Shown in pieces: positions 1-64,000 of a DNA stretch of 64,000 bases (positions are counted from its first letter, which is position 1; each line of letters begins with the position of its first letter). The translations under genes and the position numbers were made by a program. This DNA is from Paracoccus alkanivorans (lineage in GTDB: Bacteria; Pseudomonadota; Alphaproteobacteria; Rhodobacterales; Rhodobacteraceae), in contig NZ_QOKZ01000002.1 of assembly GCF_003697785.1 (NCBI RefSeq), positions 310,001 through 374,000 on the forward strand, written 5' to 3'. The notes beneath the pieces were generated by a model. That model made no database searches, was not told the DNA's origin, and saw nothing but the letters and a program-made list of their open reading frames with translations.

Positions 1-55
1 CCGCAACCGTGCCGTGATCGGCCAGCATCCTGAGCGCGCGGAGTTGTTCCAGCAT
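1..55 (-). CDS. LysR-family regulator, N-terminal fragment (CbbR candidate)
   Basis: The minus strand opens with ATG at 55 and reads MLEQLRALRMLADHGTVA before leaving the window. This is the usual first helix of a LysR-type winged HTH. The gene is divergent from cbbF-cbbP, which is where cbbR, the LysR activator of Calvin-cycle operons, normally sits. Only 18 residues are visible, so the CbbR identity rests on position alone. Confidence 0.6.
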   Translation of the reverse strand, partial: MLEQLRALRMLADHGTVA

Positions 56-100
56 GATCCTGCCGAGCAAGGACGTAATTTTCTTTTACGGTCCAGGAAC

Positions 101-112
101 AATTTTAAAATT
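101..112. promoter_or_regulatory. AT-rich palindrome in the lysR/cbbF divergent promoter region
   Basis: A perfect 12-bp palindrome, AATTTTAAAATT, lies in the AT-rich spacer between the divergent LysR start and cbbF. LysR regulators typically bind AT-rich dyads of the T-N11-A type in such positions. It may be part of the regulator's binding site, or simply promoter AT-richness. Confidence 0.3.
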
Positions 113-175
113 TCTTATCAGCCCCGAATGGAATAGCAAAGGGGCGCAACGGGCTTGAAAGGGGAGGTTCAGTCC

Positions 176-1183
176 TTGGCGCAGATCCAGCAGATGGCCG
201 GACGGGCAATTCCCGCGCATCTTGAAAAGCCGGTCGCTGCGCTGTGCGATGTGACCTGCGACCTGCTCTCCCGCATCTTGATGGATGGGCTGGAAGGCAA
301 CCTTGCGGAAAGCGCCGGTTCAGACACCGGTGGCAATACGCAGCAACCTCTGGACCTGATCGCCGACAGGGATTTTCGCGCTGCCATGAACGGCACTGGC
401 ATCCGCTGGTATGCCTCGAAAGCGCGAAACAGAGTGGCCGAGGTCGAACCGGCGGGAAATCTTGCCATCGCCATAGACCCGTTGAACGGTTCCTCCGACC
501 TGGATGTGAACGCCTCAATCGGCACGGTCTTCAGCATCCAACCCGCCGAAGACGATCCCGACGCCACCTTTCTGCGGGCAGGTCACCATATCGTGGCAGC
601 GGGATATTTCATCCATGGGCCGCAAACCGTGTTGATGATCAGCCTTGGCGACGGGTTGCGCAAGTTCATCCTCGACCGCAAAGCCGGAATTTTCCGGGAA
701 GTGCCGGTGTCCCCGCTTCCAGGTCAGTGCAAGACGGTGGAATTCGCCATTAACGCATCCAACTACCGGCACTGGTCGCAACCGGTCCGGGCCTATGTCG
801 ATGACTGCCTTGCAGGCATGGACGGTCCGCGCGGCAAGAGTTTCAACATGCGCTGGATCGCCTCGCCGGTTGCCGAAGCGCATCGGATCATCTTGCGCGG
901 GGGGATTTTCCTTCATTCCGGCGATGCGCGGGACGGTCATGCCGAGGGACGATTGCGGCTGATCCACGAATGCGCACCGATCGCCTTTCTGGTCGAGCAA
1001 TCCGGCGGCAAGGCGACCGATGGCATCAGCCGAATGCTGGAGCGTGTGCCGACGAGCCTGCATGCCCACACCCCCTTCGTCTTCGGCACGCCCGACAAGG
1101 TCGACCGCTTGGCCACCTGTCACGATCTTCCCGAACCGGAAGTTTCCGCGCTTTTCGGCAATCGCGGCCTGTTCCGCGCCTGA
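176..1183 (+). CDS. cbbF: Class I fructose-1,6-bisphosphatase homologue (CbbF) with altered active site
   Basis: The fold and many family segments are clear: GGIFL, FAINASNYRHW, FNMRWIAS and the RLIHE glutamate near the C-terminus. Active CbbF removes the 1-phosphate of fructose 1,6-bisphosphate in the Calvin cycle and gluconeogenesis. Here the conserved acidic residues are changed. The GD-x-Q motif reads GGNTQ (Asn codon at 335), the ASEE loop reads ASKA (Lys codon at 419), and DPLDGSSN reads DPLNGSSD (Asn codon at 485). In pig-enzyme terms these match Asp68, Glu97, Glu98, Asp121 and Asn125; Asp74, Asp118 and Glu280 are kept. FLYP is FLHS. No ATG fits the N-terminus. A TTG at 176 follows GGGGAGG at 161-167 with good spacing; a TTG at 155 is the alternative. 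It is 15 bp upstream of cbbP and presumably co-transcribed. Confidence 0.85.
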   Translation: MAQIQQMAGRAIPAHLEKPVAALCDVTCDLLSRILMDGLEGNLAESAGSDTGGNTQQPLDLIADRDFRAAMNGTGIRWYASKARNRVAEVEPAGNLAIAIDPLNGSSDLDVNASIGTVFSIQPAEDDPDATFLRAGHHIVAAGYFIHGPQTVLMISLGDGLRKFILDRKAGIFREVPVSPLPGQCKTVEFAINASNYRHWSQPVRAYVDDCLAGMDGPRGKSFNMRWIASPVAEAHRIILRGGIFLHSGDARDGHAEGRLRLIHECAPIAFLVEQSGGKATDGISRMLERVPTSLHAHTPFVFGTPDKVDRLATCHDLPEPEVSALFGNRGLFRA

Positions 1184-1198
1184 TCCAAAGGAATAATC

Positions 1199-2071
1199 AT
1201 GTCCCGGAAACACCCGATCATCTCGGTCACAGGCTCTTCCGGCGCGGGGACCACCACGGTCAAGGGCATCTTCGACCAGATCTTCCGCCGCGAGGGTATC
1301 AATGCCGTCAGCATCGAGGGCGACGCTTTCCATCGCTATGACCGCGCAGCGATGAAAGAGGAACTCGCCCGCCGGCAGGCCGCAGGTGACCAGACCTTCA
1401 GCCATTTCAGTTATGACGCCAACGAGCTGAAAAAGCTGGAAGAGGTGTTCCGCGTCTATGGCGAAACCGGCCGCGGCGAAACGCGCCACTACGTCCATGA
1501 CGATGCCGAAGCTGCGAAATGGGGCACGCCCCCCGGCAAGTTCACCGATTGGGCACCATTCGAAGACAACTCGGATCTGCTGTTCTACGAGGGGCTGCAT
1601 GGTGCGGTGGTCAACGACCAGGTCAACCTGGCCAAACTGGCCGATCTGAAGATCGGCGTGGTGCCGGTGATCAACCTGGAATGGATCCAGAAGATCCACC
1701 GCGACAAGGCCAGCCGGGGCTATTCCACCGAGGCCGTCACCGACACCATCCTACGCCGCATGCATGCCTATGCGCACTGCATCTGCCCGCAATTCACGCA
1801 GACCGATATCAATTTCCAGCGCGTGCCGGTGGTCGACACCTCGAACCCGTTCATCGCCCGCTGGATTCCGACACCGGACGAAAGCCTCGTCGTGATCCGG
1901 TTCCGCGACCCGAAGGGAATCGATTTCCCCTATCTGACAGCGATGATCCAGGGTTCCTGGATGAGCCGCGCCAATTCGATCGTCATTCCGGGGCCGCGGA
2001 TGGACCTGGCCATGCAATTGATCCTGACGCCGATGATCCTGCGCCTCGTCAATGACGCCAGACGCGCCTGA
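1199..2071 (+). CDS. cbbP: Phosphoribulokinase, class I
   Basis: This enzyme phosphorylates ribulose 5-phosphate to ribulose 1,5-bisphosphate, the step that feeds RuBisCO. At 290 aa it has the length of the octameric proteobacterial class I form. The P-loop GSSGAGTTTV is near residues 11-20, the EGDAFHR segment carries the catalytic Asp near residue 42, and LFYEGLHG forms the Walker B region. The C-terminal segment with DFPYLTAMI and SWMSRANSIV closely follows Rhodobacter PRK. ATG is preceded by AAAGGA. In contrast to cbbF next door, every motif I can check is intact. No RuBisCO, transketolase or aldolase gene follows; the next gene is on the opposite strand. Confidence 0.96.
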   Translation: MSRKHPIISVTGSSGAGTTTVKGIFDQIFRREGINAVSIEGDAFHRYDRAAMKEELARRQAAGDQTFSHFSYDANELKKLEEVFRVYGETGRGETRHYVHDDAEAAKWGTPPGKFTDWAPFEDNSDLLFYEGLHGAVVNDQVNLAKLADLKIGVVPVINLEWIQKIHRDKASRGYSTEAVTDTILRRMHAYAHCICPQFTQTDINFQRVPVVDTSNPFIARWIPTPDESLVVIRFRDPKGIDFPYLTAMIQGSWMSRANSIVIPGPRMDLAMQLILTPMILRLVNDARRA

Positions 2072-2159
2072 ATCCAACCACCGCTGCCGCGCAGCGCACA
2101 AGGATCGCCCTTTGATCCCCGTCTTCGATTTCGGCTGCTACATGGTTTCGCCAAAATTT

Positions 2160-2183
2160 GGCCCGGGCAAGATTGCCCGGGCC
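2160..2183 (-). terminator. Hairpin 3' of the OmpA-family gene
   Basis: The arms GGCCCGGGCA and TGCCCGGGCC form a 10-bp GC-rich stem with a 4-nt loop. Read on the minus strand the hairpin is followed by AAATTTTGG, so it probably ends the OmpA-family transcript. It may also serve cbbP on the other side. Confidence 0.6.
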
Positions 2184-2232
2184 GCCGTCGTTCTGACACT
2201 GATTCTTTTTCCGGTACTTGCCGCAGCCCCGG

Positions 2233-4398
2233 TCACTCGGATGTCTGCAGAAGATCGGTGATACGCCGCACCGAAGCGCGCCGGTTCTCACGGATATCGC
2301 CTTCGGCCCGGACCTGCAGGAACTGCTCGCCATAGCCCTGCACGACAAGGTTTTCCGGCGGCACGTCGAAATATTCGCTCAGTGCCAGCGCCACCGATTC
2401 CGCGCGCCGATCAGACAGGGCGAGGTTCATGGCCGCATCTCCTACCGTGTCGGTATGCCCCTCGATCAGGAAGATCTCGCGCGGGTTCTCGCTGATCGCG
2501 CCCTGTATGACATTGCCGAGCGCCGAAAGTTGCTTGGCCTGATCCGACTTGATCGCCGCAGAGCCGGTTTCGAAGGTGATGGCATCGATATTGACCGGTG
2601 CCACCAATGCGCGCACCTCGGCGATATTGCGAATCTGGCCAAGGGTGAAGCGCCGGTCGATATCGGTTTCGCGCAGCAGCGCGGCCCGAAGCTCCTCCTC
2701 GTCCAGCGGACCTTCGCCGGTTTCTACCGGCTCGGCCGGAGCGGGCAGGCTGGCAATATCCACCGGCTCCACACCCGCGGTGTCATCGATAAGCTGTGTC
2801 GAGCTGCCATCGGCCGAAACCAGCGTACGGCGCAGGACGCGCAGATCGGCGTCGCGGATAGTCACCACCTGGCTGCCATCGGCGCGAGTCACCACCGTCC
2901 GCGAAGAACCGTCGTCGAAATTCTCTGTCGTGATGGTCGAGCCGGGCTGACGCAGCAGGGCGACTTCGTCCTTGATGACCTCCTGGCTGCCATCGGCACG
3001 CGTCACGACAACCCGGTCCGGCGTGCTGAGCGTGACTTCACGGTTATTGTTCAGCATCGAGCCGACAACGACCGCTCCCGCCCCCAGCAACAATGCCTTG
3101 GCCAGGTCATTGTTGTCGTCGTCCTCATCGGCATTGGCCGTCTGTTCCTGCCCATCCTGGCCAGTCACGCCGGACAATGCGTCCCGCAGGCTGGTCTCGA
3201 AGTCCTCCGAGGACGAACGGGAGTTTTCCTCTGTCACCTGCTGTTCGACAACCTCGCCCTCGCCGCTTTCCGCAGTCAGGGCAGCGGCGGTCGGAGCCTC
3301 GGTCGCTGCCGCGGCTTCCTTGGCGGCTTCCGTCTCGGCACCGCCTTCTTCGGCCAGCGCGTCCTCATGCGTGGACTCGGTGCTTTCGGAGGCCGCAGCG
3401 GCATCGCCGGTTTCAGCGGTCTCTCCCCCGGATTCCTCGGCGGCCTTTTCCTCTTCGGCCAAGGCATCGGCCAGCGCGTCCTCATCTGTGGACTCGGTGC
3501 TTTCGGAGGCCGCAGCGGCATCGCCGGTTTCAGCGGTCTCTTCCCCGGCTTCCTCGGCGGCCTTTTCCTCTTCGGCCAAGGCATCGGCCAGCGCGTCCTC
3601 GTCCGTGGACTCGGTGCTTTCGGAGGTCGCAGCGGCATCGCCGGTTTCAGCGGCCTCTCCCCCGGCTTCCTCGGCGGCCTGCTCCTCTTCGGCCAAGGCA
3701 TCGGCCAGCGCGTCCTCCTCCGTGGACTCGGTGCTTTCGGAGGTCGCAGCGGCATCGCCGGTTTCAGCGGCCTCTCCCCCGGCTTCCTCGGTGGCCTGCT
3801 CCTCTTCGGCCAAGGCATCAGCCAGCGCGTCCTCCTCCGTGGACTCGGTGCTTTCGGAGGTCGCAGCGGCATCGCCGGTTTCAGCGGCCTCTCCCCCAGT
3901 TTCCTCGGCGGCCTTTTCCTCTTCGGCCAAGGCATCGGCCAGCGCGTCCTCGTCCGTGGACTCGGTGCTTTCGGAGGTCGCAGCGGTGCTGTCGGTCGGC
4001 GCTTCGGTTTCGGCCTCGACCGGTTCAGCAGCCTCAGCCTCGGCAGCCGCTTCGGTTTCGGCCTCGACCGGTTCCGCAGCCTCAGCCTCGGCAGCCGCTT
4101 CGGTTTCGGCCTCGGCAGCCGCTTCAGCTTCAGCTTCCGCCTCGGCTTCCGCTGCGGCTTCAGCTTCGGCTTCCGTTTGCTCTGCCGTTCCCGGCTCAAC
4201 CGGCAATACGGTTTCCGTGTCGGCTTGTGCAATCACGTCAAACCCGGCCTGTTCCTGCCCGGCCTTCGACTGTTTCGCGGCACGCTCCAGCGCGACTCCA
4301 TCGACAAGCGATGTTTCCGCCATCGCCAGATGGGGTGCCAAAAGCGACAGGCAGGCGGCAATAGCGGTGCTGTTATGGATGATCCGGCGCATCTGCAT
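2233..4398 (-). CDS. OmpA-family outer membrane/peptidoglycan-associated protein with acidic repeat region
   Basis: The 721-residue protein begins with a signal peptide ending near AMA-ET. Residues about 60-360 are a low-complexity Ala/Glu-rich region made of 16-aa and then 39-aa tandem repeats. A short hydrophobic segment (LLLGAGAVVVGSML) follows, then a region with repeated VVTRADGSQ. The C-terminal ~115 residues are an OmpA/MotB domain, with the peptidoglycan-binding stretch IEGHTDTVG and the NRRASVRRI ending. It likely tethers the outer membrane to peptidoglycan, with the repeats acting as a long acidic spacer. GAGGA upstream is better spaced for the ATG at codon 3 than for the first ATG. 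The repeat length probably varies between strains. Confidence 0.85.
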   Translation of the reverse strand: MQMRRIIHNSTAIAACLSLLAPHLAMAETSLVDGVALERAAKQSKAGQEQAGFDVIAQADTETVLPVEPGTAEQTEAEAEAAAEAEAEAEAEAAAEAETEAAAEAEAAEPVEAETEAAAEAEAAEPVEAETEAPTDSTAATSESTESTDEDALADALAEEEKAAEETGGEAAETGDAAATSESTESTEEDALADALAEEEQATEEAGGEAAETGDAAATSESTESTEEDALADALAEEEQAAEEAGGEAAETGDAAATSESTESTDEDALADALAEEEKAAEEAGEETAETGDAAAASESTESTDEDALADALAEEEKAAEESGGETAETGDAAAASESTESTHEDALAEEGGAETEAAKEAAAATEAPTAAALTAESGEGEVVEQQVTEENSRSSSEDFETSLRDALSGVTGQDGQEQTANADEDDDNNDLAKALLLGAGAVVVGSMLNNNREVTLSTPDRVVVTRADGSQEVIKDEVALLRQPGSTITTENFDDGSSRTVVTRADGSQVVTIRDADLRVLRRTLVSADGSSTQLIDDTAGVEPVDIASLPAPAEPVETGEGPLDEEELRAALLRETDIDRRFTLGQIRNIAEVRALVAPVNIDAITFETGSAAIKSDQAKQLSALGNVIQGAISENPREIFLIEGHTDTVGDAAMNLALSDRRAESVALALSEYFDVPPENLVVQGYGEQFLQVRAEGDIRENRRASVRRITDLLQTSE
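3346..3990 (-). repeat. 117-bp in-frame tandem repeat array in the OmpA-family gene
   Basis: The 10-mer GTGGACTCGG recurs at 3371, 3488, 3605, 3722, 3839 and 3956, exactly 117 bp apart, which is 39 codons. Partial units lie at both ends. The coded unit has a Ser/Thr/Glu stretch (SESTESTDED) followed by ALADALAEEE and a Gly/Ala/Glu linker. Copies are nearly identical in DNA, which points to recent duplication or gene conversion. Confidence 0.95.
4001..4144 (-). repeat. 48-bp in-frame tandem repeat (16-aa unit)
   Basis: GCTTCGGTTT recurs at 4001, 4049 and 4097, a 48-bp period. It encodes 16-residue units of the type EAETEAAAEAEAAEPV, just before the 39-aa repeats in the protein. A still more degenerate Ala/Glu tract continues toward the N-terminus. 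Confidence 0.85.
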
Positions 4399-4563
4399 TC
4401 CTCACATGCTTCATTCCGTTCTGCGGCATTAACCGACAACGAGCCCGGCAGTTCCAGTTAGCCACATGACCCTTTCGTGAGGTCCCTCGAAACCGCAGTG
4501 ACGGAATGCCGGGTTTCCTTCCGAGATTCCGGCATGGAAATCACCCGCCCTAGCCGACCCTCG

Positions 4564-4596
4564 AAACGAAAAAGGCGCCCCCGAAGAGGCGCCTTT
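4564..4596 (-). terminator. Rho-independent terminator of glnA
   Basis: On the minus strand the arms AAAGGCGCC and GGCGCCTTT (9 bp, 8-nt loop) are followed by a T-rich run. It starts 20 bp after the glnA stop codon. Confidence 0.85.
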
Positions 4597-4615
4597 CCGA
4601 TTGGTCCGCGCTGGA

Positions 4616-6022
4616 TCAGACCGAGTAGTAAAGCTGATACTCGACCGGGTGGGGCGTATGCTCATAGGCATAGACCTCTTCCCATTTCAGCGCCATGTAA
4701 CCTTCCAGCTGATCGCGGGTGAAGACATCGCCCGCCAGCAGGAAGTCCATGTCTTTCTCCAGTTCTTCCAGCGCTTCGCGCAGGCTGCCGCAAACGGTCG
4801 GGATCTCGGCCAGTTCCTCGGGCGGCAGATCGTAGAGATCCTTGTCCGAGGCCGAACCCGGGTCGATCTTGTTCTTGATCCCGTCCAGCCCGGCCATCAG
4901 CAGGGCGGCAAAGCACAGATAGGGATTCGCAGCAGGATCGGGGAAGCGGGCCTCGACGCGCTTGGCCTTGGGGCTTTCCGTCCACGGGATCCGCACGCAG
5001 CCCGAGCGGTTCCGGGCCGAGTAGGCGCGCAGGACCGGCGCCTCGAAACCGGGGATCAGCCGCTTGTAGCTGTTGGTCGAGGGGTTGGTCAGCGCGTTCA
5101 GCGCCTTGGCATGCTTCAGGATGCCGCCGATGAAATACAGTGCCTCCTGGCTGAGATCGGCGTATTTGTCGCCTGCGAACAACGGCTTGCCGTCCTTCCA
5201 GATCGACATGTTGACATGCATCCCCGAACCGTTGTCGCCCTTCATGGGCTTGGGCATGAAGGTCGCCGACTTGCCATAGGCGGCAGCGACATTGTGGATG
5301 ACATACTTGTATTTCTGCAGGTTGTCGGCCTGCTCGGTCAGCGAACCGAAGATCAGCCCCAACTCATGCTGCGCCGAGGCGACCTCGTGGTGGTGCTTGT
5401 CCACCTTCATGCCCATGCGCTTCATCGTGGACAGCATTTCACTGCGGATATCCTGCCCGGCATCGATCGGGTTGACCGGGAAATAGCCGCCCTTGTGACC
5501 GGCACGATGGGCCTGGTTGCCCATCTCGTATTCGCTGTCGGTGTTCCATGCCGCGTCCACGGCGTCGATCTCGTAGGCCACCTTCTGCGGCGTTACCGAG
5601 TAGCGCACATCGTCGAAGATGAAGAATTCCGCTTCCGGCCCGAAATAGGCGGCATCGCCGATGCCCGAGGATTTCAGGTAAGCCTCTGCCTTCACGGCGG
5701 TTCCGCGCGGGTCGCGGCTATAGGGCTCGCCCGTGTCCGGCTCGACGACATTGCAGTGCACGCAAAGCGTCTTTTCGGCATAGAACGGATCGATATAGAC
5801 CGAGGCGGTGTCCGGGATCAGCTTCATATCGGACTGGTCGATCGACTTCCAGCCGGCGATCGAGCTGCCGTCGAACATGAAGCCTTCCTCGAAGAAATCC
5901 TCATCCACCAGATCCTTGTCCAGCGTCACATGCTGAAGCTTTCCCTTGGGATCGGTGAAGCGAACGTCGACATAAACGACGTCCTCGTCCTCGATCAGCT
6001 TCAATACCTCTTTGATTTGCAT
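4616..6022 (-). CDS. glnA: Glutamine synthetase, type I
   Basis: This cytosolic enzyme forms glutamine from glutamate, ammonium and ATP, and is the main entry of ammonium into metabolism. Starting at the ATG at 6022 behind GGGAAGAG gives 468 aa, the classical GSI-beta length; an upstream in-frame ATG gives an unlikely 11-residue extension. The adenylylation site sits in [11 protein letters not shown], where the Tyr is residue 397 by my count, exactly the expected position. The ATP-binding and metal-binding segments ([30 protein letters not shown]) are present. glnB lies 73 bp upstream on the same strand, the usual glnBA operon of alphaproteobacteria. Confidence 0.98.
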
Positions 6023-6094
6023 CTCTTCCCTTTCTTCGTAGATGCGGCCCGGCAACCTTCGCGGCCGGGCGCAGGAAACAGTCGTCGGTTATCC

Positions 6095-6481
<387 letters not shown>

Positions 6482-6546
6482 TCATGGCGCGGGTAAATGC
6501 GGCATGCCATGGATTGGGCAGCAGAAACCATGCTGTGGGCCTGCAT

Positions 6547-6581
6547 GCCTATTTTTTAGGCTTGATGGCTATATTATAGGC
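6547..6581. promoter_or_regulatory. Pair of 15-bp dyads between glnB and nnr, 20 bp apart
   Basis: GCCTATTTTTTAGGC (6547-6561) and GGCTATATTATAGGC (6567-6581) match at 12 of 15 positions. Each is an inverted repeat, and they are spaced exactly two helical turns apart. They sit in the divergent promoter region; the second overlaps a TATAAT that could be the glnB -10 and ends 7 bp before the nnr start. This looks like a tandem operator for an unknown dimeric regulator. Confidence 0.4.
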
Positions 6582-6588
6582 AAGTGCG

Positions 6589-8199
6589 ATGCTATATGGC
6601 AGTGAAATCCTGACCGCCGCCCAAATGCGCGCCATCGAATCCGAGGCGATGGACAGCGGCGAAGTCACCGGCCTGACCTTGATGGAACGAGCCGGTGCCG
6701 CCATCGCGGGACAGATTCGCCTGCGCTGGCCCAAGCCGGGGCAGGCGACCGTCCTGTGCGGTCCGGGCAATAATGGCGGCGACGGCTATGCCATCGCCCG
6801 GCTGCTGGCACAGGCGGGCTGGAGCCTGCGCGTCCTTGGGCTGGACAATACCCCCGGCGCAAATGCCGCGGAAATGAAGCGGCGCTGGCTGGAAACCGGC
6901 CCCATCGCTCCGCTGACCGAATCCGAACTGCACGATTCTCCTGCAAGCGATGTCTTTATCGACGCGATTTTCGGCACCGGTCTCACCCGCCCGCCCGAGG
7001 GACGGATCGCCGCAGTCCTGCACAAGCTGGGCCGGATGACCGGAGGCAGCAGCCGCGCATCCCTCGTGACCGTCGATTGCCCCTCGGGCCTGTGCATGGA
7101 CAGCGGCAGATGGCTGGGTTCCGGCAATGGCGGCAAAGGAGCCGGCCCTGTCCCGCTGGAGGCCGCACTGACAGTCGCCTTCGACAGCCCCAAACCCGGG
7201 CATCTTCTGGATCAGGGGCCGGCCGCCTGCGGCAAGCTGGTCATCGCCGATATCGGGCTGCGCCGCTGGCGGGAAGATGGCCGCCCGCCCTCGCTCAGCG
7301 CCATCTGGCCGGAATTTCCGATCCCCGACAGGCGCATCTGCTCTATCCGTGAGCGGGCGCGCGCCGTCCTGGACAAGGGCATATCCGCAAAAGGCCCTGC
7401 CGGGCATAAATACAGCTACGGCCATGCGCTGATCGTGGCGGGTGCCTCCGGCCATGGTGGGGCGGCAAGGCTGACTGCCCGGGCCGCATTGCGCAGCGGC
7501 GCAGGGCTGGTAACGATCTGCCCGCCCCACCCTGCCCTGTCCGAGCATGCCGGATATCCCGACGCGCTGATGCGGCGCGGTCTGGACCATGCTGCGGGTC
7601 TGCAGGCGATACTGACGGACCCGCGTATATCCGCGCTTTGCATTGGGCCCGGCTGCGGCGTGGATCGCGCCGTCACCTTCCTGCCGGCCGTGCTGGAGCA
7701 GCCACGCCCCTGCGTGCTGGATGCCGATGCGCTCACGGCGCTGGCGCGATCCCCGGATTGGCCCAGGGCGCTTTCCGGCCATCACGTGCTGACACCCCAT
7801 GGCGGAGAGTTCGCGCGCCTCTTTCCCGACCTTGCCGCAAAGCTGGGCGAAACATCGGCGCGCGGCCCGGCCTTTTCCCGTGTCGATGCCACACGCGAAG
7901 CTGCAAGGCGATGCGGCGCGGTGATCCTGCTGAAAGGCCCCGATACGGTGATCGCCGCACCGGATGGCCGGGCCTGTATCCATTCGGCCTTCGACGTGCC
8001 GTGGCTGGCGACAGCGGGATCAGGCGATGTTCTGGCCGGGCTGATTACCGGTTTTCTGGCACGCGGGCTTGCGCCGATGGAAGCCGCGGCATTCGGCGCA
8101 TTCGTCCATGCCAGGGCCGCCCGCCGTTTCGGCCCCGGCCTGATCGCAGACGACCTGCCCGAGCAATTGCCGGGCGTATTCCGGGATCTTGGCCTTTAG
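6589..8199 (+). CDS. nnr: Bifunctional NAD(P)H-hydrate epimerase / ADP-dependent NAD(P)H-hydrate dehydratase
   Basis: This is a two-domain metabolite repair enzyme that restores damaged hydrated NADH and NADPH. The N-terminal YjeF epimerase domain spans residues about 1-215 and carries the CGPGNNGGDGYAIARLL motif. The C-terminal ribokinase-like dehydratase (CARKD) domain shows HVLTPHGGEFARL and the nucleotide-binding ATAGSGDVLAGLI motif. The 536-aa length fits the fused form. It is transcribed divergently from glnBA. The ATG has only a weak upstream purine stretch. Confidence 0.95.
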   Translation: MLYGSEILTAAQMRAIESEAMDSGEVTGLTLMERAGAAIAGQIRLRWPKPGQATVLCGPGNNGGDGYAIARLLAQAGWSLRVLGLDNTPGANAAEMKRRWLETGPIAPLTESELHDSPASDVFIDAIFGTGLTRPPEGRIAAVLHKLGRMTGGSSRASLVTVDCPSGLCMDSGRWLGSGNGGKGAGPVPLEAALTVAFDSPKPGHLLDQGPAACGKLVIADIGLRRWREDGRPPSLSAIWPEFPIPDRRICSIRERARAVLDKGISAKGPAGHKYSYGHALIVAGASGHGGAARLTARAALRSGAGLVTICPPHPALSEHAGYPDALMRRGLDHAAGLQAILTDPRISALCIGPGCGVDRAVTFLPAVLEQPRPCVLDADALTALARSPDWPRALSGHHVLTPHGGEFARLFPDLAAKLGETSARGPAFSRVDATREAARRCGAVILLKGPDTVIAAPDGRACIHSAFDVPWLATAGSGDVLAGLITGFLARGLAPMEAAAFGAFVHARAARRFGPGLIADDLPEQLPGVFRDLGL

Positions 8200-8226
8200 C
8201 CGCCAGCAATCGGTCGCGGAATAGCG

Positions 8227-10449
8227 TCAGGCGAACTTGTTGTCGCGTGGAAAGCCCCGTGGTGCCATACGGCCCGCCCCGGCACGTTTGCCCAGCCACT
8301 CGCTCAGGTCGCTTTCGGTGCGCGTCTTGCCGCCATTCATCGGCCAACTCAGACCGTCAGCCAATGTCAGGCAGATCGCGTCCGACAGCCCGCCATCCTT
8401 GTATTTCTGCAACCGGACACCCTTGCCGCGTGCCATCTCGGGCAGTTCATCCAGCGGAAATACAAGCATTTTCCGGTTCTCGCCCACCACAGCGACATGA
8501 TCGCCGCTGACCGGCCTGCACAACAGCGCCTCGCCATTCAGCACCTGCTTGCCGGTCTTGGTTTGCGCCAGGATATCGCCCGATTGCACCACGAATCCGT
8601 TGCCCTCTTTCGAGGCCACCAGGTATTTCTCGCCCTCGCGCCACGGAAAGACCGAGATCACCTCGGCCTCATTGGGCAGATCGACCATCAGCCGCAGCGG
8701 CTCCCCCATCCCGCGGCCTCCGGGCAAGCCATTGGCGGGCAAGGTATAAAACCGCCCGTTCGAGGCAAAGACCATCAGCTTGTCGGTGGTCTCGGCATGC
8801 AGCGCGAGGCCCGGCCCGTCGCCGTCCTTGAACTTCAGCTCGGCATCCAGAGGCTGATGCCCTTTCATCGCCCGGATCCAGCCCATCTTCGAAAGGATGA
8901 TGGTCAGCGGCTCGCGTTCGATCATCGCGTCCATGTCGATCGGCGCGACATCCTCGGCCTCGCTGATCTGGGTGCGGCGCAGCCCCTCCGGCGTTGATTT
9001 TCCAAAGAGGTTCCGCACCTCTTTCAACTGGTCCGCGATCCGCGCCCATTGCACGGCCTCGTCGGCCAGCATCGCCTCCAGCCCCTTGCGCTCTTCCAGA
9101 AGGTTGTCGCGCTCGGCCCGCAACTCGATTTCTTCCAGCTTGCGCAGGGCGCGCAGGCGCATGTTCAGGATCGCCTCGACCTGCACATCGGTCAGGCCGA
9201 ACTCGGCCATCATGATCTTCTTGGGCTCGTCCTCGTTGCGGATGATCTCGATCACCCGGTCGAGGTTCAGATAGGCGACCAGATAGCCTTCCAGCACCTC
9301 CAGCCGCGCGGCGATCTTTTCCAGCCGGAAATTCGCCCGCCGGAGCAGCACCTCGCGGCGATGATCCAGAAAGGCCCGCAGAACCTCCTTGAGACTGCAG
9401 ACTTTCGGCACCCGCCCGTCGATCAGCACGTTCATGTTCAGGCTGAAGCGGACCTCCAGGTCACTGACCTTGTACAGCGCCGCCATCAGCTGATCCGGGT
9501 TCACGCTGCGCGATTTCGGCTCCAGCACGATGCGGATATCCTCGGCGGATTCGTCGCGCACATCGGCAAGGATCGGGATCCTGCGGGTCTGGATCAATTC
9601 GGCAAGCCGTTCGATCAGCTTGGATTTCTGCACCTGATAGGGAATCTCGGTGACCACGACCTGCCATTGGCCACGGCCCAGATCCTCCTGCTCCCATCTG
9701 GCGCGAACGCGAAACGCCCCGCGCCCGGTGCGATAGGTCTCGGCAATCGATTCGCGGCTTTCGACGATTACCCCGCCGGTGGGAAAATCCGGTCCCTGTA
9801 TGATCCCGGCCAGCGTGTCGTCGCGCGCCTCGGGCGTCTTGATCAGGTGCAGGCAGGCGTCGATCACCTCGTGCAGGTTATGCGGCGGGATATTCGTCGC
9901 CATCCCCACCGCGATTCCCGAAGCACCATTGGCCAGCAGGTTCGGAAATGCCGAGGGCAGCACCACGGGTTCCGTCAGGGTGCCGTCGTAATTGGGGCGA
10001 AAATCGACCGAATCCTCGGCCAGCCCGTCCATCAGCGCCTCTGACGCCATCGCCAGCCGCGCCTCGGTATAACGCGCGGCGGCGGGATTATCGCCGTCGA
10101 TATTGCCGAAATTGCCCTGCCCGTCGACCAGCGGGTAGCGCATGGCGAAATCCTGCGCCAGGCGCGCCATGGCATCATAGATCGCCGCGTCGCCATGCGG
10201 GTGGTAATTGCCCATCACGTCGCCGGTGATCTTGGCAGATTTGCGGAAAGCGCCATTCGGAGCCAGCCGCAATTCGCGCATCGCGTAAAGGATGCGGCGA
10301 TGCACCGGCTTGAGCCCGTCGCGGGCATCCGGCAAGGCGCGGTTCATGATCGTGGACAGCGCATAGGTCAGGTAGCGCTCGCCGATGGCGCGGCTGAGCG
10401 GCTCGGCCTGAGTGTTCTGTTCGGGGTCGATGGGCAGATCGTCTGACAT
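8227..10449 (-). CDS. parC: DNA topoisomerase IV subunit A
   Basis: ParC, with ParE, unlinks daughter chromosomes and relaxes DNA. The QRDR region [11 protein letters not shown] and the catalytic tyrosine in AARYTEARL are present. The [14 protein letters not shown] segment is typical of type IIA topoisomerase A subunits. A beta-pinwheel C-terminal domain follows from about residue 480, and the total of 740 aa fits alphaproteobacterial ParC rather than GyrA. I chose the ATG at 10449 (MSDDLP), because the longer frame adds 16 residues with no family match. No parE lies in the window. Confidence 0.95.
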
Positions 10450-10647
10450 GTCGCATTGGATAGGCGTCCGCGCGCCGACGGTCCAGATGAAAATCATCCC
10501 GGCGGCGACCGATCATTCCCCGGCCCGCCCGCTTGGGTGGTTAACGTGGCGTGGTTCTTTCGGCGGGAACATCCTGCGTCGTCGTGGCGTTGGAACCGCA
10601 AATACGGTAAATGGCCCGAAAGGCCGGCAAGGGACGATGGCAGCGGA

Positions 10648-11208
10648 ATGACAAGATTGACGTTTTTACTGGCAGCTACCCTGGCAGCCATTTTCATCGT
10701 GCTCTCGACCTTCGGTAGCGGCAATCTGCGGGCGGAAAGGCAGCAACCGCCACACCGGCAAGAGACAACGCAGGAACAACCGTCCGAAGCTCCGCCCGAC
10801 CCACCCGCCGATCCTTCAAACGCTCCCGCCGAACAATCCGAAATACCCGAATCGAGCGGCGCGGATGGCGAACCACCCGCCGATCTGGTTCAGGCCACCG
10901 GGCAAACCCCCGAGCGCGTGCAGGAATTTCCCGGCCCCGAACTGCAGCCATCCCCCGAATATGCGGACGAGGTGCCAGAACCCGCCGCGTTACCCGACGA
11001 CACCCAAGGTCCGATCCTCTATGTCACCGGCACCAGGGTGAACTTCCGCTCCGGTCCTTCCACCGATGACCGGGTGATCGGCGCATTGGATGGCGGCACG
11101 GCGGTCGAAGCCCTTGGCCCCACCGGCGATGACTGGGTGCATATCCGCGATACGGATGGGCGCATCGGCTACATGTCCGGGCAATTCCTGTCTCCCGATG
11201 CCCCCTGA
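10648..11208 (+). CDS. Secreted or anchored SH3b-domain protein
   Basis: A hydrophobic N-terminal segment (residues about 3-24) acts as a signal peptide or anchor. It is followed by a Pro/Glu/Gln-rich disordered linker of ~90 residues. A C-terminal bacterial SH3 domain (about 120-186) carries VNFRSGPSTDDRVIG and DDWVHIRDTDGRIGYM. Such domains bind cell-wall peptides or act as extracytoplasmic adaptors. The 186-aa product starts at the ATG at 10648. It ends 4 bp before the SDR start, so the two are probably co-transcribed. No catalytic domain is visible. Confidence 0.75.
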   Translation: MTRLTFLLAATLAAIFIVLSTFGSGNLRAERQQPPHRQETTQEQPSEAPPDPPADPSNAPAEQSEIPESSGADGEPPADLVQATGQTPERVQEFPGPELQPSPEYADEVPEPAALPDDTQGPILYVTGTRVNFRSGPSTDDRVIGALDGGTAVEALGPTGDDWVHIRDTDGRIGYMSGQFLSPDAP

Positions 11209-11212
11209 CGGC

Positions 11213-12031
11213 ATGACGAAGCGGGTTCTCATCACCGGCTGTTCCTCGGGCATCGGCCTTGATGCGGCAAGACGGATGCAGGCCGAGGGATGGCAGGTTG
11301 TCGCCACCTGCCGCCAGGACGAGGATATCGCCGCCCGCCGGGCCGAGGGAATGCAGTGCCACCACCTCGAACTTGCCGATCCCGGCAGCGTGGCGGAACT
11401 GGCAGAGCGGGTGTTGGCGGATGGCCCCCTGCACGCCTTGGTCAACAATGCCGCCTTCGCCCTGCCCGGCGCGGTCGAGGACATGCCGCGCGGCGCCCTG
11501 CGCGCGATTTTCGAGGCCAATCTCTTCGGCACCCATGATCTGACAGTCCGGCTGATCCCGCATTTCCGACAGCATGGCGGGCGGATCGTCAATATCAGCT
11601 CGGTCCTCGGACTGGTGGGCATCCCGTGGCGCGGCCCCTATGTGGCCACCAAGTTCGCACTGGAAGGGCTGACCGACGTGCTGCGGCTGGAAATGCGCGG
11701 AACCGGCGTCGGGGTGGTGCTGATCGAGCCCGGCCCGATCACCAGCAGGATTCGCGAAAACGCCATTCCGCATTTCGAGCGATGGGTGAACTGGCAGGAC
11801 AGCGCAAGGGCACAGGAGTATCGCGCCAGCCTGCTGAGGCGGCTCTATGAACCAAGCGGCAAGGACCGGTTCGAACTGCCGCCCTCTGCCGTCAGCGACC
11901 GGATCCTGCTCGCGCTGACGGCGGCCAATCCCGCCCCGCGCTATTATGTCACGGCACCGACATGGATTTCCGGGATCGGCCGCAGGCTTTTGCCCACCCG
12001 CGCACTGGACTGGTTCGCCCGCCGCAGCTAG
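11213..12031 (+). CDS. Short-chain dehydrogenase/reductase (SDR) family oxidoreductase
   Basis: This is a classical SDR of 272 aa. It has the Rossmann glycine motif TGCSSGIG near the N-terminus, VNNAAF after strand 4, and the catalytic Ser with YVATK (Tyr-x-x-x-Lys). The C-terminal part resembles the branch often annotated as fatty-acyl or sterol-type SDRs, but the substrate cannot be read from sequence. The start at 11213 is tight against the SH3 gene; an ATG at 11198 would overlap it. The following HIG1-like gene begins 24 bp after its stop. Confidence 0.88.
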   Translation: MTKRVLITGCSSGIGLDAARRMQAEGWQVVATCRQDEDIAARRAEGMQCHHLELADPGSVAELAERVLADGPLHALVNNAAFALPGAVEDMPRGALRAIFEANLFGTHDLTVRLIPHFRQHGGRIVNISSVLGLVGIPWRGPYVATKFALEGLTDVLRLEMRGTGVGVVLIEPGPITSRIRENAIPHFERWVNWQDSARAQEYRASLLRRLYEPSGKDRFELPPSAVSDRILLALTAANPAPRYYVTAPTWISGIGRRLLPTRALDWFARRS

Positions 12032-12055
12032 GCTTGCCCGCGAAAGGCGGTTCCC

Positions 12056-12256
12056 ATGCAAGACAAGCCCCTCTTCTTTCTCGTCATCCTCGCGGGGCTG
12101 GTGGTTCTGGCCATCCTGGCAACCGGGATCGGCGGCTTCGCCCGTGGCGGCGAGTTCAACCGCAAGCACGGCAACCGGATGATGCGCTGGCGGATCATCG
12201 CGCAGGCGGTCGCCATCGCATTGATCATGCTGTTTATCTGGATGAGGTCTTCCTGA
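12056..12256 (+). CDS. HIG1-like twin-transmembrane small protein
   Basis: This 66-aa protein has two membrane helices (about residues 6-24 and 46-62) joined by a basic loop. The loop carries NRMMRWRIIAQ, which fits the HIG1 (hypoxia-induced gene 1) core R-x-R-x3-Q. HIG1 proteins of mitochondria associate with respiratory supercomplexes. In Rhodobacterales this gene usually precedes the cobalamin adenosyltransferase, as here. Its TGA overlaps the next ATG (TGATG at 12254-12258), so the two are translationally coupled. Its bacterial role is not established. Confidence 0.8.
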   Translation: MQDKPLFFLVILAGLVVLAILATGIGGFARGGEFNRKHGNRMMRWRIIAQAVAIALIMLFIWMRSS

Positions 12257-12828
12257 TGGTCGTTCTGAACAGGATCTATACCCGCACCGGCGACAAGGGC
12301 GACACGGCGCTGTCGGATGGCAGCCGCGTGGCCAAGCATGACCGCCGTGTCGATGCCTATGGCACCGTGGACGAACTGAATGCGACGCTCGGGCTGTGCC
12401 GCCTTCATGCCTCGGACAAGCTGGCGGAAAGGCTGTCGGTGATCCAGAACGATCTGTTCGACCTGGGCGCCGACCTGGCGCGCCCGAACCTGGATGCCGA
12501 TGATCAGGCAGGCTATCCGGTCCTGCGAATCGTCCAGTCGCAAGTCGAGCGGCTGGAGCGCGAGATCGACGAGATGAACACCGATCTGCAGCCCTTGCGC
12601 AGTTTCATCCTGCCCGGTGGCACGGTGCTGGCCGCGCATCTGCACCTGTCACGGACCGTCGCCCGCCGGGCCGAGCGCTGCGCAACCGCGCTGGCAGAGG
12701 GAGGCGATGTCAATGGCGCGGCGATCCGCTATCTCAACCGCTTATCCGACTGGCTCTTCGTGGCCGCGCGTCTGGCGAATGGCGGCGGCACCGAGGATAT
12801 CCTCTGGGTTCCGGGCGCCAGCCGTTAG
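12256..12828 (+). CDS. ATP:cob(I)alamin adenosyltransferase, PduO type
   Basis: The enzyme transfers the adenosyl group of ATP to cob(I)alamin, making coenzyme B12 for mutases such as methylmalonyl- and ethylmalonyl-CoA mutase. The ATP-binding N-terminus reads YTRTGDKGDTALSDG. The helical-bundle residues VDAYGTVDELNA, FILPGGT and the ending RYLNRLSDWLFVAAR are all present. The 190-aa length fits. The nearby etfBA and hbd genes point to acyl-CoA metabolism, where B12-dependent mutases act. Confidence 0.95.
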   Translation: MVVLNRIYTRTGDKGDTALSDGSRVAKHDRRVDAYGTVDELNATLGLCRLHASDKLAERLSVIQNDLFDLGADLARPNLDADDQAGYPVLRIVQSQVERLEREIDEMNTDLQPLRSFILPGGTVLAAHLHLSRTVARRAERCATALAEGGDVNGAAIRYLNRLSDWLFVAARLANGGGTEDILWVPGASR

Positions 12829-12887
12829 CGGATGACAGCCGCAAACGTCGCGTCGAAAGGCGTTTTTATGCTGTAAATCCCCAAAAT

Positions 12888-12913
12888 CTGTCGATAACAC
12901 TGCCCCTCGACAG
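12888..12913. promoter_or_regulatory. Inverted repeat upstream of etfB
   Basis: The 7-bp arms CTGTCGA (12888-12894) and TCGACAG (12907-12913) are separated by 12 bp and end 27 bp before the etfB start. It could be an operator or a 5' UTR hairpin. No regulator is identifiable from sequence alone. Confidence 0.3.
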
Positions 12914-12939
12914 AAGACGCAAATAAGGGAGAGAGGCCG

Positions 12940-13698
12940 ATGAAGGTTCTCGTGCCGGTCAAGCGGGTGATTGACTACAACGTGAAAGCCCGTGTGAAAG
13001 CGGACGGATCGGGTGTCGATCTGGCGAATGTGAAGATGTCGATGAACCCGTTCGACGAGATCGCGGTGGAAGAGGCGATCCGCCTGAAGGAAAAGGGCGT
13101 GGCCGAAGAGGTCGTCGCCGTGTCCATCGGCGTCAAGCAGGCGGCCGAGACACTGCGCACCGCGCTTGCCATGGGCGCCGACCGCGCCATCCTTGTGGTC
13201 GCCGCCGATGACGTGCACCAGGATATCGAGCCGCTGGCCGTCGCCAAGATCCTCAAGGCCGTGATCGACGAGGAACAGCCCAAGCTGGTCATCGCCGGCA
13301 AGCAGGCCATCGACAACGACATGAACGCCACCGGCCAGATGCTCTCGGCGCTGCTGGGCTGGTCCCAGGCCACCTTCGCCTCCAAGATCGAGATCGAGGG
13401 CGAGGCGGCGAAGGTCACGCGTGAAGTCGACGGCGGCTTGCAGACCATCGAGGTCAGGCTGCCGGCGATCGTCACCGCCGACCTGCGCCTGAACGAGCCG
13501 CGCTATGCCTCGCTGCCCAATATCATGAAGGCCAAGAAGAAGCCGCTGGATGAAAAGACGGCGGCGGATTACGGCGTCGACGTAAGCCCGCGCCTCGAAA
13601 TCACCGGCACGCGCGAGCCCGAGGGCCGCAAGGCCGGCATCAAGGTCGGCTCGGTCGACGAGCTGGTTGCGAAACTGAAAGAAGCGGGGGTCGTGTAA
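12940..13698 (+). CDS. etfB: Electron transfer flavoprotein, beta subunit
   Basis: EtfB and EtfA form the soluble flavoprotein that takes electrons from acyl-CoA and related dehydrogenases and passes them to ETF:quinone oxidoreductase. The N-terminus [16 protein letters not shown] and the family signature around [18 protein letters not shown] are typical, as is the length of 252 aa. The ATG follows GGGAGAG. Its TAA stop shares its last base with the ATG of etfA (13698), so translation is coupled. Confidence 0.98.
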
Positions 13699-14624
13699 TG
13701 GCTGTTCTGTTGCTTGGAGAAGTCACCGGGGGTGAACTCAGCGTCGATGCCACCTCGAAGGCCGTGGCCGCGGTCAAGGCGCTTGGCGAGGTGACGGTGC
13801 TCTGCGCCGGGGCCTCCGCCAGGGATGCCGCGCAGGAAGCGGCAAAGATCGACGGCGTATCGAAGGTGCTGGTTGCCGAGGATGCACGCTACGGCCACCG
13901 CCTGGCCGAGCCCACGGCGGCACTGCTGGTCAGCCTCGCGGGCGATTACGAGCATATCGTCGCCCCTGCGACCACCGATGCCAAGAACATCATGCCGCGC
14001 GTGGCCGCACTGCTGGATGCGATGATCATCTCGGATGTCTCCGGCATCATCGATGCCGAGACCTTCGAGCGCCCGGTCTATGCCGGTAACGCCATCCAGA
14101 CGGTGAAATCGAAGGACGCCAAAAAGGTTCTGACCGTGCGTACCGCCAGCTTTGACGCGGCAGGCGAAGGCGGCCCGGCGCCCATCGAGGAAGTCGCACC
14201 GGCCGACGATCCCGCCCTGTCGAAATGGGTTGCCGACGAGGTCGCCGAAAGCGACCGCCCCGAGCTGACCTCGGCAGGCCGGGTGGTCTCGGGTGGCCGC
14301 GGTGTCGGCTCCAAGGAGGATTTCGCGATCATCGAGAAGCTGGCCGACAAGCTGGGCGCCGCCGTCGGCGCCAGCCGCGCCGCCGTCGATTCGGGCTATG
14401 CCCCGAATGACTGGCAGGTCGGCCAGACCGGCAAGGTCGTCGCGCCCGAGCTTTACGTGGCCGTCGGCATCTCCGGCGCGATCCAGCATCTCGCGGGGAT
14501 GAAGGACTCCAAGGTCATCGTCGCGATCAACAAGGACGAGGAGGCCCCGATCTTCCAGATCGCCGATTACGGCCTCGTCGGAGACCTGTTCAGCGTCGTC
14601 CCGGAACTGACCGAAAAGCTGTAG
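13698..14624 (+). CDS. etfA: Electron transfer flavoprotein, alpha subunit
   Basis: This is the FAD-binding partner of EtfB, 308 aa. The C-terminal FAD domain carries [19 protein letters not shown], the [13 protein letters not shown] stretch, and [15 protein letters not shown]. All match the family signature. It ends 3 bp before an interspersed repeat (14627-14690) that probably closes the etfBA transcript. Confidence 0.98.
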
Positions 14625-14626
14625 CA

Positions 14627-14690
14627 GCTTCTTCTTTGTGAAAATACCTCGGGGGAGCCGCGCGATGCGCGGCGGGGGCAGAGCCCCTTT
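14627..14690 (+). repeat. Interspersed 3'-end element, copy A
   Basis: The core is TTCTTCTTTGTGAAAATACC followed by TCGGGGGAG. Two hairpins come next: arms CCGCGC/GCGCGG, then GGGGGCAGAGCCCC ending in TTT. It begins 3 bp after the etfA stop. Copies B (41829), C (58190, minus) and D (56290, minus) share the core. Confidence 0.7.
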
Positions 14691-14794
14691 CCCCGGCAAA
14701 CCCTCACCGCCTCCGGCCATCCCGGAGGCGGTTTTGCATTGCGACAGGAAACCGCTCCCCCTATCGTCGCGGCGATCAGACAAGAGAGGCGGAC

Positions 14795-15670
14795 ATGGCG
14801 ATTCAAAAGGTAGGCGTGATCGGAGCGGGGCAGATGGGCAACGGGATCGCCCATGTCTTTGCGCTGGCGGGCTATGACGTATTGCTCAACGACATCAGTC
14901 AGGATGCGCTGGACAAGGCCATCGCGCTGATCGACCGCAACCTGGAACGGCAGGTCAGCCGCGAAAAGATCAGCGCCGAGGACAAGAAGGCCGCGATGGG
15001 GCGGATTTCGACCACGCTGACCCTGACCGATCTTGGCCAGACCGACCTGGTGATCGAGGCCGCGACCGAGCGCGAAACGGTCAAGCAAGCGATCTTCGAG
15101 GATCTCGTCCCGCATCTGAAGCCCGACACGATCCTGACCTCGAACACCTCGTCGATCTCGATCACCCGGCTGGCCAGCCGCACCGACCGGCCCGAGAAAT
15201 TCATGGGTTTCCATTTCATGAACCCGGTCCCGGTCATGCAACTGGTCGAACTGATCCGCGGCATTGCCACCGATGAGGCAACCTACAAGACGCTGCACGA
15301 GGTCGTCGGCAAGCTGGGCAAGACCGCGGCCTCAGCCGAGGATTTCCCGGCCTTCATCGTGAACCGGATCCTGATGCCGATGATCAACGAGGCGGTCTAT
15401 ACGCTCTATGAGGGCGTGGGGAACGTCAAATCGATCGACGAATCGCTGAAACTGGGCGCCAATCACCCGATGGGGCCGCTGGAACTGGCCGATTTCATCG
15501 GGCTCGACACCTGCCTTGCGATCATGAACGTGCTGCATGACGGGCTCGCGGACACGAAATACCGCCCCTGCCCGCTTTTGACCAAATATGTCGAGGCGGG
15601 CTGGCTGGGCCGCAAGACCGGCCGCGGCTTTTACGATTATCGCGGAGAAAGCCCCGTTCCGACGCGTTAA
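14795..15670 (+). CDS. hbd: 3-hydroxybutyryl-CoA dehydrogenase
   Basis: This NAD(P)-dependent enzyme interconverts 3-hydroxybutyryl-CoA and acetoacetyl-CoA. The Rossmann motif VGVIGAGQMGNGIA is at the N-terminus. The catalytic His lies in GFHFMNPVPVMQLVE, and the C-terminal dimerisation part has KLGANHPMGPLELADFIGLD. At 291 aa it is the short monofunctional form, not the FadB fusion. Proximity to etfBA suggests a shared role in short-chain acyl-CoA or polyhydroxybutyrate turnover, although the repeat element between them implies separate transcripts. Confidence 0.95.
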   Translation: MAIQKVGVIGAGQMGNGIAHVFALAGYDVLLNDISQDALDKAIALIDRNLERQVSREKISAEDKKAAMGRISTTLTLTDLGQTDLVIEAATERETVKQAIFEDLVPHLKPDTILTSNTSSISITRLASRTDRPEKFMGFHFMNPVPVMQLVELIRGIATDEATYKTLHEVVGKLGKTAASAEDFPAFIVNRILMPMINEAVYTLYEGVGNVKSIDESLKLGANHPMGPLELADFIGLDTCLAIMNVLHDGLADTKYRPCPLLTKYVEAGWLGRKTGRGFYDYRGESPVPTR

Positions 15671-15703
15671 CTTTTTGGATGAAATCCTGCCGGGAATCTG
15701 TCA

Positions 15704-15723
15704 TTGATTGGACAGTCAATCAA
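15704..15723. promoter_or_regulatory. BetI-like operator upstream of choX-betC
   Basis: TTGATTGGACAGTCAATCAA has 7-bp inverted arms TTGATTG/CAATCAA around GACAGT. It closely resembles known BetI operators, which control choline and betaine genes. It ends 7 bp before the choX ribosome binding site (CAGGAG, 15731-15736), so a bound repressor would block transcription. No betI gene is in the window. Confidence 0.6.
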
Positions 15724-15743
15724 AAACCGACAGGAGTGAACCA

Positions 15744-16688
15744 ATGCCTATTCTGAAACGCATGAGTGCCGCGCTGATCCTGACGGTTGGTGCGGCGATG
15801 CCTGCGATGGCCGATGATCCCGCGACATGCGGCACGGTGCATCTGTCCGATCCGGGCTGGACTGATATCACCGCCACGAATGGCGTCGCTGCGGTCGTCC
15901 TGTCGGCGCTTGGCTATACGCCCGACATCGCCACCCTCTCCGTTCCGGTAGGTTATGAAGCACTGAAGAACGGCCAGACCGATGTCTTCCTGGGCAACTG
16001 GATGCCCGCGCAGCAGAAATTCCGCGACGACCTGGACGCGACCGGCGATATCGAGGAACTGGTCCAGAATCTTGAAGGCGCGAAATTCACCCTTGCCGTG
16101 AACAAGGCAGGCGCCGATGCGGGCGTGGCCGATTTCGCCGATCTCGACGCACAGAAGGACGCTTTTGAAGGCAAGATCTACGGCATCGAGCCCGGCGCCC
16201 CCGCGAACCAGTCCATTCAGGCGATGATCGAGGCGGATGAATTCGGGCTCGGAGACTGGGAGCTGGTCGAAAGCGGCGAGCAGGCGATGCTGGCGCAGGT
16301 GGGCAGGAATCAGGACGCGGGCACACCCACGGTCTTCCTTGCATGGGCTCCGCATCCGATGAATGAGGCGATCGAGATCACCTATCTCTCGGGCGGCGAC
16401 AAACAGTTCGGTCCGGATTTCGGCGGCGCGACCGTGCATACGCTGGCGCGCAAGGAATGGGCTGCCTCCTGCCCCAATGCCGCGAAACTGTTCGGTCAGC
16501 TGACCTTCGACATCGGCATGGAGAATGTCCTGATGGGCAAGATTCTCGATGACGGTATGGGCGCACAGAACGCGGCGAAAGAATGGATCGCGGCCAATCC
16601 CGAGGCAGTCAAACCATGGCTGGACGGCGTGACCACGCTGGAAGGCGAACCGGCAGAAGATGCATTGATGGCAGCGGTGGCAGAGTGA
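15744..16688 (+). CDS. choX: Choline ABC transporter substrate-binding protein
   Basis: This periplasmic binding protein of 314 aa has a cleavable signal peptide (residues 1 to about 23, ending AMA-DD). The body matches the ChoX/ProX glycine betaine family: the CGTVHLSDPGWTDITATNGV start, DVFLGNWMPAQ, and FLAWAPHPMN near the ligand site. I chose the ATG at 15744 because CAGGAG lies at the right distance and the signal peptide then starts correctly. The stop codon overlaps the betC GTG. The matching permease and ATPase genes (choW, choV) are not adjacent, which is unusual. Confidence 0.92.
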   Translation: MPILKRMSAALILTVGAAMPAMADDPATCGTVHLSDPGWTDITATNGVAAVVLSALGYTPDIATLSVPVGYEALKNGQTDVFLGNWMPAQQKFRDDLDATGDIEELVQNLEGAKFTLAVNKAGADAGVADFADLDAQKDAFEGKIYGIEPGAPANQSIQAMIEADEFGLGDWELVESGEQAMLAQVGRNQDAGTPTVFLAWAPHPMNEAIEITYLSGGDKQFGPDFGGATVHTLARKEWAASCPNAAKLFGQLTFDIGMENVLMGKILDDGMGAQNAAKEWIAANPEAVKPWLDGVTTLEGEPAEDALMAAVAE

Positions 16689-18178
16689 AACCGAATATCC
16701 TGATCCTGATGGCTGATCAGCTGTCGGGGGTATTGTTCCCTGACGGCCCCGCCCCTTTCCTGCATACTCCCAACCTGCGGCGATTGGCCGGGCGTTCGAC
16801 GCGCTTTGCCAATGCCTATACCGGCAGCCCGCTTTGCGCGCCCGGCCGCGCCAGCTTCATGTCGGGGCAATTGCCACGGCGCACCCGGGTCTATGACAAT
16901 GCCGCCGAGTTCGCCTCGGACATCCCGACCTATGCGCATCACCTGCGCCGGGCGGGCTATCAGACCTGCCTGTCGGGCAAGATGCATTTCGTCGGCCCGG
17001 ACCAGTTGCATGGTTTCGAGGAACGGCTGACGACCGATATCTATCCCGCCGATTTCGGCTGGACCCCGGATTACCGCAAGCCGGGCGAGCGGATCGACTG
17101 GTGGTATCACAATCTCGGCTCGGTCACGGGCGCGGGCGTGGGCGAGATCAGCAACCAGCTCGAATATGACGACGAGGTCGCCTATAACGCCTGCCGGAAA
17201 CTGTATGATCTTGCTCGCGGGGCCGATGAGCGGCCCTGGTGCCTGACGGTCAGCTTCACCCATCCGCATGATCCTTATGTCGCGCGGCGCAAATACTGGG
17301 ACCTCTATGAGGACGCGCCCGAGCTGACCCCGCCCGAGCCTGTCGCATACGAGGATCAGGATCCGCATTCGCAGCGGCTGATGGATGCGTCGGACTGGCG
17401 CGCCTTCGACATCACCGGGGATCATATCCGCCGCGCGCGCCGGGGCTATTTCGCCAATATCAGCTATATCGACGACAAGATCGGCGAGATCCTGGACGTG
17501 ATGGAAACCACCGGGCAGGAAGCGATCATCCTGTTCGTGTCCGATCACGGCGATATGCTGGGCGAGCGTGGCCTGTGGTTCAAGATGAGCTTCTACGAGG
17601 GTTCGGCGCGGGTGCCGCTGATGATCTCGGCTCCTTCCATGGCACCGGGCCGGGTCGATCGGCCTGTCAGCACCATCGATGTCCTGCCGACGCTCTGCGA
17701 TCTTGCGGGTTTGCCCATGGACGGGATCGCGCCATGGACCGATGGGGTATCGCTGGCCGATGGCGGGGCCAGCCGCGGACCGGTGCCGATGGAATATGCC
17801 GCGGAAGGCAGTATCGCGCCACTGGTCGCGATCCGTGACGGGCGGTGGAAATATATCGCCTGCGCGGCCGATCCCGAGATGCTGTTCGATCTGGAAACAG
17901 ACCCGAATGAGCGGCGCAACCTGGCCGGTGATGCGAACCATGCCGATACCCTGGAGCGCTTGCGGGACATGGCGGGTGAGCGTTGGGATCTGGCCGCCTA
18001 TGACGCCGAGGTGCGCCAGTCTCAGGCCCGGCGCTGGATCGTCTATGAGGCGTTGCGGAACGGCTCCTACTATCCCTGGGATTACCAGCCGCTCATGCAG
18101 GCGTCGGAGCGTTACATGCGCAACCACATGGATCTGAATGTTCTGGAAGAGAGCCAGAGATTCCCGCGCGGGGAATAA
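16685..18178 (+). CDS. betC: Choline-sulfatase
   Basis: BetC hydrolyses choline-O-sulfate to choline and sulfate, supplying choline for betaine synthesis or sulfur. The sulfatase signature CAPGRASFMSGQ (C-x-P-x-R) holds the Cys that is converted to formylglycine. The metal-binding MADQLSG start and FVSDHGDMLGE are present, as is the choline-sulfatase ending MRNHMDLNVLEESQRFPRGE. The GTG start at 16685 overlaps the choX TGA by the pattern GTGA, giving 497 aa and strict coupling. Together choX and betC form an uptake-plus-hydrolysis pair. Confidence 0.95.
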   Translation: MKPNILILMADQLSGVLFPDGPAPFLHTPNLRRLAGRSTRFANAYTGSPLCAPGRASFMSGQLPRRTRVYDNAAEFASDIPTYAHHLRRAGYQTCLSGKMHFVGPDQLHGFEERLTTDIYPADFGWTPDYRKPGERIDWWYHNLGSVTGAGVGEISNQLEYDDEVAYNACRKLYDLARGADERPWCLTVSFTHPHDPYVARRKYWDLYEDAPELTPPEPVAYEDQDPHSQRLMDASDWRAFDITGDHIRRARRGYFANISYIDDKIGEILDVMETTGQEAIILFVSDHGDMLGERGLWFKMSFYEGSARVPLMISAPSMAPGRVDRPVSTIDVLPTLCDLAGLPMDGIAPWTDGVSLADGGASRGPVPMEYAAEGSIAPLVAIRDGRWKYIACAADPEMLFDLETDPNERRNLAGDANHADTLERLRDMAGERWDLAAYDAEVRQSQARRWIVYEALRNGSYYPWDYQPLMQASERYMRNHMDLNVLEESQRFPRGE

Positions 18179-18183
18179 GCGAA

Positions 18184-18204
18184 GGGGCCGGTCATCCCGG
18201 CCCC
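18184..18204. terminator. Bidirectional hairpin between betC and DUF2852
   Basis: The arms GGGGCCGG and CCGGCCCC form an 8-bp stem with a 5-nt loop. It lies between the convergent betC and DUF2852 genes, with no T-tract on the plus side. Confidence 0.5.
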
Positions 18205-18219
18205 GTTCATCAGCTCCGA

Positions 18220-18624
18220 TCAGTTATCGGTCTTGGTCTCGCGCTGTTCCATGAACTGGTCGAACTCCGCCTTGTCCTTGGCCTCGCGCAGTTTCTGCAG
18301 GAAGTCCATGAACTCGCTGTGTTCTTCCTCCAGCCGCTTCAGCGTTTCCTCGCGATAGGCGTCGAAGGCGGTATTCCCGGTCGGCATCGCGTGATACCGG
18401 CTGCGGTAGCTGCGTTTGCTGCATCCAAACATGCGTTTACTCCAGATCATATAGGCGAGAATGGCGAGCCCGACCGGCCAGAAAGCGACAAAACCAAGGA
18501 TCATGGCGATGATCCAGGCGGCTTTGCCGCGTTCGTCCAGCCAGTCACGCGCCCGTCCGAACGGTCCCAAACCCGCATTTCGCGGCATGTGGTAATTGGG
18601 CAAGCTGTGCGAAGCACCGTGCAT
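18220..18624 (-). CDS. DUF2852 family membrane protein
   Basis: This 134-aa protein has one hydrophobic stretch (WIIAMILGFVAFWPVGLAIL, residues ~36-60). An acidic, coiled-coil-like C-terminal half follows (ETLKRLEEEHSEFMDFLQKL). The pattern matches DUF2852, common in Rhodobacterales and Rhizobiales and without known function. It stands alone, convergent with betC. Confidence 0.8.
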   Translation of the reverse strand: MHGASHSLPNYHMPRNAGLGPFGRARDWLDERGKAAWIIAMILGFVAFWPVGLAILAYMIWSKRMFGCSKRSYRSRYHAMPTGNTAFDAYREETLKRLEEEHSEFMDFLQKLREAKDKAEFDQFMEQRETKTDN

Positions 18625-18819
18625 TTCTGTGATCCCCTCATGTTAATGTTAATCACATTTACATAGATGGGCATGGCGATGCCCACGTCAAGAGCCGTCT
18701 TTCGATTTTTGTTCCGGGCAATCAGAGACCGCGATTTTACAGGCAATTTCGCGGCAATTCGGGCGGGGGATTCCGGCTTATACGCCCTTGATTCATCATC
18801 CGCCTATCTGATCCGCCGG

Positions 18820-19437
18820 TCAATCGTCGGGAATCAGCCCCAGCCCGCGCAGATAGATGATCGCGCCGCTTTCCAGCATCTCGGCCGGTTCGACCGGCGC
18901 CCGCCTTCCGGGCTTGCCGCGCGAGAACAATTCGACCACACCATGGCTCATCGCCCAGATATGATTGGCAACCATGCGCGCGGGAGGGCGCCGGTTCTCG
19001 GGCAATCGGCTTGCCAGGGCCTCTGCCGCGCGCAACAGGACCCCCTGCGCTTTCTCGGATGCCTGGGACAGTTCGGCATTCCCCGCGATCGAGATCCCCG
19101 ATTCGAACATCGCCATGTAATAGCCGGGCCGCTGCCGTGCGAAATCCAGGTAAGCCTGTCCCATCCGCAGAAACGCGGTCAGGGTCCGGGGATGGCCGTC
19201 GTCGAAGGCCGCATCCAGCCGTTCGGTGAATTCCAGAAAACCGAGACGCGCAACCTCTTCGATCAGGTCGTCGCGGCCCTTGAAATGCCGATAGGGCGCC
19301 GCCGGGGAAACCCCGGCACGGCGCGCCGCCTCGGACATGGTGAAGGCTTGCGGGCCGAGTTCCTCGATCAGCGCGGCGGTCGCCTCGACCAATGCCTGGC
19401 GCAGGTTTCCGTGATGATAGCTCTTGCGGTCCGCCAA
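18820..19437 (-). CDS. TetR/AcrR-family transcriptional regulator
   Basis: The N-terminal HTH reads FTMSEAARRAGVSPAAPYRHF, preceded by the SYHHGNLRQAL segment typical of a TetR subgroup. The C-terminal half (about 80-205) resembles the WHG-type ligand domain. It is not BetI-like, despite lying near betC. The start codon is TTG at 19437. The gene lies 12 bp after the HPr stop on the same strand, so it is probably the last gene of the hprK transcript. Targets cannot be inferred. Confidence 0.9.
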   Translation of the reverse strand: MADRKSYHHGNLRQALVEATAALIEELGPQAFTMSEAARRAGVSPAAPYRHFKGRDDLIEEVARLGFLEFTERLDAAFDDGHPRTLTAFLRMGQAYLDFARQRPGYYMAMFESGISIAGNAELSQASEKAQGVLLRAAEALASRLPENRRPPARMVANHIWAMSHGVVELFSRGKPGRRAPVEPAEMLESGAIIYLRGLGLIPDD

Positions 19438-19449
19438 TGCACCGCCGCC

Positions 19450-19728
19450 CTACATGCCTTCGCCGAAATAATCGGCCACCAGTTCCTCCAGCGCATCCGC
19501 CAGCGCCGCCGCATCCGGCCCGGTCGTCGTCACGGTAATCGCACTGCCGCGCGGGGCGGTCAGCATCAGCAGCCCCATGATCGAATCGCCCGACACGCTC
19601 ATCCCGTCCTTTTCGACCATCGCCTGCGCGTCGAAACGCTCGACCACATCGACGAATTTCGCGCTGGCCCGTGCATGCAGACCCTTGACATTGATGATCG
19701 GCAATTCACGGGTAACGGAAGAACTCAT
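19450..19728 (-). CDS. ptsH: Phosphocarrier protein HPr
   Basis: The 92-aa protein has the phosphorylatable His in GLHARASAKFV (His18, equivalent to His15). The regulatory Ser lies in SGDSIMGLLML (Ser49, equivalent to Ser46), the target of HprK. It overlaps the EIIA gene by 4 bp (ATGA). In this sugar-transport-free PTS it relays phosphate to EIIA and acts in regulation rather than uptake. Confidence 0.96.
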   Translation of the reverse strand: MSSSVTRELPIINVKGLHARASAKFVDVVERFDAQAMVEKDGMSVSGDSIMGLLMLTAPRGSAITVTTTGPDAAALADALEELVADYFGEGM

Positions 19729-20147
19729 CTTGCATGGGTCCCGGTATCAAGGACCGCCTCGATCGGGACATTGTAGGAGTTGATATATTTGCGCCCCGCC
19801 TCCTTGGCGAAGGCAACCGCGTCGGGCACCGGCAGATGCCGCGACTTGGCCAGCTTGACCAGCATCGGCAGATTGGCACCATACAGGATCGTGCGGTTCC
19901 GCATCGCGCAGGCAGGCACAGACAGGTTCGAGGGCGAACCGCCGAACAAATCCGTGACCACCACCACGCCATCGCCATGATCGACAGCATTCGCGGCGGC
20001 CTGGATTTCAGCGGTTTTCGCAGCCCGGTCGTGATCATCCTCGATCGAGACGGCGGCAATGCCGCTTTGCGGACCTACGACATGCTCGACCGCGGACAGA
20101 TATTCCCGCGCAAGCCCGCCATGTGCGACAATGACAATTCCGATCAA
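19725..20147 (-). CDS. PTS EIIA component, mannose type (regulatory)
   Basis: The 140-aa EIIA-Man fold carries the phospho-acceptor His9 in IVIVAHGGLA and the typical VVTDLFGGSPSN loop. No EIIB, EIIC or EIID genes are nearby, as in the incomplete PTS of other alphaproteobacteria, where this protein serves as a signalling branch. The start is TTG at 20147, and the stop overlaps the HPr ATG. Confidence 0.93.
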   Translation of the reverse strand: MIGIVIVAHGGLAREYLSAVEHVVGPQSGIAAVSIEDDHDRAAKTAEIQAAANAVDHGDGVVVVTDLFGGSPSNLSVPACAMRNRTILYGANLPMLVKLAKSRHLPVPDAVAFAKEAGRKYINSYNVPIEAVLDTGTHAR

Positions 20148-20178
20148 CGCGTTCCACCAGTACTAATAAAGCCGCTTA

Positions 20179-21177
20179 TCACGACGCATTCCCCGGGCGA
20201 ATGGCCCCTTGTCCTGCCGCGCTGGCGGGCAAGACTTCGCCAATGGCCGGGGACGCTGTCATACGGCGTTCAAGTTCCCTATGCCTTATTGACACCGGCC
20301 ATCCCGCATCTGCAAGCGCTACTGCCATTTTTTCCACCAAAGTAACCGAACGGTGTTGCCCTCCGGTACACCCAAAGCCGATCGACAGGTGAGTTTTGCC
20401 CTCCTCGACATGCGCGGGAAGCAGAAAAACTATCAGATCGCGTATGCGTGAGAAGAATTCCTCGTAACGCGAATCGCGGCAGACGAAGTCCTGGACCTCA
20501 GCCTGTGTTCCATTCATCTCGCGCAGGCCCTTCTCCCAATGCGGATTGGCCAGGAAGCGGCAGTCGAACATGAGGTCGAGTCCGCGCGGCACCCCCCGCT
20601 TGTAGGAAAAGGAATGGACCGATACGCTCAGCCGCCTGTCGGGACGCGTGTCGAACCAGCGCCCAAGCTCGGCCCTCAGGTCATGCGGCGACAATTCCGT
20701 CGTATCGACCAGCACGTCGGCGCGCGCCCGAATCGGCGCCAGCAGGTCGACCTCGCTCGTGACCCCCATCAGGGGCGATCCGTCGGGGGCCAGCGGATGC
20801 CTGCGCCGTGTCTCGTTATAACGGCTGAGCAGTGTGTCGGGCGCACAGTCGAGATACAGCACTTCGGGTGCATAATGCGGATTGCGGGTCAGGCGGTCGA
20901 TCAGTTCTATCAGATTCGCCGCCGAGAAATCCCTATTGCGCACGTCAAGCCCGAGGGCCAGCGGCCCGGGGCGAGACGGCCCGTCCAGGAGGCGTGGGAC
21001 CAGTGAAAGCGGCAGGTTGTCGATCGCCTCGAATCCCAGATCCTCAAGCACGTTGATGGCGGTCGAACGCCCTGCGCCCGACGGGCCCGTGACCAGGACG
21101 ACGCGTTGCATCGCTGCAGGATCGGGATTGCTTCGATCCTTCCCGCAAGCCATCCGGTCCTCGGCCATTTGATCCAT
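20179..21177 (-). CDS. rapZ: RapZ/YvcJ family nucleotide-binding protein (RNase adapter)
   Basis: The N-terminal P-loop GPSGAGRST (residues ~30-38) and the C-terminal [12 protein letters not shown] motif identify RapZ. In enterobacteria RapZ guides RNase E to GlmZ; in alphaproteobacteria the target is unknown. The 332-aa frame includes ~22 extra N-terminal residues. The AAAGGAG lies too close to the first ATG but at a good distance for the ATG at codon 4 (21168). It sits 17 bp after hprK and 31 bp before EIIA, all on one transcript. Confidence 0.93.
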
Positions 21178-21194
21178 GCTCCTTTCGCTTGACG

Positions 21195-21617
21195 CTAATC
21201 GGCGCGTCCGGCCAGCAGATACTGCCGCAGCGCAGCATAAAGATGCGGTCGATAAGGGCCGAGTGCAAGTGGTAGTTGAATCCCCAGCAACTCATGATAC
21301 CGCAAAGGAGGTAAACGCGTCTCCTCCTCCCGGCCCAAATCGACCACAAGCGACAGGGCCGTGGGACTTGCTGCATCTGCAAACAATACACCGATCCGGT
21401 GCGCCTCTATCCGCCCGGACAATGTCGCGGGGGCCGCCGCGATGATCCTGTCTTCTTCGCGATGCAGATCGGTCCGGTCGTCGCTGACCAGTTGCGCGCC
21501 CACGGCCATCAACTGCAGCGCGAGGGTGGATTTGCCCGAGCCGGACGGTCCGATGATCAGGAGTCCCCGCCCCGCCAGCGCGACCACCGTTCCGTGAATC
21601 TGTGTTGTTCGAATCAT
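21195..21617 (-). CDS. hprK: HPr kinase/phosphorylase, short alphaproteobacterial type
   Basis: At 140 aa this is only the C-terminal catalytic domain, as usual in alphaproteobacteria, lacking the N-terminal domain of Gram-positive HprK. The P-loop GPSGSGKST spans residues 23-31, and LVSDDRTDL follows. The segment [11 protein letters not shown] resembles the kinase/phosphorylase loop. It would phosphorylate Ser49 of HPr. It is the first gene of hprK-rapZ-EIIA-ptsH and is divergent from pckA. No ChvG/ChvI genes precede it. Confidence 0.93.
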
Positions 21618-21762
21618 ATCGCCCTCCGATCCGGACCAAGCTTGTCAGCTTTTTTCCGCCACCAGCCAGCTTTTGACCCCCTTGATGGCGATAACATGTG
21701 AAGTTTGCGCTAACCGGGATCGCTAGCTTCTTTTTTCATTGGAACCCTGTGCTATAGGCCCG

Positions 21763-21802
21763 ACTTACTGCGTCACATTACCTTTGCAGGCGCCCAGTAA
21801 GT
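21763..21802 (+). promoter_or_regulatory. Long-loop inverted repeat in the pckA leader
   Basis: ACTTACTG (21763-21770) pairs with CAGTAAGT (21795-21802), with a 24-nt loop. The 3' arm abuts the AGGAG ribosome binding site, so folding could mask it. This may also be chance. Confidence 0.3.
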
Positions 21803-21816
21803 CAGGAGCATATCAC

Positions 21817-23412
<1,596 letters not shown>

Positions 23413-23432
23413 AGCAGCGCGCCCGATCGCGT

Positions 23433-23461
23433 CCCGCCGGGGCCCTGCCGGCCCCGGCGGG
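23433..23461 (+). terminator. Strong hairpin after pckA
   Basis: The arms CCCGCCGGGGCC and GGCCCCGGCGGG form a 12-bp GC stem with a 5-nt loop, 20 bp after the pckA stop. A T-poor tail (TTGAGGTTG) follows. Confidence 0.7.
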
Positions 23462-23522
23462 TTGAGGTTGCGCAATCCATCGGCTTGGCCCAGAGATATC
23501 CGGGGTAAGGAAGAGGGGTTCC

Positions 23523-24416
23523 ATGCGCGTAATTTTCATGGGAACGCCCGAATTCTCGGTTCCTGCATTGCGGATGCTGGTAGGGGCGCATGAGGTCGTG
23601 GCAGTATATTCGCAGCCACCGCGAGAGGCGGGACGAGGGCAGAAATTGCGGCCTTCTCCCGTCCATGCGGAGGCGGAACGGTTGGGGCTCGAGGTCAGGA
23701 CCCCGCTGCGCCTGCGCGACACCAAGGCACAGGAGGAGTTTGCCGCGCTGCAGGCGGATGTGGCGGTCGTTGTGGCCTATGGCCTGATTCTGCCGCAGGC
23801 GGTTCTGGATGCACCCCGCTTGGGCTGTCTGAACATCCATGCCTCGCTGCTGCCGCGATGGCGGGGGGCAGCGCCGATCCATCGGGCGGTGATGGCCGGA
23901 GATGCCGAGACAGGTGTGGCGATCATGCAGATGGAGGCGGGGCTGGATACCGGGCCGGTGCTGGCCGAGGCGCGAACCCGGATCGGCGCGGAGGAAACCA
24001 CCGCCGATCTGCATGACCGTCTGGCCGCGATGGGGGCGGATCTGATCGTCGAGGTGCTGGCCGGACTACCCATGAAAGCACAGCCGCAATCCGGGCAAGG
24101 CGTGACCTATGCCGCCAAGATCGACAAGGCCGAGGCGCGTATCGACTGGAACCGTTCCGCCATCGAACTGGATCGCCAGATCCGCGGTCTGTCGCCCTTT
24201 CCGGGAGCCTGGTGCGAGATCGGGGGCGAACGCGTCAAGCTGTTGCGCAGCCGACTGACCAGCGGACAAGGCAAGCCGGGACAAGTGCTGCCGGGCTTCC
24301 GCATCGCCTGCGGCGAAGGAGCGGTCGAAATCCTGCAGGCACAGCGTTCAGGCAAAAAGCCCATGAAGACCGCGGAATTGCTGCGCGGCTGGACCCTTCC
24401 TGCCAAGTTGGATTGA
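23523..24416 (+). CDS. fmt: Methionyl-tRNA formyltransferase
   Basis: Fmt formylates initiator Met-tRNA with 10-formyl-THF. The catalytic region is complete, with [19 protein letters not shown] (Asn/His) and [10 protein letters not shown] (Asp). The N-terminal [16 protein letters not shown] is diagnostic. A C-terminal OB-like domain closes the 297 aa. Peptide deformylase (def), which often precedes fmt, is absent here. A weak hairpin (ATCGGGTT/AATCCGAT, 24431-24450) follows its stop. Confidence 0.97.
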
Positions 24417-24720
24417 CTTGTAGCCTCACCATCGGGTTCACGAATCCGATCGCGCCCCGGAGACGCGCGGTTGCCGATTGGTGCCCATCCATTCCCCCGA
24501 CGATGCCAACCAGCGTGGCTGGCTGAATTTCACGATACGTGACTTGCCGGCCGAGGCTTCATGGCTGCCTGAAGCGATGGAGGCATGTCAACGCCAGCTG
24601 GAAATCTCAAATCGAGGCGGGCGCGGCATACTCCAATTCCGAATGCATTCAGGCAGAACGGGAAAACAGTTCCGGACCATTTCCCCTGCCGAAACGGCAG
24701 CCTCTCTTGCCTGCAATAGT
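24417..24720. other. 304-bp gap between convergent fmt and gshB
   Basis: Apart from the weak hairpin after fmt, I recognise nothing here. A plus-strand frame opening at GTG 24478 shows fair third-position GC for ~60 codons, but it runs into the antisense of gshB and matches no family I know. It could be a gene remnant. Confidence 0.4.
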
Positions 24721-25668
24721 TTATCTCTCGGCGTAGCGTCTCTCGATCGCATCCCAGATCAGGGCCGCCGCGTTGATCCCGTCAAAACGCTCCAGTTCCT
24801 GAAGCCCGGTCGGAGAGGTGACATTGATCTCGGTCAGCCAGCCGTCGATGACATCGATACCAGTGAAGATCAGCCCTTTCTCGCGCAATACCGGGCCGAT
24901 CCGCCTGCAGATTTCACGCTCCCGATCGGTCAGGTCGACTTTCTCGGCACGTCCGCCGACATGCATGTTCGAACGCGCCTCCCCCTCTTGCGGAACGCGG
25001 TTGATTGCGCCGACCGGCTCTCCATCGACCAGAATGATCCGCTTATCACCCTTCGCCACCGCCGGAAGATATTTCTGCGCGATCATCGGCTCGCGGTTGA
25101 TCCCGGCAAAAGTCTCCAGCAGCGCGGAAAGATTCGGATCGCCGGGACGCAAATGAAACACGCCGGCTCCGCCATTGCCGTAAAGCGGCTTGACGATGAT
25201 TTCGCTGTGACGCTCCCGAAACCGCCGGAAATCGGACAGGTCACGGGCGATCATGGTCGGCGGGGTCAGGTCAGGGAAATCCAGAACCATCAGCTTCTCG
25301 GGACAGTTGCGCACCCAGAACGGATCATTGACGACCAGGGTATCGGGATGCACCCGGTCCAGAAGATGGGTGGAGGTGACATATCCCATGTCGAAAGGCG
25401 GATCCTGCCGAAGCCACACCACGTCGAACTCGCTCAGATCGACTTCGGCCCAATCCCCGAAAGTCACGTGATCCCCCTCCTTGCGCCGCAAGGTCACCGG
25501 GCGGCCGCGTGCGATCACGCGCCCCTCGTCATAGCGAAGCTGATCGACCGTATACTGGAACAACCGGTGCCCGCGCGCCTCGGCCTCCAATCCGATGCGA
25601 AAGGTGCTGTCGCCGTTGATGTCAACGGCTTCGATCGGATCCATCTGCAATGCGACGTAAAGGCTCAT
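24721..25668 (-). CDS. gshB: Glutathione synthetase
   Basis: GshB joins gamma-glutamylcysteine and glycine using ATP. The N-terminal [15 protein letters not shown], the ATP-grasp part [17 protein letters not shown] and the ending [19 protein letters not shown] are characteristic. The 315-aa length is normal. An AGGAGG precedes the ATG. It is the third gene on the strand after rsmI and yraN, with small gaps, a common alphaproteobacterial order. Confidence 0.97.
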
Positions 25669-25734
25669 GCCGCCCTCCTGAAATGCGTCGCTCGCTTGTC
25701 GCCCGAGGAACGTGCGGATGCAAGTGGCCCGGAA

Positions 25735-26181
25735 CTAGCCGCCAAAGGCGTTTTCGATCACCCGGACCCGGCCCGGAGCATCCACCAGCGCCGCATCGAA
25801 GCGCATCTCGCTCAGCGATCCCGCAGGCCGGTTCCCGCAAAACTCACAGGCGGCCAGGCAGATGCGGTCCATCTGCCTGCGCAACAGCCGCTCCGCCGCC
25901 AGCGCATGGGTGGACGCGGATTTCACCTCGACAAATATCACCCCATCACCGCGCTGACAGACAAGATCGATTTCCCCCGCCTTGCCCCGCCAGCGCCGTG
26001 CAAGCACCTCATATCCCTGCGCCTTGTAATGGGCCGCCACCCGCTCCTCGGCCAACAGGCCCGACATCGCGGCAACTACCCCCCGCCTCGCCCGCCTGCC
26101 CGGAAACCGTCGCGATGGCGGGGTGCCGCGCTTGACATCGCCATCGATCCGCTCATCGAAAAACCGCGATTGATAACCCAT
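25735..26181 (-). CDS. UPF0102 / YraN family protein
   Basis: The 148-aa protein has the YraN endonuclease-like core: AEERVAAHYKAQGYEVLARRWR, GEIDLVC and VFVEVKSAS. These form a PD-(D/E)xK-like arrangement, with the D of GEID and E-x-K. An N-terminal basic extension of ~38 residues precedes MSGLLAEERV, so translation may start at that internal Met. The function is unproven. It is 34 bp downstream of rsmI. Confidence 0.92.
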   Translation of the reverse strand: MGYQSRFFDERIDGDVKRGTPPSRRFPGRRARRGVVAAMSGLLAEERVAAHYKAQGYEVLARRWRGKAGEIDLVCQRGDGVIFVEVKSASTHALAAERLLRRQMDRICLAACEFCGNRPAGSLSEMRFDAALVDAPGRVRVIENAFGG

Positions 26182-26215
26182 TCCGGAACATTCTCCTCAA
26201 AGGCGATACATCGCC

Positions 26216-27163
26216 TCAATCCTCGCCGTCATCCCGCCCGGCAAGCGCAAGGGCGGTCTGATACACATCTCTCCTGCGAAGCCCCAGATCATGCGCCACC
26301 TCGCGCGCGGCATCCTTGACCGTCATGCTTTGCAATTTTTCCTGCAGCGCCGCGCGAAGCTGGTCCTCGCCGATAGACACGGGGGCCGGACGATCCAGCA
26401 CCAGCACGACCTCGCCTTTCAGGCTTTGCATACGCGGATCGGCCAGCAGTTCTGCCGCCGTTCCCCGAATCACCTCTTCGAATTTCTTCGTCAGTTCCCG
26501 GGCCACCACGATAACTCGATTCGCCTCGATTTCGAACAGCTCTTCCACTGTCTGGTTAACCCGCCGGGGGCTCTCGAACAGGATCACCGTCGCATCGATC
26601 ACCGCCCATTGCCGCAGCCATGTCGCGCGGGCAGCCTTGGTCGCGGGCGGAAATCCGGCGAACAGGAACCGGTCGCTCGGCAGGCCCGACAGGCTCAGAG
26701 CCGCAAGTGCGGCCGAGGGACCGGGAACCGCATGCACCCGGCTGCCCTGCGCGGCCGCGTCCCGCGCCAGCCGGTAACCGGGATCGGCGACCAGCGGCGT
26801 GCCGGCATCGGATGCATAAGCCACGCTGCGCCCTTCGCGCAGCGCGACCAGGATCGCCGGGCGCTGCCGGTCGGCGTTATGGTCGTGATAGGCCATGATC
26901 CGGCGCCCGCGCAGGGGTATGCCGTGAATATCCATCAGGTGCCGCATCACCCTTGTATCCTCGGCTGCCAGCAGCTCCGCCGAGTTCAGCACATCCAGCG
27001 CATGCAGCGTGATGTCCCGTGCCGCGCCGATCGGGGTTGCAACCAGGTGCAGGCCCGGTTCCAGCGCCACCGCCTCGACATGTGCCGCAAGACGGCGGGC
27101 CGGCTCCTCCGCGGTGCTGCGGGTGCCCGTGTTTCCGCGTGCTGGTCTTTCGCTCACAGGCAT
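26216..27163 (-). CDS. rsmI: 16S rRNA 2'-O-ribose C1402 methyltransferase
   Basis: RsmI methylates the 2'-OH of C1402 in the decoding centre. The tetrapyrrole-methylase fold shows LHLVATPIGAARDIT, LLAAEDTRVMRHLM, the YHDHN segment and VAYASDAGTPLVADPGY. The first ATG directly abuts AGGAG; the GTG two codons later (27157) has better spacing. It is divergent from the LpoA-like lipoprotein. Confidence 0.96.
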   Translation of the reverse strand: MPVSERPARGNTGTRSTAEEPARRLAAHVEAVALEPGLHLVATPIGAARDITLHALDVLNSAELLAAEDTRVMRHLMDIHGIPLRGRRIMAYHDHNADRQRPAILVALREGRSVAYASDAGTPLVADPGYRLARDAAAQGSRVHAVPGPSAALAALSLSGLPSDRFLFAGFPPATKAARATWLRQWAVIDATVILFESPRRVNQTVEELFEIEANRVIVVARELTKKFEEVIRGTAAELLADPRMQSLKGEVVLVLDRPAPVSIGEDQLRAALQEKLQSMTVKDAAREVAHDLGLRRRDVYQTALALAGRDDGED

Positions 27164-27271
27164 CTCCTTTTACCGTTTTCGGACCTTCCGCCTGATTGCC
27201 AATCCCGGGCGATGGACATAGGCTGCTGGCCGTGATCCGCCGATACCTACATTACAGCAGGGAAATTTCAT

Positions 27272-28483
27272 ATGTCCGCAATTATCACGAGCCGGGGACC
27301 GTTTCCGCTCCGTCGTCTGGCATTGCGTGCCGGGGCCGTTCTGTCCGCCTTTGTCATCGCCGCTTGCGAGCCCATGGGCGGAGGCAATGTCGCCTCGGTG
27401 GGTCCCGAGGCCGGCCAGATGATCGATCCCGGCCAGCCGGTCAAGGTGGCATTGCTGGTCCCGGGCGGCACCGGAAACCCCAATATCGAGACGCTGGCCC
27501 GCAGCCTCAAGAACGCCGCCAGAATGGCCGCCGCCGACGCCCAGGGCGCGAACATCGACCTGAGCATCTACGACACGGGCGGGAATACCCAGCAGGCCGT
27601 CGCGCGGGCCAATGCCGCCGCCGATGCCGGAGCCAAGATCATCGTCGGTCCGCTTTATGCCGAGGCGGCGAATGCCGTCGGCGCCGCCATGATGCCCCGC
27701 AATATCAACGTATTGTCATTTTCCAACAATACCGAGGTGGCAGGCGGCAATGTTTTCGTGATGGGCACCAATTTCGGCAATATTGCCGATCGGCTGGTGG
27801 GTTACGGCGTCCGCCAGGGCAAGCGCAACGTCTATGTCGTGGCCGAGGACGACGTGGCGGGCCAGATCGGCGGCCGCGCCATCGAGGCCGCAATCGCCCG
27901 CAATGGCGCACGGCTGGCCGGGCGCAGCAACCATCCGGTCTCGATCACCGGCATCGACTCCGTCACTCCGCAGATCTCGGCGGCAGCGAAATCGGGTCAG
28001 GTGGATGCGATCTTCATGACCGCCAATCACCAGGCAGTCCTGCCCTATCTGACCGAGAAACTGGCCGCGGCAGGTGTCACCTCTCAGGTTACCCAGTTCA
28101 TGGGCCTGACGCGTTGGGACGAGCCCCGCTCGCGCATGACATTGCAGCAGCTGCAGAATGGCTGGTTCGCGATCCCCGATCAGCGGCTTGCGCAGCAATT
28201 CAACGCCCGCTACCAGGCCGCTTACGGCGAAGCACCGCACGCGCTGGCCCCTCTGGCCTATGACAGCATCGCGGCGATCGCCTCGCAGGTTCGCGCCGGC
28301 AAGCGCAATGCCGTCACCACAAGCGGGTTGACCCAGAATTCGGGCTTTGCCGGTGTCGGTGGGGTGTTCCGGCTGCGGCCCGACCGCACCGCCGAGCGGG
28401 GGCTGGCCGTGGCCACGATCCGTAACAACCAGCTGGTCATTCTCGACCCGGCTCCGCGCGGCTTCGGCGGGTTCGGTTTCTGA
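27272..28483 (+). CDS. LpoA-like penicillin-binding protein activator lipoprotein
   Basis: The signal sequence ends in the lipobox VIAAC, so the mature protein is a lipoprotein. Residues ~55-390 form a periplasmic type I binding fold: VKVALLVPGGTGNPNIETLARSLKNAARMA, IIVGPLYAEAANAVG and LTRWDEPRS. It resembles the C-terminal domain of LpoA, which activates PBP1A, but without LpoA's N-terminal TPR part. An alternative is a branched-chain amino acid type receptor. It lies 2 bp before glnD. Confidence 0.82.
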   Translation: MSAIITSRGPFPLRRLALRAGAVLSAFVIAACEPMGGGNVASVGPEAGQMIDPGQPVKVALLVPGGTGNPNIETLARSLKNAARMAAADAQGANIDLSIYDTGGNTQQAVARANAAADAGAKIIVGPLYAEAANAVGAAMMPRNINVLSFSNNTEVAGGNVFVMGTNFGNIADRLVGYGVRQGKRNVYVVAEDDVAGQIGGRAIEAAIARNGARLAGRSNHPVSITGIDSVTPQISAAAKSGQVDAIFMTANHQAVLPYLTEKLAAAGVTSQVTQFMGLTRWDEPRSRMTLQQLQNGWFAIPDQRLAQQFNARYQAAYGEAPHALAPLAYDSIAAIASQVRAGKRNAVTTSGLTQNSGFAGVGGVFRLRPDRTAERGLAVATIRNNQLVILDPAPRGFGGFGF

Positions 28484-28485
28484 TC

Positions 28486-31269
28486 TTGAGCGGCACATCC
28501 ACCGATACCGTCGTTCAAAGCGCCCCGGCACTGCCCGGGGCGCATGCCATATTCGATCCCGGGATTTTCCTGCCCCGGCTGGATGCCCTGTTGTCGGAAC
28601 TGGACCAGCCGCGCGATATTCGCGCCGCGACAGTCGCGGAACTGTCCGAAGCCCGGGCCGCAGCGATGGCCGATATCACGACCGGCTTCCTGGGCCATCC
28701 GCGCGCCGCGCGGGAAACGGTGCGCGCCATCGCGATGCTGACCGATGGCCTGGTCACGGCCATCCATCATGTCGCCACGACCCAGCTGCATCCGCTGCAT
28801 TCGCCTTCCGATGCCGAGCGGCTGGCCGTGCTCGCGGTCGGCGGCTATGGACGGGCCGAGATGGCACCGTCCTCCGATGTCGACCTGCTGTTCCTGACGC
28901 CCTACAAGATCACGCCCTGGGCGGAAAGCGTGGTCGAGTCCATGCTCTACATGCTGTGGGATCTGAAACTGAAGATCGGTCACTCGATCCGCACCATAGA
29001 CGACTGCCTGCGGCTCGGCGCAGGCGACATGACCATCCGCACCTCGCTGGTCGAGCACCGGCTCGTCACCGGCAACGCGCCGCTTGCCCATAAGCTGGGT
29101 TTCCGGCTGTGGTCCGAACTGTTTGAAAAGACCGTCCCCGAATTCCTCGAAGCCAAGCTGGAGGAGCGGGCCGCACGCCATCAACGGCAGGGTGGCCAGC
29201 GCTATGTGCTGGAACCCAATGTCAAGGAGGGCAAGGGCGGGTTGCGCGACCTGCAGACGCTCTACTGGATCGCGAAATATATCCACCATGTCGACCGCGC
29301 TGTGGAACTGGTCGATCTGGGCGTCTTCACCCGCGACGAGCATCTGGCCTTCTGGCAGGCCGAGGATTTCCTCTGGGCGGTGCGCTGCCATCTGCACCTG
29401 ATCGCGGGGCGGCCCGTGGATGTGCTGTCATTCGACATGCAGGTCGAGGTCGCCAGCCGCATGGGCTACGCCGACAACAGCGCCCGGCGCGGGGTCGAGT
29501 ATTTCATGCAGGATTATTTCCGCCATGCCACCCGCGTCGGCGAGCTGACCCGCGTCTTCCTGACCGCACTGGAGGCGCAGCATGTCCGCAGCGCTCCCTT
29601 CCTCGGCCGCCTGTTCCGCAGACGGCGCAAGCTCCGGGCGGGCTTCGTCGACCAGCATGGGCGGCTGGCGATCCAGAACGAGGGCGAGTTCTTTCGCGAT
29701 CCGCTGAATATCCTGCGCCTGTTCGAAGAGGCGCTGCGCACCGGCATCCTGATCCATCCCGACGCCATGCGCCTTGTCGCCGCCAATCTGGATCTGATCG
29801 ACGACCGCGTGCGATCCGACCCCGAGGCGATCCGCATCTTCATGGACCTGCTGCTCAGGCACGGCAATCCCGAACGCTCGCTGCGCCGGATGAACGAGCT
29901 TGGCGTGCTCGCCGCCTTCATCCCGGAATTCGAGCCGGTCGTGGCAATGATGCAGTTCAACCTCTACCACCATTACACGGTGGACGAGCATTCCATCCAA
30001 TGCGTCGCGGCGCTGGCCGAGATCGAGCGGGGCGAGCATCCCGAGGATCTGCCGCTCTCCAGCGAGATCATGGAGGAGGGCATCAACCGCCGCGTTCTCT
30101 ATCTGGCCACCCTGCTGCACGATATCGGCAAGGGCCGGCCCGAGGATCACTCGATCCTCGGCGCCCGCATCGCCCGTCGCATCGCCACCCGGTTCGGCTT
30201 TTCCGCCGAGGACGTGGAGACGGTCGAATGGCTGGTGCGCAATCACCTGCTGATGTCGGACGTGGCGCAAAAGCGCGACATCTCGGACCCCCGCACCCTG
30301 CGCGATTTCGCCAAGGCGGTGAAAACCCGTAAGCGGCTGGACCTGCTGCTGGTGCTGACAACCTGCGACATCCGCGGTGTCGGCCCGAACACATGGAACA
30401 ACTGGAAGGCGGTTCTGCTGCGCAAGCTTCACCAGGACACGGCCGCAGTGCTGGAGAACGGGCTGGAGGATCTCAACCGCGACAAGCGCCAGAACGAGGC
30501 GAAACGCTCGCTGCGCCACCTGCTGATCGCAAGGGGGTGGGAGCCGAAGGAGATCCGGACCGAGATCGCCCGCCATTACGACGCCTACTGGCCCGGCCTG
30601 CCGACCGAGACGCAGGCAGTCTTCGCCGAGATGCTGCGCGAGATCGGCCATGACGAGATCCGCATCGACCTGCATCCCGACACCGACCGCGATGCGACAC
30701 GCACGGCCTTCGTGCTGGCCGACCATCCAGGCATCTTCTCGCGTCTGTGCGGGGCGCTGACCCTGATGGGGGCGAATGTCGTGGATGCGCGCACCTACAC
30801 CACGCGCGACGGCTATGCCACGGCGGCATTCTGGATACAGGACGCTGAGGGTCATCCCTTCGCCGAGGACCGCCTGCCCCGCCTGCGTCAGACCATCCTG
30901 CGCACGCTCAAGGGCGAGATCGTGGCCCGCGAGGCTTTCGCCACCCGCGACAAGCCCAAGAAGCGCAACCGCGAGTTCCGCTTTCCCACACATGTCACCT
31001 TCGACAACGAGGGCAGCGACATCTATACGATCATCGAGGTCGATACCCGCGACCGTCCGGGCCTGCTCTATGACCTGACCCGAACGCTCGCCGCCAATCA
31101 TATACAGATCGTGAGCGCCGTGATCGCTACCTATGGCGCGCAGGTGGTTGACAGTTTCTACGTCAAGGACATGTTCGGGCTGAAGCTGCACAGCGAGTCC
31201 AAGCGCCTGTCGCTGGAAAAGAAACTGCGCTCGGCAATCGCCGACGGGGCAAAACGGGCAGAGGAATAG
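28486..31269 (+). CDS. glnD: PII uridylyltransferase / uridylyl-removing enzyme
   Basis: GlnD senses glutamine and adds or removes UMP on GlnB. The nucleotidyltransferase domain has the GGYGRAEMAPSSDVDLLFL motif (residues ~120-140). The HD domain has LLHDIGKGRPEDHS. Two C-terminal ACT domains begin at TAFVLADHPGIFSRLCGAL and IIEVDTRDRPGLLYDLTR. Length is 927 aa. The start is TTG at 28486, 2 bp after the previous stop; no better ATG fits the N-terminus. It pairs functionally with glnB at 6.1 kb. Confidence 0.96.
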   Translation: MSGTSTDTVVQSAPALPGAHAIFDPGIFLPRLDALLSELDQPRDIRAATVAELSEARAAAMADITTGFLGHPRAARETVRAIAMLTDGLVTAIHHVATTQLHPLHSPSDAERLAVLAVGGYGRAEMAPSSDVDLLFLTPYKITPWAESVVESMLYMLWDLKLKIGHSIRTIDDCLRLGAGDMTIRTSLVEHRLVTGNAPLAHKLGFRLWSELFEKTVPEFLEAKLEERAARHQRQGGQRYVLEPNVKEGKGGLRDLQTLYWIAKYIHHVDRAVELVDLGVFTRDEHLAFWQAEDFLWAVRCHLHLIAGRPVDVLSFDMQVEVASRMGYADNSARRGVEYFMQDYFRHATRVGELTRVFLTALEAQHVRSAPFLGRLFRRRRKLRAGFVDQHGRLAIQNEGEFFRDPLNILRLFEEALRTGILIHPDAMRLVAANLDLIDDRVRSDPEAIRIFMDLLLRHGNPERSLRRMNELGVLAAFIPEFEPVVAMMQFNLYHHYTVDEHSIQCVAALAEIERGEHPEDLPLSSEIMEEGINRRVLYLATLLHDIGKGRPEDHSILGARIARRIATRFGFSAEDVETVEWLVRNHLLMSDVAQKRDISDPRTLRDFAKAVKTRKRLDLLLVLTTCDIRGVGPNTWNNWKAVLLRKLHQDTAAVLENGLEDLNRDKRQNEAKRSLRHLLIARGWEPKEIRTEIARHYDAYWPGLPTETQAVFAEMLREIGHDEIRIDLHPDTDRDATRTAFVLADHPGIFSRLCGALTLMGANVVDARTYTTRDGYATAAFWIQDAEGHPFAEDRLPRLRQTILRTLKGEIVAREAFATRDKPKKRNREFRFPTHVTFDNEGSDIYTIIEVDTRDRPGLLYDLTRTLAANHIQIVSAVIATYGAQVVDSFYVKDMFGLKLHSESKRLSLEKKLRSAIADGAKRAEE

Positions 31270-31273
31270 GCCA

Positions 31274-32800
31274 ATGAAATCGGGGCTGGTGCGCGGGTTC
31301 CTGTCGGTGGGGCTCTGGACGATGGTTTCGCGGGCGACGGGCTTTGTCCGCGACATCGTCATGGCGGCCTGGCTGGGCACCGGACCGATGGCCGAAGCCT
31401 TCGTCATCGCCTTGTCCCTGCCCAACATGTTCCGCCGCTTCTTCGCCGAAGGAGCGTTCAATACCGCCTTCGTGCCGATGTTTTCCAAGCGGCTGGACGA
31501 TCGCGAGGATGCACAGCGCTTCGCATCCGAGGCGTTCTCGGGCCTGTTCACGATCGTGACGATCCTTTCGGCTGTCGCGATGATACTCATGCCGGGGCTC
31601 GTCTGGCTGATGGCCTCGGGTTTCGCGGGCGACGAGCGCTTTGCATTGGCCGTCGAATATGGCCGTATCACCTTTCCCTATATCCTGCTGATCTCGCTGG
31701 CCTCGATGATCTCGGGCGTGCTGAACGCCAACCGCCGTTTCACCGCCGCCGCCGCCGCGCCTGTTCTGCTCAACCTGCTGTTCATCGTGGCGATGGGTCT
31801 GGGGCGCTGGCAAGGCTGGGACCTGGGATTGACGCTGGCATGGGCGACGCCGCTGACCGGCATTTCGCAACTCGGGCTGGTGTGGTGGGATGCACATCGC
31901 AACGGCTGGACCTTCTGGCCGGGCCGTCCGCGGCTTTCACCCGACATGCGCCGCCTGCTGGCCGTTGCCCTGCCCGCCGCCTTTGCCGGGGGTGTGGTGC
32001 AGCTCAACCTGCTGATCGGGCGGCAGGTCGCATCGCGTTTCGAGGGCGCTGTGACATGGCTTTATTTTTCCGACCGCCTGTATCAGCTGCCGCTTGGCGT
32101 GGTCGGCGCCGCCGTCGCCGTGGTCCTGTTGCCGGAACTGGCCCGCCGCCTGCGGGCCGAGGATCACGCGGGCGGGCAATCCGCCTATTCGCGCGCGACG
32201 GAGTTCGGGCTGTTCCTGACCCTGCCCGCCGCCTTCGCCATCGCCGTCATCGCCGAGCCGATGGTCGCGACCCTGTTCGAGCGCGGCCAGTTCAGCGCCC
32301 ATGACACCAGCCAGACCGCCAAGGCGCTGATCGTCTATGCGCTTGGCCTGCCCGCCTTCGTGCTGCAGAAAATCCTGCAGCCGCTCTATTTCGCGCGCGA
32401 GGATACCAAGACCCCGTTCCGCTTTGCCGCGATGTCGATGGTCGTGAACGCGATCGTCGCCTTTGGGCTGATGCCGCTGATCGGGTTCCTTGCCGCCGCC
32501 ATCGGCACCACCGTCGCGGCATGGGTCATGGTCGGGCAGCTCTGGTGGGGGACCCGCGCCATGGGACAGGCCGCCCGTGCCGATGCCCGCCTGCTGCGCG
32601 CCGCCCCCCGGATCGCACTGGCCTCGGTGCTGATGGCGCTCGCCCTGTGGTTCATGAAGGACTGGCTCGACACCGCCGGGTTCTCCCGCATTCCTGGCCT
32701 CGCCATCCTCGTCTTCGGCGGCGCCGCGATCTATTTCGGCCTCAGCTTTGCCACCGGCGCCTACCGGCTATCGGAACTGAGGGCCGCAGTTCGCCGCTGA
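31274..32800 (+). CDS. murJ: Lipid II flippase
   Basis: MurJ moves lipid II across the inner membrane for peptidoglycan synthesis. The 508-aa protein has about 14 membrane helices. It carries the MOP/MVF signatures SRATGFVRDIVMAAWLG and SLPNMFRRFFAEGAFNTAFVP. GAGGA lies ahead of the ATG, 4 bp after glnD; glnD-murJ is a common alphaproteobacterial pair. Confidence 0.97.
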   Translation: MKSGLVRGFLSVGLWTMVSRATGFVRDIVMAAWLGTGPMAEAFVIALSLPNMFRRFFAEGAFNTAFVPMFSKRLDDREDAQRFASEAFSGLFTIVTILSAVAMILMPGLVWLMASGFAGDERFALAVEYGRITFPYILLISLASMISGVLNANRRFTAAAAAPVLLNLLFIVAMGLGRWQGWDLGLTLAWATPLTGISQLGLVWWDAHRNGWTFWPGRPRLSPDMRRLLAVALPAAFAGGVVQLNLLIGRQVASRFEGAVTWLYFSDRLYQLPLGVVGAAVAVVLLPELARRLRAEDHAGGQSAYSRATEFGLFLTLPAAFAIAVIAEPMVATLFERGQFSAHDTSQTAKALIVYALGLPAFVLQKILQPLYFAREDTKTPFRFAAMSMVVNAIVAFGLMPLIGFLAAAIGTTVAAWVMVGQLWWGTRAMGQAARADARLLRAAPRIALASVLMALALWFMKDWLDTAGFSRIPGLAILVFGGAAIYFGLSFATGAYRLSELRAAVRR

Positions 32801-32859
32801 TGCATCTTCGGCAAAAGCGGATATCGGTCTAACGCCCAGAGATGCCGAAAAACAAACCG

Positions 32860-32901
32860 GCGATTACCCGCGCCACCTGACGGGGCGGAGCGGGTAATCG
32901 C
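32860..32901. terminator. 12-bp inverted repeat between murJ and the M20 hydrolase
   Basis: GCGATTACCCGC (32860-32871) and GCGGGTAATCGC (32890-32901) pair perfectly around an 18-nt loop. It lies between convergent genes and may terminate both, though no T-run follows on either side. Confidence 0.5.
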
Positions 32902-32961
32902 GGCAATCGCATCGAGGCCCCAATCAGGTCGAAACCGCGCTGCCACCATCCGGCCCGAGCG

Positions 32962-34125
32962 TCACGAGGCCGGCTGAGCCCGCTCAACCAGTCTTGCGAA
33001 AAAGCTGGCGCCGACCGGGGCAACCTCGTCATTGAAATCATAGCCGGGATTATGGACGCCCGGCCCCTCCCCCTGTCCGAGGAACAGGTAGCAGCCGGGG
33101 CGCGCATTCAGCATATAGCTGAAATCCTCGGCTCCCATCTCGCGCCCGACCGAGTCGGAAACATTCGCGGCTCCGGCCACTTCACGCGCAACCTCGGCGG
33201 CGAAGGCGGCCTGATCGGCGTCGTTCACGGTTGCCGGATACCCCTCGATATAATTCAGCTCGGCGCTGACGTTATAGGCCGCGCCCTGCCCTGCGCAGAT
33301 CTCGGAAAGACGGCGGCGGACCATCTCGCGAACCTGGGGATCGAATGTCCGCACGGTGCCGCAAATCCAGGCATCGTCGGGCACGATATTGTCGGCGCTG
33401 CCGGTGTGGATCTGGGTCACCGACACCACCAGATCGTCCAGCGCATAGTGATTGCGGCTGGAGATCGTCTGTATCGCGTTCACGATGGCCACCGCGGCCA
33501 CGACGGGATCGGCGGTCAGATGCGGCATGGCCCCGTGCCCGCCCCGCCCCTTCACGTCGATCTCGAAACTGTCCACTGCCGCCATGATCGGACCGGGCGT
33601 CGTATAGATGGTGCCCGCCCGATGGTTCGGGCTGTTATGCATGGCGAAAACCCGCCCGATGCCGAAACGCTCCATCATGCCCTCGCGCACCATGGCATCG
33701 CCACCGCCGCCATTTTCCTCGGCGGGCTGAAAGATCAGCGCCACGCGCCCCGCGAAATTCCGTGTCTCGGCAAGATACCTGGCTGCCCCCAGCAGCATTG
33801 TCGTATGTCCGTCATGCCCGCAGGCATGCATCCGCCCCGGCACTTTCGAGGCCCATTCCGCGCCGGTCGCCTCTTGCATCGGCAGCGCATCCATATCCGC
33901 GCGCAGCCCGATCACCGGTCCCTGCCCCCGCCCGTTCACGATTGCGACGATTCCGGTTCGGCCGATTCCCTCGTGGATCTCGTCCACGCCGAATTCACGC
34001 AGCCGGGCAACGACGAAGCCCGCCGTCTCGTGGCAGTCAAAGCCCAGTTCGGGATTCTGGTGCAGGTGCCGCCTCCATGCGGTCATCTCGTCTGCGTAAT
34101 CGGCGATACGGTTCAGGACTGGCAT
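32962..34125 (-). CDS. M20-family amidohydrolase (hippurate hydrolase-like)
   Basis: This 387-aa metal-dependent amidohydrolase shows HLHQNPELGFDCHET, GLRADMDALPMQE, the metal-binding MHACGHDGHTTMLLGAA, and FQPAEENGGGGDAMV. The dimerisation domain follows (GRGGHGAMPH). The family includes hippurate hydrolase, IAA-amino acid hydrolases and N-acetyl-diaminopimelate deacetylase; substrate is not readable here. It is monocistronic and convergent with murJ. Confidence 0.93.
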   Translation of the reverse strand: MPVLNRIADYADEMTAWRRHLHQNPELGFDCHETAGFVVARLREFGVDEIHEGIGRTGIVAIVNGRGQGPVIGLRADMDALPMQEATGAEWASKVPGRMHACGHDGHTTMLLGAARYLAETRNFAGRVALIFQPAEENGGGGDAMVREGMMERFGIGRVFAMHNSPNHRAGTIYTTPGPIMAAVDSFEIDVKGRGGHGAMPHLTADPVVAAVAIVNAIQTISSRNHYALDDLVVSVTQIHTGSADNIVPDDAWICGTVRTFDPQVREMVRRRLSEICAGQGAAYNVSAELNYIEGYPATVNDADQAAFAAEVAREVAGAANVSDSVGREMGAEDFSYMLNARPGCYLFLGQGEGPGVHNPGYDFNDEVAPVGASFFARLVERAQPAS

Positions 34126-34187
34126 GTGGACTCACCTTCCGGGCTGTGGCAATCGATCCATCGGAGCCGAGGACGGGGTGAATTGCA

Positions 34188-35000
34188 ATGGCTGACAGCA
34201 AGGATGCGGGAACCGAGATCGCCCGCCTGATCGATATCATGGCAAAGCTGCGGGATCCGGAGACCGGCTGCCCCTGGGATATCGAGCAGGATTTCGCCTC
34301 GATCGCGCCCTATACGATCGAGGAGGCGCATGAGGTCGCCGACGCCATCGACCGCGCGGCTTGGGACGAATTGCCCGGGGAACTGGGCGATCTGCTGTTG
34401 CAGGTGGTGTTCCATGCGCAGATGGCGCGCGAGAAGGGGATGTTCGATTTCGCCGATTGCGCGGCGGCGATATCAGACAAGCTGATCTTCCGCCATCCGC
34501 ATGTCTTTGGCGATGAGAACCGAGACAAGTCAGCCGAGCAGCAGGTCAAGGACTGGGAGGCGATCAAGGCCACTGAGCGCGCCGGCAAGGCCGAGCGCGG
34601 CACGCTGGACGGGGTGGCTCTGGGTCTGCCCGCCCTGACCCGGGCGATCAAGCTGCAGAACCGCGCCGCTCGGGTGGGTTTCGACTGGCCGGGCGCGGAA
34701 CAGGTTCTGGACAAGATCGCCGAGGAAACCGCCGAACTGGTCGAGGCCCGCGACAAGCTGGGACCGGACGCGCTGGAGGAAGAGTTCGGCGACCTGATCT
34801 TCGTGATGGCCAATCTCGCCCGCCATCTGAAGATCGATCCGGAACAGGCCCTGCGCCGGGCGAATACCAAGTTCACCCGCCGCTTCCAGGCCATCGAGGC
34901 GGCGCTGGCAGCGGATGACCGCCGCCCCGAGGACAGCGACCTGGCCGAGATGGACCGGCTCTGGGATCAGGCGAAGGTGATGGAGAAGGCCAGCCGGTAA
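34188..35000 (+). CDS. mazG: Nucleoside triphosphate pyrophosphohydrolase MazG
   Basis: MazG clears aberrant NTPs and, in E. coli, lowers ppGpp. Both tandem MazG domains are present. The first has GCPWDIEQDF and EEAHEVADAI; the second has GFDWPGAEQVLDKIAEETAELVEAR and EEFGDLIFVMANLARHL, with E-x-x-E/E-x-x-D metal ligands. The 270-aa length is normal. Confidence 0.96.
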   Translation: MADSKDAGTEIARLIDIMAKLRDPETGCPWDIEQDFASIAPYTIEEAHEVADAIDRAAWDELPGELGDLLLQVVFHAQMAREKGMFDFADCAAAISDKLIFRHPHVFGDENRDKSAEQQVKDWEAIKATERAGKAERGTLDGVALGLPALTRAIKLQNRAARVGFDWPGAEQVLDKIAEETAELVEARDKLGPDALEEEFGDLIFVMANLARHLKIDPEQALRRANTKFTRRFQAIEAALAADDRRPEDSDLAEMDRLWDQAKVMEKASR

Positions 35001-35037
35001 CGACTTGCCGAGACTCTTGCGAGTTGCCTTGCAACGC

Positions 35038-35066
35038 TTGCTTTGTTATCGCTAACAGAATATAGT
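35038..35066 (+). promoter_or_regulatory. edd promoter with LacI-family operator in the spacer
   Basis: A -35 TTGCTT (35038-35043) and a -10 TATAGT (35061-35066) are 17 bp apart. The spacer holds TGTTATCGCTAACA (35044-35057), which fits the TGTTAnCGnTAACA type of LacI/GntR-family operators. A bound repressor would cover the promoter. The gluconate- or sugar-acid-responsive regulator is not in the window. Confidence 0.65.
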
Positions 35067-35093
35067 CATCCCAAAGCCAGAGGAGGCCGCAAG

Positions 35094-36896
35094 ATGACCC
35101 TTCACGCCACCATCGACCGCGTCACCGACCGGATCCGCGAACGCTCGCAAGACAGCCGCAGCCACTATCTGAAGAAAATCGCGAAGGCGGCGGAGGATGG
35201 CCCCCGCCGCGCGCATCTTTCCTGCGGCAACCAGGCCCATGCCTATGCCGCGATGGATGACAAGGAGGATATGGCGACGACGCGCAAGCCGAATATCGGC
35301 ATCGTCACCGCCTATAATGACATGCTCTCGGCGCATCAGCCCTATGAGCGTTATCCCGATCTCATCCGCCGTGCGGGCCATGCGGCGGGCGCAACCGTGC
35401 AGGTCGCGGGCGGCGTGCCCGCCATGTGCGACGGCGTCACGCAGGGCCGCGCCGGGATGGAACTGTCGCTGTTCTCGCGCGACGTGATCGCGCTCGCGGC
35501 CGGGGTGGCATTGTCGCATGACTGTTTCGATGCGGCGCTTTACCTGGGCGTCTGCGACAAGATCGTGCCGGGGCTGGTCATCGGCGCGGCCACATTCGGT
35601 CATATCCCGGCGGTATTCCTGCCTGCCGGGCCAATGCCCTCGGGCCTGCCGAATGACGAGAAATCCAGGATCCGGCAGAAATTCGCAACCGGAGAGGTCG
35701 GGCGCGACGCGCTGATGGCGGCCGAGATGGCCTCTTACCACAGCCCCGGCACCTGCACCTTCTATGGCACCGCCAACAGCAACCAGATGCTGATGGAATT
35801 CATGGGCCTGCACCTGCCGGGATCGAGCTTCGTAAATCCGAATACACCGCTGCGCGACGCCTTGACCGTGGCCGGCGTCGAACGCGCGGCGACGATCACC
35901 CGCTTGGGCAATGATTACCTGCCTGCGGGCGAGGTGCTGGACGAACGTGCCTTTGTCAATGGCATGGTCGGGCTGATGGCGACCGGGGGCTCCACCAATC
36001 TCGTCATGCATTTGCCTGCGATGGCCCGGGCGGCGGGCGTGCTGCTGGATATCGAGGATTTCCACGATATTTCCGAGGCCGTGCCGCTGATGGCGCGGGT
36101 CTATCCCAACGGTCTGGCCGATGTGAACCATTTCCACGCGGCGGGCGGGATCGGCTACATGATCGGGCAGTTGCTGGATGCGGGATTGCTGCATCCGGAT
36201 GTCAAGACGATCAACGGCACCGGGCTGGACGGCTATACGGCCGAGCCCAAGCTGGACGGCACCCGTGTCCGGTGGGAGGCCGGAGCGAAGGAATCATTGA
36301 ACGACAAGATCCTGCGCCCGGCCCATGACCCCTTCGCCGCGACTGGCGGACTCAAGCAGCTAGAGGGCAATCTGGGCCGGGGCGTCATCAAGGTCAGCGC
36401 GGTGGCCGAGGAGCGTCACGTAATCGAGGCCAAGGCCCGCGTCTTCAGCGACCAGGAACAGGTGAAGGCCGCCTTCAAGGCCGGCGAGTTCACCGAGGAC
36501 ACCATCGTTGTCGTGCGCTTCCAGGGACCGCGCGCGAATGGCATGCCCGAGCTGCATTCGCTGACCCCGACGCTTGCGGTGCTTCAGGATCGCGGGTTCC
36601 GGGTCGCGCTGGTGACCGATGGGCGGATGTCGGGGGCTTCGGGCAAGGTGCCTGCGGCGATCCATATCTCGCCCGAGGCCTCGGTCGGTGGGCCGCTGGC
36701 GCGGGTGCGGGATGGCGACCTGATCCGCATGGATGCGACCATGGGCACGATCGACTGCCTTGCAGAGGATTTCGAGGACCGCAGGCCCGTCGCCTTCGAC
36801 CCGGCCCCCAGCAGCGAGGGCATGGGGCGCGAGATGTTTGCCGCCTTTCGCGCCGTCGCCGGCCCCGCGACCGAAGGCGCGGGCGTGGTGGTCTGA
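35094..36896 (+). CDS. edd: Phosphogluconate dehydratase
   Basis: Edd dehydrates 6-phosphogluconate to KDPG in the Entner-Doudoroff pathway. The IlvD/Edd iron-sulfur family signatures are present: [44 protein letters not shown] and [17 protein letters not shown]. The conserved cysteines fall in CDG, CDK and GTCTFYG. The ATG at 35094 follows AGGAGG. The aldolase gene eda, often adjacent, is absent. A LacI-type operator controls the promoter. Confidence 0.96.
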
Positions 36897-36909
36897 AGGC
36901 TCTGCCGGT

Positions 36910-37782
36910 TCAGGCGGCCTCCGCCTCGGTTGCGACCTCGCATACGGCACTGCGCAGGTAGCAGATGAAGTCCGAGGCCATGTGCTGCCCGGGGCCGTCA
37001 TTCACATGGACATTTAACCAAGTCTGCGGCAGCGGCGGCAGGGCGCCGTTATGCTCGATGATTTCCAGCCCCGCTTCCGGCCTGTCGGCGGGTATGATCG
37101 TGACGCCCAGATCCGCGCTGGCCAGAACACGCCAGGTATCCTTGCCTCCCTCGCCGATCATCTGCCGCCATTCGATTCCGGCGCGATCCAGGGCCGCCAT
37201 TCCTACCGGTGTGTAGGTGCAATCCGGCGAATTCGCGAAGGGAAAGGGGCGCTGCATCCACACCTTTCCGCCGACCGCCCCGGCCCATGCCAGATCGGCC
37301 TTGCCCAGATGAATCGCTCCCAAAGGGGCCTCGAACTCGGTGGTCAGGATCAAGTCGTGCTCGCCCTGTTTCAACTGGCGCCGCAAATCCCGGCTGCGCG
37401 CGGTATTGATGACCAGTTCGATCCGCGGATGATCCTGCCGGAAAGCACGGGTCGCCTGCGCGACCTTGTCGATCATCCAGTCGCAGGTCAGACCGACACG
37501 CAGCCGGCCCTCTGGCCGTTCCCCCATGAAACGGGCGATGATCGCGTCGTTATGCGCCAGCATCTTGCGCGCCTCGGTCAGCAGCTCAAAGCCGAAATCC
37601 GACAGAACCACGCCCCGCCCCTGCTTCACCAGCACCGGCCTGCCGAATACCTCCTCCAGCCGTTTCATCTGCATCGAGATGGCGCTTTGCGTCATGTTCA
37701 GCGCCTCTGCCGCGCGGGTCACGGCACCATATTCAGCCACCGCCAGCAATGACCGTAGCGTTGCGACATCGAGATTTCGCAT
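36910..37782 (-). CDS. LysR-family transcriptional regulator
   Basis: The N-terminal HTH reads AVAEYGAVTRAAEALNMTQSAISMQMKRLE, and the C-terminal co-inducer domain starts near GRLRVGLTCDW. The length is 290 aa. AGGAGG precedes the ATG. It is convergent with edd and divergent from the DUF1127 gene, which may be its target. The inducer is unknown. Confidence 0.92.
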   Translation of the reverse strand: MRNLDVATLRSLLAVAEYGAVTRAAEALNMTQSAISMQMKRLEEVFGRPVLVKQGRGVVLSDFGFELLTEARKMLAHNDAIIARFMGERPEGRLRVGLTCDWMIDKVAQATRAFRQDHPRIELVINTARSRDLRRQLKQGEHDLILTTEFEAPLGAIHLGKADLAWAGAVGGKVWMQRPFPFANSPDCTYTPVGMAALDRAGIEWRQMIGEGGKDTWRVLASADLGVTIIPADRPEAGLEIIEHNGALPPLPQTWLNVHVNDGPGQHMASDFICYLRSAVCEVATEAEAA

Positions 37783-37880
37783 TCCTCAATCCTCCTGATA
37801 CTTGGCATCAAAATCATTCGTTTTACTAATACATCTTGAACGCCTAAATATCAAGGCATCGGATGATATCCGCTAATCCA

Positions 37881-37898
37881 ATCATCAAAATTGATGAT
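37881..37898. promoter_or_regulatory. Palindrome in the LysR/DUF1127 divergent region
   Basis: The arms ATCATCAA and TTGATGAT flank a central AA. It lies in a locally AT-rich spacer, 21 bp before the DUF1127 start, and is a plausible site for the divergent LysR regulator. It could also act at the RNA level near the DUF1127 leader. Confidence 0.4.
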
Positions 37899-37919
37899 AT
37901 TGATCACCGGAGGTGAAGA

Positions 37920-38150
37920 ATGGCACAGAAATCCGCCGCAATGCTGCGCGTCGTGACCGGGCAAGGCATCATCCCGCGCCCCGGTTGGATCGAACGTATC
38001 CTGACCATGTTCGACGTCCGCAAGACCCGCATCGACCTGTCAAGGCTCTCTGACGAACAGCTGCACGATATCGGTCTTACCCGCGATGACGTCGAGGCCG
38101 AACTGGCCCGCAAGATCTGGGATGTTCCGCCGCATTGGCGTCATCGCTGA
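37920..38150 (+). CDS. DUF1127 (YjiS-like) small protein
   Basis: This 76-aa basic protein has the DUF1127 core near its C-terminus: RIDLSRLSDEQLHDIGLTRDDVEAE. Small DUF1127 proteins in alphaproteobacteria can affect RNA turnover and phosphate or carbon responses; whether this one does is unknown. GGAGG lies ahead of the ATG. A hairpin follows its stop. Confidence 0.88.
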   Translation: MAQKSAAMLRVVTGQGIIPRPGWIERILTMFDVRKTRIDLSRLSDEQLHDIGLTRDDVEAELARKIWDVPPHWRHR

Positions 38151-38154
38151 AAGC

Positions 38155-38187
38155 CCCGCATGATGCGCCATTCGCGCGTCATGCGGG
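38155..38187. terminator. Hairpin between DUF1127 and the phosphatase gene
   Basis: CCCGCATGA (38155-38163) pairs with TCATGCGGG (38179-38187); the 15-nt loop can itself pair partly (GCGC). It lies between convergent genes and probably serves both. Confidence 0.5.
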
Positions 38188-38198
38188 TCAACGGTATT

Positions 38199-38666
38199 TC
38201 AATCGGGATCGTCCAGTGCGGGGCCGAAGCGATCCAGCATTCTCGTCCTGATTTGATCCCGGGTCTGGCGATATACAGCCAGCTTGGCCTCGCGGCTCTC
38301 GCCCAACCCGGTCGGATCCATGATCGGCCAGTATTCGACGTCCAGATGGAAGACCCGGGTCATTTCCAGCGCCAGCCGCTGGCTTGCCGGCGAAAGCGCC
38401 ACGATCAGGTCGAAACCTCCAAGATCGTCCCCCCAGTCCTGCATCTCTTCGAAACTGCGGCTGCGATGGTTCGACAATTCGACTCCGATCTCGTCGCAGA
38501 CAGCGATGGCGAAACCATCGATCTCCAGATCGTTCCTGACTCCGGCCGATTGCACATAGGCGAGATGGCCGTAGAACTTCTTCATCATCCCTTCCGCCAT
38601 GGGCGAGCGGACGGCGTTATGGTCGCAGCAGAACAGAACCGAAGCGGGAATCTTGTTCTGCTCCAT
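38199..38666 (-). CDS. Low-molecular-weight phosphatase family protein (ArsC/LMW-PTP fold)
   Basis: The P-loop CDHNAVRS fits C-x5-R-S, and the general-acid Asp lies in the late WPIMDPTGLG segment. Length is 155 aa. The fold covers protein tyrosine phosphatases and arsenate reductases; nothing here indicates arsenic resistance. It is the last gene of the hisD operon, 4 bp after UPF0262. In many Rhodobacterales this gene is followed by infA and maf. Confidence 0.88.
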   Translation of the reverse strand: MEQNKIPASVLFCCDHNAVRSPMAEGMMKKFYGHLAYVQSAGVRNDLEIDGFAIAVCDEIGVELSNHRSRSFEEMQDWGDDLGGFDLIVALSPASQRLALEMTRVFHLDVEYWPIMDPTGLGESREAKLAVYRQTRDQIRTRMLDRFGPALDDPD

Positions 38667-38670
38667 GGTT

Positions 38671-39150
38671 TCAACCCTGTGGAATCAGCGCGCAAATCAG
38701 GGTGAAAAGGCGTCTTGCGGTATCGATATCCAGCTCTGCCTTGCTCTCCAGCCGCTCCTGCAATGTCCGGGCGCCTTCGTTGTGGATACCGCGTCTTGCC
38801 ATGTCGATGGCCTCGATCTGGGCGGGGGGCAGACGCTTCACCGCGTCGAAATAGCTTTGGCAAATCTGGAAGTAATCCTTCACCACCTGCCGAAACGGTC
38901 CAAGCGACAGGTGAAACTCGGCGACCTTCTCTGCCGTTTCGGTGGTGACGTCGAACACCAGGCGCCCTTCGCGGATATCCAGCTTCAGCACGAAAGGGCC
39001 CTCGGGAACGGGCTGCCCGTCGCGTCCGGGGATGGCAAAGCTGTTGTCCTCGATCAGGTCGAAAATGGCGACACGCCGCTCCTGCTCCATTTCGGGCGTG
39101 GCGGGGGGGATCGCGGAATCGTCGATCTCGATACGGGTGATCCGGCTCAT
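38671..39150 (-). CDS. UPF0262 family protein
   Basis: The 159-aa protein starts with MSRITRIEIDDSAI; I chose this ATG at 39150 because the longer frame overlaps SemiSWEET extensively. The conserved features EQERRVAIFDLIEDNSF and FHLSLGPFRQVVKDYFQICQSY match UPF0262, an alphaproteobacterial family of unknown function. Its start overlaps the SemiSWEET stop by 4 bp. Confidence 0.9.
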   Translation of the reverse strand: MSRITRIEIDDSAIPPATPEMEQERRVAIFDLIEDNSFAIPGRDGQPVPEGPFVLKLDIREGRLVFDVTTETAEKVAEFHLSLGPFRQVVKDYFQICQSYFDAVKRLPPAQIEAIDMARRGIHNEGARTLQERLESKAELDIDTARRLFTLICALIPQG

Positions 39151-39407
39151 TCGCGCCCCCATATCAGCTTGGCTGCAACAATCGTTCCCACGCAAGTCAC
39201 CGAAAACACGTTTGCCAAGATCAGCGGCCAGTCACCAAGGAGCAAGCCATAGATCAGCCAGAGAGCCACAGTGGCAAGTACCAATACATTGGTGCCAAGG
39301 GACAAATCCTTTACCTCGCGGCTGCGCAATGTCTTGACCACCTGTGGAACCCAGCAGATCGTGCCGAGAATGGCGGCCAGAAATCCAATGACAGATGGGG
39401 CGATCAT
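39147..39407 (-). CDS. SemiSWEET-type PQ-loop membrane transporter
   Basis: This 86-aa protein has three membrane helices and the PQ motif in GTICWVPQVVKTLRSREVKDLSLGTNV. Bacterial SemiSWEETs dimerise to move sugars such as sucrose or glucose down gradients. It overlaps hisD by 4 bp upstream (ATGA) and UPF0262 by 4 bp downstream, so it is fully embedded in the operon. I do not know this position as usual in the order; it may be an insertion. Confidence 0.85.
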   Translation of the reverse strand: MIAPSVIGFLAAILGTICWVPQVVKTLRSREVKDLSLGTNVLVLATVALWLIYGLLLGDWPLILANVFSVTCVGTIVAAKLIWGRE

Positions 39408-40717
39408 TCCGCCGTCCTTTCGTTCAGCGCCTTCAGGCGCGCCTCGACCGAGGCGCCATGCGCCTGCAGCCCTTCGGAGGCGGCCAGCCGCATCGCGGCG
39501 GGGCCGATCGCGGCCAGGGCACCGGGCGTCAGCCGCGCCAGCGTCGTGCGCTTGAGGAAATCCATCACCGACAGGCCCGAGGAGAACCGGGCCGAGCGCG
39601 CCGTCGGCAGCACGTGGTTCGGACCGCTGACATAATCGCCCACGGCTTCGGGCGTATGGGCACCAAGAAAGATCGCCCCGGCATGGCGGCATCTTGTGGC
39701 CAGCGCCTCGGGATCGTCCACACAAAGCTCCAGATGCTCGGGCGCGACGCGGTCGGACAGGGCGGCAGCCTCATCGAGGTCGCGGGCGATGATGATGGTG
39801 CCGTAGTCGCGCCAGCTCGCTCCGGCGATCGCGGCGCGCGGAAGCGTCGGCAGGATCCTGTCCACGGCCCCGGCGACAGCATGGCCAAGAGCCGGATCGG
39901 TGGTGATCAGGATCGACTGCGCATCGGCGTCATGCTCGGCCTGGGCCAGCAGGTCCAGCGCCAGCCAGTCGGGATTTTGCTCTCCCTCGGCGATGATCAG
40001 CACTTCGGAGGGTCCGGCGATCATGTCGATGCCAACCCGCCCGAAAACCTGCCGCTTGGCCGCCGCGACAAAGGCATTGCCCGGCCCGGTGATCTTGTCG
40101 ACCGGAGCGATCGTTTCGGTCCCGTAGGCCATAGCTGCAATGGCCTGCGCACCGCCGACGCGATAGATCTCGTCCACTCCCGAAAGCTGCGCCGCCAGCA
40201 GGACCAGCGGATTGATCACGCCGCCCGGCGTCGGTACGCAGACCACCAGCCGCCCGACCCCGGCCACCCGTGCCGGGATCGCGTTCATCAGCACCGAAGA
40301 CGGATAGGCCGCCTGCCCCCCCGGCACGTAAAGCCCCGCAGCCGATACCGGCGTCCACCGCCATCCGAGGGTCGCGCCTTCGGGATCGGTCCAACTGGCA
40401 TCCTCGGGCATCTGCCTCGCGTGATAGGCGCGGATACGTTCGGCAGCGAGGCTCAGCGCGGCGCGGTCGTCTGCCGAAACCCTGGCCACTTCCGCGGCGA
40501 TCTCTTGCGGAGTGAAACGCAGCCGGTCCGGCGTCAGGTCAAGACGGTCGAATTTCGCCGTCAACTCGCACAGCACCGCATCGCCACGCGCGCGCAGATC
40601 GGCTATGATCCCGGACACGATATCGTTCACATCGGCGGAATCCTCGCGCTTGGCCGAAAGCATCGCGGCAAATCGGGTCTCGAAATCGGCATCGGATGTG
40701 TTCAGCGTGACCGGCAT
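39404..40717 (-). CDS. hisD: Histidinol dehydrogenase
   Basis: HisD oxidises L-histidinol to L-histidine in two NAD-dependent steps. The family motifs are GLYVPGGQAAYPSSVLMNA, GGAQAIAAMAYGTE, ITGPGNAFVAAAKR and DLLAQAEHDADAQ; Zn ligands include residues in the last. I chose the ATG at 40717 (MPVTLN), giving 437 aa; the frame stays open far upstream. It leads the hisD-SemiSWEET-UPF0262-phosphatase operon. Confidence 0.97.
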   Translation of the reverse strand: MPVTLNTSDADFETRFAAMLSAKREDSADVNDIVSGIIADLRARGDAVLCELTAKFDRLDLTPDRLRFTPQEIAAEVARVSADDRAALSLAAERIRAYHARQMPEDASWTDPEGATLGWRWTPVSAAGLYVPGGQAAYPSSVLMNAIPARVAGVGRLVVCVPTPGGVINPLVLLAAQLSGVDEIYRVGGAQAIAAMAYGTETIAPVDKITGPGNAFVAAAKRQVFGRVGIDMIAGPSEVLIIAEGEQNPDWLALDLLAQAEHDADAQSILITTDPALGHAVAGAVDRILPTLPRAAIAGASWRDYGTIIIARDLDEAAALSDRVAPEHLELCVDDPEALATRCRHAGAIFLGAHTPEAVGDYVSGPNHVLPTARSARFSSGLSVMDFLKRTTLARLTPGALAAIGPAAMRLAASEGLQAHGASVEARLKALNERTAE

Positions 40718-41053
40718 GGCATTCCCCTGCAATTGCGCCTTGTTAGCGGCTTGCACTCGCGGCCTCAAGCGGGACGGAACCGCGACAGACCGGGCCGCGT
40801 CCGAAAGGTGCCGGAACCCCCGGTTCCACAGCGGATATCCCGCCCGCCGGCAACGAGGCGGAGCATCCGGACGGATCACGGCCTTATTGCCGGAATGTGA
40901 CGCATTGTCCGGACTTTCCCGGAGGATACCCCCTTTTCTTTCGCGCGGAACTACGCCAGCCTGTGGCGCGTTATCATGGTAGCTCGGGAACGGGTCCATC
41001 AAGCATATGCGCGGTACAGCGTCTGCCGCGAACAAGACAGGAAAGGGAGACAG
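40718..41053. other. 336-bp divergent spacer between hisD and the OmpA lipoprotein
   Basis: The spacer must contain the two divergent promoters. I see no convincing gene. Open frames on both strands here are GC-rich and have no ribosome binding site or family match. A purine-rich AAAGGGAGA precedes the lipoprotein start. Confidence 0.5.
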
Positions 41054-41719
41054 ATGAACCTCCGCATGACAACTATTCTCGCCGCTTCGGGCCTGATCGC
41101 CCTGGGCGCCTGCACCGACCCCGCCGGAACCGGCACCGGCACCGGCATGAACCGCACGCAACAGGGTGCGCTGGCCGGGGCCGCAATCGGCGCGGTGCTG
41201 GGGGCGACCCGCGACGACGACACGAACAACCAGGGCCGCGATGCCGCCAAGGGCGCGATCCTCGGTGCAGCCGCCGGCGCGATCGCGGGCAATATCCTCG
41301 ACCGTCAGGCGGCGGCGCTGGACCAGGCGATCACCAATCCCAATGTGCAGATCGTCAATCACGGCTCCTACCTGCAGGTGATCCTGCCCGAAGGCATTCT
41401 TTTCGCCACCGATTCGGCAGCCGTGTCGGGTCCGGCACAAAGCGATCTCTACGCCGTCGCGCGCAACCTGAACCAGTATCCGAACAGCCGCGTCGAGGTA
41501 ATCGGTCATACCGACAATACCGGCAGCGCCGCCTACAACCAGGACCTGTCGCAGCGCCGGGCGCAATCGGTCGCGGGCATCCTGACGGCGGGCGGTGTCT
41601 CTTCGGGCCGCATCGTCGCCGTGGGCCGTGGCGAATCGCAGCCCGTCGCCTCGAACGGCACGGTCGAAGGCCGGGCCCAGAACCGCCGGGTCGAGATCAT
41701 CATCCGCCCGACGCAGTAA
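41054..41719 (+). CDS. OmpA-family lipoprotein
   Basis: The signal peptide ends in the lipobox LGAC (Cys at residue 20). A glycine-zipper-like stretch follows (GALAGAAIGAVLGATR and GAILGAAAGAIAGNIL), then an OmpA domain with FATDSAAV, VIGHTDNTGSAAYNQ and AQNRRVEIIIRP. At 221 aa it resembles YiaD/Pal-type lipoproteins that link the outer membrane to peptidoglycan. I chose the ATG at 41054, as earlier ones would precede the signal sequence. Confidence 0.92.
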   Translation: MNLRMTTILAASGLIALGACTDPAGTGTGTGMNRTQQGALAGAAIGAVLGATRDDDTNNQGRDAAKGAILGAAAGAIAGNILDRQAAALDQAITNPNVQIVNHGSYLQVILPEGILFATDSAAVSGPAQSDLYAVARNLNQYPNSRVEVIGHTDNTGSAAYNQDLSQRRAQSVAGILTAGGVSSGRIVAVGRGESQPVASNGTVEGRAQNRRVEIIIRPTQ

Positions 41720-41740
41720 ACCTGCCCGAAATCATACCGA

Positions 41741-41766
41741 GGGGCCGGATCAGTTCGGCCCCTTTT
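41741..41766 (+). terminator. Rho-independent terminator of the OmpA lipoprotein gene
   Basis: The arms GGGGCCG and CGGCCCC are followed directly by TTTT. It lies 22 bp after the stop. Confidence 0.8.
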
Positions 41767-41828
41767 CCATGCCCGCGCCCCGGCTCCGGACATCCGGACG
41801 ATCACTGGCGCTGCCCGAACCGGACGCT

Positions 41829-41900
41829 GCTTCTTCTTTGCCCAAATACCTCGGGGGAATCCGGCCCGGATAGGCCGGATGGGGCAGCGCCCCCTGCCCC
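41829..41900 (+). repeat. Interspersed 3'-end element, copy B
   Basis: The core TTCTTCTTTGCCCAAATACC plus TCGGGGGAA matches copy A. It is followed by hairpins CCGGCC/GGCCGG and GGGGC/GCCCC. It lies 62 bp after the lipoprotein terminator, in the same orientation as that gene. Confidence 0.7.
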
Positions 41901-41914
41901 TCGGATACCGGCCT

Positions 41915-42607
41915 TCAGATCACGACGCGCGTCACCAGCGGCTCCAGCCCCTCGATCCCGACCGTCACGATCTGACCGGCCTTAACCGCACCGACCCCTG
42001 CCGGAGTCCCGGTATAGATCAGATCCCCCGGCGCCAGCGCCACGAAGCGCGACAGATGCGCGATGATCTCGGGCACCGACCAGATCATGTCGGCGAGATC
42101 GCCTTTCTGGCGCGTCTCGCCATCCAGTTCCAGAGTGATTGCCCCGTGTTCCAGCATGCCGGTCTCGTCCAGCGGATGCAGGGTTCCGCAAGCCGCCGAC
42201 AGATCGAACCCCTTGGCCATGTCCCAGGGCCGGCCCTGTTTCTTGGCCTGGGCCTGCAGATCACGGCGGGTGAAATCGCATCCGGCCGCATAGCCCCATA
42301 CATATCCCTGCGCCTCCGCGGCAGGAATATCGCGCCCGGCCCTGCCCAAGGCGACCACCAGTTCGGCCTCGAAATGCAGGTCGGCAGTCTGCGGCGGATA
42401 GGGCAGATCGCCGCCATCGGTCAGCAGGGCATCGGCGGGCTTGGAAAAGAAGAAAGGCGGCTCGCGGTCGGGATCGTGCCCCATTTCGCGGGCATGTTCG
42501 GCATAGTTGCGCCCGACGCAATAGATGCGCCGGACCGGGAAACGCGTATCGCTGCCCGCGACGGGCACGGAGGCCGGTTGCGGCGCGGCCAGGACGTAAT
42601 CAGTCAT
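41915..42607 (-). CDS. Fumarylacetoacetate hydrolase family protein
   Basis: The 230-aa protein shows the FAH-fold metal site and substrate loops: IYCVGRNYAEHAREMG, PFFFSKPADAL, LHFEAELVVALG and GDLIYTGTPAGVGAV. Family members include fumarylpyruvate hydrolase, acylpyruvases and oxaloacetate decarboxylase FAHD1. The last gene of a four-gene minus-strand operon (ybjN-ridA-gdpd-FAH), it overlaps the GDPD gene by 8 bp. Confidence 0.9.
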   Translation of the reverse strand: MTDYVLAAPQPASVPVAGSDTRFPVRRIYCVGRNYAEHAREMGHDPDREPPFFFSKPADALLTDGGDLPYPPQTADLHFEAELVVALGRAGRDIPAAEAQGYVWGYAAGCDFTRRDLQAQAKKQGRPWDMAKGFDLSAACGTLHPLDETGMLEHGAITLELDGETRQKGDLADMIWSVPEIIAHLSRFVALAPGDLIYTGTPAGVGAVKAGQIVTVGIEGLEPLVTRVVI

Positions 42608-43373
42608 CTTCTCTCCCGACAGGCGGATGGTAATCCTCGAAAGTGATATTGTCGGCGATACTGCGGGCCATCTCCTCCTCCGCCGCGGAACGGATGGTCC
42701 AGCTCAGGATGGGCACCCCTTGCGCCTTGAGCGCATCGACACGGAGATTGTCCAGATCGCCCTTGTCATGCGAGATGAAGCAGGCCCCGGCGCGGTCAAA
42801 ATCGGTAATCGCGGCCAGGTGGCTGCGGAGTTCCTCGTTCAGCATCGGCCAGTCCCCGGCAGGAAAACCGCAGCTGGTGATGCCGACCGGGATATCGGGC
42901 CGGACATCGTGAAACGCCTTCACGATATGCGGATTGAAGGACATGACTGCAACCGGCCCGTCATATCCTTCAAGCGCTTCGGCAACACGCAGGTGCAACT
43001 CGCCGATCTGCGCGCCCAACCGGCCGTCCTGATCCTTGATTTCGATCAGAAGCGGCACCCGGCCAGCCACCAGTTCCAGCATCTGCGCCAGGGTCGGGAT
43101 CGGCTCATCGCTGCCCAGCAGGCGTTTCCCGGTCAATATCGCGGCGGTATGGACAGTTATGGCCCCCTTCTCGCCGGTCATCCTTTCAAGATCGTCATCG
43201 TGAAATACCATCGGGACGCCGTCGGCAGAGGGCTGGATGTCCAGTTCGATCCCGTAACCGGCCGCGATGGCAGCCCCGGCAGCCGCAAGGGAGTTTTCCG
43301 GCACGCCCGGCCCATGCAGCCCGCGATGGGATATGGGAATATGCCTGAAGCCAGAGGGCAGTTCGCGCATCAT
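42600..43373 (-). CDS. Glycerophosphodiester phosphodiesterase family protein
   Basis: This cytosolic-type GDPD of 257 aa has no signal peptide. The catalytic residues appear in SHRGLHGPGVPENSLAA, GIELDIQPSADGVPMVFHDD and LLIEIKDQDG. It would release glycerol 3-phosphate from glycerophosphodiesters. It overlaps ridA by 4 bp and FAH by 8 bp. Confidence 0.92.
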   Translation of the reverse strand: MMRELPSGFRHIPISHRGLHGPGVPENSLAAAGAAIAAGYGIELDIQPSADGVPMVFHDDDLERMTGEKGAITVHTAAILTGKRLLGSDEPIPTLAQMLELVAGRVPLLIEIKDQDGRLGAQIGELHLRVAEALEGYDGPVAVMSFNPHIVKAFHDVRPDIPVGITSCGFPAGDWPMLNEELRSHLAAITDFDRAGACFISHDKGDLDNLRVDALKAQGVPILSWTIRSAAEEEMARSIADNITFEDYHPPVGREDD

Positions 43374-43825
43374 TCCACCTCGAAGACCGCTTCGATCTCG
43401 ACCGCGACGCCGAGGGGCAGCGCGGGGGCCGAGACCGCCGCGCGCGCATGCCGTCCGGCATCGCCGAAGATTTCAACCATCAGGTCCGAGCAGCCATTGA
43501 TCACCTTGGGCTGGTCGGTGAAATCCGGTGTGGAATTCACGAAACCGGTCAGCTTGACCACCCGCCTGACCTTGTCGAGCGATCCGGTCGCCGCCCGCAA
43601 TTGCGCGATCAGCGCAAGACCGCAGCGCCGTGCGGCGGCTGCTCCCGCCTCGACTTCCATGGTCTCGCCCAGCTTGCCCTTGATCAGGCCGTTTTCATCG
43701 GCACTGATCTGGCCCGAGACAAAGATCAGATTGCCCGAACGAACGAACGGAACATAGTTTGCCGCAGGGGCCGGAGCATCCGGCAGGCTGATGCCCTTGT
43801 CAGTCAGGGTTTTCTCGAAGCTCAT
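43370..43825 (-). CDS. RidA family protein (enamine/imine deaminase-like)
   Basis: At 151 aa it belongs to the longer RidA subgroup (LISPDAP...NYVPFVRSGNLIFVSGQIS; VNSTPDFTDQPKVINGCSDL). RidA hydrolyses reactive enamines from PLP enzymes; the canonical catalytic Arg lies in a late segment that reads AGRHARAAVSAPALP here. The ATG at 43825 fits the family N-terminus MSFEKTL. It overlaps the GDPD gene by 4 bp. Confidence 0.9.
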   Translation of the reverse strand: MSFEKTLTDKGISLPDAPAPAANYVPFVRSGNLIFVSGQISADENGLIKGKLGETMEVEAGAAAARRCGLALIAQLRAATGSLDKVRRVVKLTGFVNSTPDFTDQPKVINGCSDLMVEIFGDAGRHARAAVSAPALPLGVAVEIEAVFEVE

Positions 43826-43832
43826 GGTTTCC

Positions 43833-44285
43833 TCACCAGTTGATGTGATCACGAAAACCGGACAACAGGCTTTTCCAGCTGTCCAGAATGGAGTTGAAAT
43901 TGCGCCGTCCGATCCCGTCCGCGTCGAGGCTGACATCCATCTCGATCACCGGGTCGCCCTCGGTGTCCAGATATGCCTTGGCGAAACGGTAATCGCGATT
44001 CCAGTCATTGACCAGCGTCAGATTGCGGGGCCTTGGACTGTCGAACCCCGCATAGAACAGCAGCGAGTCACAGGGACCGTCGTCGCAGTCATAGAAGGAA
44101 ATGCTGAACCGGATGTCATCCGTGGCGCTGCGGATCAGCGGATCGCCGAATGAATCGGTCTCGCGAACAACCGGCATCCCGGCATCCTTCAGCAGGATCT
44201 CGATCACATCGGGATCACCAAGAACCTGTGCCGAAGCAGTGATCGGCAACAGGGCAAGGCACAGGCTGGCGGTCAATCGTCGCAT
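43833..44285 (-). CDS. Secreted YbjN-domain protein
   Basis: A signal peptide (MRRLTASLCLALLPITASA) precedes a 130-residue YbjN-like domain with RFSISFYDCDDGPCDSLLFYAGF and NDWNRDYRFAKAYLD. YbjN proteins are chaperone-fold sensory or regulatory proteins of unclear function. It starts the operon leading into ridA, 7 bp apart. The two Cys in the CDDGPC segment could form a disulfide in the periplasm. Confidence 0.85.
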   Translation of the reverse strand: MRRLTASLCLALLPITASAQVLGDPDVIEILLKDAGMPVVRETDSFGDPLIRSATDDIRFSISFYDCDDGPCDSLLFYAGFDSPRPRNLTLVNDWNRDYRFAKAYLDTEGDPVIEMDVSLDADGIGRRNFNSILDSWKSLLSGFRDHINW

Positions 44286-44682
44286 GATTCTCCCCGGACA
44301 GGATTCGCACGCAGACTAGAGCGGATGAAGAGCGAATGTGAACCGCGCAGTGCGGAGCGGGAACAATCGCGAAAAAATTTGCCGGGCCGGGAACCGCCCC
44401 GCCCAGGAAACGTTGAAATCTTGCAATTGCAGACATGTATTGAGTTACGCAGTCATTGGTGCGGGCGCGCCCTATCACCTTGCCCCCTCGACTCCAAGCG
44501 TAGCGGCCCGGCGGCTACATCTGGGCCGATTTTGAATATGGTCATGATCCGCCAGACAAACAGCCATACGGCAAGGTGCCGTATGCAAACGGCTGTCGGC
44601 AATCAATGCGTGCGATCACGACCGATGCCAGGCAGACCCCGAACCGAACGGGCGAGCGGAATACAGGTTTCCCGAAAACGCT
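44286..44682. other. 397-bp gap between YbjN and SRPBCC genes
   Basis: No credible gene is seen. The region contains the YbjN promoter side (near 44290-44340), then a mixed-composition stretch, and a hairpin near 44560-44596. Small plus-strand frames here lack ribosome binding sites and family features. Confidence 0.5.
44560..44596 (-). terminator. Nested hairpin downstream of the SRPBCC gene
   Basis: The inner arms CATACGGCA and TGCCGTATG form a perfect 9-bp stem with a 3-nt loop. Outer arms ACAGC/GCTGT extend it with a bulge. It lies about 90 bp after the SRPBCC stop on the minus strand, with modest T-richness after it. Confidence 0.55.
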
Positions 44683-45240
44683 TCAGCCATTCACCAGGTC
44701 ATTTATGAATCGCATTGTCGTCGTATTAAGATCGGGAATAGCATTTCCGCCCCACCGTTTCGGCAACCTCAGCATCAGGTTCGCGCGCAGATCACGCGGA
44801 CGAATTGAAAAATCGATAATGGCGCGCGATTGCGATCCGTTCAAGGCAATGATCGTCACCTCTATCAAGATCTCCAGCGTCCTGGACAGGCCCGAAATCG
44901 ATATTCTACCCGGCCTGTCGAACTGATTGACCACCAATCTGACCGGTTCCGTTCCTTCGCGATGGTCAAAATCCATAATCCAGCCCAAACCAACCCCCGG
45001 TTCCTCGGCAGGATCGATACGCCTTGCACTCATTCCGTACCGGGGAAGCTTTTCTTCCAGCCGCTGAAAATCGGTAATTCTGTCGAAGGCAATTGCGGCG
45101 GGCATTTCCCAATTAACACAGAGCGCAAAATTCTTTCGCAACCTCCTTTTCAGGACATTGCCGGAAACATGAAAATTCCCAAGCGATTCCGAAAGCTGCC
45201 TCTCCATTACGGGCGAGGTATTCAACCATGTTGTTATCAT
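44683..45240 (-). CDS. SRPBCC-superfamily protein
   Basis: The 185-aa protein contains an SRPBCC (START/Bet v1-like) ligand-binding fold. The pattern is IAFDRITDFQRLEEKLPRYG, GVGLGWIMDFDHREG, RISISGLSRTLEI and ISIRPRDLRANLMLR. Related Rhodobacterales proteins start nearer the FALCVNWEMPAAIAFDRI segment, so the first ~45 residues may be a divergent extension. GC content is lower than in its neighbours. The ligand is unknown. Confidence 0.7.
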   Translation of the reverse strand: MITTWLNTSPVMERQLSESLGNFHVSGNVLKRRLRKNFALCVNWEMPAAIAFDRITDFQRLEEKLPRYGMSARRIDPAEEPGVGLGWIMDFDHREGTEPVRLVVNQFDRPGRISISGLSRTLEILIEVTIIALNGSQSRAIIDFSIRPRDLRANLMLRLPKRWGGNAIPDLNTTTMRFINDLVNG

Positions 45241-45294
45241 TAGCCGGCCCCCTGACAGTCCCGGTTTCAGCCAGCCCGATCCGGGCAGGACAGA

Positions 45295-45495
45295 TCAGAA
45301 TAACATGTATCCGGATGCCAGCCCGATCGCGCATGCCGCGAAACTCATGCCGATCGGCAGGAAAAACCTGCTTGTTCTAAGGCTATTCCAGATACCCCAC
45401 TTCATATCGCTTTCAGCATATGAACGGCGGTGGGCAGCGGGAATAGATGGCTGACGGGCGTCCGCGTGTGACGCTCGAGAGAATGTTGTTTCCAT
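45295..45495 (-). CDS. Candidate small single-pass membrane protein
   Basis: From the ATG at 45495 a 66-aa product ends in a clear hydrophobic helix (FFLPIGMSFAACAIGLASGYMLF). A start at the Met of MKWGIWNSLRTS would leave ~36 residues. The N-terminal part looks disordered. No homologue is recognised and the ribosome binding site is weak, so this may be a species-specific gene or a chance frame. Confidence 0.3.
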   Translation of the reverse strand: METTFSRASHADARQPSIPAAHRRSYAESDMKWGIWNSLRTSRFFLPIGMSFAACAIGLASGYMLF

Positions 45496-45712
45496 GTTAT
45501 CTATGCGTATCAACGCATCCCCCCATCTTTTGCTTCGTGGAAAAGCCGTCCGGAACCCGGCATCGACACGGTTCGACCGGCGATTAGCCGCCGCAGCCGG
45601 ATACACTCTGTTGCTTGGCATGGTCATGATCGAGTACACTTCCTCCTTGCAAGCGAATACGGATACGACACCCGCTCGATTGCATCCTTCATGGCACCGA
45701 AATGAAGGCTCG

Positions 45713-45801
45713 TGGTCAGGGTGTGGCACCACCCTGACCACATCTCCTCCTCGGCTATATTCCCGAGCCCGGATTTCGCGCGAATACGTAAAGCCGGGCT
45801 C
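45713..45801. repeat. Two inverted repeats downstream of the Hint gene
   Basis: The first is TGGTCAGGGTG/CACCCTGACCA (45713-45740), an 11-bp perfect stem with a 6-nt loop. The second is GAGCCCGG (45765-45772) with CCGGGCTC (45794-45801). Both follow the Hint gene on the minus strand and could end its transcript. Confidence 0.5.
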
Positions 45802-45830
45802 TATCTTGCATTTTCCTCCCCCTGCAGGTC

Positions 45831-46997
45831 CTACATCACCAGCGGTCTGCCGTTCTGCAGGTGACGCATGGCCAGTTTGCGCGCCTTGCGTCCCGAAGCC
45901 AGTTCGCGAGCCGAAACCGGGGAAAAGTCAGCGTCCCTGAGTTCCGGAAACAGCGCCAGGATCTCCTCGCGTGCCGCGGCACCCACGGATTTCAACGCCT
46001 GAGGCCCCGTAAAGAGCGACTCGGACGCGGCACCGTTCGAATTCACCACTTCATGCTGATCAAAGAGGAAGTGATAATATTCGACTTCGGTCACCTCCTC
46101 GGCGATATCGACCCCCTCCAGCTGGCAAAGCTGCTTGGCGGCCACCAGCACCTCCATGGCACCGAACATGCGCTGCGCGATGGTAGAGCGGACCATGATG
46201 CGATGCTGCGGCGAAACCAGCAGGTCCGTGGAAGGCGTGTTGTGGCCAAGCGCACCCGCCCTGATGCGAACAGGGCGAAGGCGCGGGTTTTCCGCGAGGG
46301 TTTTCGCGCAAAGCCTGGTCGCCCCGATCCAGCGGATTTCCTTGATGCCGTTGTCACGCGTCACGACGCGATCCCCGGTCTGCAACTCCTCGATCGGGCG
46401 CATGCCTTGCTCGGTTTCGATCAGGGTTCCCCGGGCGAAGCAAACGATCAACGTTCCGTTCGGATCATAGGCCAGGGAAGTAAGCGCAGTATCCAGCACC
46501 CACTGCCCCGTATCGCCGACAGCATCCAGAATCGGACCGGCAAGAGGTATACCCGCCAGCCATTCATCCAGATCCGCCAAGCTTCCCTCGAAGGTCGTGT
46601 CCTGGCCAAGTATCGTAACGGTTGCGGTAATCCCGATCCGCGCATCATTTATCGGATCGTCGGAGATCATATACAACTCTCCGCTGTCTGCCTGATACAT
46701 CTCCCCCACAAGCGGGTTGAGCTGAACGCTCAGGCCATTCCCAAGAACATTTATGCTTGGTGACGTGGTCGAAAGTGTCAAATCGCCGAGATACGTCCCG
46801 GTAAGCGAGGATCCTTCCTCGGTCGACACCCCCAGGGATTCACCGTTTTCCAGCGTATTGTCACCGCTTCCCGCATCATAACCAGAGACCGTCTCGGAGG
46901 CCCCGAAGCTATTAAGCAATGAAAGATTGTTTGTATTGATGACACCCGTATTCACGTCGAATGAAATCGACGAGTCGAATTGCGAAATATAGGCCAT
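45831..46997 (-). CDS. Hint (Hedgehog/intein)-domain protein
   Basis: Residues ~185-335 form a Hint_2-type domain: VCFARGTLIETEQGMRPIEE with the N-terminal nucleophile Cys, LQTGDRVVTRDNG, and LLVSPQHRIMV. The N-terminal ~180 residues are Gly/Ser/Thr-rich and acidic, like secreted type I-exported or adhesin-like proteins (DNTLENGESLG). No signal peptide is visible. In Rhodobacterales such proteins are common and their processing is unstudied. No intein C-terminal Asn-Cys/Ser junction is visible, so splicing is unlikely. It stands alone, with AT-rich DNA upstream. Confidence 0.8.
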   Translation of the reverse strand: MAYISQFDSSISFDVNTGVINTNNLSLLNSFGASETVSGYDAGSGDNTLENGESLGVSTEEGSSLTGTYLGDLTLSTTSPSINVLGNGLSVQLNPLVGEMYQADSGELYMISDDPINDARIGITATVTILGQDTTFEGSLADLDEWLAGIPLAGPILDAVGDTGQWVLDTALTSLAYDPNGTLIVCFARGTLIETEQGMRPIEELQTGDRVVTRDNGIKEIRWIGATRLCAKTLAENPRLRPVRIRAGALGHNTPSTDLLVSPQHRIMVRSTIAQRMFGAMEVLVAAKQLCQLEGVDIAEEVTEVEYYHFLFDQHEVVNSNGAASESLFTGPQALKSVGAAAREEILALFPELRDADFSPVSARELASGRKARKLAMRHLQNGRPLVM

Positions 46998-47660
46998 GTA
47001 ATAGCATCCTTGTCGTTAGCACCGATGTACGCCCCGGGTAAGAAGGCTACGTACAGAAACAGGCGCACAGGTTGGCACACCTATGCAAGCTAACGCCTTG
47101 GTAAACAGAAAATCGGTAATGGTTGCGATCAACCCGGAAGCACCCCGATGCAACAATATAATTTCGACATTTTCAACAAAAAAATACAACCCGAGGGAAA
47201 TCGAGACAACTCAGCGCTCAACCTAATTCAATATAACCGCAAACCGATACTGTCAGCATCAAGGTTCGCAAGAGTTCAGGAGTCTTTAAAAATTGTATTC
47301 AATATTCCAATTTTCTATCGTATATTTCTTTATATTTTTGGAATATAATATGTAATAATGGAAGTTACTATCTTTACGTCGAATTTATTCAATCAAGATA
47401 TATTTTCCATGTGTTGCCAGTGAAATTCGGCCAGGTTCTTCATGCGTGCCAGCCGCCGCGCCAGTCATTCGACACAGCCCGGTCTCCCGCATGACAAAAC
47501 CGCATTTGAAATCAGGAAATCTACTGCCTGCCGGCCATATGGGCGGTTTCCGCCGGCCCGGCTGCCGGGCCTGCCTGCATGCATATCAGGGGCGGAAACC
47601 GACTGCCCTTTCCTTCCGAACAGCACCCGGGGGCCTGTTCCTTGACCTGACAGGATATCC
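46998..47660. other. 663-bp AT-rich spacer
   Basis: Between the Hint gene and codB the DNA becomes markedly AT-rich, most of all at 47130-47420, where runs such as TTTCTTTATATTTTTGG occur. A 66-codon plus-strand frame at 47148-47348 exists, but its composition only reflects the AT content and it lacks a ribosome binding site. The 3' part (47541-47640) holds a nested inverted repeat. No gene is recognised. Confidence 0.6.
47544..47601. repeat. Nested inverted repeat downstream of codB
   Basis: The outer arms CGGTTTCCGCC (47544-47554) and GGCGGAAACCG (47591-47601) are perfect over 11 bp. Inside, GGCCCGG and CCGGGCC (47555-47571) form a second hairpin. It lies 60 bp after the codB stop and could be its terminator or a remnant of a mobile element end. 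Confidence 0.6.
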
Positions 47661-48938
47661 CTATCGGGAACCGGCCGCCGGTCTCTCCTGCCGCGACAGC
47701 AGGCGATCGGTCATGACATAGGCAAGGACAGCCGCGACAATGCCGACAAGGGGCGGTATGCCCGGACCGAAATACGCCGCAAGACATCCCACGACATAGC
47801 CTGCCAGACCCGCCCTGTTGAAATCCGGCAGTTCGGCAGAGGCGATAGGCGGATAGGAGCCGCGGCGCTTGATCAGGTAATCCGCCATGATGACGCCGCC
47901 GATGGGCGGGATGAATGTGCCCAGAAGCAGCAGGAAGGGAATCAGATACAGGTCGATCCTCAGAAGCGCCAGGACAGTGCCGATCACCGCGCCGATGATC
48001 GTGACAAGCCGCCGCTTGCCGGTCGCAAAACCCGTGCAGCCCACGGCCGAGAAATTGTAGATCGTGTTGTCCTGCGTGGTCCACAGGTTCAGGAACAGCA
48101 TCAGGATTCCCAGCACCGTCAGCCCCTGAATCACCAGCACATCGACGATATCCGGCTGCTGATAGACCAGAGCTCCGACTGCCCCGGCGGTGATCATCAG
48201 CCCGTTGCCGATGAAGAACGCCACCAGTGACGCCCAGACCGCATGGCGCGGGCTGGCCGCGAATCGGGTCCAGTTCGTCGCCTGCGTGCCCCCCGACACG
48301 AAGGTGCCAAAAACCAAAGTAATCGCGGTGCCGATACCAAGCGCATCACCGGGCTGGATCCCGGCGCCCCCTGCCCCTTCGCCGCCATCACCGATCGCGA
48401 TCCATAGCGACACTGCCAAAAGCAGGATCATCAGGGGCACCGAGACGACCGACAGGACCTCCAGCCCGCGATAGCCGATATAGGCTGTCCAGCAGAAGGC
48501 GAAGCCAAAGACGATCATCAGAGCGTATGCAAGGGTAGAATGGGTCTCGGCATCAAGACCGATCAGCCGCAACAGCACGACGGCCATGGTCGCGGTCCCC
48601 CAGCCATACCAGCCGATTTGCGTGAAACCCAGCACCAGGTCGGGCAGCCTTGCCCCGATCCGGCCAAAGCTGAATCGGCTGAGCAATGCGGTGTTCAGCC
48701 CGGTGCGCGCACCGATCATCCCCAGCACCGCGACATAGGCGCCCAAAAGCAGATTGCCGGTGATGATGATCGCGGCCAGGTCCGGCCATAGCGGAAAGGC
48801 CACGCCGATCTGACCGCCTGCGAACATGGTCGCGGTGAAAAAGGTGAAGCCCAGCAACACGACCGCGAGCGAACCAAGGCTCTTTCTCGCCGCTTGCGGC
48901 ACCTCGGACAGCGGGTAATCCTGGCTTTCCTGATCCAT
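47661..48938 (-). CDS. codB: Cytosine permease
   Basis: This NCS1-family membrane transporter has about 12 helices. Family markers are FTFFTATMFAGGQIGVAFPLWPDL, GLNTALLSRFSFGRIGARLPD, and the late GTFIPPIGGVIMADY. Length is 425 aa. GAGGAG precedes the ATG. It lies 11 bp after the cytosine deaminase gene, so uptake and deamination are co-expressed. Confidence 0.93.
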   Translation of the reverse strand: MDQESQDYPLSEVPQAARKSLGSLAVVLLGFTFFTATMFAGGQIGVAFPLWPDLAAIIITGNLLLGAYVAVLGMIGARTGLNTALLSRFSFGRIGARLPDLVLGFTQIGWYGWGTATMAVVLLRLIGLDAETHSTLAYALMIVFGFAFCWTAYIGYRGLEVLSVVSVPLMILLLAVSLWIAIGDGGEGAGGAGIQPGDALGIGTAITLVFGTFVSGGTQATNWTRFAASPRHAVWASLVAFFIGNGLMITAGAVGALVYQQPDIVDVLVIQGLTVLGILMLFLNLWTTQDNTIYNFSAVGCTGFATGKRRLVTIIGAVIGTVLALLRIDLYLIPFLLLLGTFIPPIGGVIMADYLIKRRGSYPPIASAELPDFNRAGLAGYVVGCLAAYFGPGIPPLVGIVAAVLAYVMTDRLLSRQERPAAGSR

Positions 48939-48949
48939 GCCGCTGCTCC

Positions 48950-49405
48950 TCAGTCTTCAGCTATGTCTTCGTGCCACAGCTCCAGGTTGCCGGGTTGAGC
49001 CAGGAAGCGCCGCATCACCCCTTTGCAACCCTCGTCATCCATCAGCGTGACCTCCACGCCGCGCTCGCGCAGGAAAGGAATGTCGCCTTCGAAATTCTCG
49101 GCCTCTCCGATGACGACGCGTGGGATGCCGAATTGCAGGATCGTGCCGCTGCACATCATGCAGGGGCTGAGCGTGGTATAAAGCACGGTATCGCGGTAAC
49201 TGCGCTGCCGCCCCGCCTTGCGCAGGCAGTCCATTTCGCCATGCGCGATGGGATCGCCTTGCTGCACACGCTGGTTGTGGCCTGCCGCGACCACCTCGCC
49301 GTTTCGAACCAGCACCGCACCGATAGGCAGCCCGCCATCTGCCATCCCCTGTTCGGCCTCGGCCAAAGCCAACGCCATGAATTGCCGGTCCTGTTCTTCC
49401 GTCAT
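48950..49405 (-). CDS. Cytosine deaminase, yeast Fcy1-like (CDA fold)
   Basis: This 151-aa zinc deaminase has HGEMDCLRKAG (H-x-E) and SPCMMCSGTILQFGIPRVV (P-C-x-x-C). The ending VTLMDDEGCKGVMRRFL with ELWHEDIAED resembles yeast Fcy1, whose C-terminus is also EDIGE-like. It is not the E. coli CodA amidohydrolase. It would convert cytosine to uracil and ammonia. GGGAGGG precedes the ATG, and the gene sits directly upstream of codB. Confidence 0.9.
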   Translation of the reverse strand: MTEEQDRQFMALALAEAEQGMADGGLPIGAVLVRNGEVVAAGHNQRVQQGDPIAHGEMDCLRKAGRQRSYRDTVLYTTLSPCMMCSGTILQFGIPRVVIGEAENFEGDIPFLRERGVEVTLMDDEGCKGVMRRFLAQPGNLELWHEDIAED

Positions 49406-49547
49406 TCGTCCCTCCCCCTCTCACATTGGTCATTCAAGCATCACCAAGTTGCGGGATAAGGCAAGACAGTCATGGCCCCGGAAACCGGGCAGGAGTCGAA
49501 AATTCGGTATACGGAAGCAACAATGTCAGATGCAATGATGGGTGAAA

Positions 49548-49623
<76 letters not shown>

Positions 49624-49706
49624 CCTTGCGCGTCGCTTCCGACGGCTGGCGTGCAGCGGTGTTTACGGGCGACGAAGGGAACTGTCCAGACCCCTTTGCA
49701 GAAATT

Positions 49707-49868
49707 TCAGTGCTTTTCCTCGTCTTCCGAGGGAATATCATCCAAGGGCGGGCCGGGAATGGTGTATTCGCCGCGCAGCCAGCGCGCCAGATCGACATCC
49801 GCGCAGCGTTTCGAACAGAACGGGCGGTATCTGACCGTGCTTTCCTTGTTGCAGATCGGGCAGGCCAT
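49707..49868 (-). CDS. yacG: DNA gyrase inhibitor YacG
   Basis: This 53-aa zinc protein shows MACPICNKE and FCSKRCADVDLARWL, with four Cys ligands and the conserved W-L-x-G-E-Y. The acidic tail IPSEDEEKH is family-like. The ATG at 49868 shares one base with the rng stop (TGATG), so the genes are coupled. In E. coli it binds GyrB. Confidence 0.95.
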   Translation of the reverse strand: MACPICNKESTVRYRPFCSKRCADVDLARWLRGEYTIPGPPLDDIPSEDEEKH

Positions 49869-50914
49869 CAATCCTCTCCTGCCAGCCGGACCAGGGGCAC
49901 CCGGTCGCGTTTGCGGCTGATCTCGTATAGTCCCATCCTGGTCCAACCGATCAGCGTCGTCTCGGTTCCATCACCCTTGAAGGCCGCGCGCAGCGCCTGA
50001 TCCAGGACCACCCGGTCGCGCTTGGGCACCGGTGCGAAATCCACCACCACCTGCCCGCCCAGCCCACGCAGCCGCAATTGCCGCGGCAGGTCGCGCGCCA
50101 GGGCGATATTGGCCTTGAGCGAAGCGGCCGGCGTGGTGTCGCGCCCGGTATTCACATCCACCGCGATCAGCGCGCGGGTCGGCTCTATCACGGCATGGGC
50201 CCCCATCGGCAGGGCAATCCCGGTCGCCAGCAGCGCATCGATCGCGTCATTCACGCCGCAATCTTCGAAACTGTCTTCACCCTCCTCGACCGCATCGGGT
50301 TCCGGATCGGCCCATTCGGTCCAGGCCTGCTCCCACGGGGTCGCCGAATCGAGCAGCAATTCGGGTTCGCCCCCGGTCTCGGCGGTGATCCGGTCGGCCA
50401 GGTCGATCAGCGTCTTCAATTCCCCGGCGATCTCGTCGCGGCCGGCATGGGCCGAGGCACTGCGCAGGATCAGGCCATGGCTCCGTTCGCCCAGTTGCGC
50501 CTGTGCAAACCCCACCAATGCCTCGCGAATCTCGCTGTCGCGAATACGGCGCGAGACATTGATACCGGGCGCCGCCGGTGTGACCAGCCCGTAGCGGCCA
50601 CGGAACAGCAGCCGCCCGGACAACGGGATTGCCTTGCTCTCTTCCGCGACGCCGCTGATCTGGACCAGGACCGGCTGCCCTTCACCCAGGCCCGCACGCT
50701 CACGAAGATAGCCGCGCTCACCGCCGGGCAAGCGGACGAAAACACCCCCCTGCCCCTTCATCAGCCGTTCGACCACCCCCCGGCAAATCGCACTAGGAGC
50801 AAGGGCAGCCAGCGGGCCGGGATCGAGGATCAGGTCAATCAACTGTCCGTCCTGCATCAGTGCGGCGGCCTCGTTGCCGCGGAACCGTCCCAGAACAACC
50901 TGACGCCCCTTCAT
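49868..50914 (-). CDS. rng: Ribonuclease E/G family protein (short form)
   Basis: The 348-aa protein lacks the long C-terminal scaffold of RNase E and corresponds to RNase G-type proteins. The catalytic core has [20 protein letters not shown] (metal-binding Asp) and [15 protein letters not shown]. An S1-like segment precedes them. It takes part in rRNA and mRNA processing. I chose the ATG at 50914; it overlaps maf by 4 bp and yacG by 1 bp. Confidence 0.92.
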
Positions 50915-51501
50915 GATGCGCCTCCGTATATGCCGATGGCGGCAAGCATTGCCGCCGTTTCGGATAGCGGCAGGCCGACGACGGCGGAAAACGAGCCCTG
51001 TATCCAGGGAATGAACTCGGCGGCGGCGCCCTGGATCGCATAGGCCCCGGCCTTGCCCTGCCAATCACCGAAATCGAGATAACGCTCCAGCGCGGCCGGA
51101 TCGATGGGCCGCATCCGCACCAGCGTCTCGACCTGGCGCAGCCGGGTGCGGCCAGCGTGACGCAGCGCCACGGCGGTCAGCACACGATGCCTGCGGCCCG
51201 ACATCAGCCGCATGAAGGCCGCCGCCTCGCCCCGGTCGGCAGGTTTGCCCAGGATACGCCGCCCGACGGCCACGGTCGTATCGGCGGTCAGCACGGCCTC
51301 TTTATCGGCCAGAGGCAGCGCCTCGGCCTTTTGACGTGCCATGCGCGCGACATAGTCACGGGGAGGTTCGTTCCGGGCGGGAGTCTCGTCGATATCAGCA
51401 GGCCGCACCCCATCGGGGCGCAAACCGATCTGGGCCAGCAGTTCCAGCCGCCGGGGACTGGCCGATCCAAGGATCAGCCGGGGCGGGGCAATGCTGGTCA
51501 T
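50911..51501 (-). CDS. maf: Maf-family nucleotide pyrophosphatase
   Basis: Maf hydrolyses modified or canonical NTPs. The N-terminal [19 protein letters not shown], the TADTTVAVG segment and the late [28 protein letters not shown] are characteristic. Length is 196 aa. It overlaps rng by 4 bp and lies 32 bp after infA. Confidence 0.95.
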
Positions 51502-51532
51502 GACAGATGAACCGGCGCCATGCGCGCCGGCC

Positions 51533-51751
51533 TTATTTGAAGCGGTAATTGATCCGCCCCTTGGTCAGGTCATAGGTGTTCATCTCGACCTGAACCTTGT
51601 CTCCGGCGAGAACGCGAATGCGGTTCTTCCGCATCTTGCCTGCCATATGTGCGATGATCTCATGGCCGTTTTCAAGCTCGACCCTGAACGTCGCATTGGG
51701 CAGGAGTTCCTTCACGACGCCGGGGAATTCGAGCATTTCTTCCTTGGCCAT
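51533..51751 (-). CDS. infA: Translation initiation factor IF-1
   Basis: The 72-aa OB-fold protein [20 protein letters not shown] is a full match to IF-1, with [21 protein letters not shown] residues present as [14 protein letters not shown]. Translation from 51751 matches the family start; two extra codons upstream are unneeded. It begins the infA-maf-rng-yacG set. Confidence 0.98.
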
Positions 51752-51826
51752 GGTCACTCCGTATTGATCACCCCGCAGGATTCGGGGCCAAAGTTAGATG
51801 CGTCCATAGCGGGGTAATTTCAAGGG

Positions 51827-51846
51827 AAAAGCGCCATGTTTGGCGC
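51827..51846 (-). terminator. Terminator after the SpoA-domain gene
   Basis: On the minus strand the arms GCGCCA/TGGCGC with a 4-nt loop are followed by TTTTCC, 10 bp after the stop. Confidence 0.75.
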
Positions 51847-51856
51847 AATTCGTGGC

Positions 51857-53137
51857 CTATATGACACCGGATGACAGGATTGGAAGCATATTGGCGCCCG
51901 GTTCCTCGCCCGAACCGGCAAGAAACTCGTCCGGTGCCGACAGATCGACCGGCATTGCGGTCTCGGCAGGACCCGCCACCTGCATCACGTCCCCATCCAT
52001 GTCCCGCATTGCCATCGGCGCCGGCTGAGCCGCACCGGTCTCCTCCTCCGCCAGATTCTTCGGATCATGCAGGCGGATGGCGTGACATCCCTCTGCCTCG
52101 CCAAGTTTGCCGCGGGCAAGCACCTGTCCGCTCGTCAGTTCCAGCGTGGCGTCTGACAGGGTAACGCGAGGCAGGGCCAGTTCCTGCCCGTCTCCGAGTG
52201 CCCGCAACTCGCGCAGCGTGATCCTGCGGCGGCAAAGAATGCCCACGACCTCGACCGGCACATCCCGCACCACAGAGGCAAGCGTCGCTGTGTCGGGCCC
52301 GTGCCGGATCGAAGGCGGCGGCGCGATCTGCCTGGCCGCCGCGCGACCATCAGCTATTCCGGTCTTCGCCTCGGCCTCTTCGGCAACCGCCGATTTCGGC
52401 AGGGCCAGGAATATCGTCGCTTTCCGGGCCGGTTTCGCGCCCAGCCCGACACCGAAAGACAGGCTGCGGAAGGGTTTATCTTCAAGGATCAGCGCCAGCG
52501 GACGGGGTTCATCCAGATAGGTCGCATAGCGAAAGTCACCAATTCCCGCGAAACCGTCCCGGTCTTCCAACTCGGTTCCAAGCTCGGCCATCAGCGTGTT
52601 GGCGAATTCCGCGCACATCAGTGCATCCGCCCGGGTCAGCTTGCGGCGGGGAGCCGGGCGGTCCGTCACGCGTGAAAAGGTCTGCATCTCGATCAGTGCC
52701 GTCACCGTCTCGCGGCACAGCGCCATGACGCCCATCGCCTCCCCCGCGCCCTGAAGCACGATCAGCAACGCATCCTCGGGCAGCAATTCCGGCAATTCGG
52801 CCAGCGACAACCCGTTCAGCTTGACGGACTTCGCCTGCACAGGCAGCTGATAAAGCGTCTCTGCGGCCCGGCCGATGGCGGTGGCGGCTGCATGGGCAGG
52901 CGTGGTCGGCGATGGCACCGGCAATAGCGGGGCGCGCCCCAATTCCGTCTTGCTGTGATTGCGGGCCTGCAGCAATTGCCGCAGGACTCCCTGACCGCTC
53001 TCATTTTCCTGTCCCTCCGCCCCCTGTTTGCCACTGTCCTGCTTCTGCGGCTTGTCTTTTATACCGGCTGCGGACTTTTTCCCCGACGCCTCAGCTTTCT
53101 TTCCGTTTTCGCCGCCCTTTTGCCCCTTCTGCGCCAT
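51857..53137 (-). CDS. Orphan FliM/FliN-type (SpoA) domain protein
   Basis: The 426-aa protein starts with a ~50-residue Lys/Gln/Gly-rich disordered segment. A middle region with short conserved stretches follows (FRYATYLDEPRPLALILED). A SpoA-like domain near residues ~285-360 shows VVRDVPVEVVGILCRRRITLRELRAL, GQELALPRV and GQVLARGKLGEAEGCHAIRL, as in FliN/FliM C-ring proteins. A Pro/Ala/acid-rich tail closes it. No other flagellar gene is in the window, so it may be a co-opted scaffold. It lies 54 bp after the symporter-kinase gene on the same strand. Confidence 0.75.
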   Translation of the reverse strand: MAQKGQKGGENGKKAEASGKKSAAGIKDKPQKQDSGKQGAEGQENESGQGVLRQLLQARNHSKTELGRAPLLPVPSPTTPAHAAATAIGRAAETLYQLPVQAKSVKLNGLSLAELPELLPEDALLIVLQGAGEAMGVMALCRETVTALIEMQTFSRVTDRPAPRRKLTRADALMCAEFANTLMAELGTELEDRDGFAGIGDFRYATYLDEPRPLALILEDKPFRSLSFGVGLGAKPARKATIFLALPKSAVAEEAEAKTGIADGRAAARQIAPPPSIRHGPDTATLASVVRDVPVEVVGILCRRRITLRELRALGDGQELALPRVTLSDATLELTSGQVLARGKLGEAEGCHAIRLHDPKNLAEEETGAAQPAPMAMRDMDGDVMQVAGPAETAMPVDLSAPDEFLAGSGEEPGANMLPILSSGVI

Positions 53138-53191
53138 GTCGAATCCCCAAGCTGTGAGGGAAGGTTCTGGCAAGAAAGGATTGAGAAATGG

Positions 53192-55840
53192 TTACACGCC
53201 GCCCCTTGCGACACCCAAAGGCGGCTTTCGCGGCAAGGTAATCCGGAATGCAGCCCCGCCCTGGCCGGGAAGATAGCTGATCTCGCCGCCCAGAACCGCC
53301 ATGATCTCGCGGCAGATCGCCAGGCCAAGCCCCGCCCCGCCTGCCCGCGCCGGTTCGTTGAGCCGGGCGAATTTCTCGAAGATCAGCGATTGGCGGGAAG
53401 TGTCGATCCCGGCACCGTTATCGCTGATATCGATCTGCGGGCCGTTTCCTTCGCGGCGCAACACCCGGATGGTCAGCGCCGGACGCTCGGCATCGCAGTA
53501 TTTGCGGGCATTGCCGATGACATTGATCAATACCTGCAAGAGCCGGTCGGGATCGGTAATGACGCCCAGATGCTCGGAGGGAAGATCGCGGTCGATGGTA
53601 AAGCTCCGCTCGGGCCGGGTGGCCGAAGCCGCGGACAATGCACGTTCGATCAGATCGTGCAGATTGGCCGCCGAAACGGTAAGCTGCGTATTGCCGCTTT
53701 CCAGCACCGACAGGTCCAGCAGGTCGTCCAGCAGCCGGGTCAGCCGCCCCGCCTCGTCATGGATGATCCCGGCGAACCGGCGGCGCTCCTCGTCGGAGAG
53801 ATCGGAGGTCTTGAGAATTTCCGAGAACGCCCGGACCGAGGTCATGGGGGTGCGCAATTCATGGCTGATCTGCCCCAGGAAGGCATCCTTCTGCACCGAA
53901 AGCGCCGTCAGCTTGTCATTGGCCTCGCGCAGTTGCCGGGCGGTGCGCTCCAGTTCTGTGGTCGCGGTCTCCAGCCGCTGCGCCTCTTCCTTGGCGCGCT
54001 GCGCCTCGTCGGCGACCTCCATCAGATCCGATACGGTCAATGTCATCCCCCCGGCCACCCGGTCGATCATGGCATGGGCCGTGGCCGCACCGATCGAACC
54101 GGCCAGCCGCCGCTCCAATCCGGTCAGAAAACCCGGCGTCAGGTCGGGCAGATAGCCCGATTTCCCCTGTGCCGCAGCCTGCGCCTGGAAATAGCGCAAC
54201 GCGGCATCCGCCCCCCAGACACGCCGGGCCATGACCAGCAGCGGCTCGGCGCGGTCCTCGGTGCGCGCCATGCGCGAGTGGCGTATCGGCTGGACGGTGC
54301 TGACAAAGGACAACCCCTGCAGGCGTTCGACCGGGTCGGGAAAGCCGAAGATCGAGACGGCAACGAAAGCCAGTATGTTCAGCGACAGCGACAGGAAGAT
54401 CGCGAAGGAAAGTGGATCGACACCCGCAGCCGGTGCCAGCGATGTTCCGATACCGACGGATGGCAGGAAGATCATCGCCAGCCACAGCACAAAGCCTGTG
54501 CCCACCCCTGCATAGGCCCCCATTCGGTTCGCGCCCCGCCACAACAACCCGCCGACCATCGCCGGCAGCACCTGCGCCATCCCGGTGAAGGCCACCAGCC
54601 CCATCGCGGCAAGGGCCGTCGTTCCGCCCGAAGCCTGATGATAGACCCATCCCGCACCCACCACCGACAGAATCGCCAGCCGACGGGCATTCAGGATGAA
54701 GCCGCGCAGATCCTCGGGCGTTTCCCCTGCGGGACGGCGGCGCAGGAACAGCCAGAGCGGCGTCAGCCAGTGGTTCGAGATCATCGTCGCCAGCGCAATG
54801 GCGCTGACCACCACCATCGAGGTGGCGGCAGAGAAACCGCCAAGAAACACCAATAATGCCAAAAGGTTCTGCCCCGAAGCTTGAGGCAAGGTAAGCATGT
54901 AGAGATCGGGATTCGATCCCGCTGGCAGAACCTCGGCCCCGACGACGGCGATGGGCAGCACGAACAGCGACATCGCGAAAAGATAGGCCGGAAAGGCCCA
55001 GCCCGCGACATGCAGCCGCTCTTCATCGGCGGCCTCGACGACCATGACCTGGAACATCCGCGGCAGGGTCAGCACGGCGGCCGCCGAAACGATAATCAAT
55101 GTCGTCCAGCGGTCGGGGCGCAGCAACCAGCCCTCGCGTGCAGGCTCCCCGGCGGCGGCGGAGATGCGGCCGATGATATCGGCGGGGCCGTCCGCCAACC
55201 CCCAGACCACGAATATCCCAAGCGCCAGGAAGGCCAGCAGCTTGACCACCGCCTCGAGTGCGATGGCGGTGACGACGCCGTGATGGCGCTCATCTGCGTC
55301 GAGATTGCGGGTGCCGAACAGGATCGAGAACAGTGCCAGCCCTGCCGCCACCCACAGGGCCGTCCCGCCGCCGATCTCGGGACCGTCCGGGGATTGGGTC
55401 GCGAAGACCTCGAATGACAGGCTGACCGATTGCAGTTGCAGCGCGATGTAAGGCGTAGCGGCAATGACGGCGATCAGGGTGAGCATGGCGGCCAGCGGGT
55501 TCGACTTGCCGAAACGGGCCGAGATCAGGTCCGCGACCGAGGTGACGTGATGCATCCGTGCCACCCGCACCAGCCTGCGCAGCCCCCACCACGCGCCCGT
55601 AAAGACGATGGTCGGGCCGATATAGATGGTCGCGAATTCCAGTCCCGAGCGGCTGGCATAGCCAACCGCGCCGTAAAAGGTCCATGCCGAGCAATAGACC
55701 GACAGCGAAAGCGTGTAGACCGCCGGATGATCCAGCCAGCGGACATGGCCGCGCTGCGCCGCCCGATCGGCGGCGAATGCCACGCCGAACATCAGCGCGA
55801 CATAGGCCAGGCATCCGGCGACCAGCATCTCAAAGGGCAT
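53192..55840 (-). CDS. Sodium:solute symporter-histidine kinase hybrid (CbrA/CrbS type)
   Basis: Residues 1 to about 500 form a sodium:solute symporter domain of ~13 helices (YTLSLSVYCSAWTFYGAVGYASRSG; FVLPIAVVGAEVLP). A linker with coiled coil follows (about 575-640). The kinase core starts at FLGQISHELRTP with the phospho-accepting His at residue 660. The N-box VINVIGNARKY and G-boxes ISDNGAGIDTS and GAGLGLAICREIMAVLGG complete the ATPase. CbrA/CrbS sensors regulate carbon and acetate use. The response regulator is encoded at 56.4 kb. Confidence 0.93.
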   Translation of the reverse strand: MPFEMLVAGCLAYVALMFGVAFAADRAAQRGHVRWLDHPAVYTLSLSVYCSAWTFYGAVGYASRSGLEFATIYIGPTIVFTGAWWGLRRLVRVARMHHVTSVADLISARFGKSNPLAAMLTLIAVIAATPYIALQLQSVSLSFEVFATQSPDGPEIGGGTALWVAAGLALFSILFGTRNLDADERHHGVVTAIALEAVVKLLAFLALGIFVVWGLADGPADIIGRISAAAGEPAREGWLLRPDRWTTLIIVSAAAVLTLPRMFQVMVVEAADEERLHVAGWAFPAYLFAMSLFVLPIAVVGAEVLPAGSNPDLYMLTLPQASGQNLLALLVFLGGFSAATSMVVVSAIALATMISNHWLTPLWLFLRRRPAGETPEDLRGFILNARRLAILSVVGAGWVYHQASGGTTALAAMGLVAFTGMAQVLPAMVGGLLWRGANRMGAYAGVGTGFVLWLAMIFLPSVGIGTSLAPAAGVDPLSFAIFLSLSLNILAFVAVSIFGFPDPVERLQGLSFVSTVQPIRHSRMARTEDRAEPLLVMARRVWGADAALRYFQAQAAAQGKSGYLPDLTPGFLTGLERRLAGSIGAATAHAMIDRVAGGMTLTVSDLMEVADEAQRAKEEAQRLETATTELERTARQLREANDKLTALSVQKDAFLGQISHELRTPMTSVRAFSEILKTSDLSDEERRRFAGIIHDEAGRLTRLLDDLLDLSVLESGNTQLTVSAANLHDLIERALSAASATRPERSFTIDRDLPSEHLGVITDPDRLLQVLINVIGNARKYCDAERPALTIRVLRREGNGPQIDISDNGAGIDTSRQSLIFEKFARLNEPARAGGAGLGLAICREIMAVLGGEISYLPGQGGAAFRITLPRKPPLGVARGGV

Positions 55841-56123
55841 CGTGGCCGGTCCAGTCGCTGTCTCCCGGCGATTCGCCCCCGGCGCGCATGGTGGCAGCCT
55901 CGGCCCGGATCAGGGCGCGATGCAGCACCCACACGGCGAGGATCAGCACCGCCCAGAAGCCGAACAACGCAATCGCCCCGGCGCCAAAGCTGAACGCGGC
56001 GGGCAACCACCAGACCGGCAGCATCACGGCCAGCGCCGCCAGAACCGGTAATACCCGTGCCGCATCGCCCAAGCGACGGCGCCGGAACGAAGCCCGCTCC
56101 AGAAACAGCGGCCGATCAGACAT
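55830..56123 (-). CDS. Two-helix small membrane protein upstream of the symporter-kinase
   Basis: From the ATG at 56123 the product is 97 aa. Two hydrophobic helices (LPVLAALAVMLPVWWLP and GAIALFGFWAVLILAVW) are followed by a polar tail. It overlaps the kinase gene by 11 bp, so the two are co-expressed. Its architecture recalls the small DUF4212 partner found beside some sodium:solute symporters, but I see no direct sequence match. It may be a partner of the sensor's transport domain. Confidence 0.7.
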   Translation of the reverse strand: MSDRPLFLERASFRRRRLGDAARVLPVLAALAVMLPVWWLPAAFSFGAGAIALFGFWAVLILAVWVLHRALIRAEAATMRAGGESPGDSDWTGHDAL

Positions 56124-56253
56124 CCGCAAACCCTCGCGATGCGGCAGCCCGGATTGCTGAGGACAGGAACCAGGACTCATCGCGTTCCGCGACGGCCAAA
56201 GATGCTTCGCCCCGCCTCTGGCCGGTTCTTGGATCAGCGATGCCCCAACCGGC

Positions 56254-56290
56254 GATTCCGGAGGGTATTTTCATGAGAAAGAAGGAGCGC
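56254..56290 (-). repeat. Interspersed 3'-end element, copy D (divergent)
   Basis: Read on the minus strand, TTCTTTCTCATGAAAATACC followed by CTCCGGAAT matches the core of copies A-C with several changes. It lies 74 bp downstream of the response regulator stop, in the same orientation. Confidence 0.5.
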
Positions 56291-56363
56291 GCGCTTCCAG
56301 AGCGGCCGGGGCCGCACAGAGACCGCGCTTCACGCCCATGCCGCCGTGGTGGATGATGCCCGC

Positions 56364-56723
56364 TCATCCCAGCATCCGCCTGACCTGCGCACGCAGTTCG
56401 TCATTGGCAAAGGGCTTGGCCATGACCGCATCGGCCTGGCCCATCGCCTCTCCGGTCTGGCCGCGTGCGGTCAACATTAGCACGAGGGTCCCGGCAAGGG
56501 CGGGATCGCTGTCGGCGCGCAGTTCCGACAGGATTTCGCCCCCCGACCGATTGGGCAGCATCAGGTCGAGAATCAGCAGGCGCGGACGCAATTCGCGAAT
56601 CATCTCGATCCCGCCCAGCCCGTTGTCATGCAGCGCAAGCCGCCATCCGTCACGCGTCAGGATGAAACGCACCGCCTCGGCGATGTTGGGTTCGTCCTCG
56701 ATCATCAGGATGTCGGGCTTCAT
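56364..56723 (-). CDS. Single-domain response regulator
   Basis: This 119-aa CheY-like receiver domain has IEDEPNI (acidic pocket), the phospho-acceptor Asp53 in LLILDLMLPNRSG, Thr85 in MLTARG, and Lys103 in AKPF. It has no output domain. The ATG at 56723 fits; a longer frame adds 16 unlikely residues. It is transcribed toward the symporter-kinase and is its probable partner, as in CbrAB/CrbSR systems, although those usually have DNA-binding output. Confidence 0.9.
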   Translation of the reverse strand: MKPDILMIEDEPNIAEAVRFILTRDGWRLALHDNGLGGIEMIRELRPRLLILDLMLPNRSGGEILSELRADSDPALAGTLVLMLTARGQTGEAMGQADAVMAKPFANDELRAQVRRMLG

Positions 56724-56783
56724 GAGTTGAATGCCGCCTCCCCCGCAGCGTCTGATACCAGTTTGCAGCAACCCGCCTCCCTG

Positions 56784-58076
56784 TCAAAGCCCCCGCGCAT
56801 CATGGCGCGGAGAAAGAATGGACGGCTCGCGCCGCGCCGGGCAACCGGACCGCGGGCAAATCCGGCACGAGGCCCCGATCCCGATCACCGGGCCTGAGCC
56901 GTCGGCGGCGCCCTTGGCCGGCAGGATCAGCATCTGCGCCTGTGTCAGGACCGGTCCCCCTATCCCCTCGGGCTGGCTGCGGGTTGCATAGCTGATCGTG
57001 TCGAATTCACGCCCCTGCGGGGTGCGGACCTGCGCACTGATCGCCGTCTGCGGGGCTGCCAATGCCTGATAAAGCGGCCAGAGCGGGCAGGCATCGCCAG
57101 GGCGCGGCAGCGGAAAGCCCGGCGCGGGACGGCGCAGGATCAGTGCCCCCGAACCATCGCAGACCAGCAGGCCCGCCTCTTCGAAGCCCGGCGGGCGCAG
57201 CGCCGCGAGCCGGCGCAACACCAGATCCAGCGGCACCCGCAGACGAGTGGCGATCCGCAGCGGGTCGCTCTCCTCCGCTGCTCCGGCCAGGGCCGTGTCG
57301 GGCAATGCGGCACGTTCTGTCTCTGTCCGGGTCAGGTGATCGCGGGCCAGGGCGCGGGCCGCGTCCGAGGCCAGATCGGCGGCCTCCTCGATCGGGGGCA
57401 TGTCCGCCGCCATCCATGCCTCGACCTCTTCCTGCGGGGTAAAGATGCCGCCCTCGGTCTCGAAACTGTCAAGATAAGCGACCAGAGCCTGTGCCGTGGT
57501 GGACAGGCGCAGGCTGTCCTCGGCCAGATTGGCGTGGAAACGCTCCCGCCATTCTCCGGGCAGTTCGCCCTCCTCGACCAGGATCGAGGCGGTAGAGCGC
57601 AACGATGTCACCGCAGAGAGCACCTCGTGCAGGGTGGTCAGCAGATAGGGATCCTGCGTCATCCGGTCCGACAGGTTCACCAATTGCCGCTCCAGCGCGT
57701 CGGCGCGGCGGGAGGTGGCGATCAGCGCGCCAGCCCAACCGGGAAAGCGGGCGAGGAGTTCCGGCGCTTGCTCCAGTTCCGGCGCCTGCCCGCCCCGCGA
57801 CGGCGCACGCGCCGCCGCCTCCCGCAGGGCCGCCATCCGAGCCTCTTCGCGACCCGAGGCCAGTTCGTCGGCCGGGACCTCCAATACCTCGGCCAGACGG
57901 GCGATCAGGTCTTCGCCCACCGGACGGCGGTTATGCTCAATCAGATTCAGATAGGCAGGCGATATGCCCGCCGCCCTCGCGATATCGGCCTGCCGGCGCG
58001 ACAGGGCAAGCCGCCGTTCACGGATCCGGGTGCCAGTCAGGATATGGGTTACGCTGCGTGGGCTCATGGCAGACAT
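56784..58076 (-). CDS. ScfR/DUF2083-type XRE-family regulator
   Basis: The N-terminal XRE HTH (TRIRERRLALSRRQADIARAAGISPAYLNLIEHNRR) spans residues ~15-65. A long helical middle and a C-terminal domain follow. The Cys pattern CRICPRSGCPARREP near the end is typical of short-chain fatty acyl-CoA regulators (DUF2083, ScfR/RamB group), which control propionyl-CoA and glyoxylate-related genes. The two possible starts are 58076 and 58067. It lies 60 bp before the response regulator gene on the same strand. Confidence 0.85.
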   Translation of the reverse strand: MSAMSPRSVTHILTGTRIRERRLALSRRQADIARAAGISPAYLNLIEHNRRPVGEDLIARLAEVLEVPADELASGREEARMAALREAAARAPSRGGQAPELEQAPELLARFPGWAGALIATSRRADALERQLVNLSDRMTQDPYLLTTLHEVLSAVTSLRSTASILVEEGELPGEWRERFHANLAEDSLRLSTTAQALVAYLDSFETEGGIFTPQEEVEAWMAADMPPIEEAADLASDAARALARDHLTRTETERAALPDTALAGAAEESDPLRIATRLRVPLDLVLRRLAALRPPGFEEAGLLVCDGSGALILRRPAPGFPLPRPGDACPLWPLYQALAAPQTAISAQVRTPQGREFDTISYATRSQPEGIGGPVLTQAQMLILPAKGAADGSGPVIGIGASCRICPRSGCPARREPSILSPRHDARGL

Positions 58077-58120
58077 GAAACCCGGCAGGCGGCATTTGCG
58101 CAAGCGGGTTGGCGTAGCGA

Positions 58121-58190
58121 TGGGGGCTTTGCCCCCGCCACCCGTTCCGGGCCGCTCCCCCAAGATATTTGCATGAAGAAGAAAGGGGCT
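58121..58190 (-). repeat. Interspersed 3'-end element, copy C
   Basis: Read on the minus strand, TTTCTTCTTCATGCAAATAT followed by CTTGGGGGAG matches copies A and B. It ends in the hairpin GGGGGCAAAGCCCCC. It starts 24 bp after the stop of the ATPase gene, in its orientation. Confidence 0.7.
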
Positions 58191-58213
58191 TGCAGGGCGA
58201 TCCGGATGGCGGG

Positions 58214-59071
58214 CTAGACCGCGATACCGTGCCGTCCGGCCAGGTCGGTGAAGAACTGCCATGCCACGCGGCCCGAGCGCCCGCCCCGCGTGGCCTGCCA
58301 TTCCACCGCCTCGGCGCGCAGTTCCTCGGGGGCGATCTTCAGGTCATAGGCATCGCAATAACCCCGCACCATGGCCAGATACTCGTCCTGGCTGCATGGA
58401 TGAAAGCCCAGCCATAGCCCGAAACGGTCCGACAGGGAGACTTTTTCCTCGACCGCCTCACCGGGATGGATCGCGGTCGAACGCTCGTTGTCGATCATGT
58501 CGCGCGGCATCAGATGTCGGCGGTTCGAGGTCGCATAGAGGATCACATTTGCGGGCCGTCCACTGATCCCGCCATCCAGCACCGCCTTGAGCGACTTGTA
58601 TTGCGTATCGTCATGGCTGAAGGACAGATCGTCCGAGAACAGCAGGAAGCGGCGGTCCTGCGCGCGCCCCAGAATCGCCAGCAGCCGTCCGACAGAGCCG
58701 AGATCCTCGCGGGCGATCTCGACCAGCACGAGCGGCAGGCCCTGCCCGACCGCCTCGGCATGCACGGCCTTGACCAACGAGGATTTCCCCATGCCGCGCG
58801 CGCCCCAGAGAAGCGCGTTGTTGGCGCCATAGCCGCGGGCGAATTGCAGCGTATTGGCCAGCAGCGTGTCCTTGGCCCGGTCGATGCCGATCAGTTGCAC
58901 CAGATCGACGCGGTTGACGGTATCGACCGGTTCCAGCCAATCGGGATCGGGATGCCAGACATAGGCGCTCGCCTCGGTGAAGCGCGGCTCGGGCCGGGGT
59001 TTCGGTGCCAGCCGCTCCAATGCGGCGGCGATGCGTTCCAGCGGCTCGGATGATCCGGTCATGTCCTTCAT
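58214..59071 (-). CDS. DUF815-type AAA+ ATPase
   Basis: The 285-aa protein has a Walker A motif [18 protein letters not shown] and a Walker B-like [10 protein letters not shown]. The family core [21 protein letters not shown] is present. DUF815 ATPases are widespread and of unknown function. I chose the ATG at 59071 (MKDMTG), overlapping tatC by 4 bp; the tat operon thus ends in this gene. Confidence 0.92.
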
Positions 59072-59919
59072 TCCTCGTCCTCGACCCACAGCCCCTGCGC
59101 CTTCAGATCCGCCTCGCGCCGTTTCTCGATCCGGCGGACAAGCTGGATCGAAACCTCGTAGAGCCCGTAAACCACAACGAACAGCACCACCTGCGAGATC
59201 ACGTCGGGCGGGGTGGCGACGGCGGCCAGCACGAGGATCGCGACGACCGCATATCTGCGGACCGAGCCCAGCCCGTCGGCAGAGACCAGCCCCGCCTTGC
59301 CCATCAGCGTCAGCAGCACCGGCAACTGGAAGCTGAGCCCGAATGCCAGCAGGAACTTGAGCGTCAGGTTGAGATATTCCTGCATCGACCCCTGGAAGAA
59401 GATGCCCGCGACATCGCGCATCTCGGTCATCTCGTCGGGGGTGGCGGCGACCGGTCCCTGCTGAAAGCCGAGGAAAAAGTCGTAAGCCATTGGCAGGATC
59501 ACGTAATAGGCGAAGGCCGCGCCGATTGCGAACATCACCGGCGAGGCAATCAGGAAGGGCAGGAATGCGCTCTTTTCCTTGCGGTAAAGCCCGGGCGCGA
59601 CGAAGCGCCACATCTGGTAGCCGATGATCGGAAAGGCCAGCGCGAAGCCGCCGAAGAACGAGATATTGATGGCGGTGAAGAAACCTTCCTGCAGCTTGAT
59701 GATCTGCAACTGGCAATCCTGTCCGCGCGCATCCAGCGCCGCGCAGATCGGTTGCGTCAGGAAATTGTAGATCGGCTGCCAGACGGTATAGCACAGCACC
59801 ATCATCACGACGAAGGCCAGCAGCGACCAGATGATCCGGGTGCGCAACTCGGCCAGGTGCTCGATCAGCGGGGCCGAGCTGTCGTCGATCTCATCGTCCG
59901 GTTGGGTATTCGTGGCCAA
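59068..59919 (-). CDS. tatC: Sec-independent protein translocase subunit TatC
   Basis: This 283-aa protein with six membrane helices is the substrate receptor of the twin-arginine translocase. It has the [20 protein letters not shown]-terminus, the [25 protein letters not shown] loop and the late ATPPDVISQ motif. It is last of tatA-tatB-tatC and overlaps the DUF815 gene by 4 bp. No substrates are evident here. Confidence 0.97.
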
Positions 59920-59920
59920 T

Positions 59921-60376
59921 TCAGTCGTCTTTCATATCCGACCGACGCACCGCATGCAGGCGCCGCTTGCCGGTGGTTGCCCCGTCGGCCGGTGTCTCAT
60001 CCGCCAAAGGCGCCGCCTCTGCCGGGCTTGCTGGCTCTGTCACGGGTCGCTGTGCGGCAGGATCGGGGCGGGCGGCTTTCGCCGGCTGCGACGGATCCCA
60101 TTTCTCGAAACGTTCGGCGGCGCGGTCCAGCGCATCCAGCCCGAGCGATTTCTTCGAGGTCAGCGACTTCACGTCCTTGATCGATTTCGTCGCCTCATCG
60201 ATGCCGGAGCTCTTGGCGGCATCCTCCATCGCCGAGGTGAATTCGCGCGCCATGCTACGGGCCCGGGCGGTGAACCGTCCCAGGGAGTGGAACAGATGCG
60301 GCAGATCCTTGGGGCCGACCACGATCAGCGCGACCACCCCGATCAGCAGCAGCTCACTCCAGCCGATGTCCAACAT
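59921..60376 (-). CDS. tatB: Sec-independent protein translocase subunit TatB
   Basis: TatB binds signal peptides with TatC. The N-terminal helix [26 protein letters not shown] is followed by an amphipathic helix and a long Pro/Ala-rich tail. Length is 151 aa. It is 1 bp upstream of tatC. Confidence 0.95.
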
Positions 60377-60394
60377 GGCTGTGCCCTTCCGCGA

Positions 60395-60631
60395 TCAGCT
60401 GCGGTCGCTGCTGTCTGGCGTCACGTCCCGGGCCTTTTCGCCGGGCAGGTCCTGCTGCGCATCGTCAGCGGTTTTCTCGATCTCTTCGGTGCCGTCCTTC
60501 ACGCCGCGCTTGAAGGCGGTGATTCCCTTGCCGACCTCGCCCATCAGGGACGAGATCTTGCCGCGCCCGAACAGAACCAGCACGACGACCGCGATCAGAA
60601 GAAGGCCGGGAAGGCCGATATTGTTCAGCAT
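60395..60631 (-). CDS. tatA: Sec-independent protein translocase subunit TatA
   Basis: TatA oligomers form the protein-conducting element. The product has 78 aa with a short membrane helix ([20 protein letters not shown]) and an amphipathic helix ([19 protein letters not shown]). I chose the ATG at 60631; the longer frame adds an unlikely Arg-rich leader. It begins the tat operon. Confidence 0.95.
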
Positions 60632-60873
60632 TGCAAACTCCCTTGCGCGGGGCCTGACGCCCGCGGGCCACATTTAGGGGCTTGCGCGGCGGAATGCAAA
60701 GCCCGAATCCGTGAACGGGCCGCGTGTATTGCGCCCGATGATGGCCCAAGGCCACCCGTCACCGGCAGCTCTGTCATGTCAACCTCCCCCGAAGTAAAGG
60801 AATGAAGGGGCAGGAATAATGGTTGCCGACGCTTGCGCTTGGCACGGTCCGCCGGGCGGGCGATAAGGGAGGC

Positions 60874-61491
60874 ATGGACGCGTCGCTTTACATCACCGCT
60901 TTCGTCACGCTGTTCGTGGTTATCGACCCGGTCGGGCTGGCGCCGATCTTCATCGCCCTGACACCGGGCGCGAGCGCGGCGGAGCGGGCGCGCATCGGCA
61001 TGCGCGCCGTCGTGATCTCGGCAATCCTGCTGACGCTGTTCGGATTGGCGGGCAAGGCGATCTTGTCGGGAATCGGGATCTCGCTGTCCGCCTTTCGCAT
61101 CGCTGGCGGGATATTGCTGTTTCTGACCGCGCTGGACATGCTGTTCGAACGGCGGACCGAGCGCCGCGAGGGGCAAAAGAACGATGGCCAGCCGGAAAAC
61201 GATCCTTCGGTCTTTCCGCTGGCTACGCCGCTTCTGGCCGGTCCCGGCTCGCTGGCGACGATGATCCTGCTGGTCGGACAGGAAACCGGCGTTCTGCATG
61301 TGGTGATGGTGCATCTGGCCATGCTGGCGGTTCTGACCATCGCGCTGGTGCTGTTCCACCTGGCCACGCCGCTGGCCCGCGCGCTAGGGCGGACCGGCAC
61401 GATGGTTGTCACGCGACTTCTGGGCATGCTGCTGGCCGCGCTGTCGATCCAGTTCGTGATCGACGGATTGCTGGATTCGGGGCTTTTCTGA
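60874..61491 (+). CDS. MarC family (NAAT) integral membrane protein
   Basis: The 205-aa membrane protein has about six helices. Typical segments are VIDPVGLAPIFIALTPGAS, AFRIAGGILLFLTALDMLF, VFPLATPLLAGPGSLATMI and a late MLLAALSIQFVIDG. MarC proteins were once linked to multiple antibiotic resistance, but the role is unproven. AAGGGAGG lies just ahead of the ATG at 60874. Its TGA shares a base with the next gene's ATG (61491). Confidence 0.92.
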   Translation: MDASLYITAFVTLFVVIDPVGLAPIFIALTPGASAAERARIGMRAVVISAILLTLFGLAGKAILSGIGISLSAFRIAGGILLFLTALDMLFERRTERREGQKNDGQPENDPSVFPLATPLLAGPGSLATMILLVGQETGVLHVVMVHLAMLAVLTIALVLFHLATPLARALGRTGTMVVTRLLGMLLAALSIQFVIDGLLDSGLF

Positions 61492-62054
61492 TGCCGGGCG
61501 ATGACTGGGCGCGACTGATCTATTACGGACTGCTCCTGCTGGTGATCGGCGGCGCGCTTCTGTTCGAGTTGTCCGGGCGGGGCAGCAGGGGGCTGCGCCA
61601 GATCGTGCTTTGGGCGGTGATCTTCGCAGGCGTGAGCTTTGCCGCGAATCTCTGGCTCGAACAGGAGGCGCAGCAGGTCGTATCGGGCGGGCGCGTCGAG
61701 ATCCCGGTCAGCCGCGACAATCATTTCTACCTGACCGCCGAGTTGAACGGCACACCGGTGCGTTTCGTCGTCGATACCGGTGCCACCTCGATCGCGCTTG
61801 GCAGCGAGGATGCCCGGAAGATCGGCATAGATCCCGACGATCTGGCCTATATCGGCACGGCGCGGACTGCGAATGGCATTGTGCGCATCGCCAATGTCAC
61901 CATCGAGGAATTCGCCATCGGCGATATCGTCGACCGCAATGTTCCCGCCACGGTGATCGGGGGCGATCTGGATGGCTCGCTTCTTGGCATGTCCTACCTG
62001 CGCCGTTTCGCCCGGGTCAGCTTTGAAGGCGATCTGCTGGTGCTGGAGCGCTGA
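61491..62054 (+). CDS. Retropepsin-like (clan AA) aspartic protease, membrane-anchored
   Basis: Two N-terminal helices (about residues 11-26 and 36-54) anchor a periplasmic domain. The active-site motif reads FVVDTGATSIAL (D-T-G-A), as in the TIGR02281 family of bacterial retropepsins. A single Asp motif means it must act as a dimer. Length is 187 aa. Substrates are unknown. The gene is translationally coupled to marC. Confidence 0.88.
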   Translation: MPGDDWARLIYYGLLLLVIGGALLFELSGRGSRGLRQIVLWAVIFAGVSFAANLWLEQEAQQVVSGGRVEIPVSRDNHFYLTAELNGTPVRFVVDTGATSIALGSEDARKIGIDPDDLAYIGTARTANGIVRIANVTIEEFAIGDIVDRNVPATVIGGDLDGSLLGMSYLRRFARVSFEGDLLVLER

Positions 62055-62067
62055 TCTTTCGTCATCG

Positions 62068-62093
62068 CCGCAGCGGTCTTCCTCCGGCTGCGG
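62068..62093. terminator. Hairpin between the protease and the ABC permease genes
   Basis: CCGCAGC (62068-62074) pairs with GCTGCGG (62087-62093) around a 12-nt loop. It lies between convergent genes and has no T-run. Confidence 0.45.
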
Positions 62094-62112
62094 AATCGAA
62101 CGGGATACGCGC

Positions 62113-62928
62113 CTAGTTGTTATTGAGAATGTCGCGATGAAAGCGGCACAGCAACACCACGCCTAAGAACATGAGCACCAGGCAGACCCCCAGCACATAG
62201 GACAGGTTGATGTAGCCGCCGGAATAGGTCGGGTAGAATCCTTTGCGCATTGCGCCGACAATGTGCATGAGGGGATTGTACCAGAGGATCGACTGCATCA
62301 TGCGGGGCATGCTGTCGAAGGTGAAAAACACCCCCGAAATCAGGAACAATGGCCGGGTTGCAATCGACCAGATCTGTTCCCACACCGGCAACAGCCCGAA
62401 CAGCGCGCAGTTCAGCAGCCCCACCGACAGGCCCAGCAGCATGCCCAATGCGAGGCTCTTGAGAATGAAGGTTATCTCGATCACCGCACGCGCATCCGAA
62501 AACAGCAGGATTCCCGCGAAAAGGATGATCGTGGCGAGAAGCGAGGTAAGCGCGTTCAGGATGAAGCGGGCCAGCACCGCGTCAATCCATGTCACGGCCG
62601 GATACATGAGCAAGGGTCGCGAGAAGATGATGCTCCGCGCGACCATGGTCTGCAACGACTGGTAAAGCGTGAACGGCAGGAAACCGGTGGCATAGAACAA
62701 TACGAAACTGTTGCCCACGGGCGGCGAGCGCAGAAGCATGGAAAAGCCGATCGCCAGGATGATGATGGCTCCGATCGGTTCAAGCAGGGCCCAGACATAG
62801 CCGCCGGGCGAACGGCCATAGCGGGTGGCCATTTCACGCATCATCAGCGCGACCACGGCGCGCATGGTCGCGAAACTGCGGTTGACGCCGCCGGTATTCC
62901 GGGGAGGCATCTCGGGGAGTGTGATCAT
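62113..62928 (-). CDS. ABC-2 type polysaccharide export permease (KpsM-like)
   Basis: This 271-aa inner membrane permease has about six helices. Segments typical of KpsM/Wzm-like permeases are REMATRYGRSPGGYVWALLEPIGAII, TGFLPFTLYQSL and ISGVFFTFDSMP, with LWYNPLMHIVGAMRKGFYPTY near the end. It would export capsule or other lipid-linked polysaccharides with an ATPase not present in the window. It is divergent from the KpsE-like gene. Confidence 0.9.
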   Translation of the reverse strand: MITLPEMPPRNTGGVNRSFATMRAVVALMMREMATRYGRSPGGYVWALLEPIGAIIILAIGFSMLLRSPPVGNSFVLFYATGFLPFTLYQSLQTMVARSIIFSRPLLMYPAVTWIDAVLARFILNALTSLLATIILFAGILLFSDARAVIEITFILKSLALGMLLGLSVGLLNCALFGLLPVWEQIWSIATRPLFLISGVFFTFDSMPRMMQSILWYNPLMHIVGAMRKGFYPTYSGGYINLSYVLGVCLVLMFLGVVLLCRFHRDILNNN

Positions 62929-63016
62929 CTGCGGCGTTTTCCCGTGCTGGCCAAATGTGTCAGCATTATGATAAGGCGCGGTGAAAGATCAAACAGGCTG
63001 TTTTCGGATTTGCATC

Positions 63017-64000
63017 ATGAATGACGCTAAGCTCGGCCCCGCAAGCCCCATAAGGGAGGGCGGAGCCGGAAAACAGACCCGGGACGAGAAGCAGCCCGGC
63101 CCTCCGAAAGCCCTGCAGGATCCCGCACAGCAGAAAGCCGCTTCCGACCAGCAGGCAGGCAGGGCGCCGTCACCCGGACGGCCTGTGCCACCGCCCGCAC
63201 GAGCCGCCCGCATGCGGCTGCGGCATTGGAGGCTGCTTGCCTCTTTCGTGGTGATGGTGGCGATGCCCATCGCTGTCCTTGTCATCTATCTCTGGAGCGT
63301 TGCGCTCGACCAATACAGTTCGGTCGCCGGCTTTACCGTGCGCAAGGAAGAGGGCGGCAACACATCCGAACTGATTGGCGGCCTCGCCCAGATCGCCGGC
63401 TCCAGCCTCTCGTCGGACAGCGATATCCTCTATGAGTTCATCCACAGCCAGAGTCTGGTGCGGACCATCGAGAACGAGGTCGGCCTTATCGAGCATTACA
63501 GCGACTATTGGGACGAGGATCCGGTCTTTGCGCTCTGGCGCGATCCGTCGATAGAGGATCTCGAATGGTACTGGCGCCGCATCGTGCGGGTATCCTATGA
63601 CGCCAATTCGGGGCTGATAGAGGTCCGCGTATTGGCCTTTACCCCGGAAAAAGCGCAGGAAATCGCACAGGCGATCGTCCGTCAGAGCGAAGACATGATC
63701 AACAGGCTCAGCGAGCAGGCACGCGAGGATGCCATGCGCTATGCCCGCAACGACCTGGAAGAAGTGGTGGAACGGCTCAAGAGGGCGCGCGAGGCATTGA
63801 CCGCCTTCCGTTCCCGAACACAGATCGTCGATCCCGAAGCCGATCTTCAGGGGCGGATGGGCGTGATGAACAACCTTCAGCAGCAGTTGGCAACGGCCCT
63901 GGTGGATTACGACCTGCTGCTCGAAACGACGCATGAGAATGATCCACGGCTGGCACAGGGACGCCGCCGCATCGAGGTGATCCGCGAGCGCATCGCGCAA
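63017..64000 (+). CDS. KpsE/BexC/CtrB-like polysaccharide export protein, N-terminal part
   Basis: The frame starts at ATG 63017 and is open to the window end (328 codons seen). Residues 1-65 are cytoplasmic and Pro/Gly/Gln-rich. A membrane helix (LLASFVVMVAMPIAVLVIYLW, about 73-93) is followed by a periplasmic domain with SSVAGFTVRKEE and a predicted coiled coil (NDLEEVVERLKRAREALTAF). This matches the capsule export periplasmic adaptor family. Its divergent partner is the ABC permease. Confidence 0.88.
   Translation, partial: MNDAKLGPASPIREGGAGKQTRDEKQPGPPKALQDPAQQKAASDQQAGRAPSPGRPVPPPARAARMRLRHWRLLASFVVMVAMPIAVLVIYLWSVALDQYSSVAGFTVRKEEGGNTSELIGGLAQIAGSSLSSDSDILYEFIHSQSLVRTIENEVGLIEHYSDYWDEDPVFALWRDPSIEDLEWYWRRIVRVSYDANSGLIEVRVLAFTPEKAQEIAQAIVRQSEDMINRLSEQAREDAMRYARNDLEEVVERLKRAREALTAFRSRTQIVDPEADLQGRMGVMNNLQQQLATALVDYDLLLETTHENDPRLAQGRRRIEVIRERIAQ

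Follow-up and report, generated by a model that had tools for sequence, protein, structure and literature searches.

Fructose bisphosphatase (FBPase) and phosphoribulokinase (PRK) are textbook enzymes of the Calvin cycle. In proteobacterial cbb operons, the class I FBPase CbbF is encoded between cbbR and prk and has a C-terminal tail. In mammalian FBPase, as described in PMC3785478 and PMC5639204, Asp118, Asp121 and Glu280 coordinate metal 1, whereas Glu97 coordinates metal 2, together with Asp118 and the Leu120 carbonyl, and also metal 3; the catalytic waters are held by Asp74 and Glu98. The GAPDH-CP12-PRK complex of algae and plants, as described in PMC4436894, contains the small disordered protein CP12 and offers the idea of a non-catalytic segment that binds and controls PRK. 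Further, dead homologues of enzymes are known to be kept, such as the trypanosome AdoMetDC prozyme and the inactive subunits of deoxyhypusine synthase, which according to the same reports act on their own paralogues (PMC6221367, PMC5201418, PMC3663545). Among titles and abstract openings of the open-access literature, a collection outside which most subscription journals lie, we found neither an FBPase pseudoenzyme beside PRK nor a PRK-binding tail of CbbF.

The locus examined here lies at the start of a 64,000-nucleotide stretch of the Paracoccus alkanivorans genome (contig NZ_QOKZ01000002.1, positions 310,001 to 374,000), hereafter called the window. An open frame of 335 codons on the plus strand (positions 176-1183; TTG at 176, stop codon TGA at 1181-1183) encodes a homologue of class I FBPase. 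The TTG aligned with the ATG of the homologue of P. methylarcula, and the public record for the same gene has 329 amino acids, consistent with the ATG at 194 as the start. The protein belongs to the class I FBPase sequence family, with 90.4 bits for PF00316 (FBPase; cut-off 34.8) and 134 bits for PF18913 (FBPase_C; cut-off 27). It resembles CbbF in its sequence and family, its position between cbbR and prk and its tail, and the gene is immediately 5' of prk. In contrast to CbbF, it lacks four of the six acidic residues conserved in the active site and scored 353.7 bits against NF006780 (class 1 fructose-bisphosphatase, the nearest NCBIfam model), just below the cut-off of 358.

The stop codon is followed after 15 nt by prk (cbbP; 1199-2071, plus strand), which encodes a PRK of 290 amino acids. 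Its conserved motifs were intact in a motif survey, and it scored 492 bits against NF011997 (cut-off 362) and 527 bits over residues 1-288 against PDB 1a7j, which we take to be the PRK of Rhodobacter sphaeroides. The window PRK is of the same family as 1a7j, but its genome yielded no match to form I RuBisCO, and its locus lacks both cbbT and cbbA. On the left side, tblastn detected the start of a broken cbbR (1-70, minus strand); the matched stretch extends about 560 bases past the left end of the window and is 35% matched to intact CbbR with two stops. The remaining cbbF-cbbP pair is thus without its usual activator gene (the broken cbbR is at 14438-15058 of the fetched locus L005). On the 3' side of prk, an OmpA-family gene, a glutamine synthetase gene and a P-II gene are located on the opposite strand. 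The OmpA-family protein (2233-4398, minus strand; 721 amino acids) has a long, acidic and repetitive middle, and its C-terminal part is conserved beside prk in P. methylarcula (G018) and in a close relative, G106. The junction between prk and ompA is also present in these two genomes; cbbF of G106 is broken. We found none of cbbT, cbbA, cbbL, cbbS, cbbX and rpe in the 24 kb that were read. The start of the window is inside a remnant of a Calvin-cycle (cbb) operon.

To place the active-site residues, we aligned the window protein with E. coli FBPase and 120 homologues. GDxQ was changed to GNTQ, ASEE to ASKA, DPLDGSSN to DPLNGSSD and FLYP to FLHS. Residue numbers of the pig enzyme were transferred by alignment. 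In this numbering, Asp68, Glu97, Glu98 and Asp121, four of the six conserved acidic active-site residues, were lost. Asp101 (pig Asp118), Glu265 (Glu280) and Asp60 (the aspartate in KALD, which we take to be Asp74 of the pig enzyme) were kept, as were Asn193 and Arg226 together with a large part of the C-terminal domain. On the plus strand of the window, Asn54 (335-337) replaces the acidic residue of GDxQ, Lys82-Ala83 (419-424) replace Glu97-Glu98, described as a metal ligand and a catalytic-water residue (PMC3785478, PMC5639204), and Asn104 (485-487) replaces the residue described as the metal ligand Asp121 (PMC3785478). Among the metal ligands of an active class I FBPase (Glu97, Asp118, Asp121 and Glu280), Glu97 was thus changed to Lys and Asp121 to Asn, and Asp118 and Glu280 were retained. 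Because metal-ligand and catalytic-water residues are replaced, the window protein is expected to have lost phosphatase activity. A first-pass annotation of this DNA had read the same four motif changes, an intact frame and a conserved neighbouring PRK, all of which agreed with the present analysis; its statement that most catalytic acidic residues are lost holds for four of the six, with Asp101, Glu265 and Asp60 retained.

Among the matches listed, the canonical acidic set was read by eye in 117 of the 120 homologues. The three without it were the record of the window gene itself, a protein from a metagenome (89%) and the protein of P. methylarcula (73% identity), the frame of which is also open. 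Lys-Ala at 97-98 and the Asp that ends the DPLDGSSN motif are common to these three; Asp121 is changed to Asn in the window and metagenome proteins only. Since the former changes are common to all three, inactivation would most simply predate the split of these proteins. In the window genome and in P. methylarcula, cbbF and cbbP are the sole cbb genes left at the locus.

Next, we surveyed the genus. A PRK match was detected in 70 of 125 Paracoccus genomes, and 69 of the 70 loci were read (the window locus and 68 others; G123, with a scrap of prk at a contig edge, was left out). cbbF adjoined prk in 67 of the 69 loci and was absent in G087 and G104, the latter with a broken prk. All 62 genomes with a cbbF match above 250 bits were PRK-positive. 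All six key acidic residues were kept in 46 of the 67 cbbF genes. Thirteen of the 67, all beside prk, were open frames that had lost three to six of them (G000, G018, G005, G080, G097, G001, G091, G092, G011, G069, G068, G139 and G127; G000 is the window genome), where the scores of the most divergent depend on the alignment (six lost in G001 and G091 in one alignment, five and four in another). Two residues were lost in G107 and one in G138, and cbbF of G072 was strongly decayed. The frames of G079, G106, G121, G031 and G146 were broken and were excluded from the counts of inactive open genes; sequencing errors may account for the breaks in G031, G121 and G146.

The live and inactive genes differed in their surroundings. 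A cbbT match and a cbbA match were each present at 40 of the 46 live loci versus 0 of 15 inactive loci (the 13 together with G107 and G072), where some loci are cut off by the end of the contig or of the fetched range and the Fisher p value of 8e-10 overstates the contrast because related species are not independent. Six loci (L054, L055, L077, L080, L081 and L085) were short cbb operons with cbbR, inactive cbbF, prk, cbbLS, cbbX and rpe; these operons encode RuBisCO and lack cbbT and cbbA. At L065 (G079), the operon was rubble: cbbF, cbbT, cbbA, cbbL and cbbX were in pieces, the prk frame was intact and rpe was apparently intact.

We then asked how often inactive cbbF had arisen. The cbbF tree required at least six changes between the live and inactive states with G138 counted, and the PRK tree required at least five with G138 and the broken genes left out. 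A single origin of inactive cbbF was rejected (p-AU 0.00017). The p value was 0.022 when G011/G069 were joined with G068/G139/G127 and 0.010 when the window pair was joined with the G005/G001 group; a single clade of G068, G139 and G127 was not clearly rejected (p 0.054). These tests used quick trees with long branches of inactive cbbF, and the groups were defined once the trees had been inspected. We concluded that inactive cbbF beside prk probably had at least four origins, each at loci that lack cbbT and cbbA; the number is set at four because of the result for G068, G139 and G127.

RuBisCO was examined in the same genomes. In the window genome (4.66 Mb, 99.99% complete), the RuBisCO large subunit had one match, a frame of 431 amino acids on another contig that scored 249 bits, and form I RuBisCO had none. 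Unbroken, high-scoring (form I) matches in the genus Paracoccus scored 442-468 bits; because of this gap, the frame apparently encodes a RuBisCO-like protein. Judged by motif, it presumably lacks the loop-6 lysine. The frame (1057-2352 of L004) adjoins an apparent gene for a periplasmic sugar-binding protein. A RuBisCO-family match was found in 77 Paracoccus genomes. Among the PRK-positive genomes, G011, G068, G087, G127, G135 and G139 had no RuBisCO-family match, and G000, G018, G106, G072 and G006 had low-scoring RuBisCO-like matches only. The absence of RuBisCO in P. aminophilus (G068) is published in PMC4543880, the main text of which contains neither the word phosphoribulokinase nor the word bisphosphatase. 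In many Paracoccus without a form I match, prk is kept with low omega (L052, L053, L057-L063 and window 1199-2071). We set aside a role of the window cbbF tied to the RuBisCO-like protein because G011, G068, G087, G127, G135 and G139 keep prk without any RuBisCO-family match. In R. sphaeroides, the product of PRK is reported to activate CbbR (PMC4806589); retention of PRK for sensing by CbbR does not fit the window genome, in which cbbR is broken.

The first-pass annotation had also proposed a search for a second FBPase, either class I or GlpX, and both were found. The second class I FBPase has intact motifs, and its neighbours were read as genes for a class II aldolase and triose-phosphate isomerase; the GlpX match scored 439 bits. 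An inactive subunit might hetero-oligomerise with a different, active class I FBPase, which it would regulate, and regulatory inactive paralogues are described for other enzymes in the reports on prozymes. However, G068, G139 and G127 (84% complete) each have only one class I FBPase match, and the second FBPase of the window genome lacks the tail motif described below. We regard this explanation as very improbable. The prozyme-type proteins differ in acting on their own paralogue; the proposed partner of the window protein is an unrelated kinase encoded downstream.

The first-pass annotation had left two explanations, early decay or retention of a non-catalytic regulator or partner of PRK, and had suggested dN/dS across relatives as a check. 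By pairwise codon maximum likelihood, omega between cbbF of the window and of P. methylarcula was 0.192 (dS 0.81; LRT against omega = 1, 91). Omega was 0.069-0.172 in nine other inactive pairs, some with saturated dS, and 0.050-0.110 in thirteen live pairs; the pairs G127-G139 (inactive) and G007-G021 (live) were dropped for infinite dS, and some other fits had dS above 2. In branch models of four clades, omega after inactivation was 0.167 (the window clade), 0.138, 0.129 and 0.203, compared with 0.089, 0.116, 0.108 and 0.112 on the other branches. The difference was supported in two of the four clades (LRT 7.1, 0.9, 0.5 and 7.6), and omega = 1 was rejected in all four (LRT 104, 202, 76 and 80.5, with 104 for the window clade). 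Some constraint on inactive cbbF is gone, since in two of these clades omega after inactivation was roughly double that of live genes. In neutral simulations at the dS of the window pair (dS capped at 1.0), the two copies accumulated a mean of 9.2 stops and none of 2000 runs was free of stops; at a quarter of this distance, 75 of 2000 runs were. The open frame is therefore unlikely to have survived by chance, unless the loss of constraint was very late.

These results bear on the possibility that the window gene is a pseudogene in the making, following the loss of RuBisCO, with a frame that is by chance still unbroken. Several observations agree with it: form I RuBisCO had no match, cbbT, cbbA and others are gone from the locus, cbbR is broken, cbbF of the close relative G106 is broken, and omega rose from 0.089 to 0.167. 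However, the inactivating changes are common to lineages 27% apart in protein, omega = 1 was rejected for both the pair (LRT 91) and the branches (LRT 104), and two neutral copies would jointly hold about nine stops. Further, truly decaying genes in the genus have stops or frame breaks (G079; cbbL of G107 and G069), and the window cbbF shows neither frame breaks nor omega near 1. We consider early decay unlikely. Of the two explanations left by the first-pass annotation, the retained non-catalytic protein is thus favoured, as the changes predate the 27% divergence, the frames are open, omega after inactivation was 0.13-0.20 under purifying selection in all four clades, and inactive genes had repeatedly originated beside prk. 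The combination of lost catalytic residues and purifying selection suggests that the product of window cbbF is a catalytically degenerate pseudoenzyme.

Constraint was unevenly distributed along the protein. In seven inactive pairs pooled, the N-terminal (catalytic) part had an omega of 0.186, the C-terminal domain one of 0.108 and the final 21 residues one of 0.038; the corresponding values in eleven live pairs pooled were 0.103, 0.068 and 0.087. The catalytic domain is the most divergent part of the inactive proteins, and the C-terminal tail the least changed. In the window, the tail CHDLPEPEVSALFGNRGLFRA is encoded at 1118-1180 (plus strand). Among the 147 tail codons of the seven inactive pairs, 34 differed by synonymous changes only and 7 by nonsynonymous changes. 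When 11 inactive proteins were aligned, 16 of the 19 C-terminal residues of the first row proved invariant. Within the tail, the core ALFGNRGLF (1148-1174, plus strand) matches the motif LFxxR[GS][LF][FLM].

The distribution of this motif was surveyed in three overlapping samples. First, in the best 80 of 593 relatives (named PRK loci, alphaproteobacterial as far as the titles tell), the FBPase adjoined PRK and had the motif near its end in all 80, one frame (L158) being cut short. Second, in an even sample of 289 alphaproteobacteria, in which all FBPase matches save two weak ones were read, the motif was present in 14 of 14 FBPases beside PRK (the window gene apart) and in 0 of 5 away from PRK; the second FBPase of the window genome also lacks it. 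Third, among 50 loci read in a sample of 398 genomes of the phylum (the 30 best matches and 20 hand-picked, many by whether the match reached the end of the query), 36 FBPases had both the motif and PRK, 14 had neither and none was discordant. The 289- and 398-genome samples overlap because at least four loci (G152, G194, G313 and G407) recur. Together, the motif was present beside PRK in 80 of 80, 14 of 14 and 36 of 36, and elsewhere in 0 of 20. A stricter form of the motif occurred 78 times at the 80 loci, in all cases in FBPase frames (1.39 million residues scanned; ORFs of at least 80 amino acids). In Paracoccus, 64 of 67 cbbF genes had the motif and the three without it were broken frames. 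It was also present in 229 of 230 database proteins listed, where gene neighbours are known only for those among the loci read. Beside prk of Rhodospira trueperi (L173, 6800-7924), an FBPase has the Asp of GDxQ changed to Ser, E98D, D118E and E280D with the tail motif intact, and RuBisCO is encoded elsewhere in the genome. We did not count it as inactive; three of its four changed key residues are Asp/Glu swaps and the enzyme may still be active.

The converse was observed in two genomes of the same family as the window genome, G531 (L228) and G766 (L220). Their FBPases have intact catalytic motifs and no tail motif, the next frame was read as rpe, and no PRK match was detected anywhere in either genome; the deletion that removed prk could have reached into the end of the gene. 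Among unbroken genes read in Pseudomonadota, the tail motif is thus linked to PRK without exception. The tail is specific to cbb operons, and linkage to PRK is not fully separable from linkage to other Calvin-cycle enzymes, although at the loci of the window and of P. methylarcula cbbP is the one cbb gene left beside cbbF. The proposal of the first-pass annotation that the FBPase-like protein is a partner of PRK gains from this linkage; the binding itself is what we infer from sequence.

The frame might instead be kept only so that translation reaches prk, through avoidance of polarity or translational coupling, with an idle protein. The distance of 15 nt between cbbF and prk and the in-frame indels of the inactive open genes agree with this explanation. 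It predicts, however, the purging of stops and frameshifts and not of missense changes, and yet omega was 0.13-0.20 and constraint depended on the region. The motif codons vary and the gap to prk ranges from -1 to 165 nt; the constraint therefore acts on the protein, and the tail is kept as amino acids. In addition, prk persists in G106 and G087, neither of which has an intact cbbF. This reading is, in our judgement, highly unlikely.

Another explanation is a new ligand-binding or catalytic role, such as that of a sugar-phosphate sensor, unrelated to PRK binding. The residues that the window protein keeps (Asp101, Glu265, Asp60, Asn193 and Arg226, with a large part of the C-terminal domain) would suit such a role. 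However, other inactive clades lack further ligand residues, in some cases all six of the acidic residues, and keep the tail, and all inactive genes of known place adjoin prk. We hold such a new role to be an improbable basis for the retention of the gene.

PRK itself was examined where cbbF had been lost. Faster change of PRK was not found in six pairs holding G079, G087 or G106 (omega 0.026-0.066). In G106, cbbF is broken, the motif is decayed and prk is kept with omega of about 0.06; in G087, prk is present and cbbF is absent. Thus, PRK can persist without a CbbF partner, which is dispensable somewhere. PRK of G079 has His45 changed to Gln and Gly109 changed to Ser at otherwise invariant sites.

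Our preferred explanation, which we consider somewhat more probable than not, is that the window gene encodes a pseudo-FBPase kept by selection, most likely as a non-catalytic partner of the downstream PRK that docks through its C-terminal tail. Here we infer three steps, namely loss of activity, binding of PRK by the tail and regulation of PRK by this binding. A class I FBPase no longer capable of normal metal-dependent catalysis would have been kept by selection as a protein. It would dock on PRK through the conserved tail (core LFxxRGLF), perhaps also through the conserved C-terminal domain, and the docked protein would hold or tune PRK. One possible form is a brake that restrains the formation of ribulose bisphosphate where no RuBisCO uses it. 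CbbF may thus have two jobs, hydrolysis of fructose bisphosphate and a PRK-linked job of the tail and C-terminal domain, of which the window gene would have kept only the second; this reading is the simplest, because catalytic residues can disappear and the tail persist where PRK is present, and the tail can disappear and the catalytic residues persist where PRK is absent. More broadly, proteobacterial CbbF in general might have a PRK-docking tail (LFxxRGLF) and form an FBPase-PRK control complex that plays the part of CP12, and in Paracoccus lineages without cbbT and cbbA, and often without RuBisCO, the phosphatase might have been freed from catalysis several times and have survived as a dedicated regulator of PRK. 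We put this wider proposal forward tentatively, as somewhat less than evenly probable. The likeness to CP12 lies in the idea of a non-catalytic segment that binds and controls PRK; in contrast to CP12 as described in PMC4436894, the window protein is a bacterial FBPase homologue for which we claim no sequence likeness and for which binding of PRK is proposed.

Public records label several inactive cbbF genes class 1 fructose-bisphosphatase, a name that can pass for evidence of a working cycle. The repeated loss of catalytic residues beside a kept, PRK-linked tail is a natural experiment that separates two functions of one protein. If true, a physical link between bacterial FBPase and PRK would provide a point of control similar to that provided by CP12.
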